Source: Peptoniphilus timonensis JC401 (lineage in GTDB: Bacteria > Bacillota > Clostridia > Tissierellales > Peptoniphilaceae). From it: a stretch of 59,092 nucleotides of DNA. The translations under genes and the position numbers were made by a program. A model generated the notes under the pieces. It saw nothing but the letters and a program-made list of their open reading frames with translations, ran no database searches and was not told the origin of the DNA. The stretch is from positions 72,965 through 132,056 of the forward strand of contig NZ_HE978594.1 in assembly GCF_000312025.1 (NCBI RefSeq). Reading direction: 5' to 3'. Position 1 is the stretch's first letter. The number at the start of each line of letters is the position of its first letter. Shown in pieces: positions 1 to 59,092 of the stretch.

Positions 1-255
1 AAAAAAATCCTCCACCCATATAGGGCGAAGGATTCGCGGTACCACCTAAATTCGAAATATAAATATTTCCTCTTTAAAGATCTAACAATCTCTAGTCTAT
101 GGTAACGGAGACTTCCGTGAAGATCTACTATCATTCAATCTTCATGCTTTAGAGTGAATATTACATATAAGCTAATCTGCGGGCTCTCACCATTTCCCAC
201 TCTCTTTAAGACTCACTTGATATCTTTCTCTCTTTCATGGCATTTATTATTTTAT
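1..255 (-). ncRNA. T-box riboswitch leader
   Basis: On the minus strand the leader carries the invariant T-box sequence AGGTGGTACCGCG (rc of 35-47), followed at once by a terminator: a stem from AATCCT to AGGATT around CGCCC/GGGTG, then seven T (rc of 1-34). Upstream lie a Stem I region with the AGAGAG element and GGTGAGAGCC distal loop, and a short ACGGA/TCCGT Stem III. T-boxes bind uncharged tRNA and allow readthrough, so the regulated gene (probably an aminoacyl-tRNA synthetase or amino-acid gene) lies left of position 1. I could not fix the specifier codon; the Stem I 3' strand CUCUAAAGCAU would allow UCU (Ser) or CUA (Leu), but this is a guess. Confidence 0.93.
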
Positions 256-263
256 TAAATGAG

Positions 264-292
264 ATTATATTCTCTTAAAATTTTTTTGTCAA
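264..292 (-). promoter_or_regulatory. Sigma-A promoter of the T-box leader
   Basis: Minus strand reads TTGACA (rc of 287-292), a 17-base spacer, then TATAAT (rc of 264-269). Both hexamers match the consensus exactly and start transcription just before Stem I of the T-box. Confidence 0.88.
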
Positions 293-313
293 GAAGAATT
301 TTAATTTTATTTT

Positions 314-751
314 TTAATTTTTTTGAACAATTTTAAAATCTATGTCGATTTCTCCACCTTCAGTAGGACTAGCTAAAAATTTATAATCAACTTTATCTTT
401 TTTTATTGGAGCAGAAGTCTCTCCATCTTTTCCAGCTTCAACAATTACAGGGTATTCTCCATTAATTTTAATTTCCACTGGATATTCACCCTTGTTTTTT
501 ATCCAAAAATTCACTTCACTTCCATTGGACTTTTCTAAAGAGCGCTCTTGTTGGAAAGCAGAACCTTTTTGACTTCCATTGTCAACAATGTATAGCTCAT
601 TAGATTTTTTGTCAGCTTCTTTACTTTGATTGATGTTTTTCGCAATTTCTTTTTTATTTTTTTCTTCTGCATCCTTTGGATTTTTTGTGCATGCTGATAA
701 GCTTATAAAAGCTAAAGCAACAGCAATAACAGTTAAAATTTTTTTCTTCAT
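314..751 (-). CDS. Putative lipoprotein, exported beta-rich domain
   Basis: Function unknown. The start at 751 gives MKKKILTV preceded by GGAGGTTTAAA; an upstream in-frame codon at 808 would add 19 residues lacking a ribosome site. The N-terminus is a lipoprotein signal ending in the lipobox LSAC, followed by a lysine/glutamate-rich linker. The C-terminal ~85 residues have alternating hydrophobic strands (VNFWIKNKG, IKING, DIDFKIVQ) and are about half identical to the same region of the neighbour at 861-1292, so this is a tandem duplication: here membrane-anchored, there apparently secreted. No catalytic motif is visible. A beta-sandwich adhesion or ligand-binding domain is possible but unproven. 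Confidence 0.8.
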   Translation of the reverse strand: MKKKILTVIAVALAFISLSACTKNPKDAEEKNKKEIAKNINQSKEADKKSNELYIVDNGSQKGSAFQQERSLEKSNGSEVNFWIKNKGEYPVEIKINGEYPVIVEAGKDGETSAPIKKDKVDYKFLASPTEGGEIDIDFKIVQKN

Positions 752-778
752 TTTAAACCTCCAAATCTTAATTACAAA

Positions 779-811
779 AAATGCTACAAAAATAATACTT
801 TGTAGCATTAA
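779..811 (-). terminator. Intrinsic terminator after 861-1292 gene
   Basis: Perfect stem AATGCTACAAA / TTTGTAGCATT with an A/T loop. On the minus strand it is followed by a run of T, so it ends the transcript of the secreted-protein gene. Confidence 0.75.
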
Positions 812-860
812 AAAACAGATATAGAAATTTTAAATTACAAGATTCTTAGAACTTTTAAAG

Positions 861-1292
861 TTAGTCTCTTTGAGCAATTCTATAATCTATGTCTACATTT
901 CCGCCTTCAGTGCAGCTGGCTGTAAACCTATAATTTGAACTAAACCATCCTACTGATGCAGAAGTATGCCCTTGTCCTCCTGGTCCTATAATATCCGCAT
1001 TACTTCCATTAATTTTTATTACAACAGGATACCTTCCGTTGTTTCTAATCCAAAAATTCACAGTTGAACCATTAGATTTTTTTAAAGAGTATGTTTGAGC
1101 AAATGCAGTGCCTATATGATGTCCTGAATCAATAAACATATCGTAAGGTACAATTTCTCTGTTTCCTTGATTATTATATTGTACAATTTTTTCTTTATCT
1201 TGATAATTAACTGTGCAAGATTCTTTTGCAAATACAGGGACTGTAAGTAAAATACAACCTAATACTATTGTTGGAACTATAGATTTCTTCAT
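861..1292 (-). CDS. Secreted protein, paralogue of the adjacent lipoprotein
   Basis: 143 residues of unknown function. It starts with a classical signal peptide (MKKSIVP, hydrophobic core, likely cut after VFA) and has no lipobox, so it is probably released rather than anchored. The C-terminal domain (GTAFAQTYSL to IDYRIAQRD) is about half identical to the lipoprotein at 314-751. Two cysteines (ESC near residue 26 and TASC near residue 126) could form a disulfide; the anchored paralogue has a proline in place of the second. Its own terminator lies downstream, so the two copies are separately transcribed. The ribosome site is GAGGATAAAATG. Confidence 0.78.
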   Translation of the reverse strand: MKKSIVPTIVLGCILLTVPVFAKESCTVNYQDKEKIVQYNNQGNREIVPYDMFIDSGHHIGTAFAQTYSLKKSNGSTVNFWIRNNGRYPVVIKINGSNADIIGPGGQGHTSASVGWFSSNYRFTASCTEGGNVDIDYRIAQRD

Positions 1293-1394
1293 TTTATCCT
1301 CATAAAAATATATCTGTTTTTAAACAAATTATATAAATAGTTTATTTATTACCTGTAAAAATATTGTGATGTTTTTGTAAATTTTAAATTTATT

Positions 1395-1577
1395 TTATTC
1401 ATTTCTTCTTGATATTACATAAACAATAAAGCAAGTTATTAAAAATACCCCAATGACAAAAATATACTTGTAAATTAAATCTGAAATTATAATCTCAGAA
1501 GTAAAGTATCTGTAGACATCAAAGGCCCCCATAATAACTAGTAAGATAAACAAATTTCTAAGTTGATGATTTCCCAT
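1395..1577 (-). CDS. Small membrane protein
   Basis: About 60 residues, unrecognised. Starting at the ATG at 1577 (MGNHQLRN) gives a good AAGGGAG site seven bases upstream; the TTG at 1583 would sit inside that site. Two hydrophobic helices are visible (LFILLVIMGAFDVY and YIFVIGVFLITCFIVYVI), separated by a short loop, ending in SRRNE, so the C-terminus is probably cytoplasmic. It sits 18 bases after nadE on the same strand and may be cotranscribed. Confidence 0.6.
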   Translation of the reverse strand: MGNHQLRNLFILLVIMGAFDVYRYFTSEIIISDLIYKYIFVIGVFLITCFIVYVISRRNE

Positions 1578-1600
1578 AAACAATCTCCCTTATAAAATTT

Positions 1601-2317
1601 TTAAAATTTAAAACTTGGAGCCATAGATCTTTTGTGAGCTGAATTTTTGTGCATTCTGTCAATTTTTTCTTTGACTTCTTTTTCTGGAACTTTTTCTCCC
1701 CTTATATAGGAATCGAGAACATCATAAGAAAAGCCCATTTCATCTTCGTCAGTTTGTCCCACCCAAAGACCTGCTGATGGTTTTTTATTTATTATAAAAT
1801 CAGGAAGTCCAAGTTCTTTTGCAACTTCAAAAATATCTGTCTTTAAAATATTTACTATTGGCATTAAATCTGCACCAGAGTCGCCATACTTTGTGGAATA
1901 ACCAAGATACCACTCGCTGGCATTTGATGGACCAAGGACTAAGTAACCCAAGTCTTGTGCATAATAATATAGGGTTGTCATCCTAAGTCTTGGTTTGATA
2001 TTTGACCTTGCCATCCTATTATCTGAAGTAAAAGATGCTTTCATAAGTTCTTCAAAGGTGCTTGTAAGATCAATTGTCTTTGTTTCAAGATCAAGAGATT
2101 CTGCAACTTTTAGGGCATCTTCTCTATCTTTATCTATGCTGTCACAAGGCATAATTAGTCCAAGAGAATTTTCTGGGAAAACTCTTTTTGCAATAGCAGC
2201 AACTACTGCTGAATCAATTCCTCCAGATAGTCCAAAGATAAATCCCTTGGCACCAACTTTTTTTGCATAATCTTCTACCCATTTTACTAAATCTTCTGTA
2301 ACTTTTTTATAATCCAT
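1601..2317 (-). CDS. nadE: NH3-dependent NAD+ synthetase
   Basis: Catalyses the last step of NAD synthesis, amidating deamido-NAD with ammonia and ATP. The 238-residue length fits the ammonia-dependent form, with no glutaminase domain. The ATP pyrophosphatase P-loop SGGIDS lies near residues 31-36, and later family signatures include LGPSNASEWYLGYSTKYGDSGADL and KKPSAGLW. It begins 14 bases downstream of the YigZ gene on the same strand, suggesting cotranscription. No glutaminase subunit is visible here, so it probably uses free ammonia, plausible in a strain with a strong glutamate dehydrogenase. Confidence 0.95.
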   Translation of the reverse strand: MDYKKVTEDLVKWVEDYAKKVGAKGFIFGLSGGIDSAVVAAIAKRVFPENSLGLIMPCDSIDKDREDALKVAESLDLETKTIDLTSTFEELMKASFTSDNRMARSNIKPRLRMTTLYYYAQDLGYLVLGPSNASEWYLGYSTKYGDSGADLMPIVNILKTDIFEVAKELGLPDFIINKKPSAGLWVGQTDEDEMGFSYDVLDSYIRGEKVPEKEVKEKIDRMHKNSAHKRSMAPSFKF

Positions 2318-2331
2318 AATATCTCCTAAAT

Positions 2332-2963
2332 TTAATAAATTATTTTTCCATCAATTGTTGGAAGTTCAATCTCTTCTAAGCCTTTACTTTCAAAATTTGC
2401 AGATGTAAGGTCCCTAATTTTATCTAAAATAGATTTGTCCTCGCCAATATCAATTGTGACTTCAACCTTATCTGTATAATTTTCTTCTATGATTTTAAAA
2501 TTTTCATTGGCAAGAAGATTTACAAGAGCACCATGAAAAGTGTAGTCGTAAATTATTTTTGTCCTCATGAAATTTTTCATCACAACTCTTTTTGCATCAT
2601 CAAGTGCCCTTACAACTGCATCAGTATAAGCACGAACAAGTCCTCCTGCACCTAGTTTTGTCCCCCCAAAGTAACGAGTGACAATGACAAGTATATTTCT
2701 CATCTCTTCTTTTTTAAGACTTCAAGCATGGGGATGCCTGCTGTGCCAGAGGGCTCACCATCATCAGAATATCTTTGAGTTAGTCCGTCTTCTCCAATGA
2801 TATAGGCGTGGCAATTGTGAGTGGCTGATTTCTCTTCTTCTTTTACCTTATCAAGAAAATCAAGGGCTTCTTCTTCGCTTTTTACGAAAATAGCCCTGCC
2901 AATGAAAATAGATTTTTTTATCTCAATTTCAGCTTTTCCATTTTTTAAAATCGCCTTATACAT
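2332..2963 (-). CDS. YigZ/IMPACT family protein, frame-broken
   Basis: IMPACT/YigZ family (UPF0029), associated with translation control; biochemical role uncertain. The N-terminal half (2963-2700) carries the motif YSDDGEPSGTAGIPML and stops right after VLKKKR; the C-terminal half (from 2703) carries VTRYFGGTKLGAGGLVRAY and the UPF0029 C-terminal domain. In an intact protein these adjoin (VLKKEEMRNILVIVTRYFGG), so one A is missing from the A6 run at 2710-2715, or the ribosome shifts -1 there. The site reads A-AAA-AAG in the zero frame, a classical slippery heptamer. The start overlaps the end of hflX by eight bases. Confidence 0.88.
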
Positions 2964-4245
2964 TTACAACATAATCCTTTACTTTTTCATATTCCTTTTC
3001 TTCAAGTTTAAGGTCTAAATAAATTCCATCATCTTCATAAATGGGCTTTGCATCAAATTTTTCCACTAATTTGTAGAGAAGATCTGTGTCATCATAAGCA
3101 AATTTTAATTTCACATCAAAATATTTTTCTTCAAGATTATCTTCTATGATTTTTAAAAGTGCATCCATATTTTTATCATTTTTTGCAGAAATATAAACTT
3201 TTTTATCTGGAAGAACTTTTAAAGGTAAATTTATATCGTACAAATTGACCTTGTCCACCTTGTTAAAGACAGTGATAATATTTTTGTCCAAGACATCAAT
3301 ATCTTTTAAAATTGCCATTGTCGTTTTGTACTGAATTTCTAAATCTTCACTTGATGCGTCTATTACGTGAAGAATTAAATCAGAATATTTTATCTCTTCA
3401 AGGGTAGACTTAAAGGCTTCGACAATTTTAGTTGGAAGTTTTGAAACAAATCCTACTGTGTCGGAAATTATAAACTCACGACCAGATAATAGTCTTGCCT
3501 TTCTTGAAGATGGGTCAAGAGTTTCAAAAAGCATATTTTTTACAGAAACTTCTCCCGAATCTTCTTCCTTTAACCTATTTAAAATCGTGGACTTGCCTGC
3601 ATTTGTGTATCCAACAAGGGAAACAATGGGAATATTATTATTTATTCTTTTATTTCTCGTTGTATCTCTTGTCTTTTTTGCCTTATCAAGTTTTTCCTTA
3701 ATCTTGTCGATTTCTCTTTTTAACCTTCTCCTGTCGGTTTCAATAATTTGTTCACCTGGTCCTCTTGTACCAATTCCACCACCAGTTCTTGACCAACCAT
3801 CAATACCAAGTAGCCTTGGAAGTTGATACTCAAGTCTTGCAAGTTCAACTTGTAACTTAGCCTCATAAGTTGTGGCACGAAGTCCAAAAATATCTAAAAT
3901 TAAATTTGTCCTGTCAATTACCTTTTTCTTTATTCTTTTCTCCAAGTTTCTCACTTGAATACCAGAAAGCTCGTCATTAAAGACAACAGCATCAACTTCC
4001 AAAAGTTTTACCATTTCTTTAATTTCATCAACCTTACCTGATCCAATTAAATATTTTGGATTAAACTTATAAAGATTTTGTGTGACTTCTCCCACGACTT
4101 CTGCCCCATCTGCATAGACAAGTTCAGATAACTCTTTCATAGAAGTTTCTAAGCTGTGAGGGTAAGCACCGAGGTTTGTTCCTACAGTTATAACTCTCTC
4201 TAATTTTTTATTTGAATTTAAATTCTCTAAATAAACATTATCCAT
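2956..4245 (-). CDS. hflX: GTPase HflX
   Basis: Ribosome-associated GTPase that binds 50S subunits and splits or rescues stalled ribosomes. 429 residues: N-terminal HflX domain (ERVITVGTNLG onwards), a glycine-rich linker with GGIGTRGPGE, a coiled helical region, then the G domain with P-loop GYTNAGKST, DTVGFVSKLP (G3) and NKVD (G4), and a short C-terminal domain. The start ATG at 4245 has no Shine-Dalgarno; a TATAAT lies only six bases upstream, so the mRNA is probably leaderless. It heads the run hflX-yigZ-nadE and is divergent from the PBP gene. Confidence 0.94.
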   Translation of the reverse strand: MDNVYLENLNSNKKLERVITVGTNLGAYPHSLETSMKELSELVYADGAEVVGEVTQNLYKFNPKYLIGSGKVDEIKEMVKLLEVDAVVFNDELSGIQVRNLEKRIKKKVIDRTNLILDIFGLRATTYEAKLQVELARLEYQLPRLLGIDGWSRTGGGIGTRGPGEQIIETDRRRLKREIDKIKEKLDKAKKTRDTTRNKRINNNIPIVSLVGYTNAGKSTILNRLKEEDSGEVSVKNMLFETLDPSSRKARLLSGREFIISDTVGFVSKLPTKIVEAFKSTLEEIKYSDLILHVIDASSEDLEIQYKTTMAILKDIDVLDKNIITVFNKVDKVNLYDINLPLKVLPDKKVYISAKNDKNMDALLKIIEDNLEEKYFDVKLKFAYDDTDLLYKLVEKFDAKPIYEDDGIYLDLKLEEKEYEKVKDYVVNV

Positions 4246-4251
4246 GACTAC

Positions 4252-4257
4252 ATTATA
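4252..4257 (-). promoter_or_regulatory. Putative -10 box for leaderless hflX
   Basis: TATAAT on the minus strand followed by six bases and then the hflX ATG, so transcription would begin at or next to the start codon. The -35 region is only a T-run, so the assignment rests on the -10 and the absence of a ribosome site. Confidence 0.5.
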
Positions 4258-4336
4258 CTACATATCTAGTGGATAAAAAAATCAGTCTAATAGTATTTAG
4301 CTTATTAAAATGTTATAATTGTACAAAGGAGAAAGT

Positions 4337-7196
4337 ATGGAAAACTTAGGAGAATTAAAAAGAAATATTAAAAATTTAGACAAGAAAAACAAAATAAAAA
4401 TCGGACTTTTAATTTTACTATTGATTTTTGTTTTAATAATTTCATTTTTTTCTGCACTTATTGTTTCAATAATTTCAAAAACTCCTGCCACAGACTTAAA
4501 TAATTTGAGCTCATCCTTTAATCAAAGCTCCTATATTTATTCTAATGATGGAAATTTAATCGAAAAAATTGAATCTCTTGAGTACAGAAGTCTTATTGAC
4601 ATTGACGACATACCAGAGGACATAAAAAATTCCTTTGTCGCCATTGAAGACCACAGATTTTATAAACACAAAGGTCTAGATCCCATTGGAATTATGTCTT
4701 CCATTGCTGCAAATATAAAATCAAGATCTTTAATGCGTGGTGGCTCTACAATTACGCAACAGCTAGTTCGCTCAGTTTATCTTACAAATCAAAAAACTCT
4801 TGGCAGAAAAATCCAAGAAGCTTATTTGTCCCTTCGAGTTGAAGAAGCTTTGAATAAAGAAGAAATCCTCGAAGCTTATTTAAACAGAATTAATTTAGGC
4901 CAAGGATCTTACGGAATTGAAGCAGCTGCTCAAACTTATTTTTCAAAAAGTGCAGTAGATTTAAATGTAGCAGAAGCGGCTCTATTGGCATCAATCCCAA
5001 AATCTCCAGCAAACTATTCACCTTTTAAGTCAGTTCCTGCCGAATATCTTGAAGATGATTTTAGAGTAATAGGAACTCGTGAAGTTGATGGAAAAGACCT
5101 TTATATGGTCTTAAATGATGATGCTTTCAAAAGACAAAAAACTGTTTTGATGAGGATGCACGAACTTGGCTACATTGACGATTTAGAATATGAAAGAGCA
5201 AAAAACTATGACATTGTGAGTGCTCTTAATCCTCGCAATTTCAAAAACCACACTATGTCTACCTATTCAACTGACTACATAAAAAAAGAAGCTTCAAAAT
5301 ATCTTGCTGATTTTTATAAGATAAGTCTTGATGAGGGTGAACACAAACTATTTACTGGTGGCTACAAGGTTTATTCTACAATTGATGAAGAAATGCAAAA
5401 GGATTTAGAAGACAAATATGAAAATTTTCAAAAACTTCTTTTAAATTATTCTGCATCTTCTGGTTCAAGAATGCTGGACTTAAATTTCGATGAATCTAAT
5501 AATATTATTTTTGGAGATGAAATTTTATATTTTGAAAAAAATAATATTTTAGATGAAAAATTTAATTTTGTTATTCCAAAGTCTGCCTACAATATATCAT
5601 CTCATGGCGACCTCAAAATTAGGCGTGCCTACTTTAAAGACACAGGTCAAAAAATTGATATAATTGACGCTTATAAAATTTTTGACGACAAAATTTTACG
5701 AACTTATGAAATTGGTGGACTAAAAATTGAAGATGGTGCAGCTGAACTCAAAAATAATTATTTAATTATTGACGGTCATTATTTAAAGAACTATCCAGAT
5801 TTTTATAAAATTGAAAATGATAATTTAATTATTTCAAATAAATATTTTGACTATAATAAGGATCCTGTAATTCAACCTCAATCTGCCATGATTTCTGTAG
5901 ATAATGAAAGTGGTTTTGTGGATGCAATAATTGGCGGTTTAGATGTTAGAACAAAAAATGCAAAGATTTTAAATCGTGCAACAGACTCTTATAGACAAGC
6001 AGGATCTGCCCTCACACCTTTTACTGTCTATCTTCCAGCCCTTGAATCTGGAAAAAAATTATCTGATGTCTACGACGATGTTCCAATGACTGTTGACGGA
6101 AACTTTTGGCCACAAAATTACTACGATTCTTTTAAGGGACTTATGACTCTTAGACTGTCTATGGAAAATTCTTCCAATGTCATTGCAGCAAAGCTTCTTC
6201 AAGAAATTGGCAAGGAAAATGCCATAGAAGTTTTAAAAAATTTGATGTAATTGATGAAAATAATGAGGATTATTTTATCACTCATGAAGATAATAAAAGA
6301 AAAATGATGAAAATTTAGAATCACTTGCCCTTGGAAATATGCAAGTTGGTTTAAGATTGTCTGATTTATCAAAGATGTATCAAACTATTGCCAATGACGG
6401 TTTATACAAAGAGGAAACAGCAATTTTAAAAATTGAAGATCCAAGTGGAAATATAATTATAGATAACTCAAACAAAAATAAAAGACTCTTTGACGAAAAG
6501 AGTTCCCATCTTTTAAAAGATGTTTTTATAAAAAATACTGATCGTGGAAATGCCAAGAAAGTTCGCATAGGATTAGCTGAAACTGCAGGATATCTTGGAC
6601 AAAATAAAACTAATTCAGATTATTTTGTAAATGCTTTTACTAAATCTCACACAGTTTCTTTTTGGATTGGAGCTGATTCTCCAAAGATTTCTCTTGCAGC
6701 AGATAAATCTCAAGCCATTGATATCTTTAACAAGATGTCAAAAAATTTAGCTGGCAAAGAAAACTTTGATGAAGATCCATCTTATATTGTTACAAGATCT
6801 ATTTCATCAAAAAGCGGAAAGCTTGCCACAAAAATGAGCGACTATGCTGGAGCATCATACAAGGAAAAATTTATTTCTGGAACTGAACCAAAGGACCACG
6901 ATGATTTATTTAAAAAATATTTAATTTGTAAGGACTCAAATAAACTTGCAAACCAATATTGTCCAAGCGAATCTGTCCTATACACTGTTCTCTTTGAGAG
7001 AAAGGAAGGATATAATGCAAAAGACCATTATGGAATTTATCCTGAGGACTACATGACTATTCCAAAGTCTTACTGTAATATCCACACAAGAGAATGGTAT
7101 AATGAAAATGGAATGAATGATGAGGATGAAGATGATAATTCTTCAAATAATAGGGATAAAGATAGAATAAAGAAAACAAGTAAAAGAAATAATTAA
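4337..7196 (+). CDS. Class A penicillin-binding protein with degenerate transpeptidase, frame-broken
   Basis: Peptidoglycan polymerase at the membrane. The start at 4337 (MENLGELKRN) follows AAAGGAG. Residues ~22-46 form the membrane anchor. The GT51 glycosyltransferase is intact: EDHRFYKHKG (Glu104), GGSTITQQLVR, RKIQEAYLSLRVE and EAYLNRINLGQGSYGIEAAA. A long spacer with an unusual insertion follows. The transpeptidase fold is recognisable but its catalytic motifs differ: the SxxK position reads RQAGSALTPF (Ser557, Thr560 instead of Lys), and the KTG position reads AETAGYL (6576-6593). The C-terminus is acidic then lysine-rich. Two single-A losses (A6 at 6235-6240, A5 at 6300-6304) break the frame; adding one A to each restores a continuous reading. 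The transpeptidase substitutions lie outside the broken segment. Confidence 0.85.
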
Positions 7197-7216
7197 AATT
7201 ATTTCAAGGAGGAAAT

Positions 7217-7408
7217 ATGAAAAAATTATCTAGTTTAATTAAATTAATTGCATTTTTTAAAGTTTTAAGACCTATAAGAATTAGAAAGAGAAGAAGAAGG
7301 AGAAAATTAAGAATGTTATCCTTATTAAATCCAAAAAGAGCTGGAAAAGTTGCCTTTCATGCTGGCAAAATAAGAATGAGACATGAAATAAAAAGATTAT
7401 TTTATTAA
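7217..7408 (+). CDS. Small arginine-rich basic protein
   Basis: 63 residues, not recognised. The start is well supported by AAGGAGGAAATATG only 20 bases after the PBP stop, and a terminator follows directly, so it is the last gene of the PBP transcript. The N-terminal 20 residues are amphipathic and hydrophobic (SSLIKLIAFFKVL); a cluster IRKRRRRRKLR follows near residues 21-32, with a further basic tail. Such charge could bind nucleic acid, anionic lipid or teichoic acid. No disulfide, metal or catalytic residues are visible. Confidence 0.6.
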   Translation: MKKLSSLIKLIAFFKVLRPIRIRKRRRRRKLRMLSLLNPKRAGKVAFHAGKIRMRHEIKRLFY

Positions 7409-7412
7409 TAAT

Positions 7413-7452
7413 AAAAGATAGCCTGTCTACTTTGACGAGCTATCTTTTTTCT
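7413..7452 (+). terminator. Intrinsic terminator of the PBP operon
   Basis: Stem AAAAGATAGC (7413-7422) / GCTATCTTTT (7439-7448) followed by T residues, just after the small basic ORF. Confidence 0.85.
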
Positions 7453-7553
7453 TTTTCTTAAATTTTAAAAATTATTTAATCTTTTAAGTATTTCGTATTT
7501 CATAAGTGCAAATCTTTTAATAAAATATTAGAACTTTTTCAAAAAATCACAAA

Positions 7554-8066
7554 TTACTTTTCAATCCACTCTTTATTTTTTTCTTTTAATATTTTAAGTA
7601 TGTTGTCATTTAAAACAGAAATTGTAACATCAATATCATGTTCTTTGACAAAATCTCTAATGGTAAATACAGCAACTTCTGCTGCTTCATCTATTGGATA
7701 ACCATAGATGCCTGATGATAATAAAGGAAAAACTAGGCTCTTAAAATTATTTTCAACTGCTAAATTTAGTGCAGACTTATATGCTTTTTCAAGAGTTTCC
7801 CTTTCAGCTTGGTTTCCATCAAAGTAAATTGGTCCAACTGCGTGAATAATATTTTTAGCCTTTAAATTATATCCCTTTGTTACAACAGATTCACCAGCTT
7901 TTATTGGGGCAAGTTTTTTACATTCTTCTTCCAATCTATTGTCGGCTGCTCCTGCAAAAATTTGTCCACAAACTCCTCCGCCTCTTCTAAGATCCTTATT
8001 GGCAGCATTAACAATAGCGTCAACTTGGTAATCTAGAATATTTTTCTTTTCAACTTGAAAGCTCAT
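7554..8066 (-). CDS. Macrodomain protein (ADP-ribose / O-acetyl-ADP-ribose hydrolase type)
   Basis: Macrodomains bind ADP-ribose; the bacterial MacroD/YmdB type removes ADP-ribose from proteins or deacetylates O-acetyl-ADP-ribose. 170 residues, essentially a single domain: IVNAANKDLRRGGGVCGQIFAGA carries the NAAN and GGGV loops of the binding site, and IIHAVGPIY and FPLLSSGIYGYP are the further conserved loops. Ribosome site GAAAGGGGGG precedes the ATG. Transcribed alone, with the PBP operon terminating opposite it. No partner ADP-ribosyltransferase is seen nearby. Confidence 0.92.
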   Translation of the reverse strand: MSFQVEKKNILDYQVDAIVNAANKDLRRGGGVCGQIFAGAADNRLEEECKKLAPIKAGESVVTKGYNLKAKNIIHAVGPIYFDGNQAERETLEKAYKSALNLAVENNFKSLVFPLLSSGIYGYPIDEAAEVAVFTIRDFVKEHDIDVTISVLNDNILKILKEKNKEWIEK

Positions 8067-8163
8067 AATACCCCCCTTTCACTTCCTAATTACTATATAC
8101 CACATTAGATTATTTTTAAAGTAGTTAAGTAAAGTTTTTATAAAAATTTTTAAATAAAATTGC

Positions 8164-8192
8164 AAAAAAAAGGCCAACATAAGTTAGCCTTA
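8164..8192 (-). terminator. Intrinsic terminator after NhaC gene
   Basis: Minus strand AAGGCTAAC-TTAT-GTTGGCCTT followed by a run of T (8164-8171). Confidence 0.85.
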
Positions 8193-8195
8193 AAA

Positions 8196-9704
8196 TTATT
8201 TTGCCTGATTTTTTATATATTTATTTACTGTGTATCTTCTCATGAAAAATACAACTACTGCCAAAATTACAATCCCTATTGGAAGTGTAAGGCTAGGTTT
8301 TTCAAGTATGCCTGATATTAAAAAGGCAAGGGCTGATGAAGATCCAACGCTAATTGCATAAGGAAGCTGACTTGAAACGTGAGAAATGTGATCGCATCCT
8401 GCTCCTGCTGATGACAAAATTGTTGTATCAGAAATTGGTGAACAGTGATCCCCAAATACTGAGCCAGAGAAAATTGCGGCAAGGACAACTTCAAGATAGT
8501 GCATGTGATTTGTGTGCATCAAAATTGGCACCATTATTGGAATTAAAATTCCAAAAGTTCCCCAAGCAGTTCCTGTTGAGAAGGATAGGAAAGCTCCCAC
8601 TACAAAAATTATTGCAGGTAAAAGCCACATTGGCATTGTTGAGTTAGAAATAAGTGATGCAATGTAAGATCCTGTATTTAAATATTCATCACTTGTTATT
8701 CCACCAATAGTCCATGCAAGAGATAAGATTACAATTGCAGATACCATTGTTTTCATACCTTCCACTATTCCCTTCATAAAGTCATCAAATTTTAGAAGTT
8801 TTCTTGGAATATAAAGGATAAAAGAAATTAAAATTGCAAAAAATGCTCCAATAACAAGGGACAAGTTTACATTTGCATCTCCAAAGGCTGCAGCTGCACC
8901 TATATCCTCAGCGAAAAATCCTCCAGTCTTTAACATCATCATTATAGTCACAAAAATTAAAACTACAATTGGCACTACTAAATCAAAAACTCGTCCATTT
9001 TTAGAATATTCATAACCAACATCTTCTTTTTCTATAACTCTTGATGTGTCATTTAGTTCATATTTTTCCATTACTCCTATTTCAATTTCACTTGTACTGA
9101 AATACAAAATCATAAGTAGAGTTAAGATTGGATAGGCATTCATTGGTATTGTTGATAAAAATACCCTCATTGGGTTTTCAACACCAGTATCACCAATAAC
9201 TGCAACAACAGATGCTGCCCAAGATGAAACAGGTGCTAAGATACAAACTGGAGCTGCACATGAGTCAATTATGTGAGCAAGTTTTGCCCTAGATACCTTA
9301 TTTTCATCTGTTATAGGTTTCATTACTGCACCAACTGTTAGACAGTTAAAATAATCATCAATAAAAATTAAAATACCCAAAAAAGCTGTGGCAAGTTTTG
9401 CCATTTTTTTACTCTTTATTTTTGTACTTGCCCATTTACCATAGGCAAAAGAACCGCCTGCCATATTCATTACCATAACAAGAGATCCCAACATTGCTAA
9501 GAATACAAGCATAAGTGCGTTGTCACCAAGCTTTGTTCCCATTAAATCAAAAACTGTTTCTAAGGCGACAATAATATTTCCGCCAGCGTAGATAAGTCCT
9601 CCAGATATAATTCCAATTAAAAGGGAGGTTATAACTTCCTTTGTTATAAGTGCCAGAGCAATGGCAACTATTGGAGGAATTATCGATAAAATTCCAAATT
9701 CCAT
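8196..9704 (-). CDS. NhaC-family Na+/H+ antiporter
   Basis: Membrane transporter of the NhaC superfamily, exchanging Na+ for H+ or coupled to an organic acid. 502 residues with about a dozen hydrophobic segments starting at IIPPIVAIALALI. Family features include FIDDYFNCLTVGAVMKPI and the C-terminal FGDHCSPISDTTILSSAGAGC, the conserved ion-site region. It lies 14 bases downstream of the TIM-barrel gene at 9719-10445 on the same strand, so the two probably act together; the substrate cannot be read from sequence. Confidence 0.88.
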   Translation of the reverse strand: MEFGILSIIPPIVAIALALITKEVITSLLIGIISGGLIYAGGNIIVALETVFDLMGTKLGDNALMLVFLAMLGSLVMVMNMAGGSFAYGKWASTKIKSKKMAKLATAFLGILIFIDDYFNCLTVGAVMKPITDENKVSRAKLAHIIDSCAAPVCILAPVSSWAASVVAVIGDTGVENPMRVFLSTIPMNAYPILTLLMILYFSTSEIEIGVMEKYELNDTSRVIEKEDVGYEYSKNGRVFDLVVPIVVLIFVTIMMMLKTGGFFAEDIGAAAAFGDANVNLSLVIGAFFAILISFILYIPRKLLKFDDFMKGIVEGMKTMVSAIVILSLAWTIGGITSDEYLNTGSYIASLISNSTMPMWLLPAIIFVVGAFLSFSTGTAWGTFGILIPIMVPILMHTNHMHYLEVVLAAIFSGSVFGDHCSPISDTTILSSAGAGCDHISHVSSQLPYAISVGSSSALAFLISGILEKPSLTLPIGIVILAVVVFFMRRYTVNKYIKNQAK

Positions 9705-9718
9705 TTTTTCTCCTTCTT

Positions 9719-10445
9719 TTATTTATCTTTTTCTCTCATATTTTTCCTGTAAACATCCATTACTTCAGAAAAAATATCTGAGCTTGACTGTGGTGTATAA
9801 GTGATAGCATTTGCGCCTGCTTCAATTGTTTCTAGTATATGCTCATCACTATGACCACCAGTTGCGATAATTGGAAACTCATCTCCAAGTATCTTTCTTG
9901 TATATTTTACTAGTTCCGCAGTATTTTTGCCACCAGCAATATTTAAAACTCTTGCACCTGCGTCAACTTTTCCCTTTATGTCATCATATTTTGTAATAAC
10001 AGTGGCAATAACGGCAATATCCAAAACATCAGATATTTGCTTAATATTTTCATTTGTCATAGGTGCATTAACTACAACACCACTTGCTCCCATTAGCTCT
10101 GCTTGCATGCCAATGTTTACTGCTCTAAGTCCAGAAGTAGTTCCTCCACCTATTCCAACAAATACTGGAACTGATGCAACTTCCATTATAGCAGAAACAA
10201 TTTTTAATTGTGGCGTAAAGGGATAAACTGACATAATTGCCTGAGCATTATTGTTTACAATTATGGGAATGTCATTGGTAAACATTAGAGATTTTATTCT
10301 CTTTCCCATGAAATTTATTCCACTGGCCCTATAAGTTACTTCAGGAACAGAAACTTGTCTTCTTCTAAGTTCAGTTTCAATTGATGGTACAAATTTCTTT
10401 TTCTTATCTATATTTTATTTTCAAAATTTTTTCAATATTTTCCAT
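9719..10445 (-). CDS. TIM-barrel protein of unknown function, frame-broken near the start
   Basis: About 240 residues. The continuous frame from 10309 is an alpha/beta barrel with repeated strand-glycine motifs: VPVFVGIGGGTTSG, GASGVVVNAPM, GARVLNIAGG and FPIIATGGHSDE, the last like a phosphate-binding loop. The true start is probably the ATG at 10445 (MENIEKIL) after GGAGGAAAT, but that frame stops after 13 codons. Removing one A from the AAAA at about 10415-10418 joins it to KKKKFVPSIETELRRR and then the barrel. It looks like an enzyme related to IMP-dehydrogenase/PEP-mutase type barrels, but I cannot name a reaction. Likely cotranscribed with the NhaC antiporter. Confidence 0.7.
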
Positions 10446-10475
10446 ATTTCCTCCAAAATAATAATATTTATATTA

Positions 10476-10504
10476 ATTTAAAAGTATTTTTGCAAGAATG
10501 TCAA
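10476..10504 (-). promoter_or_regulatory. Promoter for the TIM-barrel/NhaC pair
   Basis: TTGACA (rc of 10499-10504), 17-base spacer and a weak -10 TTAAAT (rc of 10476-10481), about 30 bases before the ribosome site at 10446-10454. Confidence 0.5.
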
Positions 10505-10580
10505 TTCAAATTTTACTTTATATAAAAATTATGATTATGTGCTATACTTTTCTTAGAAGAACTTTGAAAGGAGTTATAAA

Positions 10581-11489
10581 TTGTCTGGCAAATTAAAAAT
10601 CCCTGGATTTGAATTTGAAAATTGTAAAAACAAAGTTTCCTATTCAATTTATCATGAAAATAAACCCATAAGATTGACAGAAGAAATGACAAAAAATCTT
10701 GAATACTTACTTTGGTATGTACCAAATATAAATTCAACTCAGTCACAAGAAAATGAACTAACCTCTTCTCTTTCTTTTGAAAATTTTGTCTTTGGAATAA
10801 TAAAAAATTATATGGCTCTAGAAAATAAGGATGTGGCTTTTTTAAATTCCATTGACGATGAAATAGTAAAATTTTATGGCAAAAAAATCTGTCCTCATTC
10901 ACAAAAAATTATCCTTACGAAACAAGATAACGAATCAAAGACAGACTCTCTTTTGCGTCATATAAGAAATTCACTAGCACATGGGACTTTTAATATAGTT
11001 GATGGAATGTTAGTGGGATTTGATTACAAATTTGGAGCCCATGGCAAAAATATTTGTACGGGTATATTTAAAATATTTCCAAAAAATTTATTGAAAGGTC
11101 TTTCTAGTTTAGATGAAGAAGTCACAACAGAGAGTCTTGCCCAAATTGCCCTACAAAGAACAGGATACACCCTAGAGCGTTTTAGAAATGAAAGAGAAGA
11201 TATTTCCTTTGACTTTTATGTAAAGAAGGGCAAAAAGAGATATGCTCTTGAAATAAAAAAATATAAAGATATTGAAGTTTTGCCTGAAGAAGAAGTTAAA
11301 AAATTGTTAAATAAATTTTCAAATTTATATGAAAATATAATTCCAGTTTTATTTATCAACACTTCTTTCTTGAAAAAGGAAACTAAGGAAAAATTGAAAA
11401 ATGAAAAAGTTATAATTTTGGACATAAAAAATATTTTAAAAATGTTAGATGGAAGAGATATTCTAGCTGAAATAGATGAATTAAAATAG
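10581..11489 (+). CDS. HEPN domain plus PD-(D/E)XK nuclease fusion, candidate defence protein
   Basis: 302 residues with a TTG start after AAAGGAG. Two apparent modules. The N-terminal ~150 residues are helical and contain LLRHIRNSLAHG, matching the RNxxxH signature of HEPN ribonucleases (Arg129, Asn130, His134). The C-terminal ~110 residues resemble an Mrr-like PD-(D/E)XK fold: RTGYTLERFRNERED, then DFYVKKGKKRYALEIKK, where Asp211 and Glu224-x-Lys226 fit the D...ExK site, then alternating strands and helices. HEPN proteins are commonly RNases in abortive-infection and toxin systems. It stands alone: no antitoxin, methylase or transposase adjoins it. Domain calls are by motif only. Confidence 0.65.
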   Translation: MSGKLKIPGFEFENCKNKVSYSIYHENKPIRLTEEMTKNLEYLLWYVPNINSTQSQENELTSSLSFENFVFGIIKNYMALENKDVAFLNSIDDEIVKFYGKKICPHSQKIILTKQDNESKTDSLLRHIRNSLAHGTFNIVDGMLVGFDYKFGAHGKNICTGIFKIFPKNLLKGLSSLDEEVTTESLAQIALQRTGYTLERFRNEREDISFDFYVKKGKKRYALEIKKYKDIEVLPEEEVKKLLNKFSNLYENIIPVLFINTSFLKKETKEKLKNEKVIILDIKNILKMLDGRDILAEIDELK

Positions 11490-11522
11490 GATGCCGAGTA
11501 AATCAGCATCCTTAATTTTTTA
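11488..11522. terminator. Bidirectional terminator
   Basis: Stem AGGATGC (11488-11494) / GCATCCT (11506-11512) between convergent genes, with T-rich sequence on the plus side and TTTTA on the minus side. Its 3' arm overlaps the stop codon of the DUF1294 gene. Confidence 0.75.
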
Positions 11523-11766
11523 TAAAATAAATTGTAACAAATATGCCAATAATGTTGGCAAGGTAAAATTTCTTCTCACGAGTCTTGTGATGAAAAATTT
11601 TCATTCCAATAAGTCCACCAAATCCTGCCATGATTGAAAGGGTCAAGAGAGTTTTTTCACTTATTCTCCACAAATCGTGCTTTGCCTTGTACTTGTCTAT
11701 GCCGTACAAAATAAAGTTTATTAGGTTTAAAATTAAAAATATATAATTATTTTCCAAACAAATCAT
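11512..11766 (-). CDS. DUF1294 family membrane protein
   Basis: About 84 residues; function unknown. Three hydrophobic segments, with the family pattern YGIDKYKAKHDLWRISEKTLL and GGLIGMKIFHHKTREKKF. The start is uncertain: ATG at 11766, or TTG two codons earlier; neither has a strong ribosome site. Monocistronic and convergent with the HEPN-nuclease gene. Confidence 0.78.
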   Translation of the reverse strand: MICLENNYIFLILNLINFILYGIDKYKAKHDLWRISEKTLLTLSIMAGFGGLIGMKIFHHKTREKKFYLANIIGIFVTIYFIKN

Positions 11767-11838
11767 CCTCAACTCATAATCTATAATTTTATAATATCAC
11801 AAATTGAGAATTAAAAATAAACTATTTTATGTGAAACT

Positions 11839-12321
11839 TCATTCCATCATTTCAAATTTAGCAGCACCTCCTTCAAATTTTTCATTTTTTAGTTTTTCAA
11901 TTAAGTTGTCAAAGTCTTCTTGGCTCTTCTTATAATCATCTACTTCTTTCCCATACTTGATTTTCAAAGCTTCATTGGCAAGGTCCTTGTCAATGAAACG
12001 AAAGTATAAGTCTTCTCCTGAATACCTAACTTCTTCTGCATCAGTTAAGATAAGTAGGATCACTCCATTTATAAATCCTGTCTTGAAGGACTCATCTTTG
12101 CTTATATCCGACTCTCCACTTACTTTAATTTCTAGATTCTTATTTCTTACCTTATAATCTTCAAGCTTATAAGGTCTCCAGTCAATGCTTCCAACTAATT
12201 TATTTAGTCCCCCTTCATCAGATAAATCTGTCTTCATAGAGTAGAGAGATCTATTCTCGCAAGCAGTAAGGAAAAGCATCAAAGCTACTAAGACAAATAA
12301 AAATTTAAAATATTTTTTCAT
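11839..12321 (-). CDS. Putative lipoprotein
   Basis: 160 residues of unknown function. Lipoprotein signal MKKYFKFLFVLVALMLFLTAC with the lipobox cysteine near residue 21. The mature part is acidic and mixed alpha/beta (LEDYKVRNKNLEIKVSGES, GFINGVILLILTDAEEVRYSGEDLYFRF), ending in a helical lysine/glutamate-rich tail. Ribosome site AGGGAGCG upstream. No neighbour on the same strand is close enough to suggest an operon. Confidence 0.75.
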   Translation of the reverse strand: MKKYFKFLFVLVALMLFLTACENRSLYSMKTDLSDEGGLNKLVGSIDWRPYKLEDYKVRNKNLEIKVSGESDISKDESFKTGFINGVILLILTDAEEVRYSGEDLYFRFIDKDLANEALKIKYGKEVDDYKKSQEDFDNLIEKLKNEKFEGGAAKFEMME

Positions 12322-12393
12322 AAATATCGCTCCCTATTTATTACTTTATCTAATTATATAACAAAATTATTTTTTTTCAAAAAATTTCATAAA

Positions 12394-12420
12394 AAATCTG
12401 CCAAGTTTCCCTGGCAGATA
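12394..12420 (-). terminator. Terminator of the 5-oxoprolinase operon
   Basis: Minus strand ATCTGCCA-GGGAAAC-TTGGCAGAT followed by T residues, 12 bases beyond the stop of the last gene of the operon. Confidence 0.85.
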
Positions 12421-12431
12421 AATAAATTTTA

Positions 12432-13229
12432 TTAAAATACAGAAACGTAAGAATCTTTTTTATCTAAGATAAGCATGTGACCAGGTGCGTGAGTAATCAT
12501 AATTTCTGGTTTAGACGCCATAGCAACAGCTTGAGGTGTTACTCCACAAGCCCAAAATACTGGCACTTCTCCTTCTTTAATTTCACTTCTTTCGCCAAAA
12601 TCTGGTTTGTCTATATCTTTTATTCCAATAACTGATGGGTCACCAATATGAATTGGAGCACCATGTGTTGCTGGGAATCTTGCAGTAACAGTTGTCGCCC
12701 TTACAATATCCTTATATGGAATTGGTCTCATTGATACAACTGTATTTCCATGGAAAATTCCAGCAGATTCTGTTTCTATGTTTGTTATATACATTGGAAC
12801 GTTGTGCTCGTCTTCAATGTGTCTTACTGGCACATCTGCTTCAAGCATTGCCTTTTCAAAAGAGAAAGAACATCCTATGACAAAAGTAACAAAGTCATCT
12901 TGCCATACATCTTTTAGGTCCTTAACTTCTTCTACAAATTCACCATTTTTATAAATCCTATATCTTGGCACATCAGTCCTAATATCAGCTCCATCAGCCA
13001 TAATTTTTGTTAAAGGACTTCCTTCGTCTAAAACTTCAAGAATTGGACATGGTTTTGGATTTCTTTGTGCAAAAAGTAAGAAGTCATAGGCATATTTTTT
13101 TGGAAGAATTGCAAGATTTGCTTGTAAATATCCTTCACTCATACCTGAAGTTGGAAGGTCAACTTCTCCCTTTCTAATGAGTTCTCTAACTTCTTTGGGA
13201 TGCATTTTTCCTAGTTCACTTAATTTCAT
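12432..13229 (-). CDS. YcsI family putative hydro-lyase (DUF1445)
   Basis: 265 residues of the YcsI/DUF1445 family, annotated as putative hydro-lyase; some relatives act on D-glutamate. Family features: LPTSGMSEGYLQANLAILP, PCPILEVLDEG, IGCSFSFEKAMLEADVPVRHIE, and the C-terminal FWACGVTPQAVAM with ITHAPGHMLILD. Its start overlaps the end of pxpC by four bases, so it is translationally coupled as the last gene of the pxp operon. This conserved context points to a role in 5-oxoproline or related metabolism, but the reaction here is inference. Confidence 0.9.
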   Translation of the reverse strand: MKLSELGKMHPKEVRELIRKGEVDLPTSGMSEGYLQANLAILPKKYAYDFLLFAQRNPKPCPILEVLDEGSPLTKIMADGADIRTDVPRYRIYKNGEFVEEVKDLKDVWQDDFVTFVIGCSFSFEKAMLEADVPVRHIEDEHNVPMYITNIETESAGIFHGNTVVSMRPIPYKDIVRATTVTARFPATHGAPIHIGDPSVIGIKDIDKPDFGERSEIKEGEVPVFWACGVTPQAVAMASKPEIMITHAPGHMLILDKKDSYVSVF

Positions 13230-14170
13230 ATTACAGACTCCTTCTTTATTGTTTCAAATTTATTCCTGTAATCTAAAGTTAATTTTTGAGCCTCTTCTAT
13301 TGTAACTTCTTGGAAAAGAATCTTATCCAAGAAAGACACTTGTGCAAGCTTTGGAAGGTCTGGAGTTATTACATTTGCAATTTTTGTATAACCTCCAGTA
13401 GTTTGTCTATCTGCAACAAGAATAATTGGTTGACCATTAGCTGGAACTTGAATTGAGCCAAAGTTAGTACCATCAGAAATAATATCTGCAGTTTCTTTGT
13501 GTTCTATTGCAGTTCCTTTAAGTCTAATTCCCATTCTGTCAAAATCTTTAGTCACTTGGTAACCACCTGATCTACATAGATCGTGGATTCCCTTTTCTGT
13601 AAAGTAGTCATCTTGAGGTCCAAGAACAACTCTTAAAACATTACAGTGATTAAACTTAGGAAGATACTTTTCTGGTATTCTTCTCATTGTTTTTTCTTTG
13701 GACTTTTTAATATCAAGAGTATCTTTTGCCTTTAAAGCTCTACCACTAATTCCACCCATCTTTGTCTTTATGTGAGTTGACTTAGATCCATTTACTAGTG
13801 GAACATCAATAGATCCACCAAAAGCAATATATCCCCTTACACCTTCATTTACTTTTCCAAATTGTAGAGTGTCTCCAGCCTTAACCTTAATTGTTTCAAA
13901 CATTGGAGCTGGTGTGCCATTTATCTTTGGATTCATATCTGAACCTGTTATTGCAAGTGTCAAATCTTCGTTAAACTTTAAAGTTGGTCCAAAATATGTC
14001 ATTTCAAGAACAGCTTCATCAAGATTATTTCCAACTAATATATTTGCAAGTCTAAAGTTGTAATCATCCATGACACCTGATGTAGGAATACCTAATTCTT
14101 GATAGCCATATCTACCAGAATCTTGAATTGTTGTGAGAATTCCACCATTCATTACATCGATACTACTCAT
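13226..14170 (-). CDS. pxpC: 5-oxoprolinase subunit C
   Basis: Subunit of the ATP-dependent PxpABC 5-oxoprolinase that opens 5-oxoproline to glutamate. KipA/biotin-dependent carboxyltransferase-like fold: GGILTTIQDSGRYGYQELGIPTSGVMD, GYIAFGGSIDVP, RVVLGPQDDYFT and GTNFGSIQVPANGQPIILVADRQTTGGY. The start at 14170 (MSSIDVMN) overlaps the pxpB stop and has AGAGAGG eight bases upstream; a GTG three codons earlier is the alternative. Overlaps with both neighbours show a tight operon. Confidence 0.93.
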   Translation of the reverse strand: MSSIDVMNGGILTTIQDSGRYGYQELGIPTSGVMDDYNFRLANILVGNNLDEAVLEMTYFGPTLKFNEDLTLAITGSDMNPKINGTPAPMFETIKVKAGDTLQFGKVNEGVRGYIAFGGSIDVPLVNGSKSTHIKTKMGGISGRALKAKDTLDIKKSKEKTMRRIPEKYLPKFNHCNVLRVVLGPQDDYFTEKGIHDLCRSGGYQVTKDFDRMGIRLKGTAIEHKETADIISDGTNFGSIQVPANGQPIILVADRQTTGGYTKIANVITPDLPKLAQVSFLDKILFQEVTIEEAQKLTLDYRNKFETIKKESVI

Positions 14171-14909
14171 GAAGATCACCTCTCTTTACTTTCTTAATTG
14201 AAACTTTAAATGTGTCATTTTCCACTTCTTTTTTAATTCTGTCATATTCTTTTTGGTCAATTGGGACATATCTAATATAGTCACCAGCTTGTATAAATAC
14301 AGGTGGTTCCTTAGTGTCATCAAAAAGTTTAAGTGGAGTTCTTCCTATTAGTTGCCATCCTCCAGGAGATTCTAGTGGATACATACCAGTTTGAGAGCCT
14401 GCTATACCTACAGAACCTGGATCAATTTTAAGTCTAGGACTTTTTAATCTTGGAGTTGCAATTCTTTCGTCAAGTCCACCAAGATAAGTAAATCCTGGGA
14501 TAAAGCCCATCATGTAAACTAAATAATCTGTTCCAGAGTGAATTTTTATAACTTCTTCTTCTGATAATTTTGCATTTTTAGCAACAAAATCAATATCTGG
14601 ACCATATTCTCCACCATAAAGTGTAGGGATTTCAATTAGTCTAACTTCATCACTTTGTTTATTTGAATCAGCCTTGCTAAGTCCCTTTAGGATATCCATC
14701 ATTTCACCATAGGAAATTTTTACAGGGTCATAGTTAATTAAGATAGACCTATAAGTTGGTAAAATATCTAGGATTCCATCAATATTTTTTTTCTTTAAAT
14801 TTTCTACAACTGCTGCAATTCTGGCATTAATTTCTTTTTCAATAGTGTCGCCAAATTCCATAACTATGGCAGAATCACCAGCAGTTAGAAATTTTATTTT
14901 ATCATACAT
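14163..14909 (-). CDS. pxpB: 5-oxoprolinase subunit B
   Basis: KipI-family subunit of the PxpABC 5-oxoprolinase. 248 residues: KFLTAGDSAIVMEFGDTI at the N-terminus, then VRLIEIPTLYGGEYGPD, YLVYMMGFIPGFTYLGGLDERIATPRLKSPR and GSVGIAGSQTGMYPLESPGGWQLIGRTPLKLFD, the conserved cyclophilin-like core. It overlaps pxpC by eight bases and follows the transporter gene after 27 bases. Confidence 0.93.
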   Translation of the reverse strand: MYDKIKFLTAGDSAIVMEFGDTIEKEINARIAAVVENLKKKNIDGILDILPTYRSILINYDPVKISYGEMMDILKGLSKADSNKQSDEVRLIEIPTLYGGEYGPDIDFVAKNAKLSEEEVIKIHSGTDYLVYMMGFIPGFTYLGGLDERIATPRLKSPRLKIDPGSVGIAGSQTGMYPLESPGGWQLIGRTPLKLFDDTKEPPVFIQAGDYIRYVPIDQKEYDRIKKEVENDTFKVSIKKVKRGDLHE

Positions 14910-14936
14910 TTTTTGCTCCTAACGTCATCTCTTTAC

Positions 14937-16142
14937 TTAACCAAATAGTTTTCCAACGTTTGCTATTACAGTTTGAATTCCCATGAAAGCAGTTACTGCT
15001 ACTACGATCCATCCTAGAATGTATAATACATTTGAGTGTACATAATCGCCAACGATTTTCTTCTTCTTAGAAGCAAGTAGAATTACTGCAAGTGTGATTG
15101 GAAGGATAAATCCGTTAAGTGTACCAACAACTACTAGTAGTGTTTGAGGTTGTCCAATAAAGATAAACATAATTGTAGATAGTACGATAAAGGCAATTGT
15201 AACCATGTTTTCGTGATCAGCTACAAATTTAAATAAAGTCTTTAGGAAAGATACAGATGTATAAGCTGCACCTACTACAGAAGTGAAGGCTGCTGCTGCA
15301 AATACAAAACCAAATATCTTATAACCAACAACACCTGAAGCAGCTAAGAAAGAAGATGCTGCAATATTGTCAGGATCTATTTGAGCGTTTGTCATCTTAG
15401 TAACACCAAGAATAGCAAGGAATAATAAAACTCTTACTATAAAAGCAACACCAATACCAAGTGATGCTGATTTATTTACTTCTGAAAGATTTTCTTCTCC
15501 TGTGATTCCAGCGTCAATAAGTCTGTGTCCACCTGAGAATATAATATAGCCACCAACAGTTCCACCTATAAGTGTAAGAGTTGGAGAAACAATGCTATTA
15601 AATCCACCAACAGGGTTAACTGAAGCTTTAAGAGCTTCTCCAACAGGAGGTTGTGTTTTAATTGCTACAAAGGCAATTAAGATAATCATAAGTGCTCCAA
15701 GCACTTGAGTTACTCTATCCATAATTGAAGATGCAGATTTTGATGAGAATAAAATAATACCGATAACACCACCAATTGCTGCTCCAATTTTTACATCAAT
15801 GCCAAAGATAACATTAAGTCCAAGTCCAGCTCCACCAACGTTACCAATGTTAAATGCCAAGCCACCTAGGGCTACAAGAAAGGCAATTACATAACCAAGT
15901 CCTGGCAAAACATTGTTGGCAATGTCTTGACCTCTCATCTTAGAAACTGCTATAACTCTCCAAACATTAAGTTGTGCTATATAAGAGAATATAATTGAAA
16001 TTAAAATTACTGCTGCAAAGTCTGCTCCAATATTTGTAGTAAATGTAGCAGTTTGAGTCATAAATCCTGGTCCTACGGCAGAAGTTGCCATTAGGAATGC
16101 CGCACCTAAAAGAACGGACATATTAGTTTTATTTTTACTCAT
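14937..16142 (-). CDS. NRAMP-superfamily transporter (YcsG-like)
   Basis: 401 residues, about eleven membrane segments. NRAMP fold, but the helix-1 motif DPGN that binds divalent metal is replaced (LLGAAFLMATSAVGPGFMTQTATF), so it is probably not a metal carrier. Position inside the 5-oxoprolinase operon, between pxpA and pxpB, is conserved in Bacillus-type ycsFGI clusters and suggests it imports 5-oxoproline or a related compound; that substrate is inference. Ribosome site AGGAGGACAAAATG. Confidence 0.85.
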   Translation of the reverse strand: MSKNKTNMSVLLGAAFLMATSAVGPGFMTQTATFTTNIGADFAAVILISIIFSYIAQLNVWRVIAVSKMRGQDIANNVLPGLGYVIAFLVALGGLAFNIGNVGGAGLGLNVIFGIDVKIGAAIGGVIGIILFSSKSASSIMDRVTQVLGALMIILIAFVAIKTQPPVGEALKASVNPVGGFNSIVSPTLTLIGGTVGGYIIFSGGHRLIDAGITGEENLSEVNKSASLGIGVAFIVRVLLFLAILGVTKMTNAQIDPDNIAASSFLAASGVVGYKIFGFVFAAAAFTSVVGAAYTSVSFLKTLFKFVADHENMVTIAFIVLSTIMFIFIGQPQTLLVVVGTLNGFILPITLAVILLASKKKKIVGDYVHSNVLYILGWIVVAVTAFMGIQTVIANVGKLFG

Positions 16143-16157
16143 TTTGTCCTCCTAATA

Positions 16158-16928
16158 TTATAAGAAACTAATTAAAGGTTTTATTTCAATACCTTCAGCC
16201 TTTAAACCTTCGCGGATATTTTTAACAAATTCTAGAGCTTCTGGATTATCTCCGTGAACACAAATTGAATCTGCAACTATATCGATTTCCTTACCATTTG
16301 CAGTTACAACTTTGTTTTCTTTTATCATTTTTACCACTCTAGGAATTGCTTCCTTTGGATCTTTTACAAAAGCTCCTGGTAGAGATCTATTTACTAAAGT
16401 TCCGTCTTCGTTGTATCCCCTGTCAGCGAAAACTTCTTGAGCAACTCTAAGTCCTCTTCTCTTACCTTCTTTAGCTATGTATGAACCACTTAGAACCATT
16501 AAAATTAAGTCCTTATCGAATTCTTCAACTGCATCTAAGATTGCGTTTGCAAGCTCTTCGTCATTACAAGCTGTGTTGTAAAATGCACCGTGAAGTTTCA
16601 TATGTTGAAGTTTTTTTCCATGAGCTTTGGCAAAGGCACTAAGAGCTCCAACTTGATAAAGCATATATGCTCTTGCTTCTTCAGGCTTTACTGCCATTTT
16701 TCTTCTACCAAATCCCATTAAATCTGGGTATCCTGGGTGAGCGCCAATTTCAACACCATTATCAGCAGCTGCCTTGCATGTTGCATCCATAATTAGTGGA
16801 TCTCCAGCGTGGTAGCCACAAGCGCAGTTAATACTAGTAACATATTTTACAATCTCTTGGTCCATTCCCATCTTATAGGCACCAAATGATTCACCGATGT
16901 CACTGTTTAAATCTACAAAGTATTGCAT
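16158..16928 (-). CDS. pxpA: 5-oxoprolinase subunit A
   Basis: LamB/YcsF family subunit of PxpABC. 256 residues with the signature [19 protein letters not shown] at the start, then [30 protein letters not shown] and [12 protein letters not shown], all typical of the family and forming the barrel active site, ending with [12 protein letters not shown]. First gene of the operon, after GGAGGAAATAG and a good promoter. Confidence 0.95.
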
Positions 16929-16974
16929 CTATTTCCTCCTTTTTCTAAATAAACTATTGCAATAACGTATTTAA

Positions 16975-17003
16975 ATTATAATCTAAAAAATACAATTATG
17001 CAA
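16975..17003 (-). promoter_or_regulatory. Promoter of the pxp operon
   Basis: TTGCAT (rc of 16998-17003), 17-base spacer, TATAAT (rc of 16975-16980). A short palindrome TATTGCAATA lies just downstream of the -10 and could be an operator. Confidence 0.75.
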
Positions 17004-17046
17004 ACATTTTCTTTTCTAAAAGTTCTGTATTTTGTGTAGATTTTCT

Positions 17047-17074
17047 ATAAAAAAAGAGGCTTAAAGCCTCTTTT
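17047..17074 (-). terminator. Terminator of the thiamine transporter operon
   Basis: Near-perfect palindrome AAAAGAGGC-TTTAA-GCCTCTTTT followed by T residues on the minus strand; it overlaps the end of the ATPase gene. Confidence 0.87.
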
Positions 17075-17825
17075 ACACAATTTCATCTAGTATCTTGATA
17101 ATGTGTTTTTTATATTCAATAAATTTTTTATCTTCAAAAAAATTCTCATCAAAATTTTCTTGTACTTCAATTTCATCAACTATTGTTCCTGGATTTTTGC
17201 CTAAAATATAAATTCTATCTGATATCTTTATTGCTTCTTCTATATCATGGCTTATAAAAATTGTGGAAATTCCCATTTCACTAATAATATTTTTGTACCA
17301 CTTGTGTATTGACGCCTTAGTTATTGCATCTAGGGCAGAAAAAGGTTCATCCAGTAAAGCAACTTCTTTTGAAAAAACATAAGTCCTAAGAAGAGCTGCA
17401 CGCTGAGCCATTCCACCAGATAGCTGAGCAGGATATTTTTCTTCATATCCATTAAGTCCAAAGTCTTTAAAGAGGCCACGAACTTTTTCACGAGCAACTT
17501 TTTTCTTCTCTCCCCTTAAAACTAGAGGCAGCGATACATTGTCAATTATTGTCATGTAGGGAAGAAGCATGTCCTTTTGAAGCATATAGGAAATTCTTCC
17601 TGCACTAGATGTCACATCTTCTCCCTTTAAATAAACTTTGCCAGAGTCAGCTTTTAATAGACCAGCAATTATATTAAATAAAGTTGTCTTTCCACTTCCA
17701 GAAACTCCAACAAGAGAGACTAATTCCCCCTTATTTAATTTTATATTGATGTCTTTTAGGACCTCTTTTCCATTAAAAGATTTATTGATATTTTCAACTC
17801 TTAAAATTTCTAATTTTTCGCTCAT
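17073..17825 (-). CDS. ABC transporter ATP-binding protein, thiamine-precursor type
   Basis: ATPase of the importer encoded by this operon. 250 residues with Walker A GVSGSGKTT (about 41-49), ABC signature LSGGMAQR, Walker B VALLDEPFSALD and the H-loop ISHDIEE. It belongs to the nitrate/sulfonate/HMP group of ATPases; the TPP riboswitch upstream assigns it to uptake of thiamine or its pyrimidine precursor (ThiZ role). Its start overlaps the binding-protein gene by four bases. Confidence 0.9.
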   Translation of the reverse strand: MSEKLEILRVENINKSFNGKEVLKDINIKLNKGELVSLVGVSGSGKTTLFNIIAGLLKADSGKVYLKGEDVTSSAGRISYMLQKDMLLPYMTIIDNVSLPLVLRGEKKKVAREKVRGLFKDFGLNGYEEKYPAQLSGGMAQRAALLRTYVFSKEVALLDEPFSALDAITKASIHKWYKNIISEMGISTIFISHDIEEAIKISDRIYILGKNPGTIVDEIEVQENFDENFFEDKKFIEYKKHIIKILDEIV

Positions 17826-18841
17826 TTTAATTTTTCTGGATTTGCAAAATCGTTAGTGAAGCCAAAGTCCTTTGGAATTTCTCTATCAATTAATTTATTT
17901 TCCCACAACCATTGGTAGAAATTATTCCATCTTTCTGCATCAATCTCACCAAAGTATTTGGCATCATCTTGATATTTATCTGCAAGATATTCCATTCCTT
18001 GTTGTACAAGATCTTTATCTAGTTCTGGATTAATTTTAACTAAAATTTCTGCTGCTTCTTTTGGATTTTCCTTTGCATAATCATAGCCCTTTGTAAAAGC
18101 ACGCATAAATCTCTTTGCCACATCTTCCTTATCCTTTAAGAAGTCATTATTTGTAATTAGAATTGGTGTGTAATAGTCAAAAACTGGACTGATATCTCTA
18201 AAGGCAAAATAATTTATTGGCACATTGTCCTTTGCTGCAAGAACTCCATCAACTTGATAGAAAACCCAAACAGATTCGATTTTTCCGCTAATTGCTTGAA
18301 CTGCATTTACAACATTTTCTGGTAGAAGTTCAACTTTTGAAAAGTCTCCGCCATCATCTGTTATAACTTGTCTTAAAATTGCTTGTTCAATTGGAAGTCT
18401 CCAAGTCGCATAATTGTGTCCCTCCATGTCCTTTGGTCTTTCTATTCCAGTTTCTTTAAGAGAAATAATACCAGAAGTGTTGTGATTAATGATAGCAGCT
18501 ACAGCTGTAACTGGAAGCGGCTCTTCGCTGGCAAAAGCTGGTGCAATTGTATCTTGGTAAGATACACCAAAGTCAGCCTTTCCTGATGCAACAAGAGCTT
18601 CTGCACCATTTGCTGGTGGTTGATTTACTTCAACTTCTATTCCTTCTTCTTCAAAAAGTCCCTTGTCCATGGCAACATAAAGACCTGCGTGATTTACATT
18701 TGGTTCCCAATCTAGCAGGAAGCTCACTTTTTCTTTTGGAAGATCTTTTGCATCTTCTGCTTTTTTATCTTCCTTCTTTCCACATCCTGTTAAAGCTATT
18801 CCCACTAAAAATAAAATTAATAATTTTCTTAAATTTTTCAT
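17822..18841 (-). CDS. ABC transporter substrate-binding lipoprotein, NMT1/THI5-like (ThiY role)
   Basis: Binds the pyrimidine thiamine precursor outside the membrane. Start at 18841 (MKNLRKLL) after GGAGGAAGA, overlapping the permease stop as ATGA. The lipoprotein signal ends in IALTGC. Family features of NMT1/THI5 proteins: VSFLLDWEPNVNHAGLYVAMDKGLFEEEGI near the N-terminus and a two-lobed periplasmic-binding fold; GKADFGVSYQDTI matches the ligand pocket loop. The ligand (HMP or formyl-amino-pyrimidine) is inferred from family and riboswitch. Confidence 0.9.
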   Translation of the reverse strand: MKNLRKLLILFLVGIALTGCGKKEDKKAEDAKDLPKEKVSFLLDWEPNVNHAGLYVAMDKGLFEEEGIEVEVNQPPANGAEALVASGKADFGVSYQDTIAPAFASEEPLPVTAVAAIINHNTSGIISLKETGIERPKDMEGHNYATWRLPIEQAILRQVITDDGGDFSKVELLPENVVNAVQAISGKIESVWVFYQVDGVLAAKDNVPINYFAFRDISPVFDYYTPILITNNDFLKDKEDVAKRFMRAFTKGYDYAKENPKEAAEILVKINPELDKDLVQQGMEYLADKYQDDAKYFGEIDAERWNNFYQWLWENKLIDREIPKDFGFTNDFANPEKLK

Positions 18842-19602
18842 TCTTCCTCCGTCCACGGCATGACTTTTCTTTGAATAAAAGTAACTAGCTTCATCAAAAA
18901 AAGTGAAATTGCCGAAATTAAAAAAATAACTGCAAACATCTTGTCAAAGGAGTAATTTTTTTGAACCCTGATCATATATACTCCAAGTCCCTTGTAACCA
19001 CCTAGCCATTCAGCTATCACAGCTCCTACCACTGAATAAGATACAGCAATTTTAAGAGCAGCAAAAAAATTCGTCAGGCTCTCAGGAAATTTAATGTACT
19101 TGTAAATTTCATACTTGCCTGCTCCCATGGCCTTTAAAAGATTAATCTTATCTGGGTCAACTTGTTTAAAGGCTTCTAAAAGAGAAACTGCTATGGGAAA
19201 GAAAGTTCCAATGACTATTAGGGCAATTTTTGGTTTTACACCATAGCCCATCCAGAGAACAAGCAGTGGTGCAATGGCAACTGTGGGAACAGTTTGACTA
19301 ATTACTAAAATTGGATAAAAGGCAGCATACATTGTGTCCGATAAATCCATTAATAGCGCAACTATAAATCCCAAGCTAAGTCCCACAAAAAGTCCCAAAA
19401 AAGCTTCAGTAAGTGTAGTAGTCATGTGAGAAGAAATTGTTGGAAAGTCTGTCACAAAGGCCTTTATAACATCAAAAGGCTTTGGAAGCATAAACCTTGA
19501 GACAATTTCTCTACTTGTGACAAAGTGCCAAAGGACTAAAATAATTACTATCAAAGAAGCTGCTGAGATATTATCCTTGATACTTGCCTGTTTTTTCTTC
19601 AA
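18838..19602 (-). CDS. ABC transporter permease, thiamine-precursor type (ThiX role)
   Basis: 254 residues, six membrane segments, BPD_transp_1 family with the cytoplasmic EAA loop (AMGAGKYEIYKYIKFPESLTNFFAALK). Starts with TTG inside the end of the upstream gene (32-base overlap), with AAAGGG about ten bases before. Overlaps the binding-protein gene by four bases; the order ThiX-ThiY-ThiZ in one operon is the usual layout. Confidence 0.9.
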   Translation of the reverse strand: MKKKQASIKDNISAASLIVIILVLWHFVTSREIVSRFMLPKPFDVIKAFVTDFPTISSHMTTTLTEAFLGLFVGLSLGFIVALLMDLSDTMYAAFYPILVISQTVPTVAIAPLLVLWMGYGVKPKIALIVIGTFFPIAVSLLEAFKQVDPDKINLLKAMGAGKYEIYKYIKFPESLTNFFAALKIAVSYSVVGAVIAEWLGGYKGLGVYMIRVQKNYSFDKMFAVIFLISAISLFLMKLVTFIQRKVMPWTEEE

Positions 19603-19870
19603 TTGTCAAAATCCCTTTCTCAGAATAAAAAGTCTTAGAATAACAAGCTACTTGTTCTGAAATTTCTCCTGATAATTTTACACAGTTTTTTAAAATTTCA
19701 AAGGCCTTGTCAAAGTCATCGAGTTCTATAACTGTTTCAAAGGGAGTAACTACATAAGTTACATTTTCACTTTGGATATATTCTATAACCTTATCTACTA
19801 CTTCAACAATAGATTCTGATGTTCCTTCTTTTGTAGTAGGTAAAATTTGTATTGCTATTGAAATTTTCAT
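19571..19870 (-). CDS. MTH1187-family thiamine-binding protein
   Basis: 99 residues starting at 19870 (MKISIAIQILP) after AAGGAGGTTAAT; an upstream GTG would place the start inside the riboswitch terminator. Ferredoxin-like domain with TKEGTSESIVEVVDKVIEYI and VTYVVTPFETVIELDDFDKAFEIL, as in YqgV/MTH1187 proteins, some of which bind thiamine or HMP. It is the first gene after the TPP riboswitch, which supports a thiamine-related role. Confidence 0.85.
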   Translation of the reverse strand: MKISIAIQILPTTKEGTSESIVEVVDKVIEYIQSENVTYVVTPFETVIELDDFDKAFEILKNCVKLSGEISEQVACYSKTFYSEKGILTIEEKTGKYQG

Positions 19871-19894
19871 ATTAACCTCCTTGTTAAAAAATAC

Positions 19895-19922
19895 AATAAA
19901 AAAAGCCTCCACAAATAGAGGC
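19895..19922 (-). terminator. Riboswitch expression-platform terminator
   Basis: GCCTC-TATTTGT-GGAGGC followed by seven T on the minus strand, directly after the TPP aptamer. Confidence 0.88.
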
Positions 19923-20002
19923 AGCTTTCCCTAGACAGCATTACCTGTCCCGGTTCAAAGGGTTTAAGGATAAACCTAATCTCAGCATGCGCTCCCCTGA
20001 CA
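19923..20002 (-). ncRNA. TPP (THI-box) riboswitch aptamer
   Basis: The minus strand shows the conserved THI-box elements in order: GGGGAGC, GCTGAGAT, AAACCCTTTGAACC and the GGACAGGTAATGC-like 3' region. The downstream terminator implies that TPP binding stops transcription of the thiamine-precursor transporter genes. Confidence 0.95.
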
Positions 20003-20007
20003 AGTTA

Positions 20008-20036
20008 ATTATAGACATATAAGTTATTTATTACAA
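20008..20036 (-). promoter_or_regulatory. Promoter of the thiamine transporter operon
   Basis: TTGTAA (rc of 20031-20036), 17-base spacer, TATAAT (rc of 20008-20013), immediately upstream of the riboswitch. Confidence 0.8.
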
Positions 20037-20053
20037 GCTAATTGAAATTTCAT

Positions 20054-20080
20054 AAAAAAAGTAGGCAAAATGCCTACCTA
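20054..20080 (-). terminator. Terminator after nitroreductase gene
   Basis: Perfect stem GTAGGCA / TGCCTAC with a three-base loop, followed by seven T on the minus strand. Confidence 0.87.
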
Positions 20081-20090
20081 AAATTATAAT

Positions 20091-20666
20091 TTATTCAAAA
20101 ACCTTTAAAATTTCTTCAATTGCTTTTTTTTCTTTTGCTTCTGCTTCTTCTTCAATTTTGCCAAAAGGCATTTCTGCAATAAGTTCCCAAGAAGCAGGAA
20201 GATTATAATCTTCTTTTACCCAAGAATCTATAACTGGATTGTAGTGTTGATTGCTTGCTCCAATATTTTCATCACGAAGGGCTTGCCATAGATTTAATTC
20301 AAGCATAGCAGCTGAATGATGACCCCAAGTTTCAAAATATTCTTTATAGGATGGAATATCTTTTTCTTGCTTTTTTATTTCATCAGTATCAATGAAAAAT
20401 AGGGCAGTTCCCTTGGCGTGATAAAAACCGTGAAACTTTTCTTCTTTAATTTTGTTGTCAAAAGTTTCATTTACCTTATTCCAAAATTCCTTAGATTTTT
20501 CATCGAATAATAAAACAATTCTTGTCGTTTGAGAATTCATGTGGGAAGGAGTTACATTCATTACATCTTCCACAAGATATTTTATTTCTTCGTTGGAAAG
20601 GTCTACATCTTCTGACAAGTTGTAATAAGACCTTCTCTTTTTAATTATTTCTATATAGTTTTTCAT
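20091..20666 (-). CDS. Nitroreductase family flavoprotein
   Basis: 191 residues; FMN-dependent NAD(P)H oxidoreductase fold. Features: KKRRSYYNLSED at the N-terminus (FMN phosphate contact), TPSHMNSQTTRIVLLFDE, and WGHHSAAMLELNLWQALRDENIGASNQHYNP, the helix and loop next to the flavin. The C-terminus is glutamate/lysine-rich. The natural substrate is not predictable. Single gene with its own terminator. Confidence 0.88.
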   Translation of the reverse strand: MKNYIEIIKKRRSYYNLSEDVDLSNEEIKYLVEDVMNVTPSHMNSQTTRIVLLFDEKSKEFWNKVNETFDNKIKEEKFHGFYHAKGTALFFIDTDEIKKQEKDIPSYKEYFETWGHHSAAMLELNLWQALRDENIGASNQHYNPVIDSWVKEDYNLPASWELIAEMPFGKIEEEAEAKEKKAIEEILKVFE

Positions 20667-20718
20667 AATTCACCTCTTGCTAAATTAATAACTTAATATG
20701 ATGATACCCTAAACTAGA

Positions 20719-22464
20719 TTATTCTAACCTGCCACCCTTGGTGTATAGATTGTAATAGTAGCCTTTTTTATCCATTAGCTCTTTATGAGAACCTCTTTCC
20801 ACAATACCTTCCTTTGTCATCACAAGGATTAAATCTGCATTTTGAACAGTAGTAAGTCTATGGGCAATAGTAAGTGTTGTCCTTCCCTTTGATAATTTTT
20901 CTATAGAATCTTGAACAACAACTTCACTTTTATTGTCAAGAGCTGAAGTTGCTTCATCCAAAATTAAGATTGGAGGATTTTTTAAGAAAACCCTAGCTAT
21001 AGAAATTCTTTGTTTTTGTCCTCCAGAAAGTTTAACTCCCCTTTCACCAACATAGGTGTCAAATCCATCTGGCAAGTTTTTTATAAATTCATAAGCACCA
21101 GCAAGTTTTGCAGCTTTTACAACTTCTCTATCACTAGCGCCTTCTTTTCCATAGGCAATATTATCTCTAACAGATCCAGAAAATAAATAAACATCTTGTT
21201 GGACTATTCCAATATTTTCTCTAAGAGATTTTATTTTTACATCACGAACATCAAATCCGTCCACTTTCACTGATCCCTTATCCACATCATAAAATCTTGG
21301 TATCAAATTGCAAATAGTAGTCTTACCTGCACCACTAGGTCCAACTATGGCAAGTTTTTGACCTGGAGAAATTCTAACTGAAAAATCATTTAGGACTTTT
21401 TCTTCTCCCTTACCATAAGAAAAGTCTACATGATCAAAGGAAATTTCACCTCTTAAACTTTTTATTTCAAGAGCGTCACTATTATCTTTTATGTCAGATT
21501 CTATTGCCATAATTTCTGTAAATCTTTCTATACCTGTCATTCCCTTTTGGAATTGTTCAGTAAACTCAATAATTCTTCTAACAGTGGCAATAAGAGATTG
21601 GACATACATTACATAGACAATCAAATCTTCTGGACCAATTTCTCCCTTCATTAAGAAATATCCACCAGAAATTATTAAAATGAGATACATTAGCCCGTCA
21701 AAAATCCTGTTTACCGTGTTAAATCCAGCCATAGACTTGTAATATCTCTTTTTAATGCCCAAAAATTTGTTGTTTTCTTTATTGAATTTTTCATTTTCCA
21801 AATCTTCTTTAGCAAAAGATTTTACAACTCTTATACCTAGAAGAGAGTCTTCTATACTAGAGTTTAAATTTCCTACGTGAACTCTTTGATCTTTTTGAGC
21901 TTTTCTCATTTTATTTCTAAAATGACCAGAAAAATATATCATAAGTGGAATCATAATATAAATAAGAAGAGTCATTTTTACATTGAAGTTTAGGAGAATA
22001 ATAAGTGAAATAATTATCTTAATGGCTCCAATAAAATATTCTTCTGGACAGTGATGGGCAAATTCTGTTATATCAAATAAATCGTTGGTGATTCTTGACA
22101 TAATAACTCCAACCTTGGTTTCATTGTAAAAAGTATCTGATAGACTTTGAAGATGGGAATACAAGTCCTTTCTCATATCAGTTTCTATTTTGGCACCCAT
22201 AATGTGTCCAATACTTGTCATAAAATATTGAGCAATTACTTCCACAATTTTTATTCCTACATATATAAGTGATAATTTTAGGATAAAATCAAATGTGATG
22301 GAAAGAATGTCTTCCATACCTCTATTTGTCAAAGCTCTTAATATCAGTGGCAAGATCATTTCACTTGCAGTTGTAAGTCCTGCACACAATAAATCTAAAA
22401 AAAGAGTAAATCTATATTTATAAAAATAGGGCAAAACTTTTTTTATTAAATTTTTATTTTTCAT
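20719..22464 (-). CDS. ABC-type exporter, fused permease and ATPase
   Basis: 581 residues from the ATG at 22464 (MKNKNLIKKV) after GGGGAGGAAAT; an in-frame upstream start would lack a ribosome site. The N-terminal ~310 residues form a six-helix type I exporter domain; the C-terminal ATPase has Walker A GPSGAGKTT, Q-loop, signature LSGGQKQR, Walker B PPILILDEATSALD and H-loop AHRLTT. It works as a dimer; only one half-transporter is encoded here, so it is a homodimer or pairs elsewhere. Substrate unknown. Confidence 0.9.
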   Translation of the reverse strand: MKNKNLIKKVLPYFYKYRFTLFLDLLCAGLTTASEMILPLILRALTNRGMEDILSITFDFILKLSLIYVGIKIVEVIAQYFMTSIGHIMGAKIETDMRKDLYSHLQSLSDTFYNETKVGVIMSRITNDLFDITEFAHHCPEEYFIGAIKIIISLIILLNFNVKMTLLIYIMIPLMIYFSGHFRNKMRKAQKDQRVHVGNLNSSIEDSLLGIRVVKSFAKEDLENEKFNKENNKFLGIKKRYYKSMAGFNTVNRIFDGLMYLILIISGGYFLMKGEIGPEDLIVYVMYVQSLIATVRRIIEFTEQFQKGMTGIERFTEIMAIESDIKDNSDALEIKSLRGEISFDHVDFSYGKGEEKVLNDFSVRISPGQKLAIVGPSGAGKTTICNLIPRFYDVDKGSVKVDGFDVRDVKIKSLRENIGIVQQDVYLFSGSVRDNIAYGKEGASDREVVKAAKLAGAYEFIKNLPDGFDTYVGERGVKLSGGQKQRISIARVFLKNPPILILDEATSALDNKSEVVVQDSIEKLSKGRTTLTIAHRLTTVQNADLILVMTKEGIVERGSHKELMDKKGYYYNLYTKGGRLE

Positions 22465-22553
22465 ATTTCCTCCCCTTAATCTTATTTTTTCTATTGCACT
22501 ATACATAATAACACAAAAACTAAATTCTTTGGAATACTAGAAATCAAGCTTAC

Positions 22554-22582
22554 TTGACATAAAATTTCAAACAAATTATAAT
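22554..22582 (+). promoter_or_regulatory. Promoter of murJ
   Basis: TTGACA (22554-22559), 17-base spacer, TATAAT (22577-22582): a perfect consensus sigma-A promoter. Confidence 0.92.
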
Positions 22583-22611
22583 TTGATAAGACTTATAAAG
22601 GAGATTTTAAA

Positions 22612-24213
22612 TTGGAAAATAAAAGTAGCGAAAGCAGCACAGGTTCAAGAATTGCAAAGTCAACTCTTGCCATCACAGGCTTTCTTTTAATAGGAAAAAT
22701 TTTCGGCTTTTTTAGAGAATCACTGACAGCCTATGTCTTTGGTGCCGGCACTGAAATGGATGCCTTTTCTCTTGCACAAGCTGCGACAGCAATGATTGCA
22801 GGTTTTGTAACACAAGCAATAGCCACAACTTATATACCTTCTGCCCAAAAAGCAGAAAGCGACCATGGACCAAGTAGAAAAAATTATTTCACAAATAACT
22901 TATTGATGGTTACATCTCTTGTTTCCTTTGTCCTAATAATTCTTGGAATTCTTTTTCCAAATCAAATTGCACTTTTAACTGCATCACAAGCTGATCCAGA
23001 AACTTACGCCATTGTAGTAAAATTAATCCAAGTTGGAATGCCAGTGGTTTTATTTTCATCTTGGGTCGGTGTAATGGAAGGCTACCTTCAACACGGTGGC
23101 AAATTTGCCGCAACAGGTGCCATTGCCATTCCACTTAATTTAACTTATATAATTTATCTTGCAATTTTCTCCCATCACGTTGGCATAATGGGACTAACAA
23201 TTGCATCAGTCCTTGGAATACTTGCACAATTTTTATTTTTGCTTCCAAACGCAATGAAAATCGGTTACAGACCAAAATTGGTCGCAGACTTTAAGGACGA
23301 GTATGTTAGAGAAGCAATAGTCCTTGCCCTTCCAGTTTTCGTTTCTGTATCAGTTAATGACATAAACACAATTGTTAATAGAAACCTTGCATCGGGAATG
23401 GGCGAAGGTGCAGCCTCAATTTTATATTATTCAAACAAAATGAATACCATGATAATTGGAATTTTTATAACAGCAATAACTGCCATAGTTTTCCCTATCC
23501 TCACAAGAACTTTGGGATCAGGCGACATGAAACTTGGTAAAAAAGTTATGAATGCATCAATAAAAACTGTTTTATTTATAACAGTTCCAGCAACTGTGGG
23601 ACTAATAATACTTGCAAGACCAATAATAGAAATTGCCTTTGTCCGTGGATATTTTACTGCAGCAGATGGTATTGCAGCAACATCAACACTTAGATGTTAT
23701 TCTCTATCCTTAATTTCAATTTCTGTTATCAATGTTTTAAATAGAATTTACTATTCTATCGAGGATACAAAGACGCCTTTTTATGTTGGAATAACAAATG
23801 TAGCAATTAATGTTGGCCTTAATCTCTTGGTTGCAAGACATTATGGCACTAATGGACTTGCAGCATCTGTTTCCATTGCTACAACAATTGCAGTTTTTAT
23901 TTCCTTTATCTTGCTGAAAAGAAAAATTGGAAATCTTGGAACAAAATCCTACATCAAAGCCTTGATTAAAACATTTATGGCTTCAATAGCAATGGGTCTT
24001 GTGGCACTTTCCTACTTCCCTTACGAAAAGCTTATAATGTCTTTGACATCAGGAGGACTTCAAACTCTATTAAGACTAATATTTTTAATGATAGTAGTAT
24101 TTATTGCAGCAACAGTTTATGTATTTTTCCTTTACAAATTAGGAGTTCGCGAAGTTCGCGATGTTGTTAATATTGTTAGAGAAAAATTAGAAAATAAAAA
24201 GTTAAAAATTTAG
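22612..24213 (+). CDS. murJ: Lipid II flippase MurJ (MviN family)
   Basis: Moves lipid II across the membrane for peptidoglycan synthesis. 533 residues starting with TTG after AAAGGAGAT. About 14 membrane segments; family features include GKIFGFFRESLTAYVFGAGTEMDAF in the first cytoplasmic region and the mid-protein LNRIYYSIEDTKTPFYVGI. Monocistronic between a strong promoter and a long terminator hairpin. Confidence 0.93.
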   Translation: MENKSSESSTGSRIAKSTLAITGFLLIGKIFGFFRESLTAYVFGAGTEMDAFSLAQAATAMIAGFVTQAIATTYIPSAQKAESDHGPSRKNYFTNNLLMVTSLVSFVLIILGILFPNQIALLTASQADPETYAIVVKLIQVGMPVVLFSSWVGVMEGYLQHGGKFAATGAIAIPLNLTYIIYLAIFSHHVGIMGLTIASVLGILAQFLFLLPNAMKIGYRPKLVADFKDEYVREAIVLALPVFVSVSVNDINTIVNRNLASGMGEGAASILYYSNKMNTMIIGIFITAITAIVFPILTRTLGSGDMKLGKKVMNASIKTVLFITVPATVGLIILARPIIEIAFVRGYFTAADGIAATSTLRCYSLSLISISVINVLNRIYYSIEDTKTPFYVGITNVAINVGLNLLVARHYGTNGLAASVSIATTIAVFISFILLKRKIGNLGTKSYIKALIKTFMASIAMGLVALSYFPYEKLIMSLTSGGLQTLLRLIFLMIVVFIAATVYVFFLYKLGVREVRDVVNIVREKLENKKLKI

Positions 24214-24224
24214 AAAATTAATTT

Positions 24225-24303
24225 AAAAGACTCAAATTTGAAATGCTAATCAATTGTAAATAAAAAATTGATAGCTTCTATTTCAAATTTGAGTCTTTTT
24301 TTA
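24225..24303 (+). terminator. Long hairpin terminator after murJ
   Basis: Twenty-base perfect inverted repeat (AAAAGACTCAAATTTGAAAT at 24225-24244 and its complement ending near 24300) enclosing a second inverted repeat (TCAATT / AATTGA), followed by T residues. It can form one long two-tiered hairpin. Confidence 0.88.
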
Positions 24304-24382
24304 AAATTTTTTAGAATTTATTTAATTAAAGTAGTTATTTACTATTTAAGTGGTATAATATAAATAAATTGGAGGTGTTATT

Positions 24383-25572
24383 ATGGGTGGCGTAATTTTT
24401 GTTCTTGCCATTGTTGTAATCGTTTGCTTTATTTATTGGAAAAAATCACAAAATAAGAGAATTCCTGAAGGTAAAAAATCAATTGAAAAAGTCAATGAAG
24501 CTAATAATTCTAAAAGGGAAAATCTACATAAGACAAGTGATAATTCCAATGGACTTTCTAATAATGAAGATTTAGAAAGAAAAAATAAGAAGGAAGTTTA
24601 TGATGCTTCAAGAAAAAAAGATCGTGGTAAGAAAAGACGTGAAAAGAAAAAATCTAATGAAATAAAATCTGAAGTTAAGGCTGAAGAAGTAAAAGAAGAA
24701 AAACTAAGGCTTATGAAAGTAAAAAAGAAACTAAGATTGAAAATCAAGATATTGATGTAAAAGTTTCTCATGAAGCCGATAAAGTTAAAGAAGATGCTCA
24801 AGCTTCAAAAGAAAATTCTGAAGACTTAGGAAAAAATCTTAAAAAAGAAAATCAAATTAAGGCTAAAGAAGTAAAAGAAGAAAAAACTAAGGCTGATGAA
24901 AGTAAAAAAGAAACTAGACTCTATAATCAAGATATTGATGTAAAAGTTTCTCATGAAGCCGATAAAGTTAAGGAAGATGCTCAAGCTTCAAAAGAAAATT
25001 CTGAAGACTTAGCTAAAGATCTTAATGAAGAAAATCAAGTTAAATCTCAAGAAGTAAAAGAAGAAAAAGTTAAGACCGAAGAAATTAAAAAAGAAAAGAT
25101 ATCCGAGCCAGAAGAAATTAAAAGAGAAAAAGAAAACTTAAAAATTACTAATGAAAAATATTCTGATTTAATATCTTCTCTTAAAAGTAATCCTTGGAAA
25201 AAGGAAGACTTAAATACAAAAGTTAAACTAGAAAATACTAGAACTAAAAAAACCATTTCTGAAGAAGAAATAGATAATCTTCCACTAGACAAGATAAAGT
25301 CTTCCCTAAGTCCAGAATCTGTATCAGAATTTTTAAATGCAGTTAAAACAAATCCTACAATCTTAAAGAGAAAAGATGACACAGCTTACGAATTTACAAG
25401 TAAAGATAAGGATGAAATCGAACTAATTAAAAAGAGATATAATCTTCTTGATAGAGATATTGACAAAATTACTTCTGTCCTCATTTTCGACAAGGACAAT
25501 TTAAAAGTCAAAGAAGTAAAAGATATTTTAGCTGAAGGAAAAAATAGAATTTACATGGAAACAAAATTTTAG
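24383..25572 (+). CDS. Membrane-anchored charged protein with 61-residue tandem repeats, frame-broken
   Basis: Unknown function. Start ATG at 24383 after GGAGGTGTT; the first ~20 residues are a membrane segment (MGGVIFVLAIVVIVCFIYW) with no signal cleavage site, so the rest is probably cytoplasmic. The middle is extremely lysine/glutamate-rich and contains two full copies and a partial third of a 61-residue repeat (183 bases; copies begin near 24686, 24868 and 25051). The C-terminal ~110 residues form a separate mixed domain (LPLDKIKSSLSPESVSEFLNAVK). The frame breaks in copy 1, where a run of five A (24707-24711) is one shorter than in copy 2; adding one A gives one ORF to 25572. It resembles coiled division- or cytoskeleton-associated anchors, but no homologue is recognised. 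Confidence 0.68.
24686..25083 (+). repeat. Tandem 183-base repeat within the charged protein gene
   Basis: Two complete and one partial copy of a 183-base unit (spacing 182 and 183). Copies 1 and 2 share long identical stretches such as the segment encoding QDIDVKVSHEADKVKEDAQAS. Confidence 0.85.
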
Positions 25573-25580
25573 TAGAATAT

Positions 25581-25613
25581 AAAAGTCATAGAAATATGGC
25601 TTTTATTTTTTTG
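25581..25613 (+). terminator. Intrinsic terminator
   Basis: AAAAGTCATA / TATGGCTTTT stem (one G-T pair) then a T-run, nine bases after the repeat-protein stop codon. Confidence 0.78.
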
Positions 25614-25723
25614 CCAAAAATAAATAAAAAATTACAAAGATCCTATTTTTTACTCAAAAATTTAATAAAATTTTTGAATTTTTTTTACTTTTCTAGTTTA
25701 CAATAGGTCTTGGGAGGAAAAAA

Positions 25724-26194
25724 ATGCATAATAAAAAAAGATTAGAAGAAATAGTGAAATTCTTAAATGAAAACACTAGATTTTTAGAAACTAAAAACTT
25801 TATACAACACGGCGACACCACTGTCTATTCCCACCAAATTTCTGTGGCAAAAAAGTCAATTGAGCTAGCAGAAAAATATAATCTTGATGTGGACATGGAC
25901 TCTATGATAAGGGGAGCTCTTCTTCACGATTACTTCCTCTATGATTGGCACGATGGCAAAAGAGAAAGAATGATTCACGGCTTTACCCATCCCATGAAGG
26001 CATATCTAAATGCAAAATCAGAACTAGGCCTTAATAAAATTGAGAGAGATATAATTGTAAAGCACATGTTTCCCCTAACACCGCTCCCTCCAAAATATTT
26101 GGAATCTTGGATTGTAACTTACTCTGACAAGTATGTATCCCTTGTTGAAACTCTAAGGGGAATACCTGTAAAAGTTGGACTGGTTCGCCTATGA
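25724..26194 (+). CDS. HD domain phosphohydrolase
   Basis: 156 residues; metal-dependent phosphohydrolase of the HD superfamily, substrate unknown. The metal ligands are visible: His near residue 37 (YSHQISVAKKSIELAEKY), the HD pair in GALLHDYFLYDWHD, HGFTHPMKAY, and the distal Asp in VTYSDKYVSL. Start ATG after GGGAGGAAAAA. Its end overlaps the next gene by four bases, so the two are coupled; HD proteins are often found next to this CmpB-like membrane protein in Firmicutes. Confidence 0.85.
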   Translation: MHNKKRLEEIVKFLNENTRFLETKNFIQHGDTTVYSHQISVAKKSIELAEKYNLDVDMDSMIRGALLHDYFLYDWHDGKRERMIHGFTHPMKAYLNAKSELGLNKIERDIIVKHMFPLTPLPPKYLESWIVTYSDKYVSLVETLRGIPVKVGLVRL

Positions 26195-26892
26195 GAAATC
26201 AAGAATTTTATTTAATATTTTTTATTTATTCTTTTATAGGTTGGTGCTGGGAGACTTTTCCTTGCTCTGCTATTGAGCTTAACAAAATTCATAACAGAGG
26301 TTTTTTACTCGGTCCTTCATGTCCTATTTATGGAATTGGAGCTAGCCTTTCCTTTGCTTTTTTAAAAAATTTTGAATCAAATCTTACAATTTTTCTGTAT
26401 TCAGCTTTTTTATCTTGCCTAATTGAATATATAATTGGATATCTTTTGGAAAAGTTTTTTAACAAGAGATGGTGGGATTACAGCAACTATCCCTTCCAAA
26501 TCAAGAGCAGGGTTTGCCTATATGGACTTTTGATTTTTGGTCTTGCAAATATTTTTATAGTAAAGAAATTAACACCAATACTTGTGTTTTTCTTATCCCT
26601 TGCAAGTGATAAGCTTGTAGATTACCTACTTATTTTCTTCTCACTCTTATTTATTTCAGATTTAATTTTAACTTTAAATCATCTCTTAAAGATATTTGAA
26701 AGTTTAGACAAAATTTATCTGGCAATTGACAAGAATATAAATGCTTATTTTTCTGAAATAAATGAATCCGAGAGAATTGCAAATCACAAATTATTAGAAG
26801 AATCAAAAAAATTCAAGCTAAAACTAATTGATTTAAATTCAAATCTAAAAGAAAGAGAAGAAAATATAAAAAAATTAATTACACAAAAATAA
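26191..26892 (+). CDS. CmpB-like membrane protein (putative ABC-transporter type IV)
   Basis: 233 residues of the CmpB-like family (PF06541). Conserved pattern seen: FIYSFIGWCWETFPC, HNRGFLLGPSCPIYGIGA, EYIIGYLLEKFFNKRWWDYS and SRVCLYGLLIFGLANIF, with about five membrane segments, then a cytoplasmic helical, lysine-rich tail. Despite the family name there is no evidence of transport. Cotranscribed and coupled with the HD protein. Confidence 0.85.
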   Translation: MRNQEFYLIFFIYSFIGWCWETFPCSAIELNKIHNRGFLLGPSCPIYGIGASLSFAFLKNFESNLTIFLYSAFLSCLIEYIIGYLLEKFFNKRWWDYSNYPFQIKSRVCLYGLLIFGLANIFIVKKLTPILVFFLSLASDKLVDYLLIFFSLLFISDLILTLNHLLKIFESLDKIYLAIDKNINAYFSEINESERIANHKLLEESKKFKLKLIDLNSNLKEREENIKKLITQK

Positions 26893-26930
26893 AGACCTCT
26901 TTAGTAAAAAATACTTTTTGAGGTCTTTTT
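26891..26930. terminator. Terminator between CmpB-like gene and pyk
   Basis: AAAGACCTC / GAGGTCTTT stem with an A/T-rich loop; T-run on the plus side. May also serve the convergent pyk transcript. Confidence 0.83.
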
Positions 26931-26961
26931 CATTACATATAAATTTTTCAAAGTAAAAATT

Positions 26962-28694
26962 CTATCTTCTAACTGTTCCATCTGTTCCATCAATAGTTAT
27001 TATATCGCCAGTTTTTATTAGCTCTGTAATGTCCTTTACTCCAACTATGGCAGTTTTATTTAAAGATATAGCAGCCACAGCTCCATTTGATGTAAAACCT
27101 GCCTCTTCTGTTACAAATCCTGAAGATTTTTCCATGTAAGGAATCATCCTTCCATCTGTTCCCTTGCAGATAATTATGTCCTTTGTCTTAAAGTTTTCTT
27201 TTAACTCTTCAAAAGTATTTGCAACCACTGCCCTCGCCTTTTTCTTCTTCTTGCCAATGGCAGTTCCTCTTCCAAGAATTTCTGAAACATTTTCTATTTT
27301 TAGAAGATTTGTAGAACCAGCAATGCCAGTTGGAACTCCTGCTGTTAAAACAACTAGATCTCCCGATTTTAAAAATCCCTTTTTAACGGCAACTTCCATA
27401 GATGCATCAATTAAATTATCTGTATCTTTAAAATTTAAAACTTTAACTGGTCTTACTCCCCAAACCAAGCTCAGTTGATTTTTAATTTTTTCAAAGGGAG
27501 TTGAAGCAATAATTGGAGTTTCAGGTCTAAATTTTGCAATTGCCCTTGAAGTGTTGCCTGAAGTTGTGGCAGTTATAATTGCATTTGCAGCTAAGTCTCT
27601 TGCGATTACACAGGCAGATCTTCCAATAGAATTGGTCATGGAATTTTCCACATCTTTAATTCTATTTTCCAAAATTTCATTGTGATCCACTGTTGATTCT
27701 GTGTATTCACAAATTTTTCTCATAGTCACCACTGCTTTTAAAGGATATTTCCCACTTGCAGTTTCTCCAGACAACATCACTGCACTTGTCCCATCAAGGA
27801 CTGCATTGGCAACGTCATTTGTCTCTGCACGAGTAGGTCTTGGATTTCTTATCATGGAGTCTAACATTTGTGTAGCTGTAATTACAGTCTTGCCAGCAAT
27901 ATTACATTTTTTTATAATTTTCTTTTGAATTATTGGAACAGCTTCTGTTTCTATCTCAACTCCAAGATCTCCTCTTGCCACCATTATTCCATCAGAAACT
28001 TCTATTATTTCGTCAATTAATTCAACAGCCTTTTGAGATTCAATTTTGGAAATAATTTTAGTCGTGTAATCTTTTTCTTCTTCAAGAACTTTTCTTATAG
28101 CTAAAACATCTTCTCTTGATCTTATAAAAGAGGCAGCTATAAAGTCCACATCTTCTTTTATTCCAAATTTAATATCTTCAATATCTCTTTCTGTTAGGGC
28201 TGGAAGTTTTATATCAACTCCAGGTACATTAACTCCCTTGTGAGATGAAATTGTGCCAGAATTTTTCACTTCTGTTATTATTTCTTCTCCTTCAATAGAT
28301 TTGACAAGAAGTTCCACAAGTCCATCGTCAATTAAAATTTTGTCCCCAATTTTTAAATCCTTGTATAGATCTTTATAGGAAACACTGGCAATTTGCTTGT
28401 TGCCAATTAAATCTTTGCTTGTCAAAATAAACTTCTGACCAATTTCTAAGAGAACTTCCCCTTCAATATCTCCAAGTCTTATTTCTGGTCCCTTGGTGTC
28501 AAGCATAATTCCAATGGGAAGATCCATTTCACGCCTAATTTTTTAATTCTGTCAATTTTTATCTTGTGTTCTTCATGACTTCCATGAGAAAAATTTAATC
28601 TGGCAACATTGACCCCTTCTTCGAAAAGAGCCCTTAAAACTTCTTCACTCTCACTTGCAGGTCCTATTGTCGCTACCATTTTTGTATTTTTCAT
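26962..28694 (-). CDS. pyk: Pyruvate kinase, frame-broken
   Basis: Last step of glycolysis, phosphoenolpyruvate plus ADP to pyruvate plus ATP. The N-terminus (28694, [16 protein letters not shown]) has the substrate motif [15 protein letters not shown]; the main part contains [41 protein letters not shown] and [15 protein letters not shown]. After the core, the C-terminal PEP-utiliser-like domain typical of Bacillus-type enzymes is present. The frame breaks at the A6 run (28539-28544): a seventh A gives [15 protein letters not shown] and a continuous ~577-residue enzyme. An essential glycolytic gene, so a sequencing error is most likely. Follows pfkA on the same strand. Confidence 0.93.
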
Positions 28695-28702
28695 AATTCA
28701 CC

Positions 28703-29656
28703 TCATATAGAAACAGTTTTTAGAATATCTAATAAATCTTGTCTAAAAACTTTTTTCACTTCAAAAATTTCATCAAAAGTCATGGTCATTGCCCTTCCAT
28801 CTTTAAATCCAAGAGCTAAAGAATTTCCCTTCTTAGCTTCTTTTACTGCAAGATATCCAAGTTGAGATGCCAAAATTCTATCAAAGATAGCTGGCGCACC
28901 ACCCCTTTGGATATAACCGAGGACAGTTACCTTTGTGTCAATGCCCGTCAGTTCTTGAAAGTCCTTGGCAAATTCAAAGGCAGACCCACAACCTTCAGCC
29001 ATGATAATTATGTGATGTCTTTTGCCACGATTTTTTCCCATAATTGCCTTTTCTGCAATTTCATTTATATTTGTTTCGATTTCTGGAACAATTATTGACT
29101 CTGCACCAGAAGAAACTCCTGCATAAAGGGCAATATCGCCGCACTCACGACCCATTACTTCCACAACATTTGCACGACCATGAGCTTCAGTTGTATCTCT
29201 TATATGACTTATAGCTTCTGTGACAGTTTCAACAGCTGTCATAAATCCAATAGTAAAATCTGTATAGGCAAGATCATTATCTATGGAGCAAGGAATCCCA
29301 ATTACATTTATTCCACAATCCTTTAATTTTTTTGCACCCCTTAGGCTTCCATCTCCTCCAAGGACAATTAGTGCATCAATTTCAAAAATTTTTAGAGAAT
29401 TTATTGCCTTTTCAAGTCCCTCTTCTGTCATAAATCTATCTGATCTTGAAGTTGATAAAATTGTTCCTCCTCTTTGGATAATATCAGCGACAGATGAAAC
29501 TTCTAATTTTTCAAATTTTGCATCAATAAGCCCTTCATAGCCACCACTTATTCCATAAACCTCTATCCCTTCAAATATGCAAGTTCTAGTAACTGCTCTT
29601 ATTGTGGCATTCATGCCAGGAGCATCTCCGCCACTTGTTAAAATTGCAACTCTCAT
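28703..29656 (-). CDS. pfkA: 6-phosphofructokinase
   Basis: ATP-dependent phosphorylation of fructose 6-phosphate. 317 residues from the ATG at 29656 (MRVAILTSGGDAPGMNATIRAV), or 319 from the GTG at 29662. Signatures: GGDAPGMN, GGDGS in LIVLGGDGSLRGA, GIPCSIDNDLAYTDFTIGFMTAVE (catalytic Asp), VEVMGRECGDIALYAG and LGYIQRGGAPAIFDR. Directly behind dnaE and ahead of pyk, the common Firmicute order. Confidence 0.96.
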   Translation of the reverse strand: MRVAILTSGGDAPGMNATIRAVTRTCIFEGIEVYGISGGYEGLIDAKFEKLEVSSVADIIQRGGTILSTSRSDRFMTEEGLEKAINSLKIFEIDALIVLGGDGSLRGAKKLKDCGINVIGIPCSIDNDLAYTDFTIGFMTAVETVTEAISHIRDTTEAHGRANVVEVMGRECGDIALYAGVSSGAESIIVPEIETNINEIAEKAIMGKNRGKRHHIIIMAEGCGSAFEFAKDFQELTGIDTKVTVLGYIQRGGAPAIFDRILASQLGYLAVKEAKKGNSLALGFKDGRAMTMTFDEIFEVKKVFRQDLLDILKTVSI

Positions 29657-29662
29657 ATCCAC

Positions 29663-32600
29663 CTACTTTAAAATAATTTTTTCTCTAGTTTTTGTAAATT
29701 CTATTAATTCATTTTGTATTTCATCAAAGGACTTGTCGTCAATCCAAAGATTTGATTCTGTGCCAAAGGCTCTCCTAGTTTCCTCTTCAAAAAATACAAC
29801 AGGAGTGTTGCCTTCATAGTCCCTTAAAATTCTCTTTATCTTATTTACATTTTCACTTTTCATGGAATTAACTGAAATATATAATTTATTTTTTGTTGGC
29901 ATCTTCAATCTTGAAATTGTATCCACTAAAATTTTAGGTTCTTCAACTTCAGACTCTTGGAAGTGGCCTTCTACTATAACTATATTTTCATCTTCAATTA
30001 AGTCCTTATATCTGGAATAAACATTTGGAAAAATAACAAGTTCAATTGTGCCAAATAAATCTTCTAGAGCTGCAAATGCCATCATTTTATTTGTCTTTGT
30101 TATCATTGTCTTCTTGGATTTTAAAATTCCTGCAACTCTTACCCTAGACCTTCTCAAAAGATTTTCCCTATATTTTTCAAAAATTTGATTTGTATTAATG
30201 CTTGAATTTTTTTCAATTGCTTCTCTATAAGGATCAAGAGGATGTCCAGATATATACATTCCTATAACTTCTTTTTCCATGTCTAATTTATCTTTTTGTG
30301 GGAAATCACGAAGCCTTGGCAAATCTTCTTGAAGGTCTTGATCTTCAAAAAGAGAAAATTGTCCCATCACATTATTTTTTGCAGTATTGGATGAAGATGA
30401 TAAAATTCCTTCATAAATTGCCAGGTATTGAGCTCTATTTCCCCTAAAATCATCCATAGCACCACATCTTATTAAGGATTCCACAGCTCTTTTATTTATA
30501 GCAGACTTATCAATGGCATTAATCCTATCAACAAAATCTTTTAAAGATTTATAGGTTCCCTTTTCTCTTCCCTTAACAATGACATCGATTAAGTTGTCCC
30601 CAACATTTTTAACTGCCTTTAAACCAAATCTTATTTTTTTATCTTCAACAGTGAAGTTTTTAAAAGAATAATTAATATTTGGTGGCAAAATTTCTATTCC
30701 AAGTCTTTTTATCTCCTCAATATAAAGGCTAACTTGCTTAATGTCATTTGTATAAGTGGAAATCTGTGCTGCCATAAATTCTCTTGGATAATAATATTTT
30801 AACCAAGCTGTCCTATAAGCAACTACTGAATAAGCAACAGAGTGGGATTTGTTAAAGGCATAATCTGCAAAATCTATTATCAAATCATAAATTTCATTGG
30901 CAGACTTTTCGTCAACTCCATTTGCAATAGCTCCACAAACTCCTTCAGCTGCATTTCCATAAATGAAATTCTGCCTTTCTTCTTCCATTACCTTCATTTT
31001 TTTCTTTGATATGGCACGTCTTACTATGTCCGCCCTGCCAAGAGAGTAACCACCAATTTGTTGAACAATTTGCATAACTTGTTCTTGGTAGACTATACAA
31101 CCATAAGTAGATTTAAGTATTGGTTCAAGTTTTGGATGAATGTAAGAAATTTTACTTTTGTCGTGTTTTGAAGCTACAAATTTTGGAATTTGCTTCATTG
31201 GGCCCGGTCTAAAGAGGGCGTTGGCTGCAACAAGATCTGAAAATTCATCTGGTTTTAATTCCTTTAAAAAGGCCCTCATGCCAGAAGATTCAAATTGAAA
31301 AACTCCAAGAGTTTCTGATCTTGCAAACATCTTTAAAACGTCTTTATCATCGTAATTAAAATTGTCAAAATTTATAATTTTGCCTTGATTTTCTTTAATT
31401 AAATTTATGGCATCTCTTATGACTGTAAGAGTTCTAAGTCCCAAAAAATCCATTTTAAGTAGGCCCAACTCTTCAAGTTCAATCATATTAAATTGAGTGG
31501 CAATAATTTTATCATTCCTAGTAAGTGGAACATATTCTGTAAGTTCGTCCTTAGAAATAACTACTCCAGCAGCGTGCGTTGAAGTGTGTCTTGGAAGACC
31601 TTCAAGCTTTAGAGCCATGTCAATTAAAAGTTTTGAGTCCTCTTCACTTTCATAAATTCCCCTAAAAGTTTCAGAAACTTCTAGAGCTTTTTCAAGAGTC
31701 ATATTTAGAGCTTGTGGCACTTGTTTTGCAATATAATCAACTTTTGCATAGGACATATCAAGAGCACGACCCACATCTCTTATGGCATTTCGAGCAGCCA
31801 TAGTTCCAAAGGTAACAATTTGTGCAACGTGAGAATCTCCATATTTTCTATTTACATATTCTATTACTTCTTCACGTCTTTCATAGCAAAAATCTATATC
31901 AATATCGGGCATAGAAACTCTCTCTGGATTTAAAAATCTTTCAAAAAGAAGATCAAATTCAAGAGGATCAACATCAGTTATGCCAAGACAATAGGAAAAT
32001 AAAGATCCAGCAGCAGAGCCCCTTCCAGGTCCAACTTGAATCTCATGTTTTCTTGCATATCTTATAAAATCCCATACTATTAAAAAGTAATCCACATAGC
32101 CCATATTTTTTATGGTATTAAATTCAAATTCAAATCTATTTTTTATTTCATCACTTACATTTTCATAGCGGCTATACATTCCATCTATGGCAAGTTTTTT
32201 TAGGATTCTTCGTGAGTATATCCTTCTGGAACAGTGAATTCTGGCAAATGAAGATCGTGAAAAGTTATTTCCACATTACATCTTTTGGCAATTTTTACTG
32301 TGTTTTCTAAAGCTTCTTTATTTTCTGGAAAAAGAGCTGCCATTTCATCTGGCGATTTTAAATAAAATTCATCAGATGGGAATTTCATCCTAGATTCATC
32401 ATTTACAGTCTTGCCTGTTTGGATTGAGAGAAGTACGTCGTGACTTTTTGCGTCTTCCTTATTTAAATAGTGCACATCATTTGAAGCAGTAAGATCTATG
32501 GATAATTCCTCTGAAAGTAAAACTAATTCACGATTAACTCTAGCTTGCTCAGGCATACCGTGATCCTGAAGTTCCAAATAAAAATTATCTTCTCCAAAAA

Positions 32601-33087
32601 TTTCTTTATATTCAAGAGCAGCAGCCTTTGCAGCTTCAATATCTCTATTTAAAATTAAATTTTGAACCTCGCCTCCAAGACAGGCAGAAGTTGCAATTAC
32701 ACCCTTTGAATATTTTCTCAAAACATCCTTATCGACTCTTGGCTTATAATAATAACCATCCACATATCCAATGGAAACTATTTTCATAATATTTTTAAAG
32801 CCCTCATTATTTTCTGCTAGGAGAATGAGGTGGTATCTCTTATTGGACTTGTCCTTTATTGACATATCCTTTTCAGAAATATAAACCTCACAGCCAAGTA
32901 TTGGTTTTATTCCAATATCCTTGCAAGCCTTATAAAATGCAATAGCCCCATACATATTTCCATGGTCTGTAAGAGCGACAGCCTCCATGCCAAGTTCTTT
33001 AACTCTTTGTGGCAAAAGATTTATTCTTGTAGATCCATCTAAAAGAGAATATTCACTGTGCAAATGTAGGTGGACAAAATTATTCAT
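29663..33087 (-). CDS. dnaE: DNA polymerase III alpha subunit, DnaE type, frame-broken
   Basis: Replicative polymerase alpha subunit of the DnaE class. The N-terminal PHP domain (33087 down to ~32300) has FVHLHLHSEYSLLDG and ALTDHGNMYGA; the polymerase core has FLIVWDFIRYARKHEIQVGPGRGSAAGSLFSY, MPDIDIDFCYERREEV and ALFRPGPMKQIP; the finger and OB-fold regions follow. The frame breaks near 32195-32204: the first ORF stops at HEES* while the rest continues as KKLAIDGMYSRYE. Lengthening the A-run does not repair it; one extra T (or C) before the A7 run does. Essential, so probably a missing base in the sequence. Confidence 0.93.
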
Positions 33088-33198
33088 ACAATCATCCTTA
33101 ATTTATAAAAAGTTTTTAACTCTATATTTTAAAAAACAAAATTCTATTACTAATCTTTAATATATTTTATCAAAGCCCATGGACAAATAAAAGGACAT

Positions 33199-33227
33199 GA
33201 AAAAAGAGTTTTGACTAAGCAAAACTC
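33199..33227 (-). terminator. Terminator after ptsH
   Basis: Minus strand GAGTTTTG-CTTAGT-CAAAACTC followed by a T-run. Confidence 0.83.
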
Positions 33228-33250
33228 CAATAAATAACATTTTATTTAAA

Positions 33251-33517
33251 TTATAGATTAATAAATTCTTTTTCAACTAATCTGGCAAGTCTTTCCACAG
33301 CTTCTTCTTCATCTACCCCATCAGCTTCAATGGAAATTTCTTCGCCTATAAAAGCTCCCAGTGACATTATACCAATAATAGATTTACCATTTACCTTGTC
33401 ATCGTGAGCTTCAAGATTTATATCAGAAGCAAATTTATTAGCTTCTCTTACAAAAAGTGCAGCGGCTCTAGCATGTAGTCCGTCAGCATTATTAAGCACA
33501 ACTTTTTTACTTATCAT
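33251..33517 (-). CDS. ptsH: HPr phosphocarrier protein
   Basis: 88 residues. Phosphate relay of the PTS sugar uptake system. The active His is in GLHARAAALFV and the regulatory Ser in NGKSIIGIMSLG, so both catalytic and CcpA-coregulator functions are possible; Crh-type proteins lack the His, so this is HPr proper. The start ATG at 33517 follows GAGGGG eight bases upstream, just beyond the whiA stop. No EI or other PTS genes are visible here. Confidence 0.9.
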   Translation of the reverse strand: MISKKVVLNNADGLHARAAALFVREANKFASDINLEAHDDKVNGKSIIGIMSLGAFIGEEISIEADGVDEEEAVERLARLVEKEFINL

Positions 33518-33518
33518 T

Positions 33519-34454
33519 TCATACACCCCTCAACTTGTTAGCAATTTTCCTAAGTTTTTTAAATCTATAATTAACAGTGGATTTTGAAACCTTTGGATCT
33601 AGAGAGTTTGCAATATCATTTAAACTCATAGACCTATTTTCTAGTCTAATCCTAGCAATAGATTTCAAATCATCATCCAAGTTTTCTATCCCTATCTCCC
33701 TATCGATGAGCTTAATATCTTCCACTTGATCGTAAGATGACTTAACTGTTTTATTTAAGTTAGCCGTCTCACAATTTACAATTCTGTTTACATTATTTCT
33801 CATATCTTTTATAACTCTTATATTTTCGTACTTCAAAACAGAGTTATAGGCACCAATAAGAGATAGAAAATCAGAAATTTGTTCTGAATCTTTAATGTAA
33901 ACTATGTATTTTTCCTTTCTCATAATAAGCTTGGAATTGAGACCAAATTCATTAATTGTCTCCATCAAAAAATTTGCATTGGATTCGTTTTCAGAAACAA
34001 ATTCTAAATGATATCCTTTTTGTGGATCTGTAATAGAACCTGAACCCATAAAGGCACCACGTATGTAGGCCTTTTTCTCATTCTTACTTTTTATGAGTAA
34101 AGTAGGTGCATAATTTATCATAAATACGCTTGCACCCTTTATATATTTTAACTCATCAAGTAGTAACCTGCAAGACTCATCTTGAGATATATAGATAATA
34201 AATATATTTTTTTTAAGTTGCGTGGACTTTACATTTTTTACTTCAACATCAAATCCAAAATATCTTCTTAAAAATGTAAAAATTCTTCTCGCCACAGGAG
34301 CATTTTCAGTAATGTACTCCATGGAAATTTTATTATTTTTAAAATTTAAAATCCCACACATGGGTGTGATTCCTGCAAGTTCAGACAAAATTAATTTATA
34401 ATCAGAAACTTTTATCTTTGCAACTTCATCCTTAACCTCAGATGAAAAACTCAT
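33519..34454 (-). CDS. whiA: WhiA family DNA-binding protein
   Basis: 311 residues; WhiA binds DNA and affects division and chromosome segregation in Firmicutes. N-terminal LAGLIDADG-like homing-endonuclease fold without catalytic acids (AYIRGAFMGSGSITDPQKGYHLEF), then a helix-turn-helix near the C-terminus (SLNDIANSLDPKVSKSTVNYRFKKLRKIA). The stop lies just upstream of the ptsH start, a common pairing in Firmicutes. Confidence 0.93.
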   Translation of the reverse strand: MSFSSEVKDEVAKIKVSDYKLILSELAGITPMCGILNFKNNKISMEYITENAPVARRIFTFLRRYFGFDVEVKNVKSTQLKKNIFIIYISQDESCRLLLDELKYIKGASVFMINYAPTLLIKSKNEKKAYIRGAFMGSGSITDPQKGYHLEFVSENESNANFLMETINEFGLNSKLIMRKEKYIVYIKDSEQISDFLSLIGAYNSVLKYENIRVIKDMRNNVNRIVNCETANLNKTVKSSYDQVEDIKLIDREIGIENLDDDLKSIARIRLENRSMSLNDIANSLDPKVSKSTVNYRFKKLRKIANKLRGV

Positions 34455-34574
34455 TTCTTCACCCCATTACCAATAAGTTTACTTTATTATACCAGAATTT
34501 ACTATAATTTGTTTATTTAATTAGATATTTATCTAATATAGGAAATTTATTTTACATAAATCTCAAATTACAAA

Positions 34575-34640
34575 AATATAAACCTGTGAGCTAAGAGAAG
34601 GAGCTAAATTATTTTGCCCTTAACTCTTTTATCACAGGCT
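34575..34640 (-). terminator. Terminator after prsA
   Basis: Long two-part hairpin, outer stem CCTGTGA / TCACAGG (34583-34589 and 34632-34638) with an inner AAGAG/CTCTT pair, then T-rich sequence on the minus strand. Confidence 0.7.
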
Positions 34641-34656
34641 TAAAATCTACTTTAAA

Positions 34657-35748
34657 TTATTTTGTTTCTTTTTTATCTTCTACTTTTGTATTTTTATCTG
34701 CATTAGCTTTTTTTGCATTTTTGTTATTTTCTGCAGCCTTAGTATTTGATTCTTTAACTTCTTGACCTTCTTTTTCTACTTTACCAAAATTTTGGTATTC
34801 TTCTGGAAGTTCAACATCTTTTGAAGTGTCAACGTAAGTTTTTATTTTTGCATCTTTCTTAACTTTGTCAAGATAGTCTTTGAATTTTTCTTGTTGTAGT
34901 TCAGCCTTAATTTGATCTTTTATTGCATCAAATTCTAGAGGAGTTTTTTCATCAAGTTTAATTACGTGATATCCAAATTGTGTGTTAACTGGTTCAGAAA
35001 TGTCTCCTGCCTTCATCTTAGCAACTTCTTGATCAAAAGCTTCTACCATTTGACCAGATGTAAATTCTCCAAGAGAACCACCATTTTGTGCACTTCCTGT
35101 ATCTTTAGAATTTTCTTTTGCAAGTTTAGCAAAATCTTCGCCCTTTAAAGCTTTCTTTCTCAATACATTAGCTTCTTTTAAATCAGATACTAAAATGTGA
35201 GATGCTTTAGCCTTGTAGTAGCTATCTTTATTGTCTTCGTAATGCTTTTTAACTTCTTCTTCTGTTGGTTCAAGATCTTTTAATTTTTCTTGAGTATATT
35301 TTCCAACAAGCATTTGATTTTTCATATTTTCAGTTACATATTCCTTTGGAAGACCATTTTCTTCTAAGAATTTGTTGAAGTTTTCTTCTCCACCAAGTTG
35401 CATTTGAATTTCTTCAATCTTTTTATTTACTTCTTCATCAGTAACTGTGATTTTAGACTTTTCTGCATCTTGTTTTAAAGCTTCAGTTGTTGTCAAATCA
35501 TTTATTGCTTGTTCTCTTAGAAGTTCTTCAGTTGTTTTTTTGCCGTCTTCTTGATTTTTAAGAACATCTTCACCATACATTGAAGTTAGTTGATTTACTC
35601 TTGCTGCATAAGATTTATAATAATCTTCCATTGGTATGTCAACTCCACCAACTGTTGCAGCTACTCCTTCTTTTTTTCCATTACAAGCAACTAGTGTCCC
35701 AGCTAGGGCAATAGCTACTGCTAATTTACCAAATTTTTTAAATTTCAT
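34657..35748 (-). CDS. prsA: Peptidyl-prolyl isomerase lipoprotein (foldase PrsA type)
   Basis: Extracytoplasmic foldase. 363 residues: lipoprotein signal MKFKKFGKLAVAIALAGTLVAC, a SurA-like N-terminal region, then a parvulin (PPIC) domain (KASHILVSDLKEANVLRKKALKGEDFAKLAKENSKD to GYHVIKL) and a lysine-rich low-complexity tail. Genes for secretion foldases often end the glmU-prs-pth-mfd run in Firmicutes. Confidence 0.9.
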   Translation of the reverse strand: MKFKKFGKLAVAIALAGTLVACNGKKEGVAATVGGVDIPMEDYYKSYAARVNQLTSMYGEDVLKNQEDGKKTTEELLREQAINDLTTTEALKQDAEKSKITVTDEEVNKKIEEIQMQLGGEENFNKFLEENGLPKEYVTENMKNQMLVGKYTQEKLKDLEPTEEEVKKHYEDNKDSYYKAKASHILVSDLKEANVLRKKALKGEDFAKLAKENSKDTGSAQNGGSLGEFTSGQMVEAFDQEVAKMKAGDISEPVNTQFGYHVIKLDEKTPLEFDAIKDQIKAELQQEKFKDYLDKVKKDAKIKTYVDTSKDVELPEEYQNFGKVEKEGQEVKESNTKAAENNKNAKKANADKNTKVEDKKETK

Positions 35749-35800
35749 AATTCTCTCCTTATTCTAATTTATTTTTCTCATATAATAATTCCATTATACA

Positions 35801-38800
35801 CTACTTTTTGGAAGTTTTTGTGTCCTTTTTGTGTAAATACAAAATAGTAACTAGTTTTTTCAACTCATCTAGAGGATATTTTAACTTTGTAAGAACAATT
35901 TCATTGTCTTCTCCCATGGAATAAGAAATATTTTCAAATTCATTATTTAATTCCATTATGGCATTAAGAGAAACTTCTCCCAGAACTTTAATTCTGTATT
36001 CTCCCTTTCTCTCAACAATTGATGACACTTTAGCCTTTTGTGCCTTGTTCTTTAAAAGGGCAATATCCATTAGATTAGAAACTTCATCAGGAAAATCTGA
36101 GAACCTGTCAATTAATTCTTCTACAAGATCAGAATAATCTTCTTCGCTTGAAATTACAGAAATCTTTTTATAAATTTCAAGTCTTGTCTTGTCATCTCCT
36201 ATATAATCTTTTGGTATAAAGGAATCTAATTTTAAATCAATTGTTGTGTCAATTTCTTCTTCCACTTCTATTCCCTTTAGTTTCATGACAGCATCTTTTA
36301 GATATTTCATATACAAGTCATAACCAATTTTTTCAATATGACCTGACTGTCTTGAACCAAGTATAGAACCAGACCCTCTTATTTCAAGATCTCTTTCTGC
36401 AATTTTGTGACCTGAACCAAACTCTGTGAATTCTTTTATTGCTTGAAGTCTTTTTTGAGCAACTTCAGAAATTGACGTTGACCTGTCATAGGTGAAATAA
36501 GCGTAGGCAATTCTTGAGGACCTTCCTATCCTTCCACGAAGCTGATAAAGTTGTGAAAGACCAAGTCTATTTGAATCTGTTATTATCATTGTGTTTGCAT
36601 TAGGTACATCCATTCCAGTTTCAATAATCGTTGAACAAACTAAGACGTCTATATTTCCCTCTATAAATTCAATCATAGTGTCTTCTAGAGCTTTTTCAGT
36701 CATTTGTCCATTTGCCATTGAAAAACTTGCTTCTGGCACAAGTTTTCTAAGTTCCAAAAGTTTATTTTCCATATTGGAAACCTTGTTATAGAGGAAGTAA
36801 ACTTGTCCGCCTCTCTCAATTTCTTTTAAAATTGCCTCACGAACCATTAAATTGTTGTATTCCAAGACATAAGTTTCAACGGGAAATCTCTCTTCAGGAG
36901 GCTCGTCTATTACTGACATATCTCTTATGCCAATCATTGACATTTGTAAAGTTCTTGGGATTGGCGTTGCTGTTAGAGTTAATGTATCTACATTTTCCTT
37001 TAACATCCTAAGTTTTTCCTTGTGGCGAACTCCAAATCTTTGCTCTTCATCTATAATTAAAAGTCCCAAGTCCTTAAATTTTACGTCCTTTGAAAGTAGT
37101 CTATGAGTCCCAACAATTATGTCAATATTTCCATCTTTTAGACCTTCTAGATCCATTTTTTGGTCCTTCTTGCTTCTGAATCTAGATAAAAGTCCTACAC
37201 CAACTGGGAAATTTTTAAATCTTTCTTTTATTGTATTGTAATGTTGTTGGGCAAGAATTGTTGTTGGAACTAAAATCGCAACTTGCTTTCCATCAAGAAT
37301 TGCCTTAAAGGCAGCACGAAGAGCAACTTCTGTCTTTCCATAACCAACATCGGCACATAAAAGTCTATCCATTGGAGATGGTTTTTCCATGTCTTCTTTT
37401 ATTTCTTCAGCAGACTTCAATTGTCCTGAAGTTTCTTCATAAATAAAAGCGTCTTCAAATTCCCTTTGATATTGAGTGTCCTCGCTAAAGGCAAAGCCCT
37501 TTGTATTTTCACGAGTTGCATAAAGTTTTATTAGCTCATCTGCCATATCGTCAATAGATTTTTTTGCTCGAGCCTTTTTCTTTTTCCAGTCAAGAGAATT
37601 TAATTTATTTACCTTTGGAGCTCTCTTACCTTCTTGAACATATTTGTAAATTGAATCCAAAGCCTCAATAGGAAGAAATAGTTTATCTTCTCCACCATAT
37701 TCTATTACAATGTAATCCTTTTTGGATTCCAGAAACTTCAAGTCTTGTTGTTCCAACATATTTTCCAACTCCATGAGCTTCATGGACAACATAATCCCCA
37801 ATTTTTAAATCTTCAAAATTCAAAGACTTTTTCTTAGAAGTTTTTTTCTTTTTCTTCTTTTTAGAAAAAGATCCATAAATCTCAGAATAATTTATAAAAA
37901 CTGTCTTCGAATCAGAAAATTCAATTCCATCATTTAAGGCTCCAGTAGTCACTACAATATTCGAAGAAATTTTTTCATTTTTAGTGTTTTTTGCCAAGTG
38001 TGGAGAATATCCAAGTTCCACTAAGTGATCAAATAATCTCTTTGATCTTTTTTCCGTTGCACCAAGAAGAATAACTTTAAAATTATTTTTTCCATAATAA
38101 TCTAAATCTTCTTTAAATAATTTTATCTTGGACATATAATTTGTGACACTTTTTACCTTGATGTTCACAATATCTTGTGGCTTAAACATTTTAGGCGGTT
38201 TTAAAAGAGCATTAAAAGTTATTAAAGTCTTTTCATTTAGCCTGTCGACTATGTCCTTATAATTATAAAAAGTATTTTCGTGTGCTTTTGTAACTTCTCC
38301 ATTTTCTATTAATATAGAAATTTTTTCTCCATTTGCAAGTTCAATTTCATCTTCTCTTTCAAGAATCCTAGTAGGCTCTTCAATTAAAAATAAAAAATCA
38401 TCTAAGTAGTCCAAGAAAGATCCTACTTCATCTTCATCAATATAAGGAAGGATTAAATCTTTATTTAAAATAGCTTCCTTATTTTCAAGTCTATCCACAT
38501 ATCTAAGGAATTTTTCATTAAGCCTATCCTTTTCCTTGCCAACTAATTTTGTCTTGGAAATATCTTTTTTTATTCTCTCTGCAATTTTTCCCTTGTCCCC
38601 ACTCTTTAAAATTAAATCTTCTATGGGATAGATTAAAATTTCATCCATCTTTTCTACGGATCTTTGACTTTCTATTTCAAAGGACCTAATAGAGTCAACC
38701 TCATCATCAAAGAGTTCTATTCTGTAATTTGCATCTTGTGTTCCAATATCAATTATCGAACCCCTAATAGAAAATTGACCAAGACCTTCAACACTTGGAA

Positions 38801-39284
38801 ATCTTTCGTAACCCATATCTAAAAGTTTATTTGGAAGATCTTCAAGAGATAAAACTTGTCCTTCTCTTATACTTATCTTGTAGCTTGAAAAAATTTCTGG
38901 CTTAGATATTTTTGCTGTTAGAGCATTTAAAGTTGTAACAACAATATTTGCCCTTCCGCTTGAAATTTCTGCCATAGCTTCAAGTCTTTTTTTTGTATTT
39001 TCTTTTGATTTTGAATCCCTATCATAGAAGAATACATCTTTTTCTGGATAATATACACAGTTTTCATCAGAAATACTTTCTATATCCTCATAAGCCTTTC
39101 TAGCAGTCATCCTGTTTTGTGAAATAAGACAAACTTTTTTCCCTTCATCACAAAATGCAGGCGCAAAAAGAGAGAGCACTGCCTCCTCTGAACCAAAGAC
39201 TGCAGTGTTCCTTGAATTTTTTATTGATTTATCTACTTCTTTAAAAGATTTTAGATTTTTTACACTATTGATTAAAAAATTCAA
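35801..39284 (-). CDS. mfd: Transcription-repair coupling factor, frame-broken
   Basis: ATP-dependent translocase that displaces stalled RNA polymerase and recruits UvrA. N-terminal half (39284 to ~37700): UvrB-like and RNA-polymerase-binding regions, ending GDYVVHEAHGVGKYVGTTRLEVSGIQK. C-terminal half: Walker A in LCADVGYGKTEVALRAAF, DEEQRFGV (DEEQ box), TATPIPRTLQMSM, and the TRG motif and C-terminal domain. The two halves join as IQKDYIVIEYGGEDKLFLP if the A5 run at 37719-37723 loses one A, so an overcalled base is likely. Follows pth closely. Confidence 0.93.
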
Positions 39285-39292
39285 TTTTCACC

Positions 39293-39862
39293 TCAATAAA
39301 TGTTGTTGTTATATGAATTCATAGACTTGTCGATACCTGAATCAACTGCTTCTATTATGGCGTCGGCACAGGCATCTATGGCATCTTCTATATGTTTTCT
39401 ATCCTTTGAAGGAAAATTTGACAGCACAAAACTTGCCAAATCTTCATTTGGGTGTTTCTTTCCAACACCAACTTTAAACCTGGCAAAATCTTTACTTCCT
39501 GTTAAATTTACAATTGACTTTAGCCCATTGTGAGTTCCAGCTGAACCATTTTTCTTTATCTTTAGCTGTGCAAAGTCAATGTCTATGTCATCTACTACTA
39601 CCATTAAATCTTCTGGATTTAACTTATAAAAATTTAAAATTTCTACAATTGACTCTCCGGAATTATTCATAAAAGTATGGGGCTTTAGGAGAATAACCTT
39701 CTCACCAGCTATTCTCCCTTCACCTACAAGCCCCTTAAATTTAATCTTATTAACTTTTATATTTAGCTTATCCGCAAGAACATCAATTGTCTTAAACCCC
39801 ACATTGTGTCTAGTATCTTCATACTTTTTACCGGGATTACCTAGTCCTGCAATTATATACAC
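39293..39862 (-). CDS. pth: Peptidyl-tRNA hydrolase
   Basis: Releases peptide from peptidyl-tRNA. 189 residues with GTG start after AAGGTGATTAT. Catalytic His in GLGNPGKKYEDTRHNVGF, the FMNNSGESI and VVDDIDIDFAQLKIKKNGSAGTHNGLKSI motifs, and RFKVGVGKKHP. Nine bases upstream of mfd and ten bases downstream of prs. Confidence 0.95.
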   Translation of the reverse strand: MYIIAGLGNPGKKYEDTRHNVGFKTIDVLADKLNIKVNKIKFKGLVGEGRIAGEKVILLKPHTFMNNSGESIVEILNFYKLNPEDLMVVVDDIDIDFAQLKIKKNGSAGTHNGLKSIVNLTGSKDFARFKVGVGKKHPNEDLASFVLSNFPSKDRKHIEDAIDACADAIIEAVDSGIDKSMNSYNNNIY

Positions 39863-39871
39863 ATAATCACC

Positions 39872-40826
39872 TTATTCAAACATTTCGCTAACTGATGTTG
39901 ATGTGTTGATCCTTCTAATTGCTGATGCAAAAATTGGAGCAACAGACACAATATCAATTTTATCTATTTTCTTTTCTTCTGGAAGTTCAATTGTATCAGT
40001 GATTACAAATTTTTCAAGAGATGATTTTTCTAATCTTTCAATAGCTGGTCCTGATAAAACTCCGTGAGTTGCAGCACCATAAACATATTTTGCTCCCCTT
40101 GCCTTTAAAGCATCAGCAGCCTTAGTAATTGTTCCTGCTGTATCTGCAATGTCATCAACAAGAATTACTGACTTGCCATCAACATCACCAATAATATTCA
40201 TTACTTCAGATACATTTGCCTTTGGTCTTCTCTTTTCAATAATAGCTATAGGAAGATTTAATTCGTTGGCAAATTTTCTTGTTCTTGTAACTCCACCTAA
40301 GTCTGGAGAAACAACAACAAAATCATCTTCATTTACAATATCTTTAAAATATCTTGCAAGATAAGGAACTGCAGTAAGATGGTCAACTGGAATATCAAAA
40401 TAACCTTGAATTTGTCCTGCGTGAAGATCCATTGCAACAACTCTATCTGCTCCAGCCTTAGTTAAAAGATCAGCAACAAGTTTTGAAGTAATAGGTTCTC
40501 TTGCCTTAGTCTTTCTATCTTGTCTTGCATATCCATAATAAGGAATAACTGCATTAATTCTACCAGCAGAAGCTCTTTTTAGTGCATCAATTAAAATTAA
40601 AAGTTCCATTAAATTGTCATTAACTGGTGAAGAAGTAGATTGGATAACAAAAAACATCCTTACCTCTTACAGAAACTCCAATATCAATTGAAATTTCTCC
40701 ATCAGAAAAAGTTGAAACGCTGCAAGCTCCCTTTTCAATTCCCAAGTTTTCACAAATCTTATCTACAAGACTTAAATTGGAATTTCCTGTAAATACTACA
40801 ATATCTCCATTTACTACTGTACTCAT
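39872..40826 (-). CDS. prs: Ribose-phosphate pyrophosphokinase, frame-broken
   Basis: Makes PRPP for nucleotides, His and Trp. Start ATG at 40826 after GGAGGACAGTGTAAA. N-terminal part up to VRGKDVF; C-terminal part contains [45 protein letters not shown] and the PRPP loop [14 protein letters not shown]. The frame breaks at the A6 run 40649-40654: five A restores [18 protein letters not shown]. Overcall in an essential gene, so sequencing error is most likely. Confidence 0.94.
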
Positions 40827-40840
40827 TTTACACTGTCCTC

Positions 40841-42220
40841 CTATTTGACAAATCCTTTTCTCTCAACCCATCCATCTATATTTTTTTGAGGTGCTCTCTC
40901 AAGAGAAAGTTGACCCTTCAAAACATTTTTAGTAATAGTAGAACCTGCAGCAATATAAGCCTCATCTTCTACTTCAATTGGAGCAACTAAATTGGAATTA
41001 GAACCAATAAAGGCATTATCCCCAACTTTTGCCCTGAACTTTTCTCTTCCATTGTAGTTTACAAAAACTACTCCACAACCGATGTTGACACCAGATCCCA
41101 CATCAGCATCACCAATATAAGCAAGATGACTCATCTTGGAACCATCTCCCACATTGGAATTTTTAACTTCAACAAAATTTCCAATCTTACAATTTTCCCC
41201 AACTTTAGAATTTGGTCTAAGGTGAGCGAAAGGTCCAACTGTAGTTCCCTTTCCTATGGAAGAATCCTCAATTTCAGATGATCTAATAATTACATATTCT
41301 CCAATTGTTGAATTTTTAATTGTGGAAGAATAAATTTCTGTGCCTTCTTTTATTACAGAATTTCTGTCAATGCGAGTGCCAGGATAAATCATGACATCTC
41401 TATCTATTTTTGCGCCATATTCAATATAAGTGGACTTAGGATCAATTATCCCAACACCATTTATCATATACTCTTTATTTATTTTCTTTTGCAAAATTTC
41501 TGCTGCAACAGATAATTCATATCTAGAATTGACACCTAGAATTTCTCTAGTATCTCTAAGTTTAAAGGAATCAACCTTTTTGCCTTCCTGAACTAGTATA
41601 CCAAGAGTATCAGTTATATACATTTCATTTGCCGCATTGTCTGTATCAATTTTTGAAAGAGCTGACTTCAGAGAAGAACCCTTGAAAGCAAAAATACCAG
41701 AATTAATTTCACGAATTAACTTTTGTTTTTCGCTGGCATCCTTTTCTTCTACTATTGCAACTACATTTGCATTTTCATCCCTTACAATTCGTCCATAATT
41801 TGTAGGGTCTTTCATATCAGCAGATAAAACTGTTATATCATTATTTCTCTCTTCGTGATATTTCAAAAAGCAAGAAATAGTTGAGCTAGAAATAATTGGA
41901 GTATCTCCATTTAAAATTATAACTGTATCTTCATCTTCTATTTTATCAAGAGCATTCATAACAGCATAGCCAGTACCATAAGGTACATTATCGCCAATTG
42001 GTTGCTCAATAAACTCTACATCTTTTTCTTCTTTAAAGGACTCACGAACTTTTTCCTTGTTGTGTCCCACAACCACAAGATTTTTCTCAACTTGAGAATG
42101 CTTGCAAGAATTTAGGACATAAAAAAGCATGGGTCTTCCAAGAATTTCATGAAGTACCTTTGGTTTTTTGGACTTCATTCTCGTTCCCTCTCCTGCTGCC
42201 AGGATAACTGAAACTTTCAT
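40841..42220 (-). CDS. glmU: Bifunctional UDP-GlcNAc pyrophosphorylase/GlcN-1-P acetyltransferase
   Basis: 459 residues making UDP-GlcNAc for the cell wall. N-terminal uridyltransferase with LAAGEGTRMKSKKPKVLHEILGRPM and VIILNGDTPII; C-terminal left-handed beta-helix with hexapeptide repeats (IGEYVIIRSSEIEDSSIG, VGPFAHLRPNSKVGENCKIGNFVEVKNS, SHLAYIGDADVG). First gene of the glmU-prs-pth-mfd-prsA run. Confidence 0.96.
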   Translation of the reverse strand: MKVSVILAAGEGTRMKSKKPKVLHEILGRPMLFYVLNSCKHSQVEKNLVVVGHNKEKVRESFKEEKDVEFIEQPIGDNVPYGTGYAVMNALDKIEDEDTVIILNGDTPIISSSTISCFLKYHEERNNDITVLSADMKDPTNYGRIVRDENANVVAIVEEKDASEKQKLIREINSGIFAFKGSSLKSALSKIDTDNAANEMYITDTLGILVQEGKKVDSFKLRDTREILGVNSRYELSVAAEILQKKINKEYMINGVGIIDPKSTYIEYGAKIDRDVMIYPGTRIDRNSVIKEGTEIYSSTIKNSTIGEYVIIRSSEIEDSSIGKGTTVGPFAHLRPNSKVGENCKIGNFVEVKNSNVGDGSKMSHLAYIGDADVGSGVNIGCGVVFVNYNGREKFRAKVGDNAFIGSNSNLVAPIEVEDEAYIAAGSTITKNVLKGQLSLERAPQKNIDGWVERKGFVK

Positions 42221-42248
42221 AAAACACCTCTTTTTATTTACTTCTTAC

Positions 42249-42278
42249 ATTATAACTAAGATTCACACTTATATTCAA
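42249..42278 (-). promoter_or_regulatory. Promoter of the glmU-prs-pth-mfd operon
   Basis: TTGAAT (rc of 42273-42278), 18-base spacer, TATAAT (rc of 42249-42254). Upstream of glmU by about 30 bases. Confidence 0.78.
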
Positions 42279-42476
42279 GAATATTTCACAATTAATTTAT
42301 TTTTAAGTAATAGTTTATATAATTTTTTTACTATCTATATACATTAGCTATTTTTTCTAATATAAAATTCTTTTAAAATTATTTAATTTTTATATTGGAG
42401 TGGATGAGAGTCGTCTTAATGCCTCTTCTTTAAAAATTTCCTTTTACTTTTCTAAAAACAAAATTTTTCTTTCCCC

Positions 42477-42505
42477 TTGACAAACAAAATTTTAAATAGT
42501 ATAGT
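42477..42505 (+). promoter_or_regulatory. Promoter of the cys leader-cysK-cysE operon
   Basis: TTGACA (42477-42482), 17-base spacer, TATAGT (42500-42505). The transcript starts about 20 bases before the leader peptide ATG. The stretch 42279-42476 holds nothing else I can recognise. Confidence 0.87.
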
Positions 42506-42531
42506 CGAAACATATTGATGAGGCGATAAAA

Positions 42532-42615
42532 ATGAAAAACCTAAATAACTTTAAAAATTTCACAAGCCAAGCATTCTGTTGTTGTTCTATAAAAAATTTT
42601 ATAGGACTTATTTGA
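42532..42615 (+). CDS. Cysteine-rich leader peptide, candidate attenuator
   Basis: 27 codons, too short for routine gene calling: MKNLNNFKNFTSQAF, then three consecutive TGT cysteine codons (42577-42585), then SIKNFIGLI and TGA. A ribosome site (GAGG, eight bases before ATG) and a consensus promoter precede it; a strong terminator (42663-42693) lies between it and cysK. This is the layout of amino-acid operon leader peptides: charged Cys-tRNA scarcity would stall the ribosome on the Cys run and change RNA folding. The downstream genes make cysteine, matching the codon run. The mechanism is inference; the ORF, codons and terminator are seen. Confidence 0.8.
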   Translation: MKNLNNFKNFTSQAFCCCSIKNFIGLI

Positions 42616-42662
42616 ATGTGAATCAATATTTTAAACCTTTTATAAAATTTTAAGAAAGCTTT
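42588..42662 (+). promoter_or_regulatory. Alternative RNA hairpins of the cys leader
   Basis: Just past the Cys codons CTATAAAA / TTTTATAG (about 42587-42604) can pair with each other. The same bases can instead pair with the downstream TATAAAATTTT (about 42640-42655). These mutually exclusive pairings could switch the terminator, though I could not see an antiterminator that directly captures its 5' arm. Confidence 0.5.
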
Positions 42663-42693
42663 AAGAGTATATGATTTCATATACTCTTTTTTT
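42663..42693 (+). terminator. Attenuator terminator before cysK
   Basis: Perfect 12-base stem AAGAGTATATGA (42663-42674) / TCATATACTCTT (42677-42688) with a two-base loop and a T-run to 42693. It lies between the leader peptide and the cysK ribosome site. Confidence 0.92.
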
Positions 42694-42729
42694 ATTATCT
42701 ATTTATTTAGAATTACTCAGGAGGAAAAA

Positions 42730-43620
42730 ATGACAAAATTATTAGAAACAGTTGGAAAATCAAAATTAGTGCAATTAGAAAATATTGGAAATGGAAAAAT
42801 CTTCGTAAAAGTAGAAAAATCTAATCCAGCAGGATCTGTTAAAGATAGAGCTGCCCTTTACATGATAAAAGGAGCAATAGAAGACGGATCCTTAAAAGAA
42901 GGTATGGAAATAGTTGAACCTACAAGTGGTAACACAGGTATTGCTATTGCCATGATTGGTCGTGCTCTAGGATATAAGGTTAATATTGTAATGCCTTCTT
43001 CAATGTCAATTGAAAGAAGAAATTTAATCGAAGCCTTTGGTGCAAACTTAATATTAACTGGTGAAGGTGGAATGCAAGCTGCTGTAGATAAAGCTAAAGA
43101 ACTTGTAGCTACAGGAAACTATTTTATGCCAAACCAATTTGAAAATAAATACAATGCCCTTGCTCACGAAGAGACAACTGGTCCAGAAATCTATGAAAAT
43201 CTTAAAGAAATCTCTGGATTTATTGCAGGAATTGGAACTGGTGGAACTGTAAGTGGTGTTGGAAGATATCTAAAATCTCAAGATGAAAAAATAAAAGTTT
43301 GGGGACTTGAACCAGATGAATCAGCTCTCCTTACAAGAGGAGAAGCTGGAATCCACAAGATTCAAGGAATCGGCGCAAACTTTATTCCTGGAGCTTTAGA
43401 CACAAAAATTCTTGATAAAACAATAACTGTAAAATCAGATGAAGCTATCGAAATGGCTAAAAGACTTTCAAGAGAAGAAGGACTTCTTCTTGGTATATCT
43501 GCTGGTGCCAATGTTGTCGGTGCACTTAAAATGCAAGAGGAAATTGGTGGAAATATTGTAACAGTTGCACCTGACACAGCAGAAAGGTATATGTCCACTG
43601 AATTATTTAAAAATGAATAA
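42730..43620 (+). CDS. cysK: Cysteine synthase A (O-acetylserine sulfhydrylase)
   Basis: Makes L-cysteine from O-acetylserine and sulfide with PLP. 296 residues; PLP lysine in [13 protein letters not shown] (near residue 41), [11 protein letters not shown], and [11 protein letters not shown]-type loop in [18 protein letters not shown]. Start after CAGGAGGAAAAA. Its stop overlaps the cysE start by eight bases. Controlled by the attenuator region upstream. Confidence 0.96.
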
Positions 43621-44164
43621 TTTTTTTAAAAGATTAAAAGAATACGGGGAATTTATATTAAAAAAAGACCCTGCCTGTAAAAGTTTATTTGAAGCAATTT
43701 TCATGTATCCTATTGTTTCTTGCATGATTAGGCACAGAATTGCTCACTACTTTTACGAAAAAAATCACACAAGTCTTGCCAGGTGGATTTCTCAGAGAGC
43801 TCGCAAAAAAACTGGAATTGAAATCCATCCTGGTGCAAAAATTGGCAAAAATCTCTTTATTGACCACGGCATGGCTGTGGTCATTGGAGAAACTGCCGAA
43901 GTTGGAGACAACTGTCATATGTACCACAACATAACACTAGGTGGAACTGGAAATGAAAAAGAAAAGAAAAGACATCCCACAGTTGGAAACAACGTAATAA
44001 TTGGAACTGGTGCAACAGTTCTTGGTCCAGTAGTAATTGGTGAAGGAGCAAAAATAGGAGCAGGTGCTCTTGTCTTAACAGATATCCCTGCGAATTCAAC
44101 TGCTGTTGGAGTCCCAGCTAAAGTCGTAAAATTTCACGATCCAAGTGAAAATAAGTTCCACTAA
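43613..44164 (+). CDS. cysE: Serine O-acetyltransferase
   Basis: Makes O-acetylserine from serine and acetyl-CoA, the substrate of CysK. The start at 43613 ([14 protein letters not shown]) overlaps the cysK stop by eight bases, so translation is coupled; the longer upstream frame lacks a ribosome site. 183 residues: helical N-terminus with [35 protein letters not shown], then left-handed beta-helix with [28 protein letters not shown]. Short form lacking the long C-terminal tail. Confidence 0.95.
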
Positions 44165-44234
44165 AAATTTTTAAAAAGTTTTATAAAATTAATAATTTTT
44201 TTATTTTTTTAATATGTTTTTATAAGGAGGTAAT

Positions 44235-45065
44235 ATGTTTAAAATAGGTCCCCATCTTTCTACATCAAAGGGCTTTGCAAATATGGGAAAAGATGCTCTC
44301 AAAATTTCTGCCACAACATTTCAATTTTTTTCACGAAACCCGAGAGGTTCCAAAATGAAAAAGTTAGATGAAAAAGACATAAAAGACTTGATGAAAATAG
44401 CAAGAGAAAATAAATTTGGACCACTTTTGGCACACGCACCCTACACCCTAAATCCTTGTTCTTCAACAGAGAGCGTGAGAGAATTTGCAAATTTAGTCCT
44501 TGCATAAGACCTTGAAAGACTAAAATACTTTAAGAACACTTACTACAATCTCCATCCCGGTTCTCACACAGGTCTTGGAACACAGACTGCCATAGAAATT
44601 ATTTCTCAACAACTAAATTTAGTTTTAAGAGAAGAACAAGATACCATAGTCCTTTTAGAAACCATGGCTGGCAAAGGCACAGAAGTGGGATCAAGATTTG
44701 AAGAAATTGGAAAAATAATAGAGAAAGTTAACTTAAAAGAAAAAGTTGGAGTCTGCCTAGATACTTGTCACGTCCACGAAGCAGGTTACGACATAGTAAA
44801 TGACTTAGAGGTTGTTCTTGAAGAATTTGATGAATTTATAGGTCTTGATAAACTCTATGCCATTCACTTAAATGACAGCAAAAATGAAAGAGGTGCTCAC
44901 AAGGACAGACATGAAGTTATCGGTCAAGGTAAAATTGGACTTAATGCAATAGAAAGAATTATAAATCATGAAAAATTAAAAGACCTTCCCTTTTACCTAG
45001 AAACACCACAAGACTTAGAAGGTCACAAAAAAGAAATAGAACTATTAAAAAAACTCCGCAAATAA
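44235..45065 (+). pseudogene. nfo: Deoxyribonuclease IV (endonuclease IV), interrupted by an in-frame stop
   Basis: AP endonuclease of base-excision repair. About 276 residues in one frame, with a TAA at 44505-44507 after FANLVLA; translation continues in the same frame as [80 protein letters not shown] and [11 protein letters not shown], with the zinc-binding His, Glu and Asp residues intact. The codon is probably a mutated or miscalled GAA (typical AEDLERLKY). Because only one substitution separates it from a normal gene, it may be functional in the organism. Start follows AAGGAGGTAAT. Confidence 0.85.
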
Positions 45066-45104
45066 TTAGTATTAATTACAAAAATATAAATGCCTTTATA
45101 ATAA

Positions 45105-45141
45105 AAAGTAGAACTCAATAGTATATCTGAGTTCTACTTTA
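45105..45141. terminator. Bidirectional terminator between nfo and transporter
   Basis: Perfect 13-base stem AAAGTAGAACTCA (45105-45117) / TGAGTTCTACTTT (45128-45140). Confidence 0.82.
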
Positions 45142-45146
45142 TATCT

Positions 45147-46412
45147 TTAAAACATATTCATTATTTTAGGAATTAAACTTTTTAGTGATGAGAAAGTCAT
45201 AATTAATACAAAAACATAACTTATTGTCATAGCTATTCTTAATAAAGTTGGATTTTTATATCCTTCGTTTACATCTTTTCTCCATATTAAAAGAGTTACA
45301 AAGAAACCGCCTACTGGTGTCGCAATAGAAGTAGCCAAATTTGCTATAAAGATTAACTGTATTGGAGATCCGTTAAAAACATAAGCCACTAACATACTAA
45401 AAATCAAAGCTGCTAAACAACCATTTCTGACTATTTTTGATTCTAGTTTTACTTCTTTTTGCATTCCCGCATTTAATAAAACTATTCCTCTTTGTGTATT
45501 GCCTATTAATGAAGAAAAACCTGCACCTAATAGAGCTGCACCCATTATATAATTTGCTGCTTTACCCATCATTGGAACTAATAAGGCTGCTAGTTGTGCC
45601 GGAGCTTTTATTTTTTCCCCACTTGGATGAAGCACAATTGCTCCTACCAAAATTATAGCACCTGAAATTAAAACAACACTTATTACATGAACAAGAGCAT
45701 CTGTAAACATAACTCCATTAAATAAATCTTCCTTATTCCATTCTTTTTCCTTCCCCAAATAAGTGTTATAAATTCCTGCTGTAATTGCTGCATTAGTAGA
45801 AATAAAAGCAAGAGCTGTTCCAAAACTACCTTCAGGAATTTTAAAAGATGTCATCCCATTAGCTAAACTTTTTGGATCAGGTCCACCAACACCAAATAAA
45901 GTGATGTAAAATGCTGCAATCATTCCAATTATACAGAATGTGATAACCTTTTCAACTTTATTATAAACATTTTTACTAAAATAGCAATAAATTACTATTG
46001 CAACCATAATAGCAGAACCGATTTTCCAGTCTATCCCAAAAATCAGATTCATTCCTGCTCCTGTTCCCGATATGTTACCCATAGTAAAAAATAAACAGGC
46101 TATAAAAGTTGCCGTTCCTACTATACCTGAAGCTATTGGTCCATAATACTTGTGAATTGTATGTATGGTTGGAAAACCTGTTGTAATTGCTAGTCTATTT
46201 GTAACCATCATAAAAGTAATTCCCATAAATATAATTGGTATTAAAAGCCAGATTAAATCATAACCATAATTTCCACCAAGCATGGCTGCTGTTGTCACTG
46301 CCCCTGGTCCGATTACTATTCCTGTAGCTATAAGTCCTGGACCTATTCTCTTAATGAGTTCTTTAAATGGAAGCTTTTTTATATCTTCACCATAGAGTTT
46401 CTTATTATCCAT
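45147..46412 (-). CDS. NRAMP-superfamily transporter
   Basis: 421 residues and about eleven membrane segments. As in the transporter of the pxp operon, the metal-binding DPGN of helix 1 is absent (GPGLIATGIVIGPGAVTTAAML), so the substrate may not be a divalent metal. It lies directly downstream of the DapA-like aldolase at 46479-47453 on the same strand with only a terminator between, and a small-molecule substrate for that pathway is plausible. Ribosome site AAAGGAGCAAGT upstream. Confidence 0.85.
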   Translation of the reverse strand: MDNKKLYGEDIKKLPFKELIKRIGPGLIATGIVIGPGAVTTAAMLGGNYGYDLIWLLIPIIFMGITFMMVTNRLAITTGFPTIHTIHKYYGPIASGIVGTATFIACLFFTMGNISGTGAGMNLIFGIDWKIGSAIMVAIVIYCYFSKNVYNKVEKVITFCIIGMIAAFYITLFGVGGPDPKSLANGMTSFKIPEGSFGTALAFISTNAAITAGIYNTYLGKEKEWNKEDLFNGVMFTDALVHVISVVLISGAIILVGAIVLHPSGEKIKAPAQLAALLVPMMGKAANYIMGAALLGAGFSSLIGNTQRGIVLLNAGMQKEVKLESKIVRNGCLAALIFSMLVAYVFNGSPIQLIFIANLATSIATPVGGFFVTLLIWRKDVNEGYKNPTLLRIAMTISYVFVLIMTFSSLKSLIPKIMNMF

Positions 46413-46430
46413 ACTTGCTCCTTTATGTGC

Positions 46431-46468
46431 AAAAAATCCTCTGCTCTGCCATAGAGTCAGAGGATTTT
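46431..46468 (-). terminator. Terminator or attenuator between aldolase and transporter
   Basis: Minus strand AAAATCCTCTG / CAGAGGATTTT stem then T residues. It may reduce rather than block expression of the downstream transporter. Confidence 0.8.
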
Positions 46469-46478
46469 AAGAATTTTC

Positions 46479-47453
46479 TTATTTTTTAAACTCAGTCATA
46501 TCAACTTTTTCTACACCGCTCTTTTTAAGGCCTTCAGCAATCCAATCTTTTTCTTCTTGATTTAATGGAAGAACTGGTTTTCTCATAAGACCACTAGTGA
46601 AAATTCCTCTTTGAACAAGAGCTTCTTTAAGTCTTGCATGAGCTTCACCAGAAGGTTGTCCTCCACCGTAAATAGCTTGACTAATTGGATAAATCTTATC
46701 AGATGCTTCTTGAGCTTCTTTTAGAGTATGTTTTTCAGGATTTTTAAATACATCCCAAGCTTCGCAGATAATTTCAGGAACGCAACCAGCAAATCCTATA
46801 AGAGCACCATCTACTCCAGTAAACATTGTTACACATAGAGTTTCATCGTGACAAGTGATAAGAGATATATCTGGACATTCTTCTCTAAGAAGTCTAATAT
46901 CGTGTTCGTAAATTGAAGTAACTCTAGTACCAACTTTGATTGATTTAACATGATCAATTTCTTTACACATTTTAATAAGAGTTTCAACTGGATAAAATGC
47001 TTTAGAAGTAGCTGGGTATAGGTGAATTATAATATCTATGTCTGCTCCTTCAGCTACATCTTTTACAAATTCAAATGGAGCATCTTTGTGCATACCAAAT
47101 CTTAACCACATATGTGGTGGCATTAATAGAATTCCATCAGCTCCAGCTGTCTTAGCATCTTTTGCCATTTTAATTGCACCATTTGTGCTTTCACAGTTTA
47201 TTCCTGATATTATTGTCATAATATCTCCACATTCTTCAGCTGCGATTTCAATTGTTCTAATTCTTTCTTCTTCAGTTAATCCTGTAACTTCTCCAGTGTG
47301 ACCGTTTACAACTAGTCCTTGGATTCCTTTATCATAAAAAGTTTTTAACCATCTTAAATATTCTCTAAATTCTTCTTCATTAATAGTATCATCGTCATTT
47401 AGTGGTACAGAAACTGCTGGAAATATAGTTTTAAAAGTTTTTTCTTTAGTCAT
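46479..47453 (-). CDS. DapA/N-acetylneuraminate-lyase superfamily aldolase
   Basis: 324 residues; Schiff-base aldolase or dehydratase of the DHDPS family. Family motif VNGHTGEVTGLTEEER (the GTTGE site) and the Tyr in IIHLYPATSKAFYP; the lysine of the Schiff base is in KSIKVGTR. The YNVP motif of classical DapA is replaced by YPAT, so the substrate is probably not aspartate semialdehyde. It stands divergent from the LacI regulator and upstream of an NRAMP-like transporter, which suggests a catabolic module for a sugar-acid-like compound. Confidence 0.88.
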   Translation of the reverse strand: MTKEKTFKTIFPAVSVPLNDDDTINEEEFREYLRWLKTFYDKGIQGLVVNGHTGEVTGLTEEERIRTIEIAAEECGDIMTIISGINCESTNGAIKMAKDAKTAGADGILLMPPHMWLRFGMHKDAPFEFVKDVAEGADIDIIIHLYPATSKAFYPVETLIKMCKEIDHVKSIKVGTRVTSIYEHDIRLLREECPDISLITCHDETLCVTMFTGVDGALIGFAGCVPEIICEAWDVFKNPEKHTLKEAQEASDKIYPISQAIYGGGQPSGEAHARLKEALVQRGIFTSGLMRKPVLPLNQEEKDWIAEGLKKSGVEKVDMTEFKK

Positions 47454-47517
47454 TTTAATTACTCCTTAATTTTTATTTTTACTTAATGATTTATACGCTG
47501 CAACGTTTTCTAACTAA

Positions 47518-47547
47518 TTTATATCATCTATTCCCAAACATGGTCAA
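47518..47547 (-). promoter_or_regulatory. Promoter of the DapA-like gene
   Basis: TTGACC (rc of 47542-47547), 18-base spacer, TATAAA (rc of 47518-47523). Confidence 0.65.
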
Positions 47548-47563
47548 CGAAATCAATACCTTG

Positions 47564-47577
47564 TGCAATATTTTGCA
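47564..47577. promoter_or_regulatory. Putative LacI-family operator 1
   Basis: TGCAATATTTTGCA, imperfect palindrome in the divergent intergenic region. Its half-site TGCAATA recurs in operator 2, whose centre lies about 30 bases away (three helical turns). Confidence 0.6.
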
Positions 47578-47592
47578 GAAATTAAATATTCT

Positions 47593-47609
47593 ATGCAATA
47601 CTATTGCAT
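47593..47609. promoter_or_regulatory. Putative LacI-family operator 2
   Basis: ATGCAATA C TATTGCAT, a perfect 8-1-8 palindrome between the two divergent genes. Confidence 0.68.
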
Positions 47610-47690
47610 TATTTGAGTAAATTGTTAGTATTGAAATAAATTCAAATAAAATATATCATTGTATTATAACTTATAAGAATGGAGGGCTTT

Positions 47691-48687
47691 ATGACAACAT
47701 TAAAGGATGTTGCTAAACTAGCAAACGTTGATGTCAGTACTGTGTCTAGAGCTTTAAATAATAGTGGGTATGTTCATCCACAAACTAAGAAAAGAATAAT
47801 GGAAGCTGTAGAAGAATTGAGCTACAAACCCAATTTATTAATCAAGGGTGTTAAAAAGGGTAAAAGAAAAAATATTTGCGTAATGATACCATCTTTGTTC
47901 TTATCCATGTTTGGAGAGTTAGTTCAACTTATCGAAGAGAAAGCAAGAGAATATGAATATGAAATAGTAATAATAAATACAAATGATGATCCAAACGTAG
48001 AAGAAATATCATTAAAAAAAGTTAGGGATAGTTATACAGATGGTTTGTTGATAGTATCAACAGGACAAAATAAAAGACTTATTAGAGATATAAATTCATC
48101 TGACTTACCTGTAGTACAGTTGGTTAGAAATCAAACTGATCACTTAAGCTCAGTTGATGTAAATTATTTTAATTGTGCTCATGAAGGAGTCCATTTTTTG
48201 CACAAATGTGGTTAGTAAAAAAATTGCACTAATAAATGGAATCTTAGAAATTCGTCCTTTTGCAGAAAGATATAAAGGTTATTTAAAAGCTATATCTGAA
48301 ATAGGACAAGAAGACTTATCAATAAGCCATGATTATTACAATATGGATTTTTTTAAGACTGGTTACAATAAATCTAAAGAACTATATGACAATTACGAAA
48401 ATATTGATGGAATATTGACAGGAAATGATCTCCAAGCAATGGGAGTTTTAAGATCTTTAAAAGATATGGGATTTGAAATACCAAACGATGTGAAAATATT
48501 AAGTTTAACAGGACACTCAATAGGCGATTTATTAGAGACAAAAATTACTTCCATGGAAATGCCGCTTGATCTAATTGCAAATAAATCAGTAGAACTCTTA
48601 ATAAATAAAATCAACTCAAAATCGGACTATTCCCAAGTAGAACATATTACATTTAATACATTTTTGTCTGTTAGAGAAACAACTTAA
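47691..48687 (+). CDS. LacI-family transcription regulator, frame-broken
   Basis: Start ATG at 47691 (MTTLKDVAKLANVDVSTVSRALN) after GGAGGGCTTT; the longer start would be inside the ribosome site. N-terminal helix-turn-helix with hinge (KPNLLIKGVKKGKR), then a periplasmic-binding-like sensor domain. The frame breaks near 48212: HFLHKCG then stop; removing one T from GGTTAGT yields CGSKKIALINGILEIRPFAERYKGYL and a normal ~331-residue regulator. It probably senses the substrate of the divergent DapA-like aldolase and represses it at the palindromes between. Confidence 0.86.
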
Positions 48688-48778
48688 TAATATGTATTTT
48701 TATGCACAACAAAAAACATTGTTGAAGGTAAAAAATCAGCACTATTTTTTATCAATATGTAAAAATAAGCACAAAAAA

Positions 48779-48802
48779 ACCGCAAGATAACTTGCGGCCT
48801 TT
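48779..48802. terminator. Bidirectional terminator
   Basis: Stem CCGCAAG / CTTGCGG (48780-48797) with A-run on the 5' side and T-run on the 3' side, between convergent lacI and gdh. The stretch 48688-48778 also holds a weak ACAACAAAAAACATTGTTG inverted repeat. Confidence 0.87.
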
Positions 48803-48827
48803 TTAAGCATTTATTTACTTATAGGGA

Positions 48828-50093
48828 TTAATACCATCCTCTAAGTTTCATTGCTTTGTCAATTGATTGAATAGCGTACATGTAAACTCCTTCTCTAGGA
48901 ACTACATCATATTCGTCACAAACGCCGAATACGCCCTCGATAGCTTTCATCATGTCAGCTTCTTGTTTTTCTTCTACTTCAGCTTCTGTCCAGTACATTC
49001 CGTATTGGTTTTGAACCCATTCGTAGTAAGAAACTAGAACTCCACCAGAGTTAGTTAGGATATCTGGAGTTAGAGGAATTCCTCTTTCCATAAGAGCCTT
49101 ATCTCCTTCTGGAGTAGTAGGACCATTAGCTGCTTCACAAACTAATTTAACATTAAGTTTTTTAGCAACTTCGCCAGTGATTACATTTTCAAGAGCTGCT
49201 GGAATTAAGATATCCCATTCGCCAGTCCAGAAATCTTCATCTGTGATTTGTTTTGCATCTGGGTAACCAATTAATGTGTGGTGTTCGTTCTTGTATTCAA
49301 GAAGTTTTTTGAAGTCTAGTCCATTTTCATTGTATAGAGCGTAGTTTCCTTCTTTTTTGTCCCATTCAGCTAGAGCGTAAACTTTTCCGCCTTGTCTTTC
49401 AATGTTTTTAACAGTGAAAGATCCAACATTACCGAAACCTTGAACTGCAATCTTAGCTTTTGCGAAGTCAATTCCTTCACGTTTTGCAGCTTCTCTAGTT
49501 ACTACAGCAACACCAAATCCTGTTGCTTCGTTTCTTCCTTCAGATCCACCAAGTCCAACTGGTTTACCTGTGAAAGATCCAACATCTTGTCTGTCTCCAT
49601 TTAATTTGATGTATTCATCTAAAAACCAAGACATAATTTGTCCGTTAGTATTAACGTCTGGAGCTGGAATATCAATTCTTTCTCCAAGATATTTATGAAG
49701 TCCTCTTACCCAACCTCTTGCAAGTTGTTCTAATTCTCTATCAGAAAGCTCAGAAGGATCTACACAAATTCCGCCTTTTGATCCACCATATGGAAGACCA
49801 AGTGCGCCACCTTTGAAAGTCATCCAAAGTGAAAGAGCCTTAACTTCGTCAAGGTTTACATTTGGATGGAATCTACATCCACCTTTAGCAGGACCAACTG
49901 CTGTTGAGTGAGCTGATCTCCAACCTTTGAAAACTTTAACTGAACCATCATCCATTTTAACTGGAATAGAAATTTCAATTACTCTTTCAGGTTCTTTTAG
50001 AATTTCATAAACTGCTGGGTCACAACCTAGCTTGTCACATGCAGCTTTAACTTTTTGTTGAGCTGCTACTAACGGATTTAAAGTATCTGTCAT
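48828..50093 (-). CDS. gdhA: Glutamate dehydrogenase
   Basis: 421 residues; NAD(P)-linked oxidative deamination of glutamate to 2-oxoglutarate and ammonia, a central reaction in amino-acid-fermenting anaerobes. Start ATG at 50093 (MTDTLNPL) after AAGGAGAGTG. Substrate lysine motif GGSKGGICVDP, GFGNVGSFTVKNIERQGGKV (dinucleotide fold) and LTNSGGVLVSYYEWVQN. Isolated gene with a consensus-like promoter and strong terminator. Confidence 0.95.
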   Translation of the reverse strand: MTDTLNPLVAAQQKVKAACDKLGCDPAVYEILKEPERVIEISIPVKMDDGSVKVFKGWRSAHSTAVGPAKGGCRFHPNVNLDEVKALSLWMTFKGGALGLPYGGSKGGICVDPSELSDRELEQLARGWVRGLHKYLGERIDIPAPDVNTNGQIMSWFLDEYIKLNGDRQDVGSFTGKPVGLGGSEGRNEATGFGVAVVTREAAKREGIDFAKAKIAVQGFGNVGSFTVKNIERQGGKVYALAEWDKKEGNYALYNENGLDFKKLLEYKNEHHTLIGYPDAKQITDEDFWTGEWDILIPAALENVITGEVAKKLNVKLVCEAANGPTTPEGDKALMERGIPLTPDILTNSGGVLVSYYEWVQNQYGMYWTEAEVEEKQEADMMKAIEGVFGVCDEYDVVPREGVYMYAIQSIDKAMKLRGWY

Positions 50094-50145
50094 TATTAAC
50101 ACTCTCCTTTATGTATAATCATGATAACCATTTCTTACAGTCATA

Positions 50146-50174
50146 ATTATAACAAATAGAAATATTAAGTTCAA
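50146..50174 (-). promoter_or_regulatory. Promoter of gdhA
   Basis: TTGAAC (rc of 50169-50174), 17-base spacer, TATAAT (rc of 50146-50151). Confidence 0.85.
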
Positions 50175-50507
50175 GTTGACCCATCAATTTTAACTAATTG
50201 TTTGTATTTATAATTTAAGCTTTATCATTTTATTCTTTTTAGCTTATATTAATTCAATTCGTAAACAATAGTAAGCTACTTTTATAATTTATGTCATTAA
50301 TTTTTTCTAATTTCTCACTTAGCATTTTTCTAAATAAATAAAAATTCAAATTCTGTAATCATTTTCACAAATCTTTGGCAAAAGCTTTAGTTTTAGCTTT
50401 TATCTCTTTATAATTTTTCCTATTTTATATTTTTTATCTTATATATATCAAATTTATCACTTAATATTTTTTCTAATTTGGTGTATCATACAAATTGAGG
50501 TGATAAA
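50175..50507. other. Gene-free intergenic stretch
   Basis: Very AT-rich, between divergent gdhA and the YitT gene. I see no ORF with a ribosome site, hairpin or palindrome of note. A weak -10-like TATCAT lies just before the YitT ribosome site. Confidence 0.5.
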
Positions 50508-51392
50508 GTGAATTCACATAAGACTAGTTTTAAGAACTGGGTTTTTTCGAAAACTTTCGGCAGGAAATTACTTTCTGTAATTATTTGCAACTTGATAACT
50601 GCCTTTTCAATTACATATATTATTAAACCAAATTTACTTATATCAGGAGGTTTGACAGGTCTTAGTATTTTGACATCCAATGTAACAGGAATTAGCCTTC
50701 CTTTACTTGTCTTCTTTTTAAATATTCCAACTTCCTTTTTGAGTTTATTTTTTCTTGATAGGGATTTTACATTTTTTTCTACACTTGCAATTTTTCTTCT
50801 ATCACTTTTTATTTCTTTTTACGAAAAACTTATGCCAGGATTTTTCCTGACAAAGGAACCTATCCTTGCTTGTATCTTTGGTGGGCTCTTAAATGGAATT
50901 GGAGCTGGCATTGCTTTTAGAAGTGGAACTTCTACTGGTGGCCTTGATATTATCGCAGCTATTTTAAAAAAGAATTTTAATATTACTATAGGCAATGTCT
51001 TAATGGGAATTAATTTTATTATTGTATCTTGCCTCGGTTACTTGTACTCAATAGACAAGGTTCTTTTTACTTTAATTTTAATGTTTATAAGTTATAGCGT
51101 AATTGATAGGATTCAACTTGGTGTTGGAAAACAAAAACAAGTCCTAATAATTTCTGACTGCAATGAAGAAATTGCAAGAGAAATTCACGAAGAAACAAAT
51201 AGAGGTGCAACTTACATAAAGGGAATTACTTCTTATATGAAAAAAGATGTTCACATACTCTATGTTGTCTGCTCTTCAAGACAACTGGTTAAAGTTAGAC
51301 AAATCATAAAAAGAAAAGATCCTGGTGCCTTTGTAACTGTGTCTGAAACTTCAGAAATTTTGGGCAATGGATTTAAAGAACTTTCAATTTAA
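50508..51392 (+). CDS. YitT family membrane protein
   Basis: 294 residues with GTG start after GAGGTGAT. N-terminal five-helix DUF161 membrane region (ITYIIKPNLLISGGLTGLSIL; GIGAGIAFRSGTSTGGLDIIAAIL), then a soluble C-terminal DUF2179 domain (GKQKQVLIISDCNEEIAREIHEETNRGATYIKGI to ILGNGFKEL). Function of YitT proteins is unknown; the C-terminal domain may bind a small molecule. Confidence 0.87.
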   Translation: MNSHKTSFKNWVFSKTFGRKLLSVIICNLITAFSITYIIKPNLLISGGLTGLSILTSNVTGISLPLLVFFLNIPTSFLSLFFLDRDFTFFSTLAIFLLSLFISFYEKLMPGFFLTKEPILACIFGGLLNGIGAGIAFRSGTSTGGLDIIAAILKKNFNITIGNVLMGINFIIVSCLGYLYSIDKVLFTLILMFISYSVIDRIQLGVGKQKQVLIISDCNEEIAREIHEETNRGATYIKGITSYMKKDVHILYVVCSSRQLVKVRQIIKRKDPGAFVTVSETSEILGNGFKELSI

Positions 51393-51393
51393 A

Positions 51394-51448
51394 AATCTTG
51401 CCACAAAAAATAGTGCAAGATAGAATTTACTTTCTTTCTTACACTATT
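51394..51448 (+). other. Overlapping hairpins after the YitT gene
   Basis: ATCTTGC-CAC / GTG-CAAGAT pairs at 51395-51421, and AATAGTGCAAGA can instead pair with TCTTACACTATT near 51437-51448, so two alternative structures exist. No T-run follows the first. Confidence 0.45.
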
Positions 51449-51456
51449 TATGGTAC

Positions 51457-51502
51457 AAAAAAGCCCCTCAATCCACTTTCAGGATTGTGGGGCTTTATTT
51501 TT
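51457..51502. terminator. Bidirectional terminator
   Basis: Long stem AAAGCCCCTCAATCC / GGATTGTGGGGCTTT (two imperfect positions) with A- and T-runs on both sides, between convergent genes. Confidence 0.88.
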
Positions 51503-51510
51503 TTAAGCTT

Positions 51511-52197
51511 TTAAATCATTTGTCCTGCTGTCAAATATATTCCAATAAGGGTCCAATCATAAATTATGTGAATCAAATAAGTTACAGTCAAATTTTTTGA
51601 AATAACATAGGACATTGAAAGACCTGTCCTTATTATAGATATCACAAGAACTGCTTGCAAAATATTAAAATTATAAGTTGAAATGTGCATAGCACCAAAA
51701 ATTACTGATGAAACAAGTATTGCCACAATAGTTTTTAAAAGTTCATTTTTTGTCTTAAATTTATTTATCACAAATAAAAAGGGAATTATAAAAATTATTT
51801 CTTCTGCAATAAATTGAATCAAAGTTGAGGCAAAAAAGCTCTTAATGTTATCTTCTGTCAAGACATCAAAAATTGGATTTGCACTGCCTTCTATTCCCAT
51901 TTTTTCTACAACAATAGATGACACTATAACTGCCACTAAAGAAAATCCAAGGCCTATTAAAATATAGAGAAGGTCCTTCATTTTTAGGGGCAAAAATATT
52001 TTAAAAATAAAATCCCTATCAACTACAAGAAGGGACAAGAGAGCACAAATACTTATTCCTGTCGCCAATAAAACTTCATTTTTCAAATTCAAAAGTCCAA
52101 ATATAAGGCTAATTCCAAAGAAGGATGCAATTGATAGAAAAAGTGCCAAGACCCATTTCCAAGTTTTAGCTTCTATTTCTGGATAAGATCTTTTCAT
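51511..52197 (-). CDS. CPBP-family intramembrane protein (Abi/Rce1-like)
   Basis: 228 residues, about seven membrane helices. The family metal/glutamate motif appears as FIAEEIIFIIPF, but without the usual arginine (EExxxR), while the later histidine motif FGAMHIS is present. Proteolytic activity is therefore uncertain. It starts inside the end of the cyclo-ligase gene (ATGA overlap). Confidence 0.83.
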   Translation of the reverse strand: MKRSYPEIEAKTWKWVLALFLSIASFFGISLIFGLLNLKNEVLLATGISICALLSLLVVDRDFIFKIFLPLKMKDLLYILIGLGFSLVAVIVSSIVVEKMGIEGSANPIFDVLTEDNIKSFFASTLIQFIAEEIIFIIPFLFVINKFKTKNELLKTIVAILVSSVIFGAMHISTYNFNILQAVLVISIIRTGLSMSYVISKNLTVTYLIHIIYDWTLIGIYLTAGQMI

Positions 52198-52739
52198 TTT
52201 TGATCAAACTCTACTAAACCTTCATCTGTCAAAAGATATTCTAAAGGCTTGTCATATTCTTCGTGAACTATACTTTCCACAAATTGGTCTGAATATCCAA
52301 TGCCCAATCTTATAGTGTCAACTTTGGCAAAAAATTTGTCATAAAATCCTCCACCATAGCCAAGGCGATAACCATCTTTGTCAAAGGCAAGACCTGGAGT
52401 AATAGTTAAGTCCACATCTTTTACTTCTTCTCCATCTTTTGGTTCTAAAATGCCCATTTTATTTTCTTCAAGATCATCAATTCCCTTTACTTCCACTGCT
52501 ATCATTTCCTTGCCCTTAACAAGTGGAACTAAAAGTTTTTTACCATCTTCAAGTATATTTTCAATTATTTCTCTTGTATCAACTTCAGATTTATAAGATA
52601 TAAAAACAAAAACTGATTTTGCCTTTTTATAAATTTCAAGTTCTCTTAATTTTTCTCTAATTAACTTGTCTTTTTCCTCTTTATTTTTTACTTCCGCTCT
52701 TATTTTTGTATATTTTTTCCTAAGTTCTTTTTTATCCAT
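52194..52739 (-). CDS. 5-formyltetrahydrofolate cyclo-ligase
   Basis: 181 residues; ATP-dependent conversion of 5-formyl-THF to 5,10-methenyl-THF. Features: KKELRKKYTKIRAEV start, VFVFISYKSEVDTREII, GLAFDKDGYRLGYGGGFYDKFF (folate/ATP site). It overlaps the end of the nuclease gene by eight bases and the start of the CPBP gene by four bases. Confidence 0.93.
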   Translation of the reverse strand: MDKKELRKKYTKIRAEVKNKEEKDKLIREKLRELEIYKKAKSVFVFISYKSEVDTREIIENILEDGKKLLVPLVKGKEMIAVEVKGIDDLEENKMGILEPKDGEEVKDVDLTITPGLAFDKDGYRLGYGGGFYDKFFAKVDTIRLGIGYSDQFVESIVHEEYDKPLEYLLTDEGLVEFDQK

Positions 52740-55335
52740 TAAATTTCTCCTTATTTTCGCAAATTTCTAAATAATCACAATTTTTGCAATCACTAGTAGA
52801 TTCATAATTACCATTTTTTATGCTGTCAGTTATGGAAATTATCTCATCTTCAACTCTATTTAAAAGTTCTTGAATTTCCTCTTCTGTGAAATAATATCTC
52901 CCCCTGTCATCTTTTGGCAAGATATCAGAATTTTTTATAACTGTGGAAATTTCTCCCCTTTTAATAGAACCATAATTCGCCATCGATAACTTCTTACCCA
53001 CTTTTCTTCTTGCTATAGCATAAAGTGGCATTTGGAAAGATTTTAAATCTACAATTTCTTTTTTTGTCTTTACAGATGACCTCTTGTAGTCCATTAAAAT
53101 TTCTTCATCATGACGAGCATCAATTCTGTCGATTCTTCCCCTGATTTTTAGTCCCCTCACGTCAGTCATAAAACTTTCTTCAAAATATTTTGGCTTAAAT
53201 CCATATTTTTCTTGAACTTCCAAATCTTTTTTTATATATTCTCCCAAAATTTTTTGAGAATTTAGGACAGAAATTTTATTGAGAAAAGATAAATTTTCAA
53301 AATCGCCAAGATTTTCTTCCTCCAAAATCAATTGCCTTAACTTATCTTCATTAAATCCACTTTCAGCTTTAAAATATTTTTCCAAAATATGATGGTACTT
53401 GTCCCCCATATTTATATAAAATTTTTCATCATAGTCCTTTTCCAGTTTACCTAGTCCATAAACTCTTTCAAAGAGAAATCTCCTTGGGCAGTCCTTTAAA
53501 ACATCAAAATCTGTCACAGAATAAGATCTTTCAGAAATTTTTTTATTAATCTCTGTCAAATTTAGAAAATCAAGGAGATAATTTTCTTCCTCAACTTCTT
53601 CTCTTTTATAGAGTTTAGAAGTTTCATAAATTTTTTCTTTTTCTTGAACTTCAAGATCCAAATCATAAATGAGAGAATTTAAAAGTTTTGAAAAGCCCTT
53701 TTCCCTATCTCCACAAAGAATTAAAATATTTTTTGCTGTGAAAAAATCATAAAGTAAATAAATATAATCTCTCTTAAAATTATCCTTTATTATTCCCAAT
53801 TTCTCCATGATCGCTTGACTTTCTCTCTTGTAGATAAAATTTGATTTTTTATTATTTTCATAATTTTCATCAAATCCAATTAAGATTAAATTTTTAAAAC
53901 TTCTATAATAATTGGAACTAAGCTTTAAAATTTCAAGGGCATCAAGATTTTGCACTTGAGAAATCTTCGCCATTTCCATATATTTATTCAAAATCAAAAT
54001 AAATTCATCTAGATCAATAATTTCGTAAAAGTCCAAAAGATTATCCATCTTCAAAAATATTTCATCAAGTTTTTCCAAAAATCTAAGTTCTCGCCTTATT
54101 ATGTTCTCTGGATTTTTTTCAAGTTCACTTTCTATTATTTCCCTAGCTTTTTCTAAATATTCTCCAAAAAATTTCCTATAATAATCAAGACTGTCACTTT
54201 TATTTATTTTTTCATCTTGAAGAATTTTACTGCCAAGGAGAAAATCTTTTAAGTCCCCATCATTTATCCTAAATTCCCTTATATTTGAAAAATCTATATC
54301 ATATAAATCTTTAAAATCGTAGGACATCAAAGCTGATTCCAGTTTTATTTCGTCAATATCTAGTGGAAAAAAGGATAATCTCACTCTTTTTAAAGTATTT
54401 TCCTTAGACCTGTCACTAAAATAATCTAAAAGAGATAAAAACTCACTTTCAAGAAGAGAATTTTCATATCTCGGCAAATTAAATTCTAGACCCTCAAATT
54501 TTTCTCTACTTCTAATTTTCTCTGAAAGACTAGATGAAGCACTTAAAATTGAAATACTATTTGGACCTTCATCTTTTAAAAGCAATTTTAATTCTGAAAA
54601 AAACAAATTGTAAAAATTATTCTTTGAAGAAAAAACTTTTATATTATCTTTTTTTATTTCTTCTTTATAATCTAAAAATTCTCCTCTTTCCAATTCAAAA
54701 GAAAATTTCAACAAACTTTTTATAGTATCTTCAATTAAGTCAGAATTTATAAAATTAAAGGGCATGTCTATGTAGATATTTTTGTCTTCTATTTCTGATA
54801 AAATTCTAATTATTTCTTCTTCAGTTTTTCCAAATTCTAAAAATCCAGAAATTATTATAGAGTCAAATTTGCTTGATTTTATGGAAGATTTCTTTACTTT
54901 TCCATAAATATCATAGGACCTAGCCTTAAAATATCCCTCATAGATTTCAAAAACTTTTGACAAAATTTTAAAAATCTCACCAGGAATTTCTCTTATATCA
55001 CAAACACTTAAATTGTTTTCACAAATTTCATCAAAAAAATCCAAAACAATATCCACAGTTTCTGGATAAACTGGAATATCCCCAAAATTTTTCTTCAAAA
55101 TTTTTGACAAGACCAAATATTTTAAGATTTCATCAGGTCTTTTTTCCCTATTTTTCTTTCCAATGCCGTCAAAAGTTTCAAACTCAGTCTTACTTATGTC
55201 CAAACCCTTTTTTAACATTTCTCTTATGTAAAAATTTATAGCAGATTGAGAGGGCAAGATTATTAAAGTTTCCTTGCCCTTCAACTTTTCAAAATCAAAA
55301 TTTTCTCTAGGATTTCTAAAAATTATTTTCTTCAT
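52732..55335 (-). CDS. AddB-like nuclease with PD-(D/E)XK domain
   Basis: 867 residues. Resembles the AddB/RexB half of double-strand-break resection nucleases: the N-terminal half has a degenerate helicase-like region without a recognisable Walker A, and the C-terminal ~270 residues hold a RecB-type nuclease: GDKYHHILEKYF, GRIDRIDARHDEEILMDYKRS (D...E/DxK site). Four cysteines, CPRRFLFERVY plus CKNCDYLEIC (Cys850, 853, 859), fit the iron-sulphur staple of these nucleases. No AddA helicase gene adjoins it, which is unusual. Coupled with rluA (20-base overlap) and the cyclo-ligase. Confidence 0.82.
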   Translation of the reverse strand: MKKIIFRNPRENFDFEKLKGKETLIILPSQSAINFYIREMLKKGLDISKTEFETFDGIGKKNREKRPDEILKYLVLSKILKKNFGDIPVYPETVDIVLDFFDEICENNLSVCDIREIPGEIFKILSKVFEIYEGYFKARSYDIYGKVKKSSIKSSKFDSIIISGFLEFGKTEEEIIRILSEIEDKNIYIDMPFNFINSDLIEDTIKSLLKFSFELERGEFLDYKEEIKKDNIKVFSSKNNFYNLFFSELKLLLKDEGPNSISILSASSSLSEKIRSREKFEGLEFNLPRYENSLLESEFLSLLDYFSDRSKENTLKRVRLSFFPLDIDEIKLESALMSYDFKDLYDIDFSNIREFRINDGDLKDFLLGSKILQDEKINKSDSLDYYRKFFGEYLEKAREIIESELEKNPENIIRRELRFLEKLDEIFLKMDNLLDFYEIIDLDEFILILNKYMEMAKISQVQNLDALEILKLSSNYYRSFKNLILIGFDENYENNKKSNFIYKRESQAIMEKLGIIKDNFKRDYIYLLYDFFTAKNILILCGDREKGFSKLLNSLIYDLDLEVQEKEKIYETSKLYKREEVEEENYLLDFLNLTEINKKISERSYSVTDFDVLKDCPRRFLFERVYGLGKLEKDYDEKFYINMGDKYHHILEKYFKAESGFNEDKLRQLILEEENLGDFENLSFLNKISVLNSQKILGEYIKKDLEVQEKYGFKPKYFEESFMTDVRGLKIRGRIDRIDARHDEEILMDYKRSSVKTKKEIVDLKSFQMPLYAIARRKVGKKLSMANYGSIKRGEISTVIKNSDILPKDDRGRYYFTEEEIQELLNRVEDEIISITDSIKNGNYESTSDCKNCDYLEICENKEKFNG

Positions 55336-56305
55336 TTAATAATTCACCTAAATTTATTTTAAATATGTCCTCTGCAATATCAGTCATCTTTTTGCCTGGC
55401 AGATAAATAAATTTTTTGCCCTTCAATTTATCAAATCTATCTGACTCAAAAACTAGGGCATAGTTGTGGAGGAACTGACTGTCAAGACCCTTGTCTCTAA
55501 AAATTTTATTTACCCTATTGTCTCCGTACTTCCTATCTCCAATTATACTCAAATTTTTTTCCTTTAGAGAAGCCCTAATTTGATGTGTCCTTCCAGTTAT
55601 TAAATTTACAGAAAGAAGAGAATAGTCCTCATTTGATTTTAAGACTTTAAATTCTGTCAAAGATCTTTTCCCTTCCCTATCTGATGTCTTTTTCATGACA
55701 TTGTTGCCAGTTTTTTTAAGATTAATATCCACATCAAAATCAGCTTTTACAAAACCTGAAACAATAGTTACATAAAGTTTTTTTATCTCCCTATTTTTTA
55801 TAGCTTCATTTAAATCTTGCAGACTCTTTAAATTTTTTGCCCCAATTAAAATCCCAGAAGTATTTCTATCAAGCCTATTTACAAAGGCAGGTCTAAAAGA
55901 TTTTTCCAATCTTGGATTGTAATCGCCCTTACTAATTAAATAATCTACCATCCTATCAAGGGCATTGTCCTTGTAGCCGTGACTGTCATTGTGAGTTAAC
56001 ATGTTCACAGGCTTTTTCACAAGTATTATGTCCTCATCTTCATATAAAATATCTGGTTTTTTTGAATTCTTTGATTTTTTTATATCTTTCTTAAATTTAT
56101 TTATAGTATCTTCAGCCAAAAATAATTTTATCTCGTCGCCCTCACTAATTATGTCTTCTGGCTTTGCTTTTTTCCCATTTAAGACTATATTTTTCTTTCT
56201 CAAATTTTTATATATAAAGGAAAGTGGTGCTTTTTCAAAATAGATTTTTAAAAATCTATCTAATCTTCTTCCCTCATCATTTTTATTAACAATAATTTTT
56301 CGCAT
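55316..56305 (-). CDS. RluA-family pseudouridine synthase
   Basis: Modifies uridines in rRNA or tRNA. The start at 56305 (MRKIIVNKNDEGRRLDRFLK) after GGAGATATT; an in-frame extension of 49 residues upstream lacks support. S4 RNA-binding domain first (LDRFLKIYFEKAPLSFIYKNLRKKNIVLNG), then the catalytic domain with NRLDRNTSGILI (catalytic Asp), KLYVTIVSGF and RTHQIRASL. Specific target not predictable (RluC/D-like). Confidence 0.9.
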   Translation of the reverse strand: MRKIIVNKNDEGRRLDRFLKIYFEKAPLSFIYKNLRKKNIVLNGKKAKPEDIISEGDEIKLFLAEDTINKFKKDIKKSKNSKKPDILYEDEDIILVKKPVNMLTHNDSHGYKDNALDRMVDYLISKGDYNPRLEKSFRPAFVNRLDRNTSGILIGAKNLKSLQDLNEAIKNREIKKLYVTIVSGFVKADFDVDINLKKTGNNVMKKTSDREGKRSLTEFKVLKSNEDYSLLSVNLITGRTHQIRASLKEKNLSIIGDRKYGDNRVNKIFRDKGLDSQFLHNYALVFESDRFDKLKGKKFIYLPGKKMTDIAEDIFKINLGELLNEENNF

Positions 56306-56378
56306 AATATCTCCAAACTTTTCATTTTTTAACTTTGCTGATATAATTATATCAAAACAAGATGAAAAGAGGTTTATT

Positions 56379-57062
56379 TTGAATAACTTTAACAAAGGCA
56401 AACTCTTTTTTATTAAATTCGCACAAGTTTTGTTATCAATTTTATTTTTCATATTTTTAGTTTTTGTAATTAAGTGGAGAATGGATTCTCTATATTTAAA
56501 TTCTATATCAACTAAAGAAATAAATATTGGTCTAGTAGATGAACTAAAGAAAACTTATGGCGAAATTTTAGTTGCAACTGGCATAAAAGAAGAAAAAGCT
56601 GTTAAGCCTGTTGTCCTAATTGATGACGATAAAAAAGACGAAAATGAAAATGTAAATGAATTTACAGTTCCTGAAGGAACTGATGTAGATAGTCTTGGAG
56701 AACTTTTAATCTCTAAGGGACTAATAGCTGATATGGCAACTTACAAGGCCTTGGCCGATGATTTGCAAATCAAGGACAAGATTAATCCTGGTGCTTACAA
56801 ATTTGATAAGGACCTTACAGTAAAAGAAATACTTGCTGAAATAGCTGGCATTGAATTTAAAACTTACACTGTAAACATAGAAGAAGGAGCAAGTCCACAA
56901 GATCTTGCAAAAACCTTAAAAGAAAAAGGCGTTATTGAATCTGAAAATGCCTTCGTAAGTGCTTGCAATAACCTTGGAGTTAATGCATTTGCTCCAGGTG
57001 AACACAAAATAGAAATGCCATCAAAGGTGGCAAATATAATTGAATCACTTGCACAAAAATAA
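56379..57062 (+). CDS. MltG/YceG-like membrane-anchored protein lacking the catalytic domain
   Basis: 227 residues, TTG start after AAGAGG. A single membrane anchor (residues ~10-30), then a linker, then two similar LysM-like YceG subdomains: EFTVPEGTDVDSLGELLISKGLI and YTVNIEEGASPQDLAKTLKEKGVI. The lytic transglycosylase core of MltG is not present, so it probably binds but does not cut peptidoglycan. Unknown role; divergent from the rluA-type gene. Confidence 0.72.
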   Translation: MNNFNKGKLFFIKFAQVLLSILFFIFLVFVIKWRMDSLYLNSISTKEINIGLVDELKKTYGEILVATGIKEEKAVKPVVLIDDDKKDENENVNEFTVPEGTDVDSLGELLISKGLIADMATYKALADDLQIKDKINPGAYKFDKDLTVKEILAEIAGIEFKTYTVNIEEGASPQDLAKTLKEKGVIESENAFVSACNNLGVNAFAPGEHKIEMPSKVANIIESLAQK

Positions 57063-57088
57063 TCTGTAGGAAACTACAGATTTTTTTG
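57062..57088 (+). terminator. Intrinsic terminator
   Basis: Perfect ATCTGTAG-GAAA-CTACAGAT stem followed by seven T. Confidence 0.93.
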
Positions 57089-57101
57089 TATAAAATTAGG
57101 G

Positions 57102-57200
57102 TAAAAGCTCTGCTTTTATATTTCTCTATAAAGAAGTTTTCTTAAAAATATTACTTAAAAGCGTCAGCTTTTAAAATAGTTTTAAAGATGAAATCTTTTA
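57102..57200. repeat. Cluster of short inverted repeats
   Basis: Four short near-perfect palindromes in about 100 bases: TAAAAGC-TCT-GCTTTTA (57102-57118), AAGAA-GTT-TTCTT (57131-57143), TAAAAGC-GTCA-GCTTTTA (57156-57173) and AAAGAT-GAA-ATCTTT (57184-57198). No gene found in 57089-57282. Confidence 0.6.
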
Positions 57201-57282
57201 TTAAATTATAAAAGCGATTTCTTTTCCCCATGGCTATATGGAGAAATTTGTGATATATTTTAAAAAAAGATTGGAGGACGCT

Positions 57283-58367
57283 ATGCACAAAAATAGAATT
57301 AATAGACTAATAAAAAAAATGGAAGAAAATAATCTTTCCCACATGATAATAACTGATCCCTATGCAATTTTTTATCTTCTAGATAGGATGATTAGCTCAG
57401 GAGAAAGAGCTCTTGCCCTTTATATCCACAAGGATGGAGATTTAAAACTTCTTATAAATGAATTATTCCCTCAAGAAGAAATAGCTGGAGTTGACTTTAT
57501 CTGGTATAACGATGTTGAAGATGGCATTGAAAAACTCTCAAAATTTATAAAAGACGATGATTTAATTGGAATTGATAAATTTTGGTCCGCAAAATTCTTG
57601 CTTAGACTTCAAGAAATCTTCCCAGATAAAAAATATATAAATGGATCCACAATTGTAGATGGAGTTAGAAGAGTTAAAGACGAAGAAGAAAAAATTTAAT
57701 GCGTGAATCTTCTGCCATCAACGATAAAGTTATGGAAGAATTAATCCCATGGGTTGTAAAAGGTTTGAGTGAAAAAGAACTTTCACAAAAATTAAAAGAA
57801 ATTTACAAAGCTCACGGAGTTGAAGAAGTTTCCTTTGAACCAATAACTGCTTATGGAAAATCTGCCGCTGATCCCCACCATTCAACAGATAATAGCAAGG
57901 GAAAACTCGGCGACTGTGTTGTCCTAGATATTGGTGGAATGTATAAAAATTACGCATCTGATATGACTCGTACAGTTTTTATTGGCGAAGTATCAGACAG
58001 GGCGAGAGAAATTTATGAAATTGTAAAAGAAGCAAACCTTCGTGGAGTTGCTGCTGCAAAAGCTGGCAACAAGATGTCTGATGTAGATAAGGCAGCTCGA
58101 TCTTATATCGAAGAAAAAGGCTATGGAAAATATTTTACACACAGAACTGGTCACTCCATTGGACTTGAAACTCACGAAGAAGGCGATGTTTCTTCAGTCA
58201 ATGACAGCATAATAGAAGTGGGACAAATCTTTTCCATTGAACCTGGCATTTATTTATTAGACGAAGGAATTGGAGTTAGAATTGAAGATTTAGTTTTAAT
58301 AACAGAAGATGGGTGTGAAGTTTTAAATAGCGTTTCAAAGGATTTAAGGGTAGTTCCAATGAACTAA
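57283..58367 (+). CDS. M24 family metallopeptidase (Xaa-Pro aminopeptidase), frame-broken
   Basis: Removes an N-terminal residue before proline or is a related peptidase. Start ATG at 57283 (MHKNRINRLIKKMEENNLSH) after GGAGGACGCT. N-terminal creatinase-like domain, then the M24 metal site: VVLDIGGMYKNYASDMTRTVF (two Asp), THRTGHSIGLETHE (His), FSIEPGIYL (Glu) and GVRIEDLVLI (Glu). The frame breaks at A6 57688-57693; one more A gives DEEEKNLMRESSAINDK and a ~361-residue enzyme. Confidence 0.92.
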
Positions 58368-58474
58368 ATATGAAGTTATTTAACAAAAATTAACAACAAA
58401 AATAAATTTTTACAATAAAATAAGCTTAATATTTTATTAATTAAACTTTTCTATTTACATCTTCATATTTATTA

Positions 58475-58502
58475 TGAGCTTGGCAATAGTGCCCCAAGCT
58501 CG
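58475..58502. other. Isolated hairpin in decayed region
   Basis: GAGCTTGG / CCAAGCTC stem with a roughly ten-base loop, no T-run. The surrounding region 58368-58587 has no ORF that I can support. Confidence 0.4.
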
Positions 58503-58587
58503 TTGAAATCTAATAAAGAGATAATCTCAGACAATAACCCACGTAGCTGTATTTTTAAAAAGATTATTTTTTCTTTTTTCTGTAAGT

Positions 58588-58743
58588 TATGGGACTAGAG
58601 ATACAAATTTATTGGAATCATCACTAAATAGTTCTTTTCAGACTTTTGAAAATGAAGAGCTTTATACTGATGATTTAGATAAAAGAGTTGATATTTTTTA
58701 TTCGCTAATAAAAAATCGCTCTTTTGTTGATGGAAATATGTAA
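58588..58743 (+). pseudogene. Remnant of a Doc/Fic-type (death-on-curing) toxin gene
   Basis: One frame without a start gives YGTRDTNLLESSLNSSF then QTFENEELYTDDLDKRVDIF and YSLIKNRSFVDGNM, matching the Doc family pattern (LLESALxxPxQTF, SLIKNHPFVDGNKR), including the end of the HxFxDGNKR catalytic loop. The motif histidine is now Arg (KNRSF), and the frame ends at TAA right after DGNM. There is no intact antitoxin or N-terminal part nearby. A decayed relic. Confidence 0.7.
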
Positions 58744-58893
58744 ATAAAAAGTTTGTCCTCTATCTACTTTTAAAAGACAGTGCTTACAATAGGTTTGGAC
58801 AGATGAGATAATTATAGAAATCGGCTTAAAAGTCGACAGTAAAGTCTGTATAAAAAGAACTTAAAAATTTTATAGATAAGAGAGTAAAAAAAT

Positions 58894-58922
58894 AAAGCTA
58901 GCAGTTTTTGCTAGCCTTTTAT
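58894..58922. terminator. Hairpin terminator
   Basis: AAAGCTAGCA / TGCTAGCCTTT stem with A/T-runs on both sides; works best on the minus strand and may end transcripts leaving the IS-like element. Confidence 0.7.
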
Positions 58923-58980
58923 TTTGCCTTTTGTTTTTTATATCTTTAGAACAGACATATAAATAAAATATGTAAATCAT

Positions 58981-59003
58981 AACCACCGGCTAAGCCGGTG
59001 GTT
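58981..59003. repeat. Perfect hairpin at the putative IS200/IS605 right end
   Basis: AACCACCGGC (58981-58990), three-base loop, GCCGGTGGTT (58994-59003). It is followed inward by a second perfect hairpin GCCCC-TATAA-GGGGC (59010-59024). The GC-rich stems in otherwise AT-rich DNA are typical of subterminal hairpins of IS200/IS605 elements. Confidence 0.7.
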
Positions 59004-59013
59004 TGTTTTGCCC

Positions 59014-59091
59014 CTATAAGGGGCTGTTACCGGCAGCATTCCATGCTTTGAACTTTCTTTCTCGTGCACCAATTTTTACAGCTGGTGCTAA
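59014..59091 (-). mobile_element. Probable 3' end of a tnpB-type gene (partial)
   Basis: Open frame entering from the right edge: LAPAVKIGARERKFKAWNAA then GNSPL and TAG at 59014-59016. Too short to prove, but the position just inside two end hairpins matches the C-terminus of IS200/IS605 OrfB/TnpB proteins, whose guide (omega) RNA overlaps the end of the gene. The body of the gene lies beyond the window. Confidence 0.5.
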
Positions 59092-59092
59092 A

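Follow-up and report, generated by a model that had tools for sequence, protein, structure and literature searches.

A conserved leader with consecutive cysteine codons upstream of cysK-cysE in Peptoniphilus, a candidate ribosome-mediated attenuator

The cysK-cysE locus and its leader

The stretch of DNA analysed here (the window) comprises 59,092 nucleotides of the Peptoniphilus timonensis JC401 genome and contains cysK and cysE, two genes which, based on their NCBIfam assignments, make cysteine. They are preceded by a short leader, and the features of the locus are the following.

42477 to 42505, plus strand: promoter-like site of the sigma-70 type, TTGACA-17-TATAGT (11 of 12 consensus letters)
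42520 to 42523, plus strand: Shine-Dalgarno (SD) sequence GAGG of the leader ORF
42532 to 42615, plus strand: leader peptide ORF, ATG at 42532, 27 codons and a UGA stop (42613-42615), translation MKNLNNFKNFTSQAFCCCSIKNFIGLI
42571 to 42576, plus strand: region 1, GCATTC, 5' strand of the outer helix, immediately 5' of the Cys codons
42577 to 42585, plus strand: consecutive Cys codons TGT TGT TGT, the putative stall site
42584 to 42607, plus strand: inner hairpin, GTTCTATA...TATAGGAC, overlapping the third Cys codon
42614 to 42619, plus strand: 3' strand of the outer helix, GAATGT, overlapping the stop codon; region 2 begins here
42614 to 42630, plus strand: region 2, candidate antiterminator strand, able to pair with the terminator 5' arm, the loop and the loop-side 3' arm (own pairing -11.0 kcal/mol; permutation and shuffle tests below)
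42663 to 42688, plus strand: regions 3 and 4, intrinsic terminator with an 11-bp stem and loop ATTT, then a T-run
42689 to 42693, plus strand: remainder of the terminator U-tract
42719 to 42724, plus strand: AGGAGG ribosome site of cysK
42730 to 43620, plus strand: cysK, cysteine synthase A (TIGR01139, 368 bits, cut-off 351)
43613 to 44164, plus strand: cysE, serine O-acetyltransferase (TIGR01172, 216 bits, cut-off 211)

The start of cysE is most likely the ATG at 43613, within the 3' end of cysK. On the side opposite to cysK the leader is flanked by a divergent gene (40841-42220, minus strand), which we take to be glmU-like. Three housekeeping-like genes in the window (37683-39284, 39872-40826 and 44235-45065), presumably mfd-, prs- and nfo-like, are represented by split or shortened ORFs, pointing to either sequencing errors in the window assembly or real breaks.

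A preliminary description of the locus had listed the promoter, the GAGG site, the 27-codon ORF with its three TGT codons and the two genes that follow, all of which were found in the window sequence. The terminator that it placed before cysK is also present with its T-run, but the stem is 11 bp long and not 12. The hairpin that it described as overlapping the Cys codons exists and overlaps the third TGT, but it is merely the tip of a larger, two-helix hairpin. Two parts were absent from that description, namely the outer helix, which encloses the Cys codons, and the alternative pairing of its 3' strand with the terminator.

Several of these elements are of a common kind. The scans for promoters and terminators prove nothing by themselves, because in this region neither promoter-like sites (10 found, mean of shuffles 11.0) nor terminator-like sites (2 found, mean of shuffles 1.7) exceed the number expected by chance. 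Similarly, a run of Cys codons alone means little, because TGYTGYTGY is common in the same genome, with 124 + 96 = 220 places compared to 35 + 32 for the reversed pattern. Judged from the sequence comparisons, it is conservation that raises the leader above chance, as 17 cysK leaders retain its core. G120, a second genome of this species, has an identical stretch from GAGG to region 2 except for one synonymous base.

The leader did not match a known RNA family. No Rfam 15 family reached the gathering score in it, and relaxing the E value to 5 added just two weak matches, both to eukaryotic families and on the minus strand. With this limit the T-box covariance model RF00230 had no match between 42440 and 42760. 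In the loci of 17 relatives (L017-L033) two tRNAs alone reached the gathering score. A T-box leader does lie at the left edge of the window, as had been described (RF00230, 18-247, minus strand, 125 bits). The genome as a whole has 14 T-box matches, 10 of them over the cut-off, yet none at the cysK-cysE operon. The leader represents a conserved RNA motif without a counterpart in Rfam 15 at the curators' threshold.

Conservation and distribution of the leader

CysK was searched for in 130 genomes of the family and matched in 104 of them, while 26 had no match. Nineteen of the 104 had weak matches alone and were left out of the upstream comparison, which covered 87 loci from 85 genomes (30 loci read, 57 scanned by script). 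The preliminary description had proposed searching upstream of cysK in this family for short ORFs with Cys runs and a terminator; such a homologous leader was found in 17 genomes, including all 14 of the genus Peptoniphilus and three others (G085, G129 and G070), and in each of the 17 loci a cysE match lay 3' of cysK. A pattern scan of 249 genomes of the order matched 16 genomes, again with 14 of 14 in the own genus; the 17th genome is G070, whose TGC codon falls outside the scan pattern. A relaxed DNA pattern searched against the collection genome_contigs returned 16 stretches, 13 of them from Peptoniphilus and one each from Mediannikoviicoccus vaginalis, Ndiopella massiliensis and an Anabaena. 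The last was rejected as a leader, since it lies in repetitive DNA and resembles a chance match. A further search (R1), with stricter filters by which weak matches were lost, matched 5 of 391 genomes of the class, four of the own genus and G129.

No equivalent leader was detected by the script scan upstream of 70 other related cysK loci (for L106 only about 240 bases upstream were covered), and G106, G108 and G054 are examples of genomes with related cysK genes that have no leader. The leader is therefore lineage-specific. On a CysK tree of 30 rows its distribution needs two changes (bootstrap 5-95 % range 2-3, shuffled mean 10.2). The sequence of G085 (Mediannikoviicoccus vaginalis, L008/L055), which belongs to another genus, falls inside Peptoniphilus on this tree, thus suggesting transfer; its leader is Peptoniphilus-like and its CysK is 91 % identical to that of the window. 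The leader and cysK of G085 were, as judged by these sequences, probably acquired horizontally.

All 17 leaders keep two to three in-frame Cys codons (TGT or TGC) with an in-frame ATG 12-17 codons upstream. The run is CC instead of CCC in L020 and L023, and TGT TGC TGT in L021. Loss of the Cys run or of the ribosome site in relatives had been named beforehand as evidence against a ribosome-mediated attenuator. The Cys codons were retained throughout, and a site of the GAGG, AGGAG or AAGGAG type precedes the ATG or TTG start in 15 of the 17 leaders, but it is weak in L020 and L023. In 16 leaders a promoter-like site lies 64-79 nt 5' of the first Cys codon (for L022 the best candidate is elsewhere), and a terminator stem of 10-13 pairs (G-U allowed) with a T-run is present in all 17. 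When the chance occurrence of such an ORF was assessed under a fixed SD rule, five of seven representatives passed, whereas shuffled sequences passed in 0-4 of 2000 cases per row. L020 and L021 failed, L021 having AGGAG before a TTG start. As the rows are related, the combined product of the per-row values was not used.

In all leaders the stop codon follows the first Cys codon at a distance of 18-36 nt, between the 3' arm of the inner hairpin and region 2, and it is of two sorts: a UGA over region 2, 36 nt after the first Cys codon (11 rows), or a UAG within the 3' arm of the inner hairpin, 18-27 nt after it (six rows). Changing a single base of the hairpin loop can swap the two. Most rows encode an F-C-C-C-S core, and the residues outside the Cys core drift in the diverged rows. 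In the alignment it is the Cys codons and the RNA that look to be constrained, rather than the whole peptide.

Other short Cys-rich ORFs were also considered. Scans for leaders of the MCCCC type gave 56 places in the class (30 examined) and 25 in the order (all examined), and one of the 55 examined places had a CysK match in its flank (L206, genome G060). In 12 of the 70 leaderless loci (L019, L086, L087, L090, L104, L109, L119, L121, L125, L131, L133 and L141) a short ORF with CC or CxC was present, and five of these (L090, L119, L019, L121 and L104) were re-examined. L019 was rejected as an antisense frame of 119 aa is open on the strand opposite to the stretch, L104 as there is no terminator 3' of the ORF, and L090 and L119 as they have no SD-ATG-Cys run of the kind found in the Peptoniphilus leaders. 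In L093 a TGY run lies outside any listed ORF. G060, of genus g10 in the same family, has a poly-Cys ORF before cysK that is unlike the Peptoniphilus leader (MCCCCCRTEFNQFNNFELKSYGNRAIDNTFC; L121, minus strand, approximately 271-177, and L206). It begins MCCCCCRTEFNQ..., has an AGAGG site and is followed by a short CTAGC/GCTAG hairpin and a T-run. The sequence hints that poly-Cys leaders before cysK may have arisen more than once. Two leaderless loci of genus g36 (L017 and L018) share a similar stretch, GGGTATAT...ACTATAGTAACTT, in the last approximately 90 bases before cysK, possibly another control element.

Alternative pairings and the proposed mechanism

The outer helix is formed by GCATTC, just 5' of the first Cys codon, and GAATGT at the stop codon. 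Over the 17 leaders, which represent 11 distinct cores, 97.2 % of the cells of both helices are paired. For the inner hairpin (seven counted pairs) this is 100 % in the 11 distinct rows, with five pairs invariant, two changed on one side and none on both. In the outer helix 93.9 % of cells are paired and two of the six pairs show changes on both sides. The covariation score of structure 1:2 was 0.204, compared to a shuffled mean of 0.126 with none of 500 shuffles as high and at most 0.081 for slid versions. The two pairs changed on both sides compare to a shuffled mean of 0.4 (13 of 500 shuffles as high), and a slide of +2 likewise yields two such pairs. The covariation test leans toward the structure, because the alignment was fitted to this hairpin (1:2). 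The internal-loop strand facing the Cys codons, CTNNTT, is kept in 17 of 17 rows, including the six whose ORF has come to its stop by that point. Between region 2 and the terminator there is a linker that varies both in length and in sequence.

Pairing of region 2 with the terminator was compared between own and swapped partners for nine types chosen from the 17 rows, and permutations were made with six diverged types. The mean was -10.8 kcal/mol for own and -7.6 kcal/mol for swapped partners, and 2 of 720 permutations, the true one counted, were as good as the true pairing. In the shuffle test at most 8 of 500 shuffles were as good in six of the nine types, the weaker rows being L008 (18/500), L016 (35/500) and L022 (79/500). 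A foreign partner was better than the own one for region 2 of L004 with the L023 terminator and for region 2 of L022 with the L016 terminator (both -13.6). In L020 and L023 region 2 and the terminator loop have both changed, and 10-11 contiguous pairs are kept. Region 2 is, by these comparisons, co-varying with the terminator as a predicted alternative pairing.

The predicted layout is that of classical attenuation, with structures 1:2, 2:3 and 3:4; the regulatory codons lie at region 1, and the leader ORF stops at or ahead of region 2. We consider it highly probable that the leader is a classical ribosome-mediated transcription attenuator of cysK-cysE that senses cysteine shortage. Transcription would start downstream of 42477-42505 and a ribosome would translate the 27-codon leader. 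With ample Cys-tRNA the ribosome would pass the three Cys codons and reach the stop, where it would cover region 2 (42614-42630), or it would depart and 1:2 would reform; in either case the terminator (42663-42688) would end transcription. With scarce Cys-tRNA the ribosome would stall on the Cys codons and cover GCATTC (42571-42576), so that region 2 would be available to the 5' arm and loop of the terminator as a pairing partner ahead of stem closure, and readthrough into cysK-cysE would follow.

Ribosome-mediated attenuation had already been proposed in the preliminary description, along with folding of both RNA states. With its 17 conserved leaders and the 1:2/2:3/3:4 layout it is still the best reading, but folding with a masked ribosome was not clean. 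The complete terminator was favoured in every modelled state in 16 of 17 rows, L008 being near balance. The switch would have to be kinetic if the attenuation model is right. When 4 nt of the terminator were hidden, stalling at the first Cys codon was more antiterminating than a ribosome at the stop in 14 of 17 rows (L014, L016 and L020, all with a UAG stop, failed) and more antiterminating than free RNA in 13 of 17 (L004, L005, L012 and L021 failed). For the window row, L004, the values with 4 nt hidden were +1.2 (stall at Cys1), -3.1 (free) and +1.6 (stop) kcal/mol, the stall being less antiterminating than the free RNA and the freed hairpin strands pairing with the linker; with 6 nt hidden the comparison of stall and stop also failed in this row (-1.1 vs. 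-1.4). As long as the terminator is incomplete, the free RNA of many rows can accommodate 1:2 alongside part of 2:3, and in free-RNA folding 1:2 excludes 2:3 just partially.

This behaviour of the free RNA would also suit a hairpin that senses tRNA-Cys, in a T-box-like manner, or a metabolite directly and acts on the terminator without translation. Two conserved helices flank the internal loop that holds the Cys codons, an arrangement like that of the specifier codon in a T-box, and the opposite strand CTNNTT persists even in the six rows where the frame has ended. A T-box, however, needs UGGN (TGG) for the acceptor end of the tRNA, and in the window row TGG is absent from the interval that begins 25 nt 5' of the ATG and extends to the end of the terminator, likewise in 14 of the 17 leaders. 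Furthermore, neither a T-box nor another bacterial Rfam family was matched in the leader at E up to 5, the loop is one codon shorter in L020 and L023, and the conserved in-frame ATG would be needless for a pure RNA sensor. Direct sensing thus appears very unlikely. We regard as similarly improbable a partial terminator that acts constitutively and is accompanied by a small ORF with no regulatory role, both conserved through shared ancestry alone. The close relatedness of most rows (11 distinct cores among the 17) and the unclean in silico switching are in its favour, but the core and the pairings are kept at 67-71 % CysK identity (L020-L023) while the linker varies. There is only a slim chance that the two-helix hairpin is itself a sensor acting alongside ribosome stalling, with uncharged tRNA-Cys or a sulfur metabolite bound in the loop where the Cys codons face CTNNTT. 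The least probable reading is an arrest peptide whose nascent chain would itself halt the ribosome once cysteine or some other ligand is bound, as the F-C-C-C-S core of most ORFs might suggest, but the flanks of the Cys run differ in diverged rows (AFCCCSIKNF, AFCCPIYK, TLCCCSIKEI and FLCCCSMTFA) and the C-terminus is altered by a one-base loop change (L013 vs. L014).

Comparison with known systems

Ribosome-mediated attenuation, the reading we prefer and consider very likely, is a mechanism of the textbook kind, and its probable use for cysteine in another branch of bacteria is the new part. The preliminary description had named leader peptides with amino-acid runs for the his, trp and leu operons of Proteobacteria and T-boxes as the usual control of such genes in low-GC Gram-positives, but His leaders (PMC2965389, PMC9413887) and a Leu leader (PMC5794164) are described for Firmicutes. 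As the preliminary description had anticipated, no Cys leader peptide in Firmicutes or Peptoniphilus was found in a literature search that covered mostly papers available without subscription.

The Firmicutes His attenuators resemble the present leader in having runs of regulatory codons and a predicted terminator and antiterminator, and they include examples from Peptostreptococcaceae (PMC9413887, PMC2965389). They control histidine genes, however, and the sole mention of Peptoniphilus in PMC9413887 is a HisR site before yuiF. The ilv-leu attenuator of Staphylococcus aureus, for which there is mutant and depletion evidence, is likewise a leader-peptide attenuator in a low-GC Gram-positive bacterium, but it concerns leucine, other genes and another lineage than the cysK-cysE leader of Peptoniphilus (PMC5794164).

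Cys leader peptides have been described for mycobacteria and their relatives, and attenuation has been proposed (PMC1262725). These share with the present leader a poly-Cys short ORF 5' of cysteine genes. According to the same source the Mycobacterium leaders have no conserved terminator hairpin, whereas the Peptoniphilus leaders have an intrinsic terminator. The actinobacterial cys short ORFs are leaderless according to the title of Canestrari 2020 (cited in PMC13236596), whereas an SD sequence is found in 15 of the 17 rows here.

The host lineage of the Peptoniphilus leader belongs to the Bacillota. The leader offers a compact candidate for a cysteine-responsive switch. By description, it is similar to the uORFC-8-2 motif before cysS in Rhodobacterales, for which ribosome-mediated attenuation was predicted and which has a short ORF, tandem Cys codons at approximately codons 14-15 within the first of two stems, and a terminator stem (PMC8632094). 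That motif belongs to Alphaproteobacteria, has cysS as its target and is dominated by UGC codons, whereas the Peptoniphilus leader has cysK-cysE as its target, UGU codons and a co-varying candidate antiterminator pairing. Attenuation at Cys codons would thereby be extended from Actinobacteria and Rhodobacterales to a lineage of Firmicutes.
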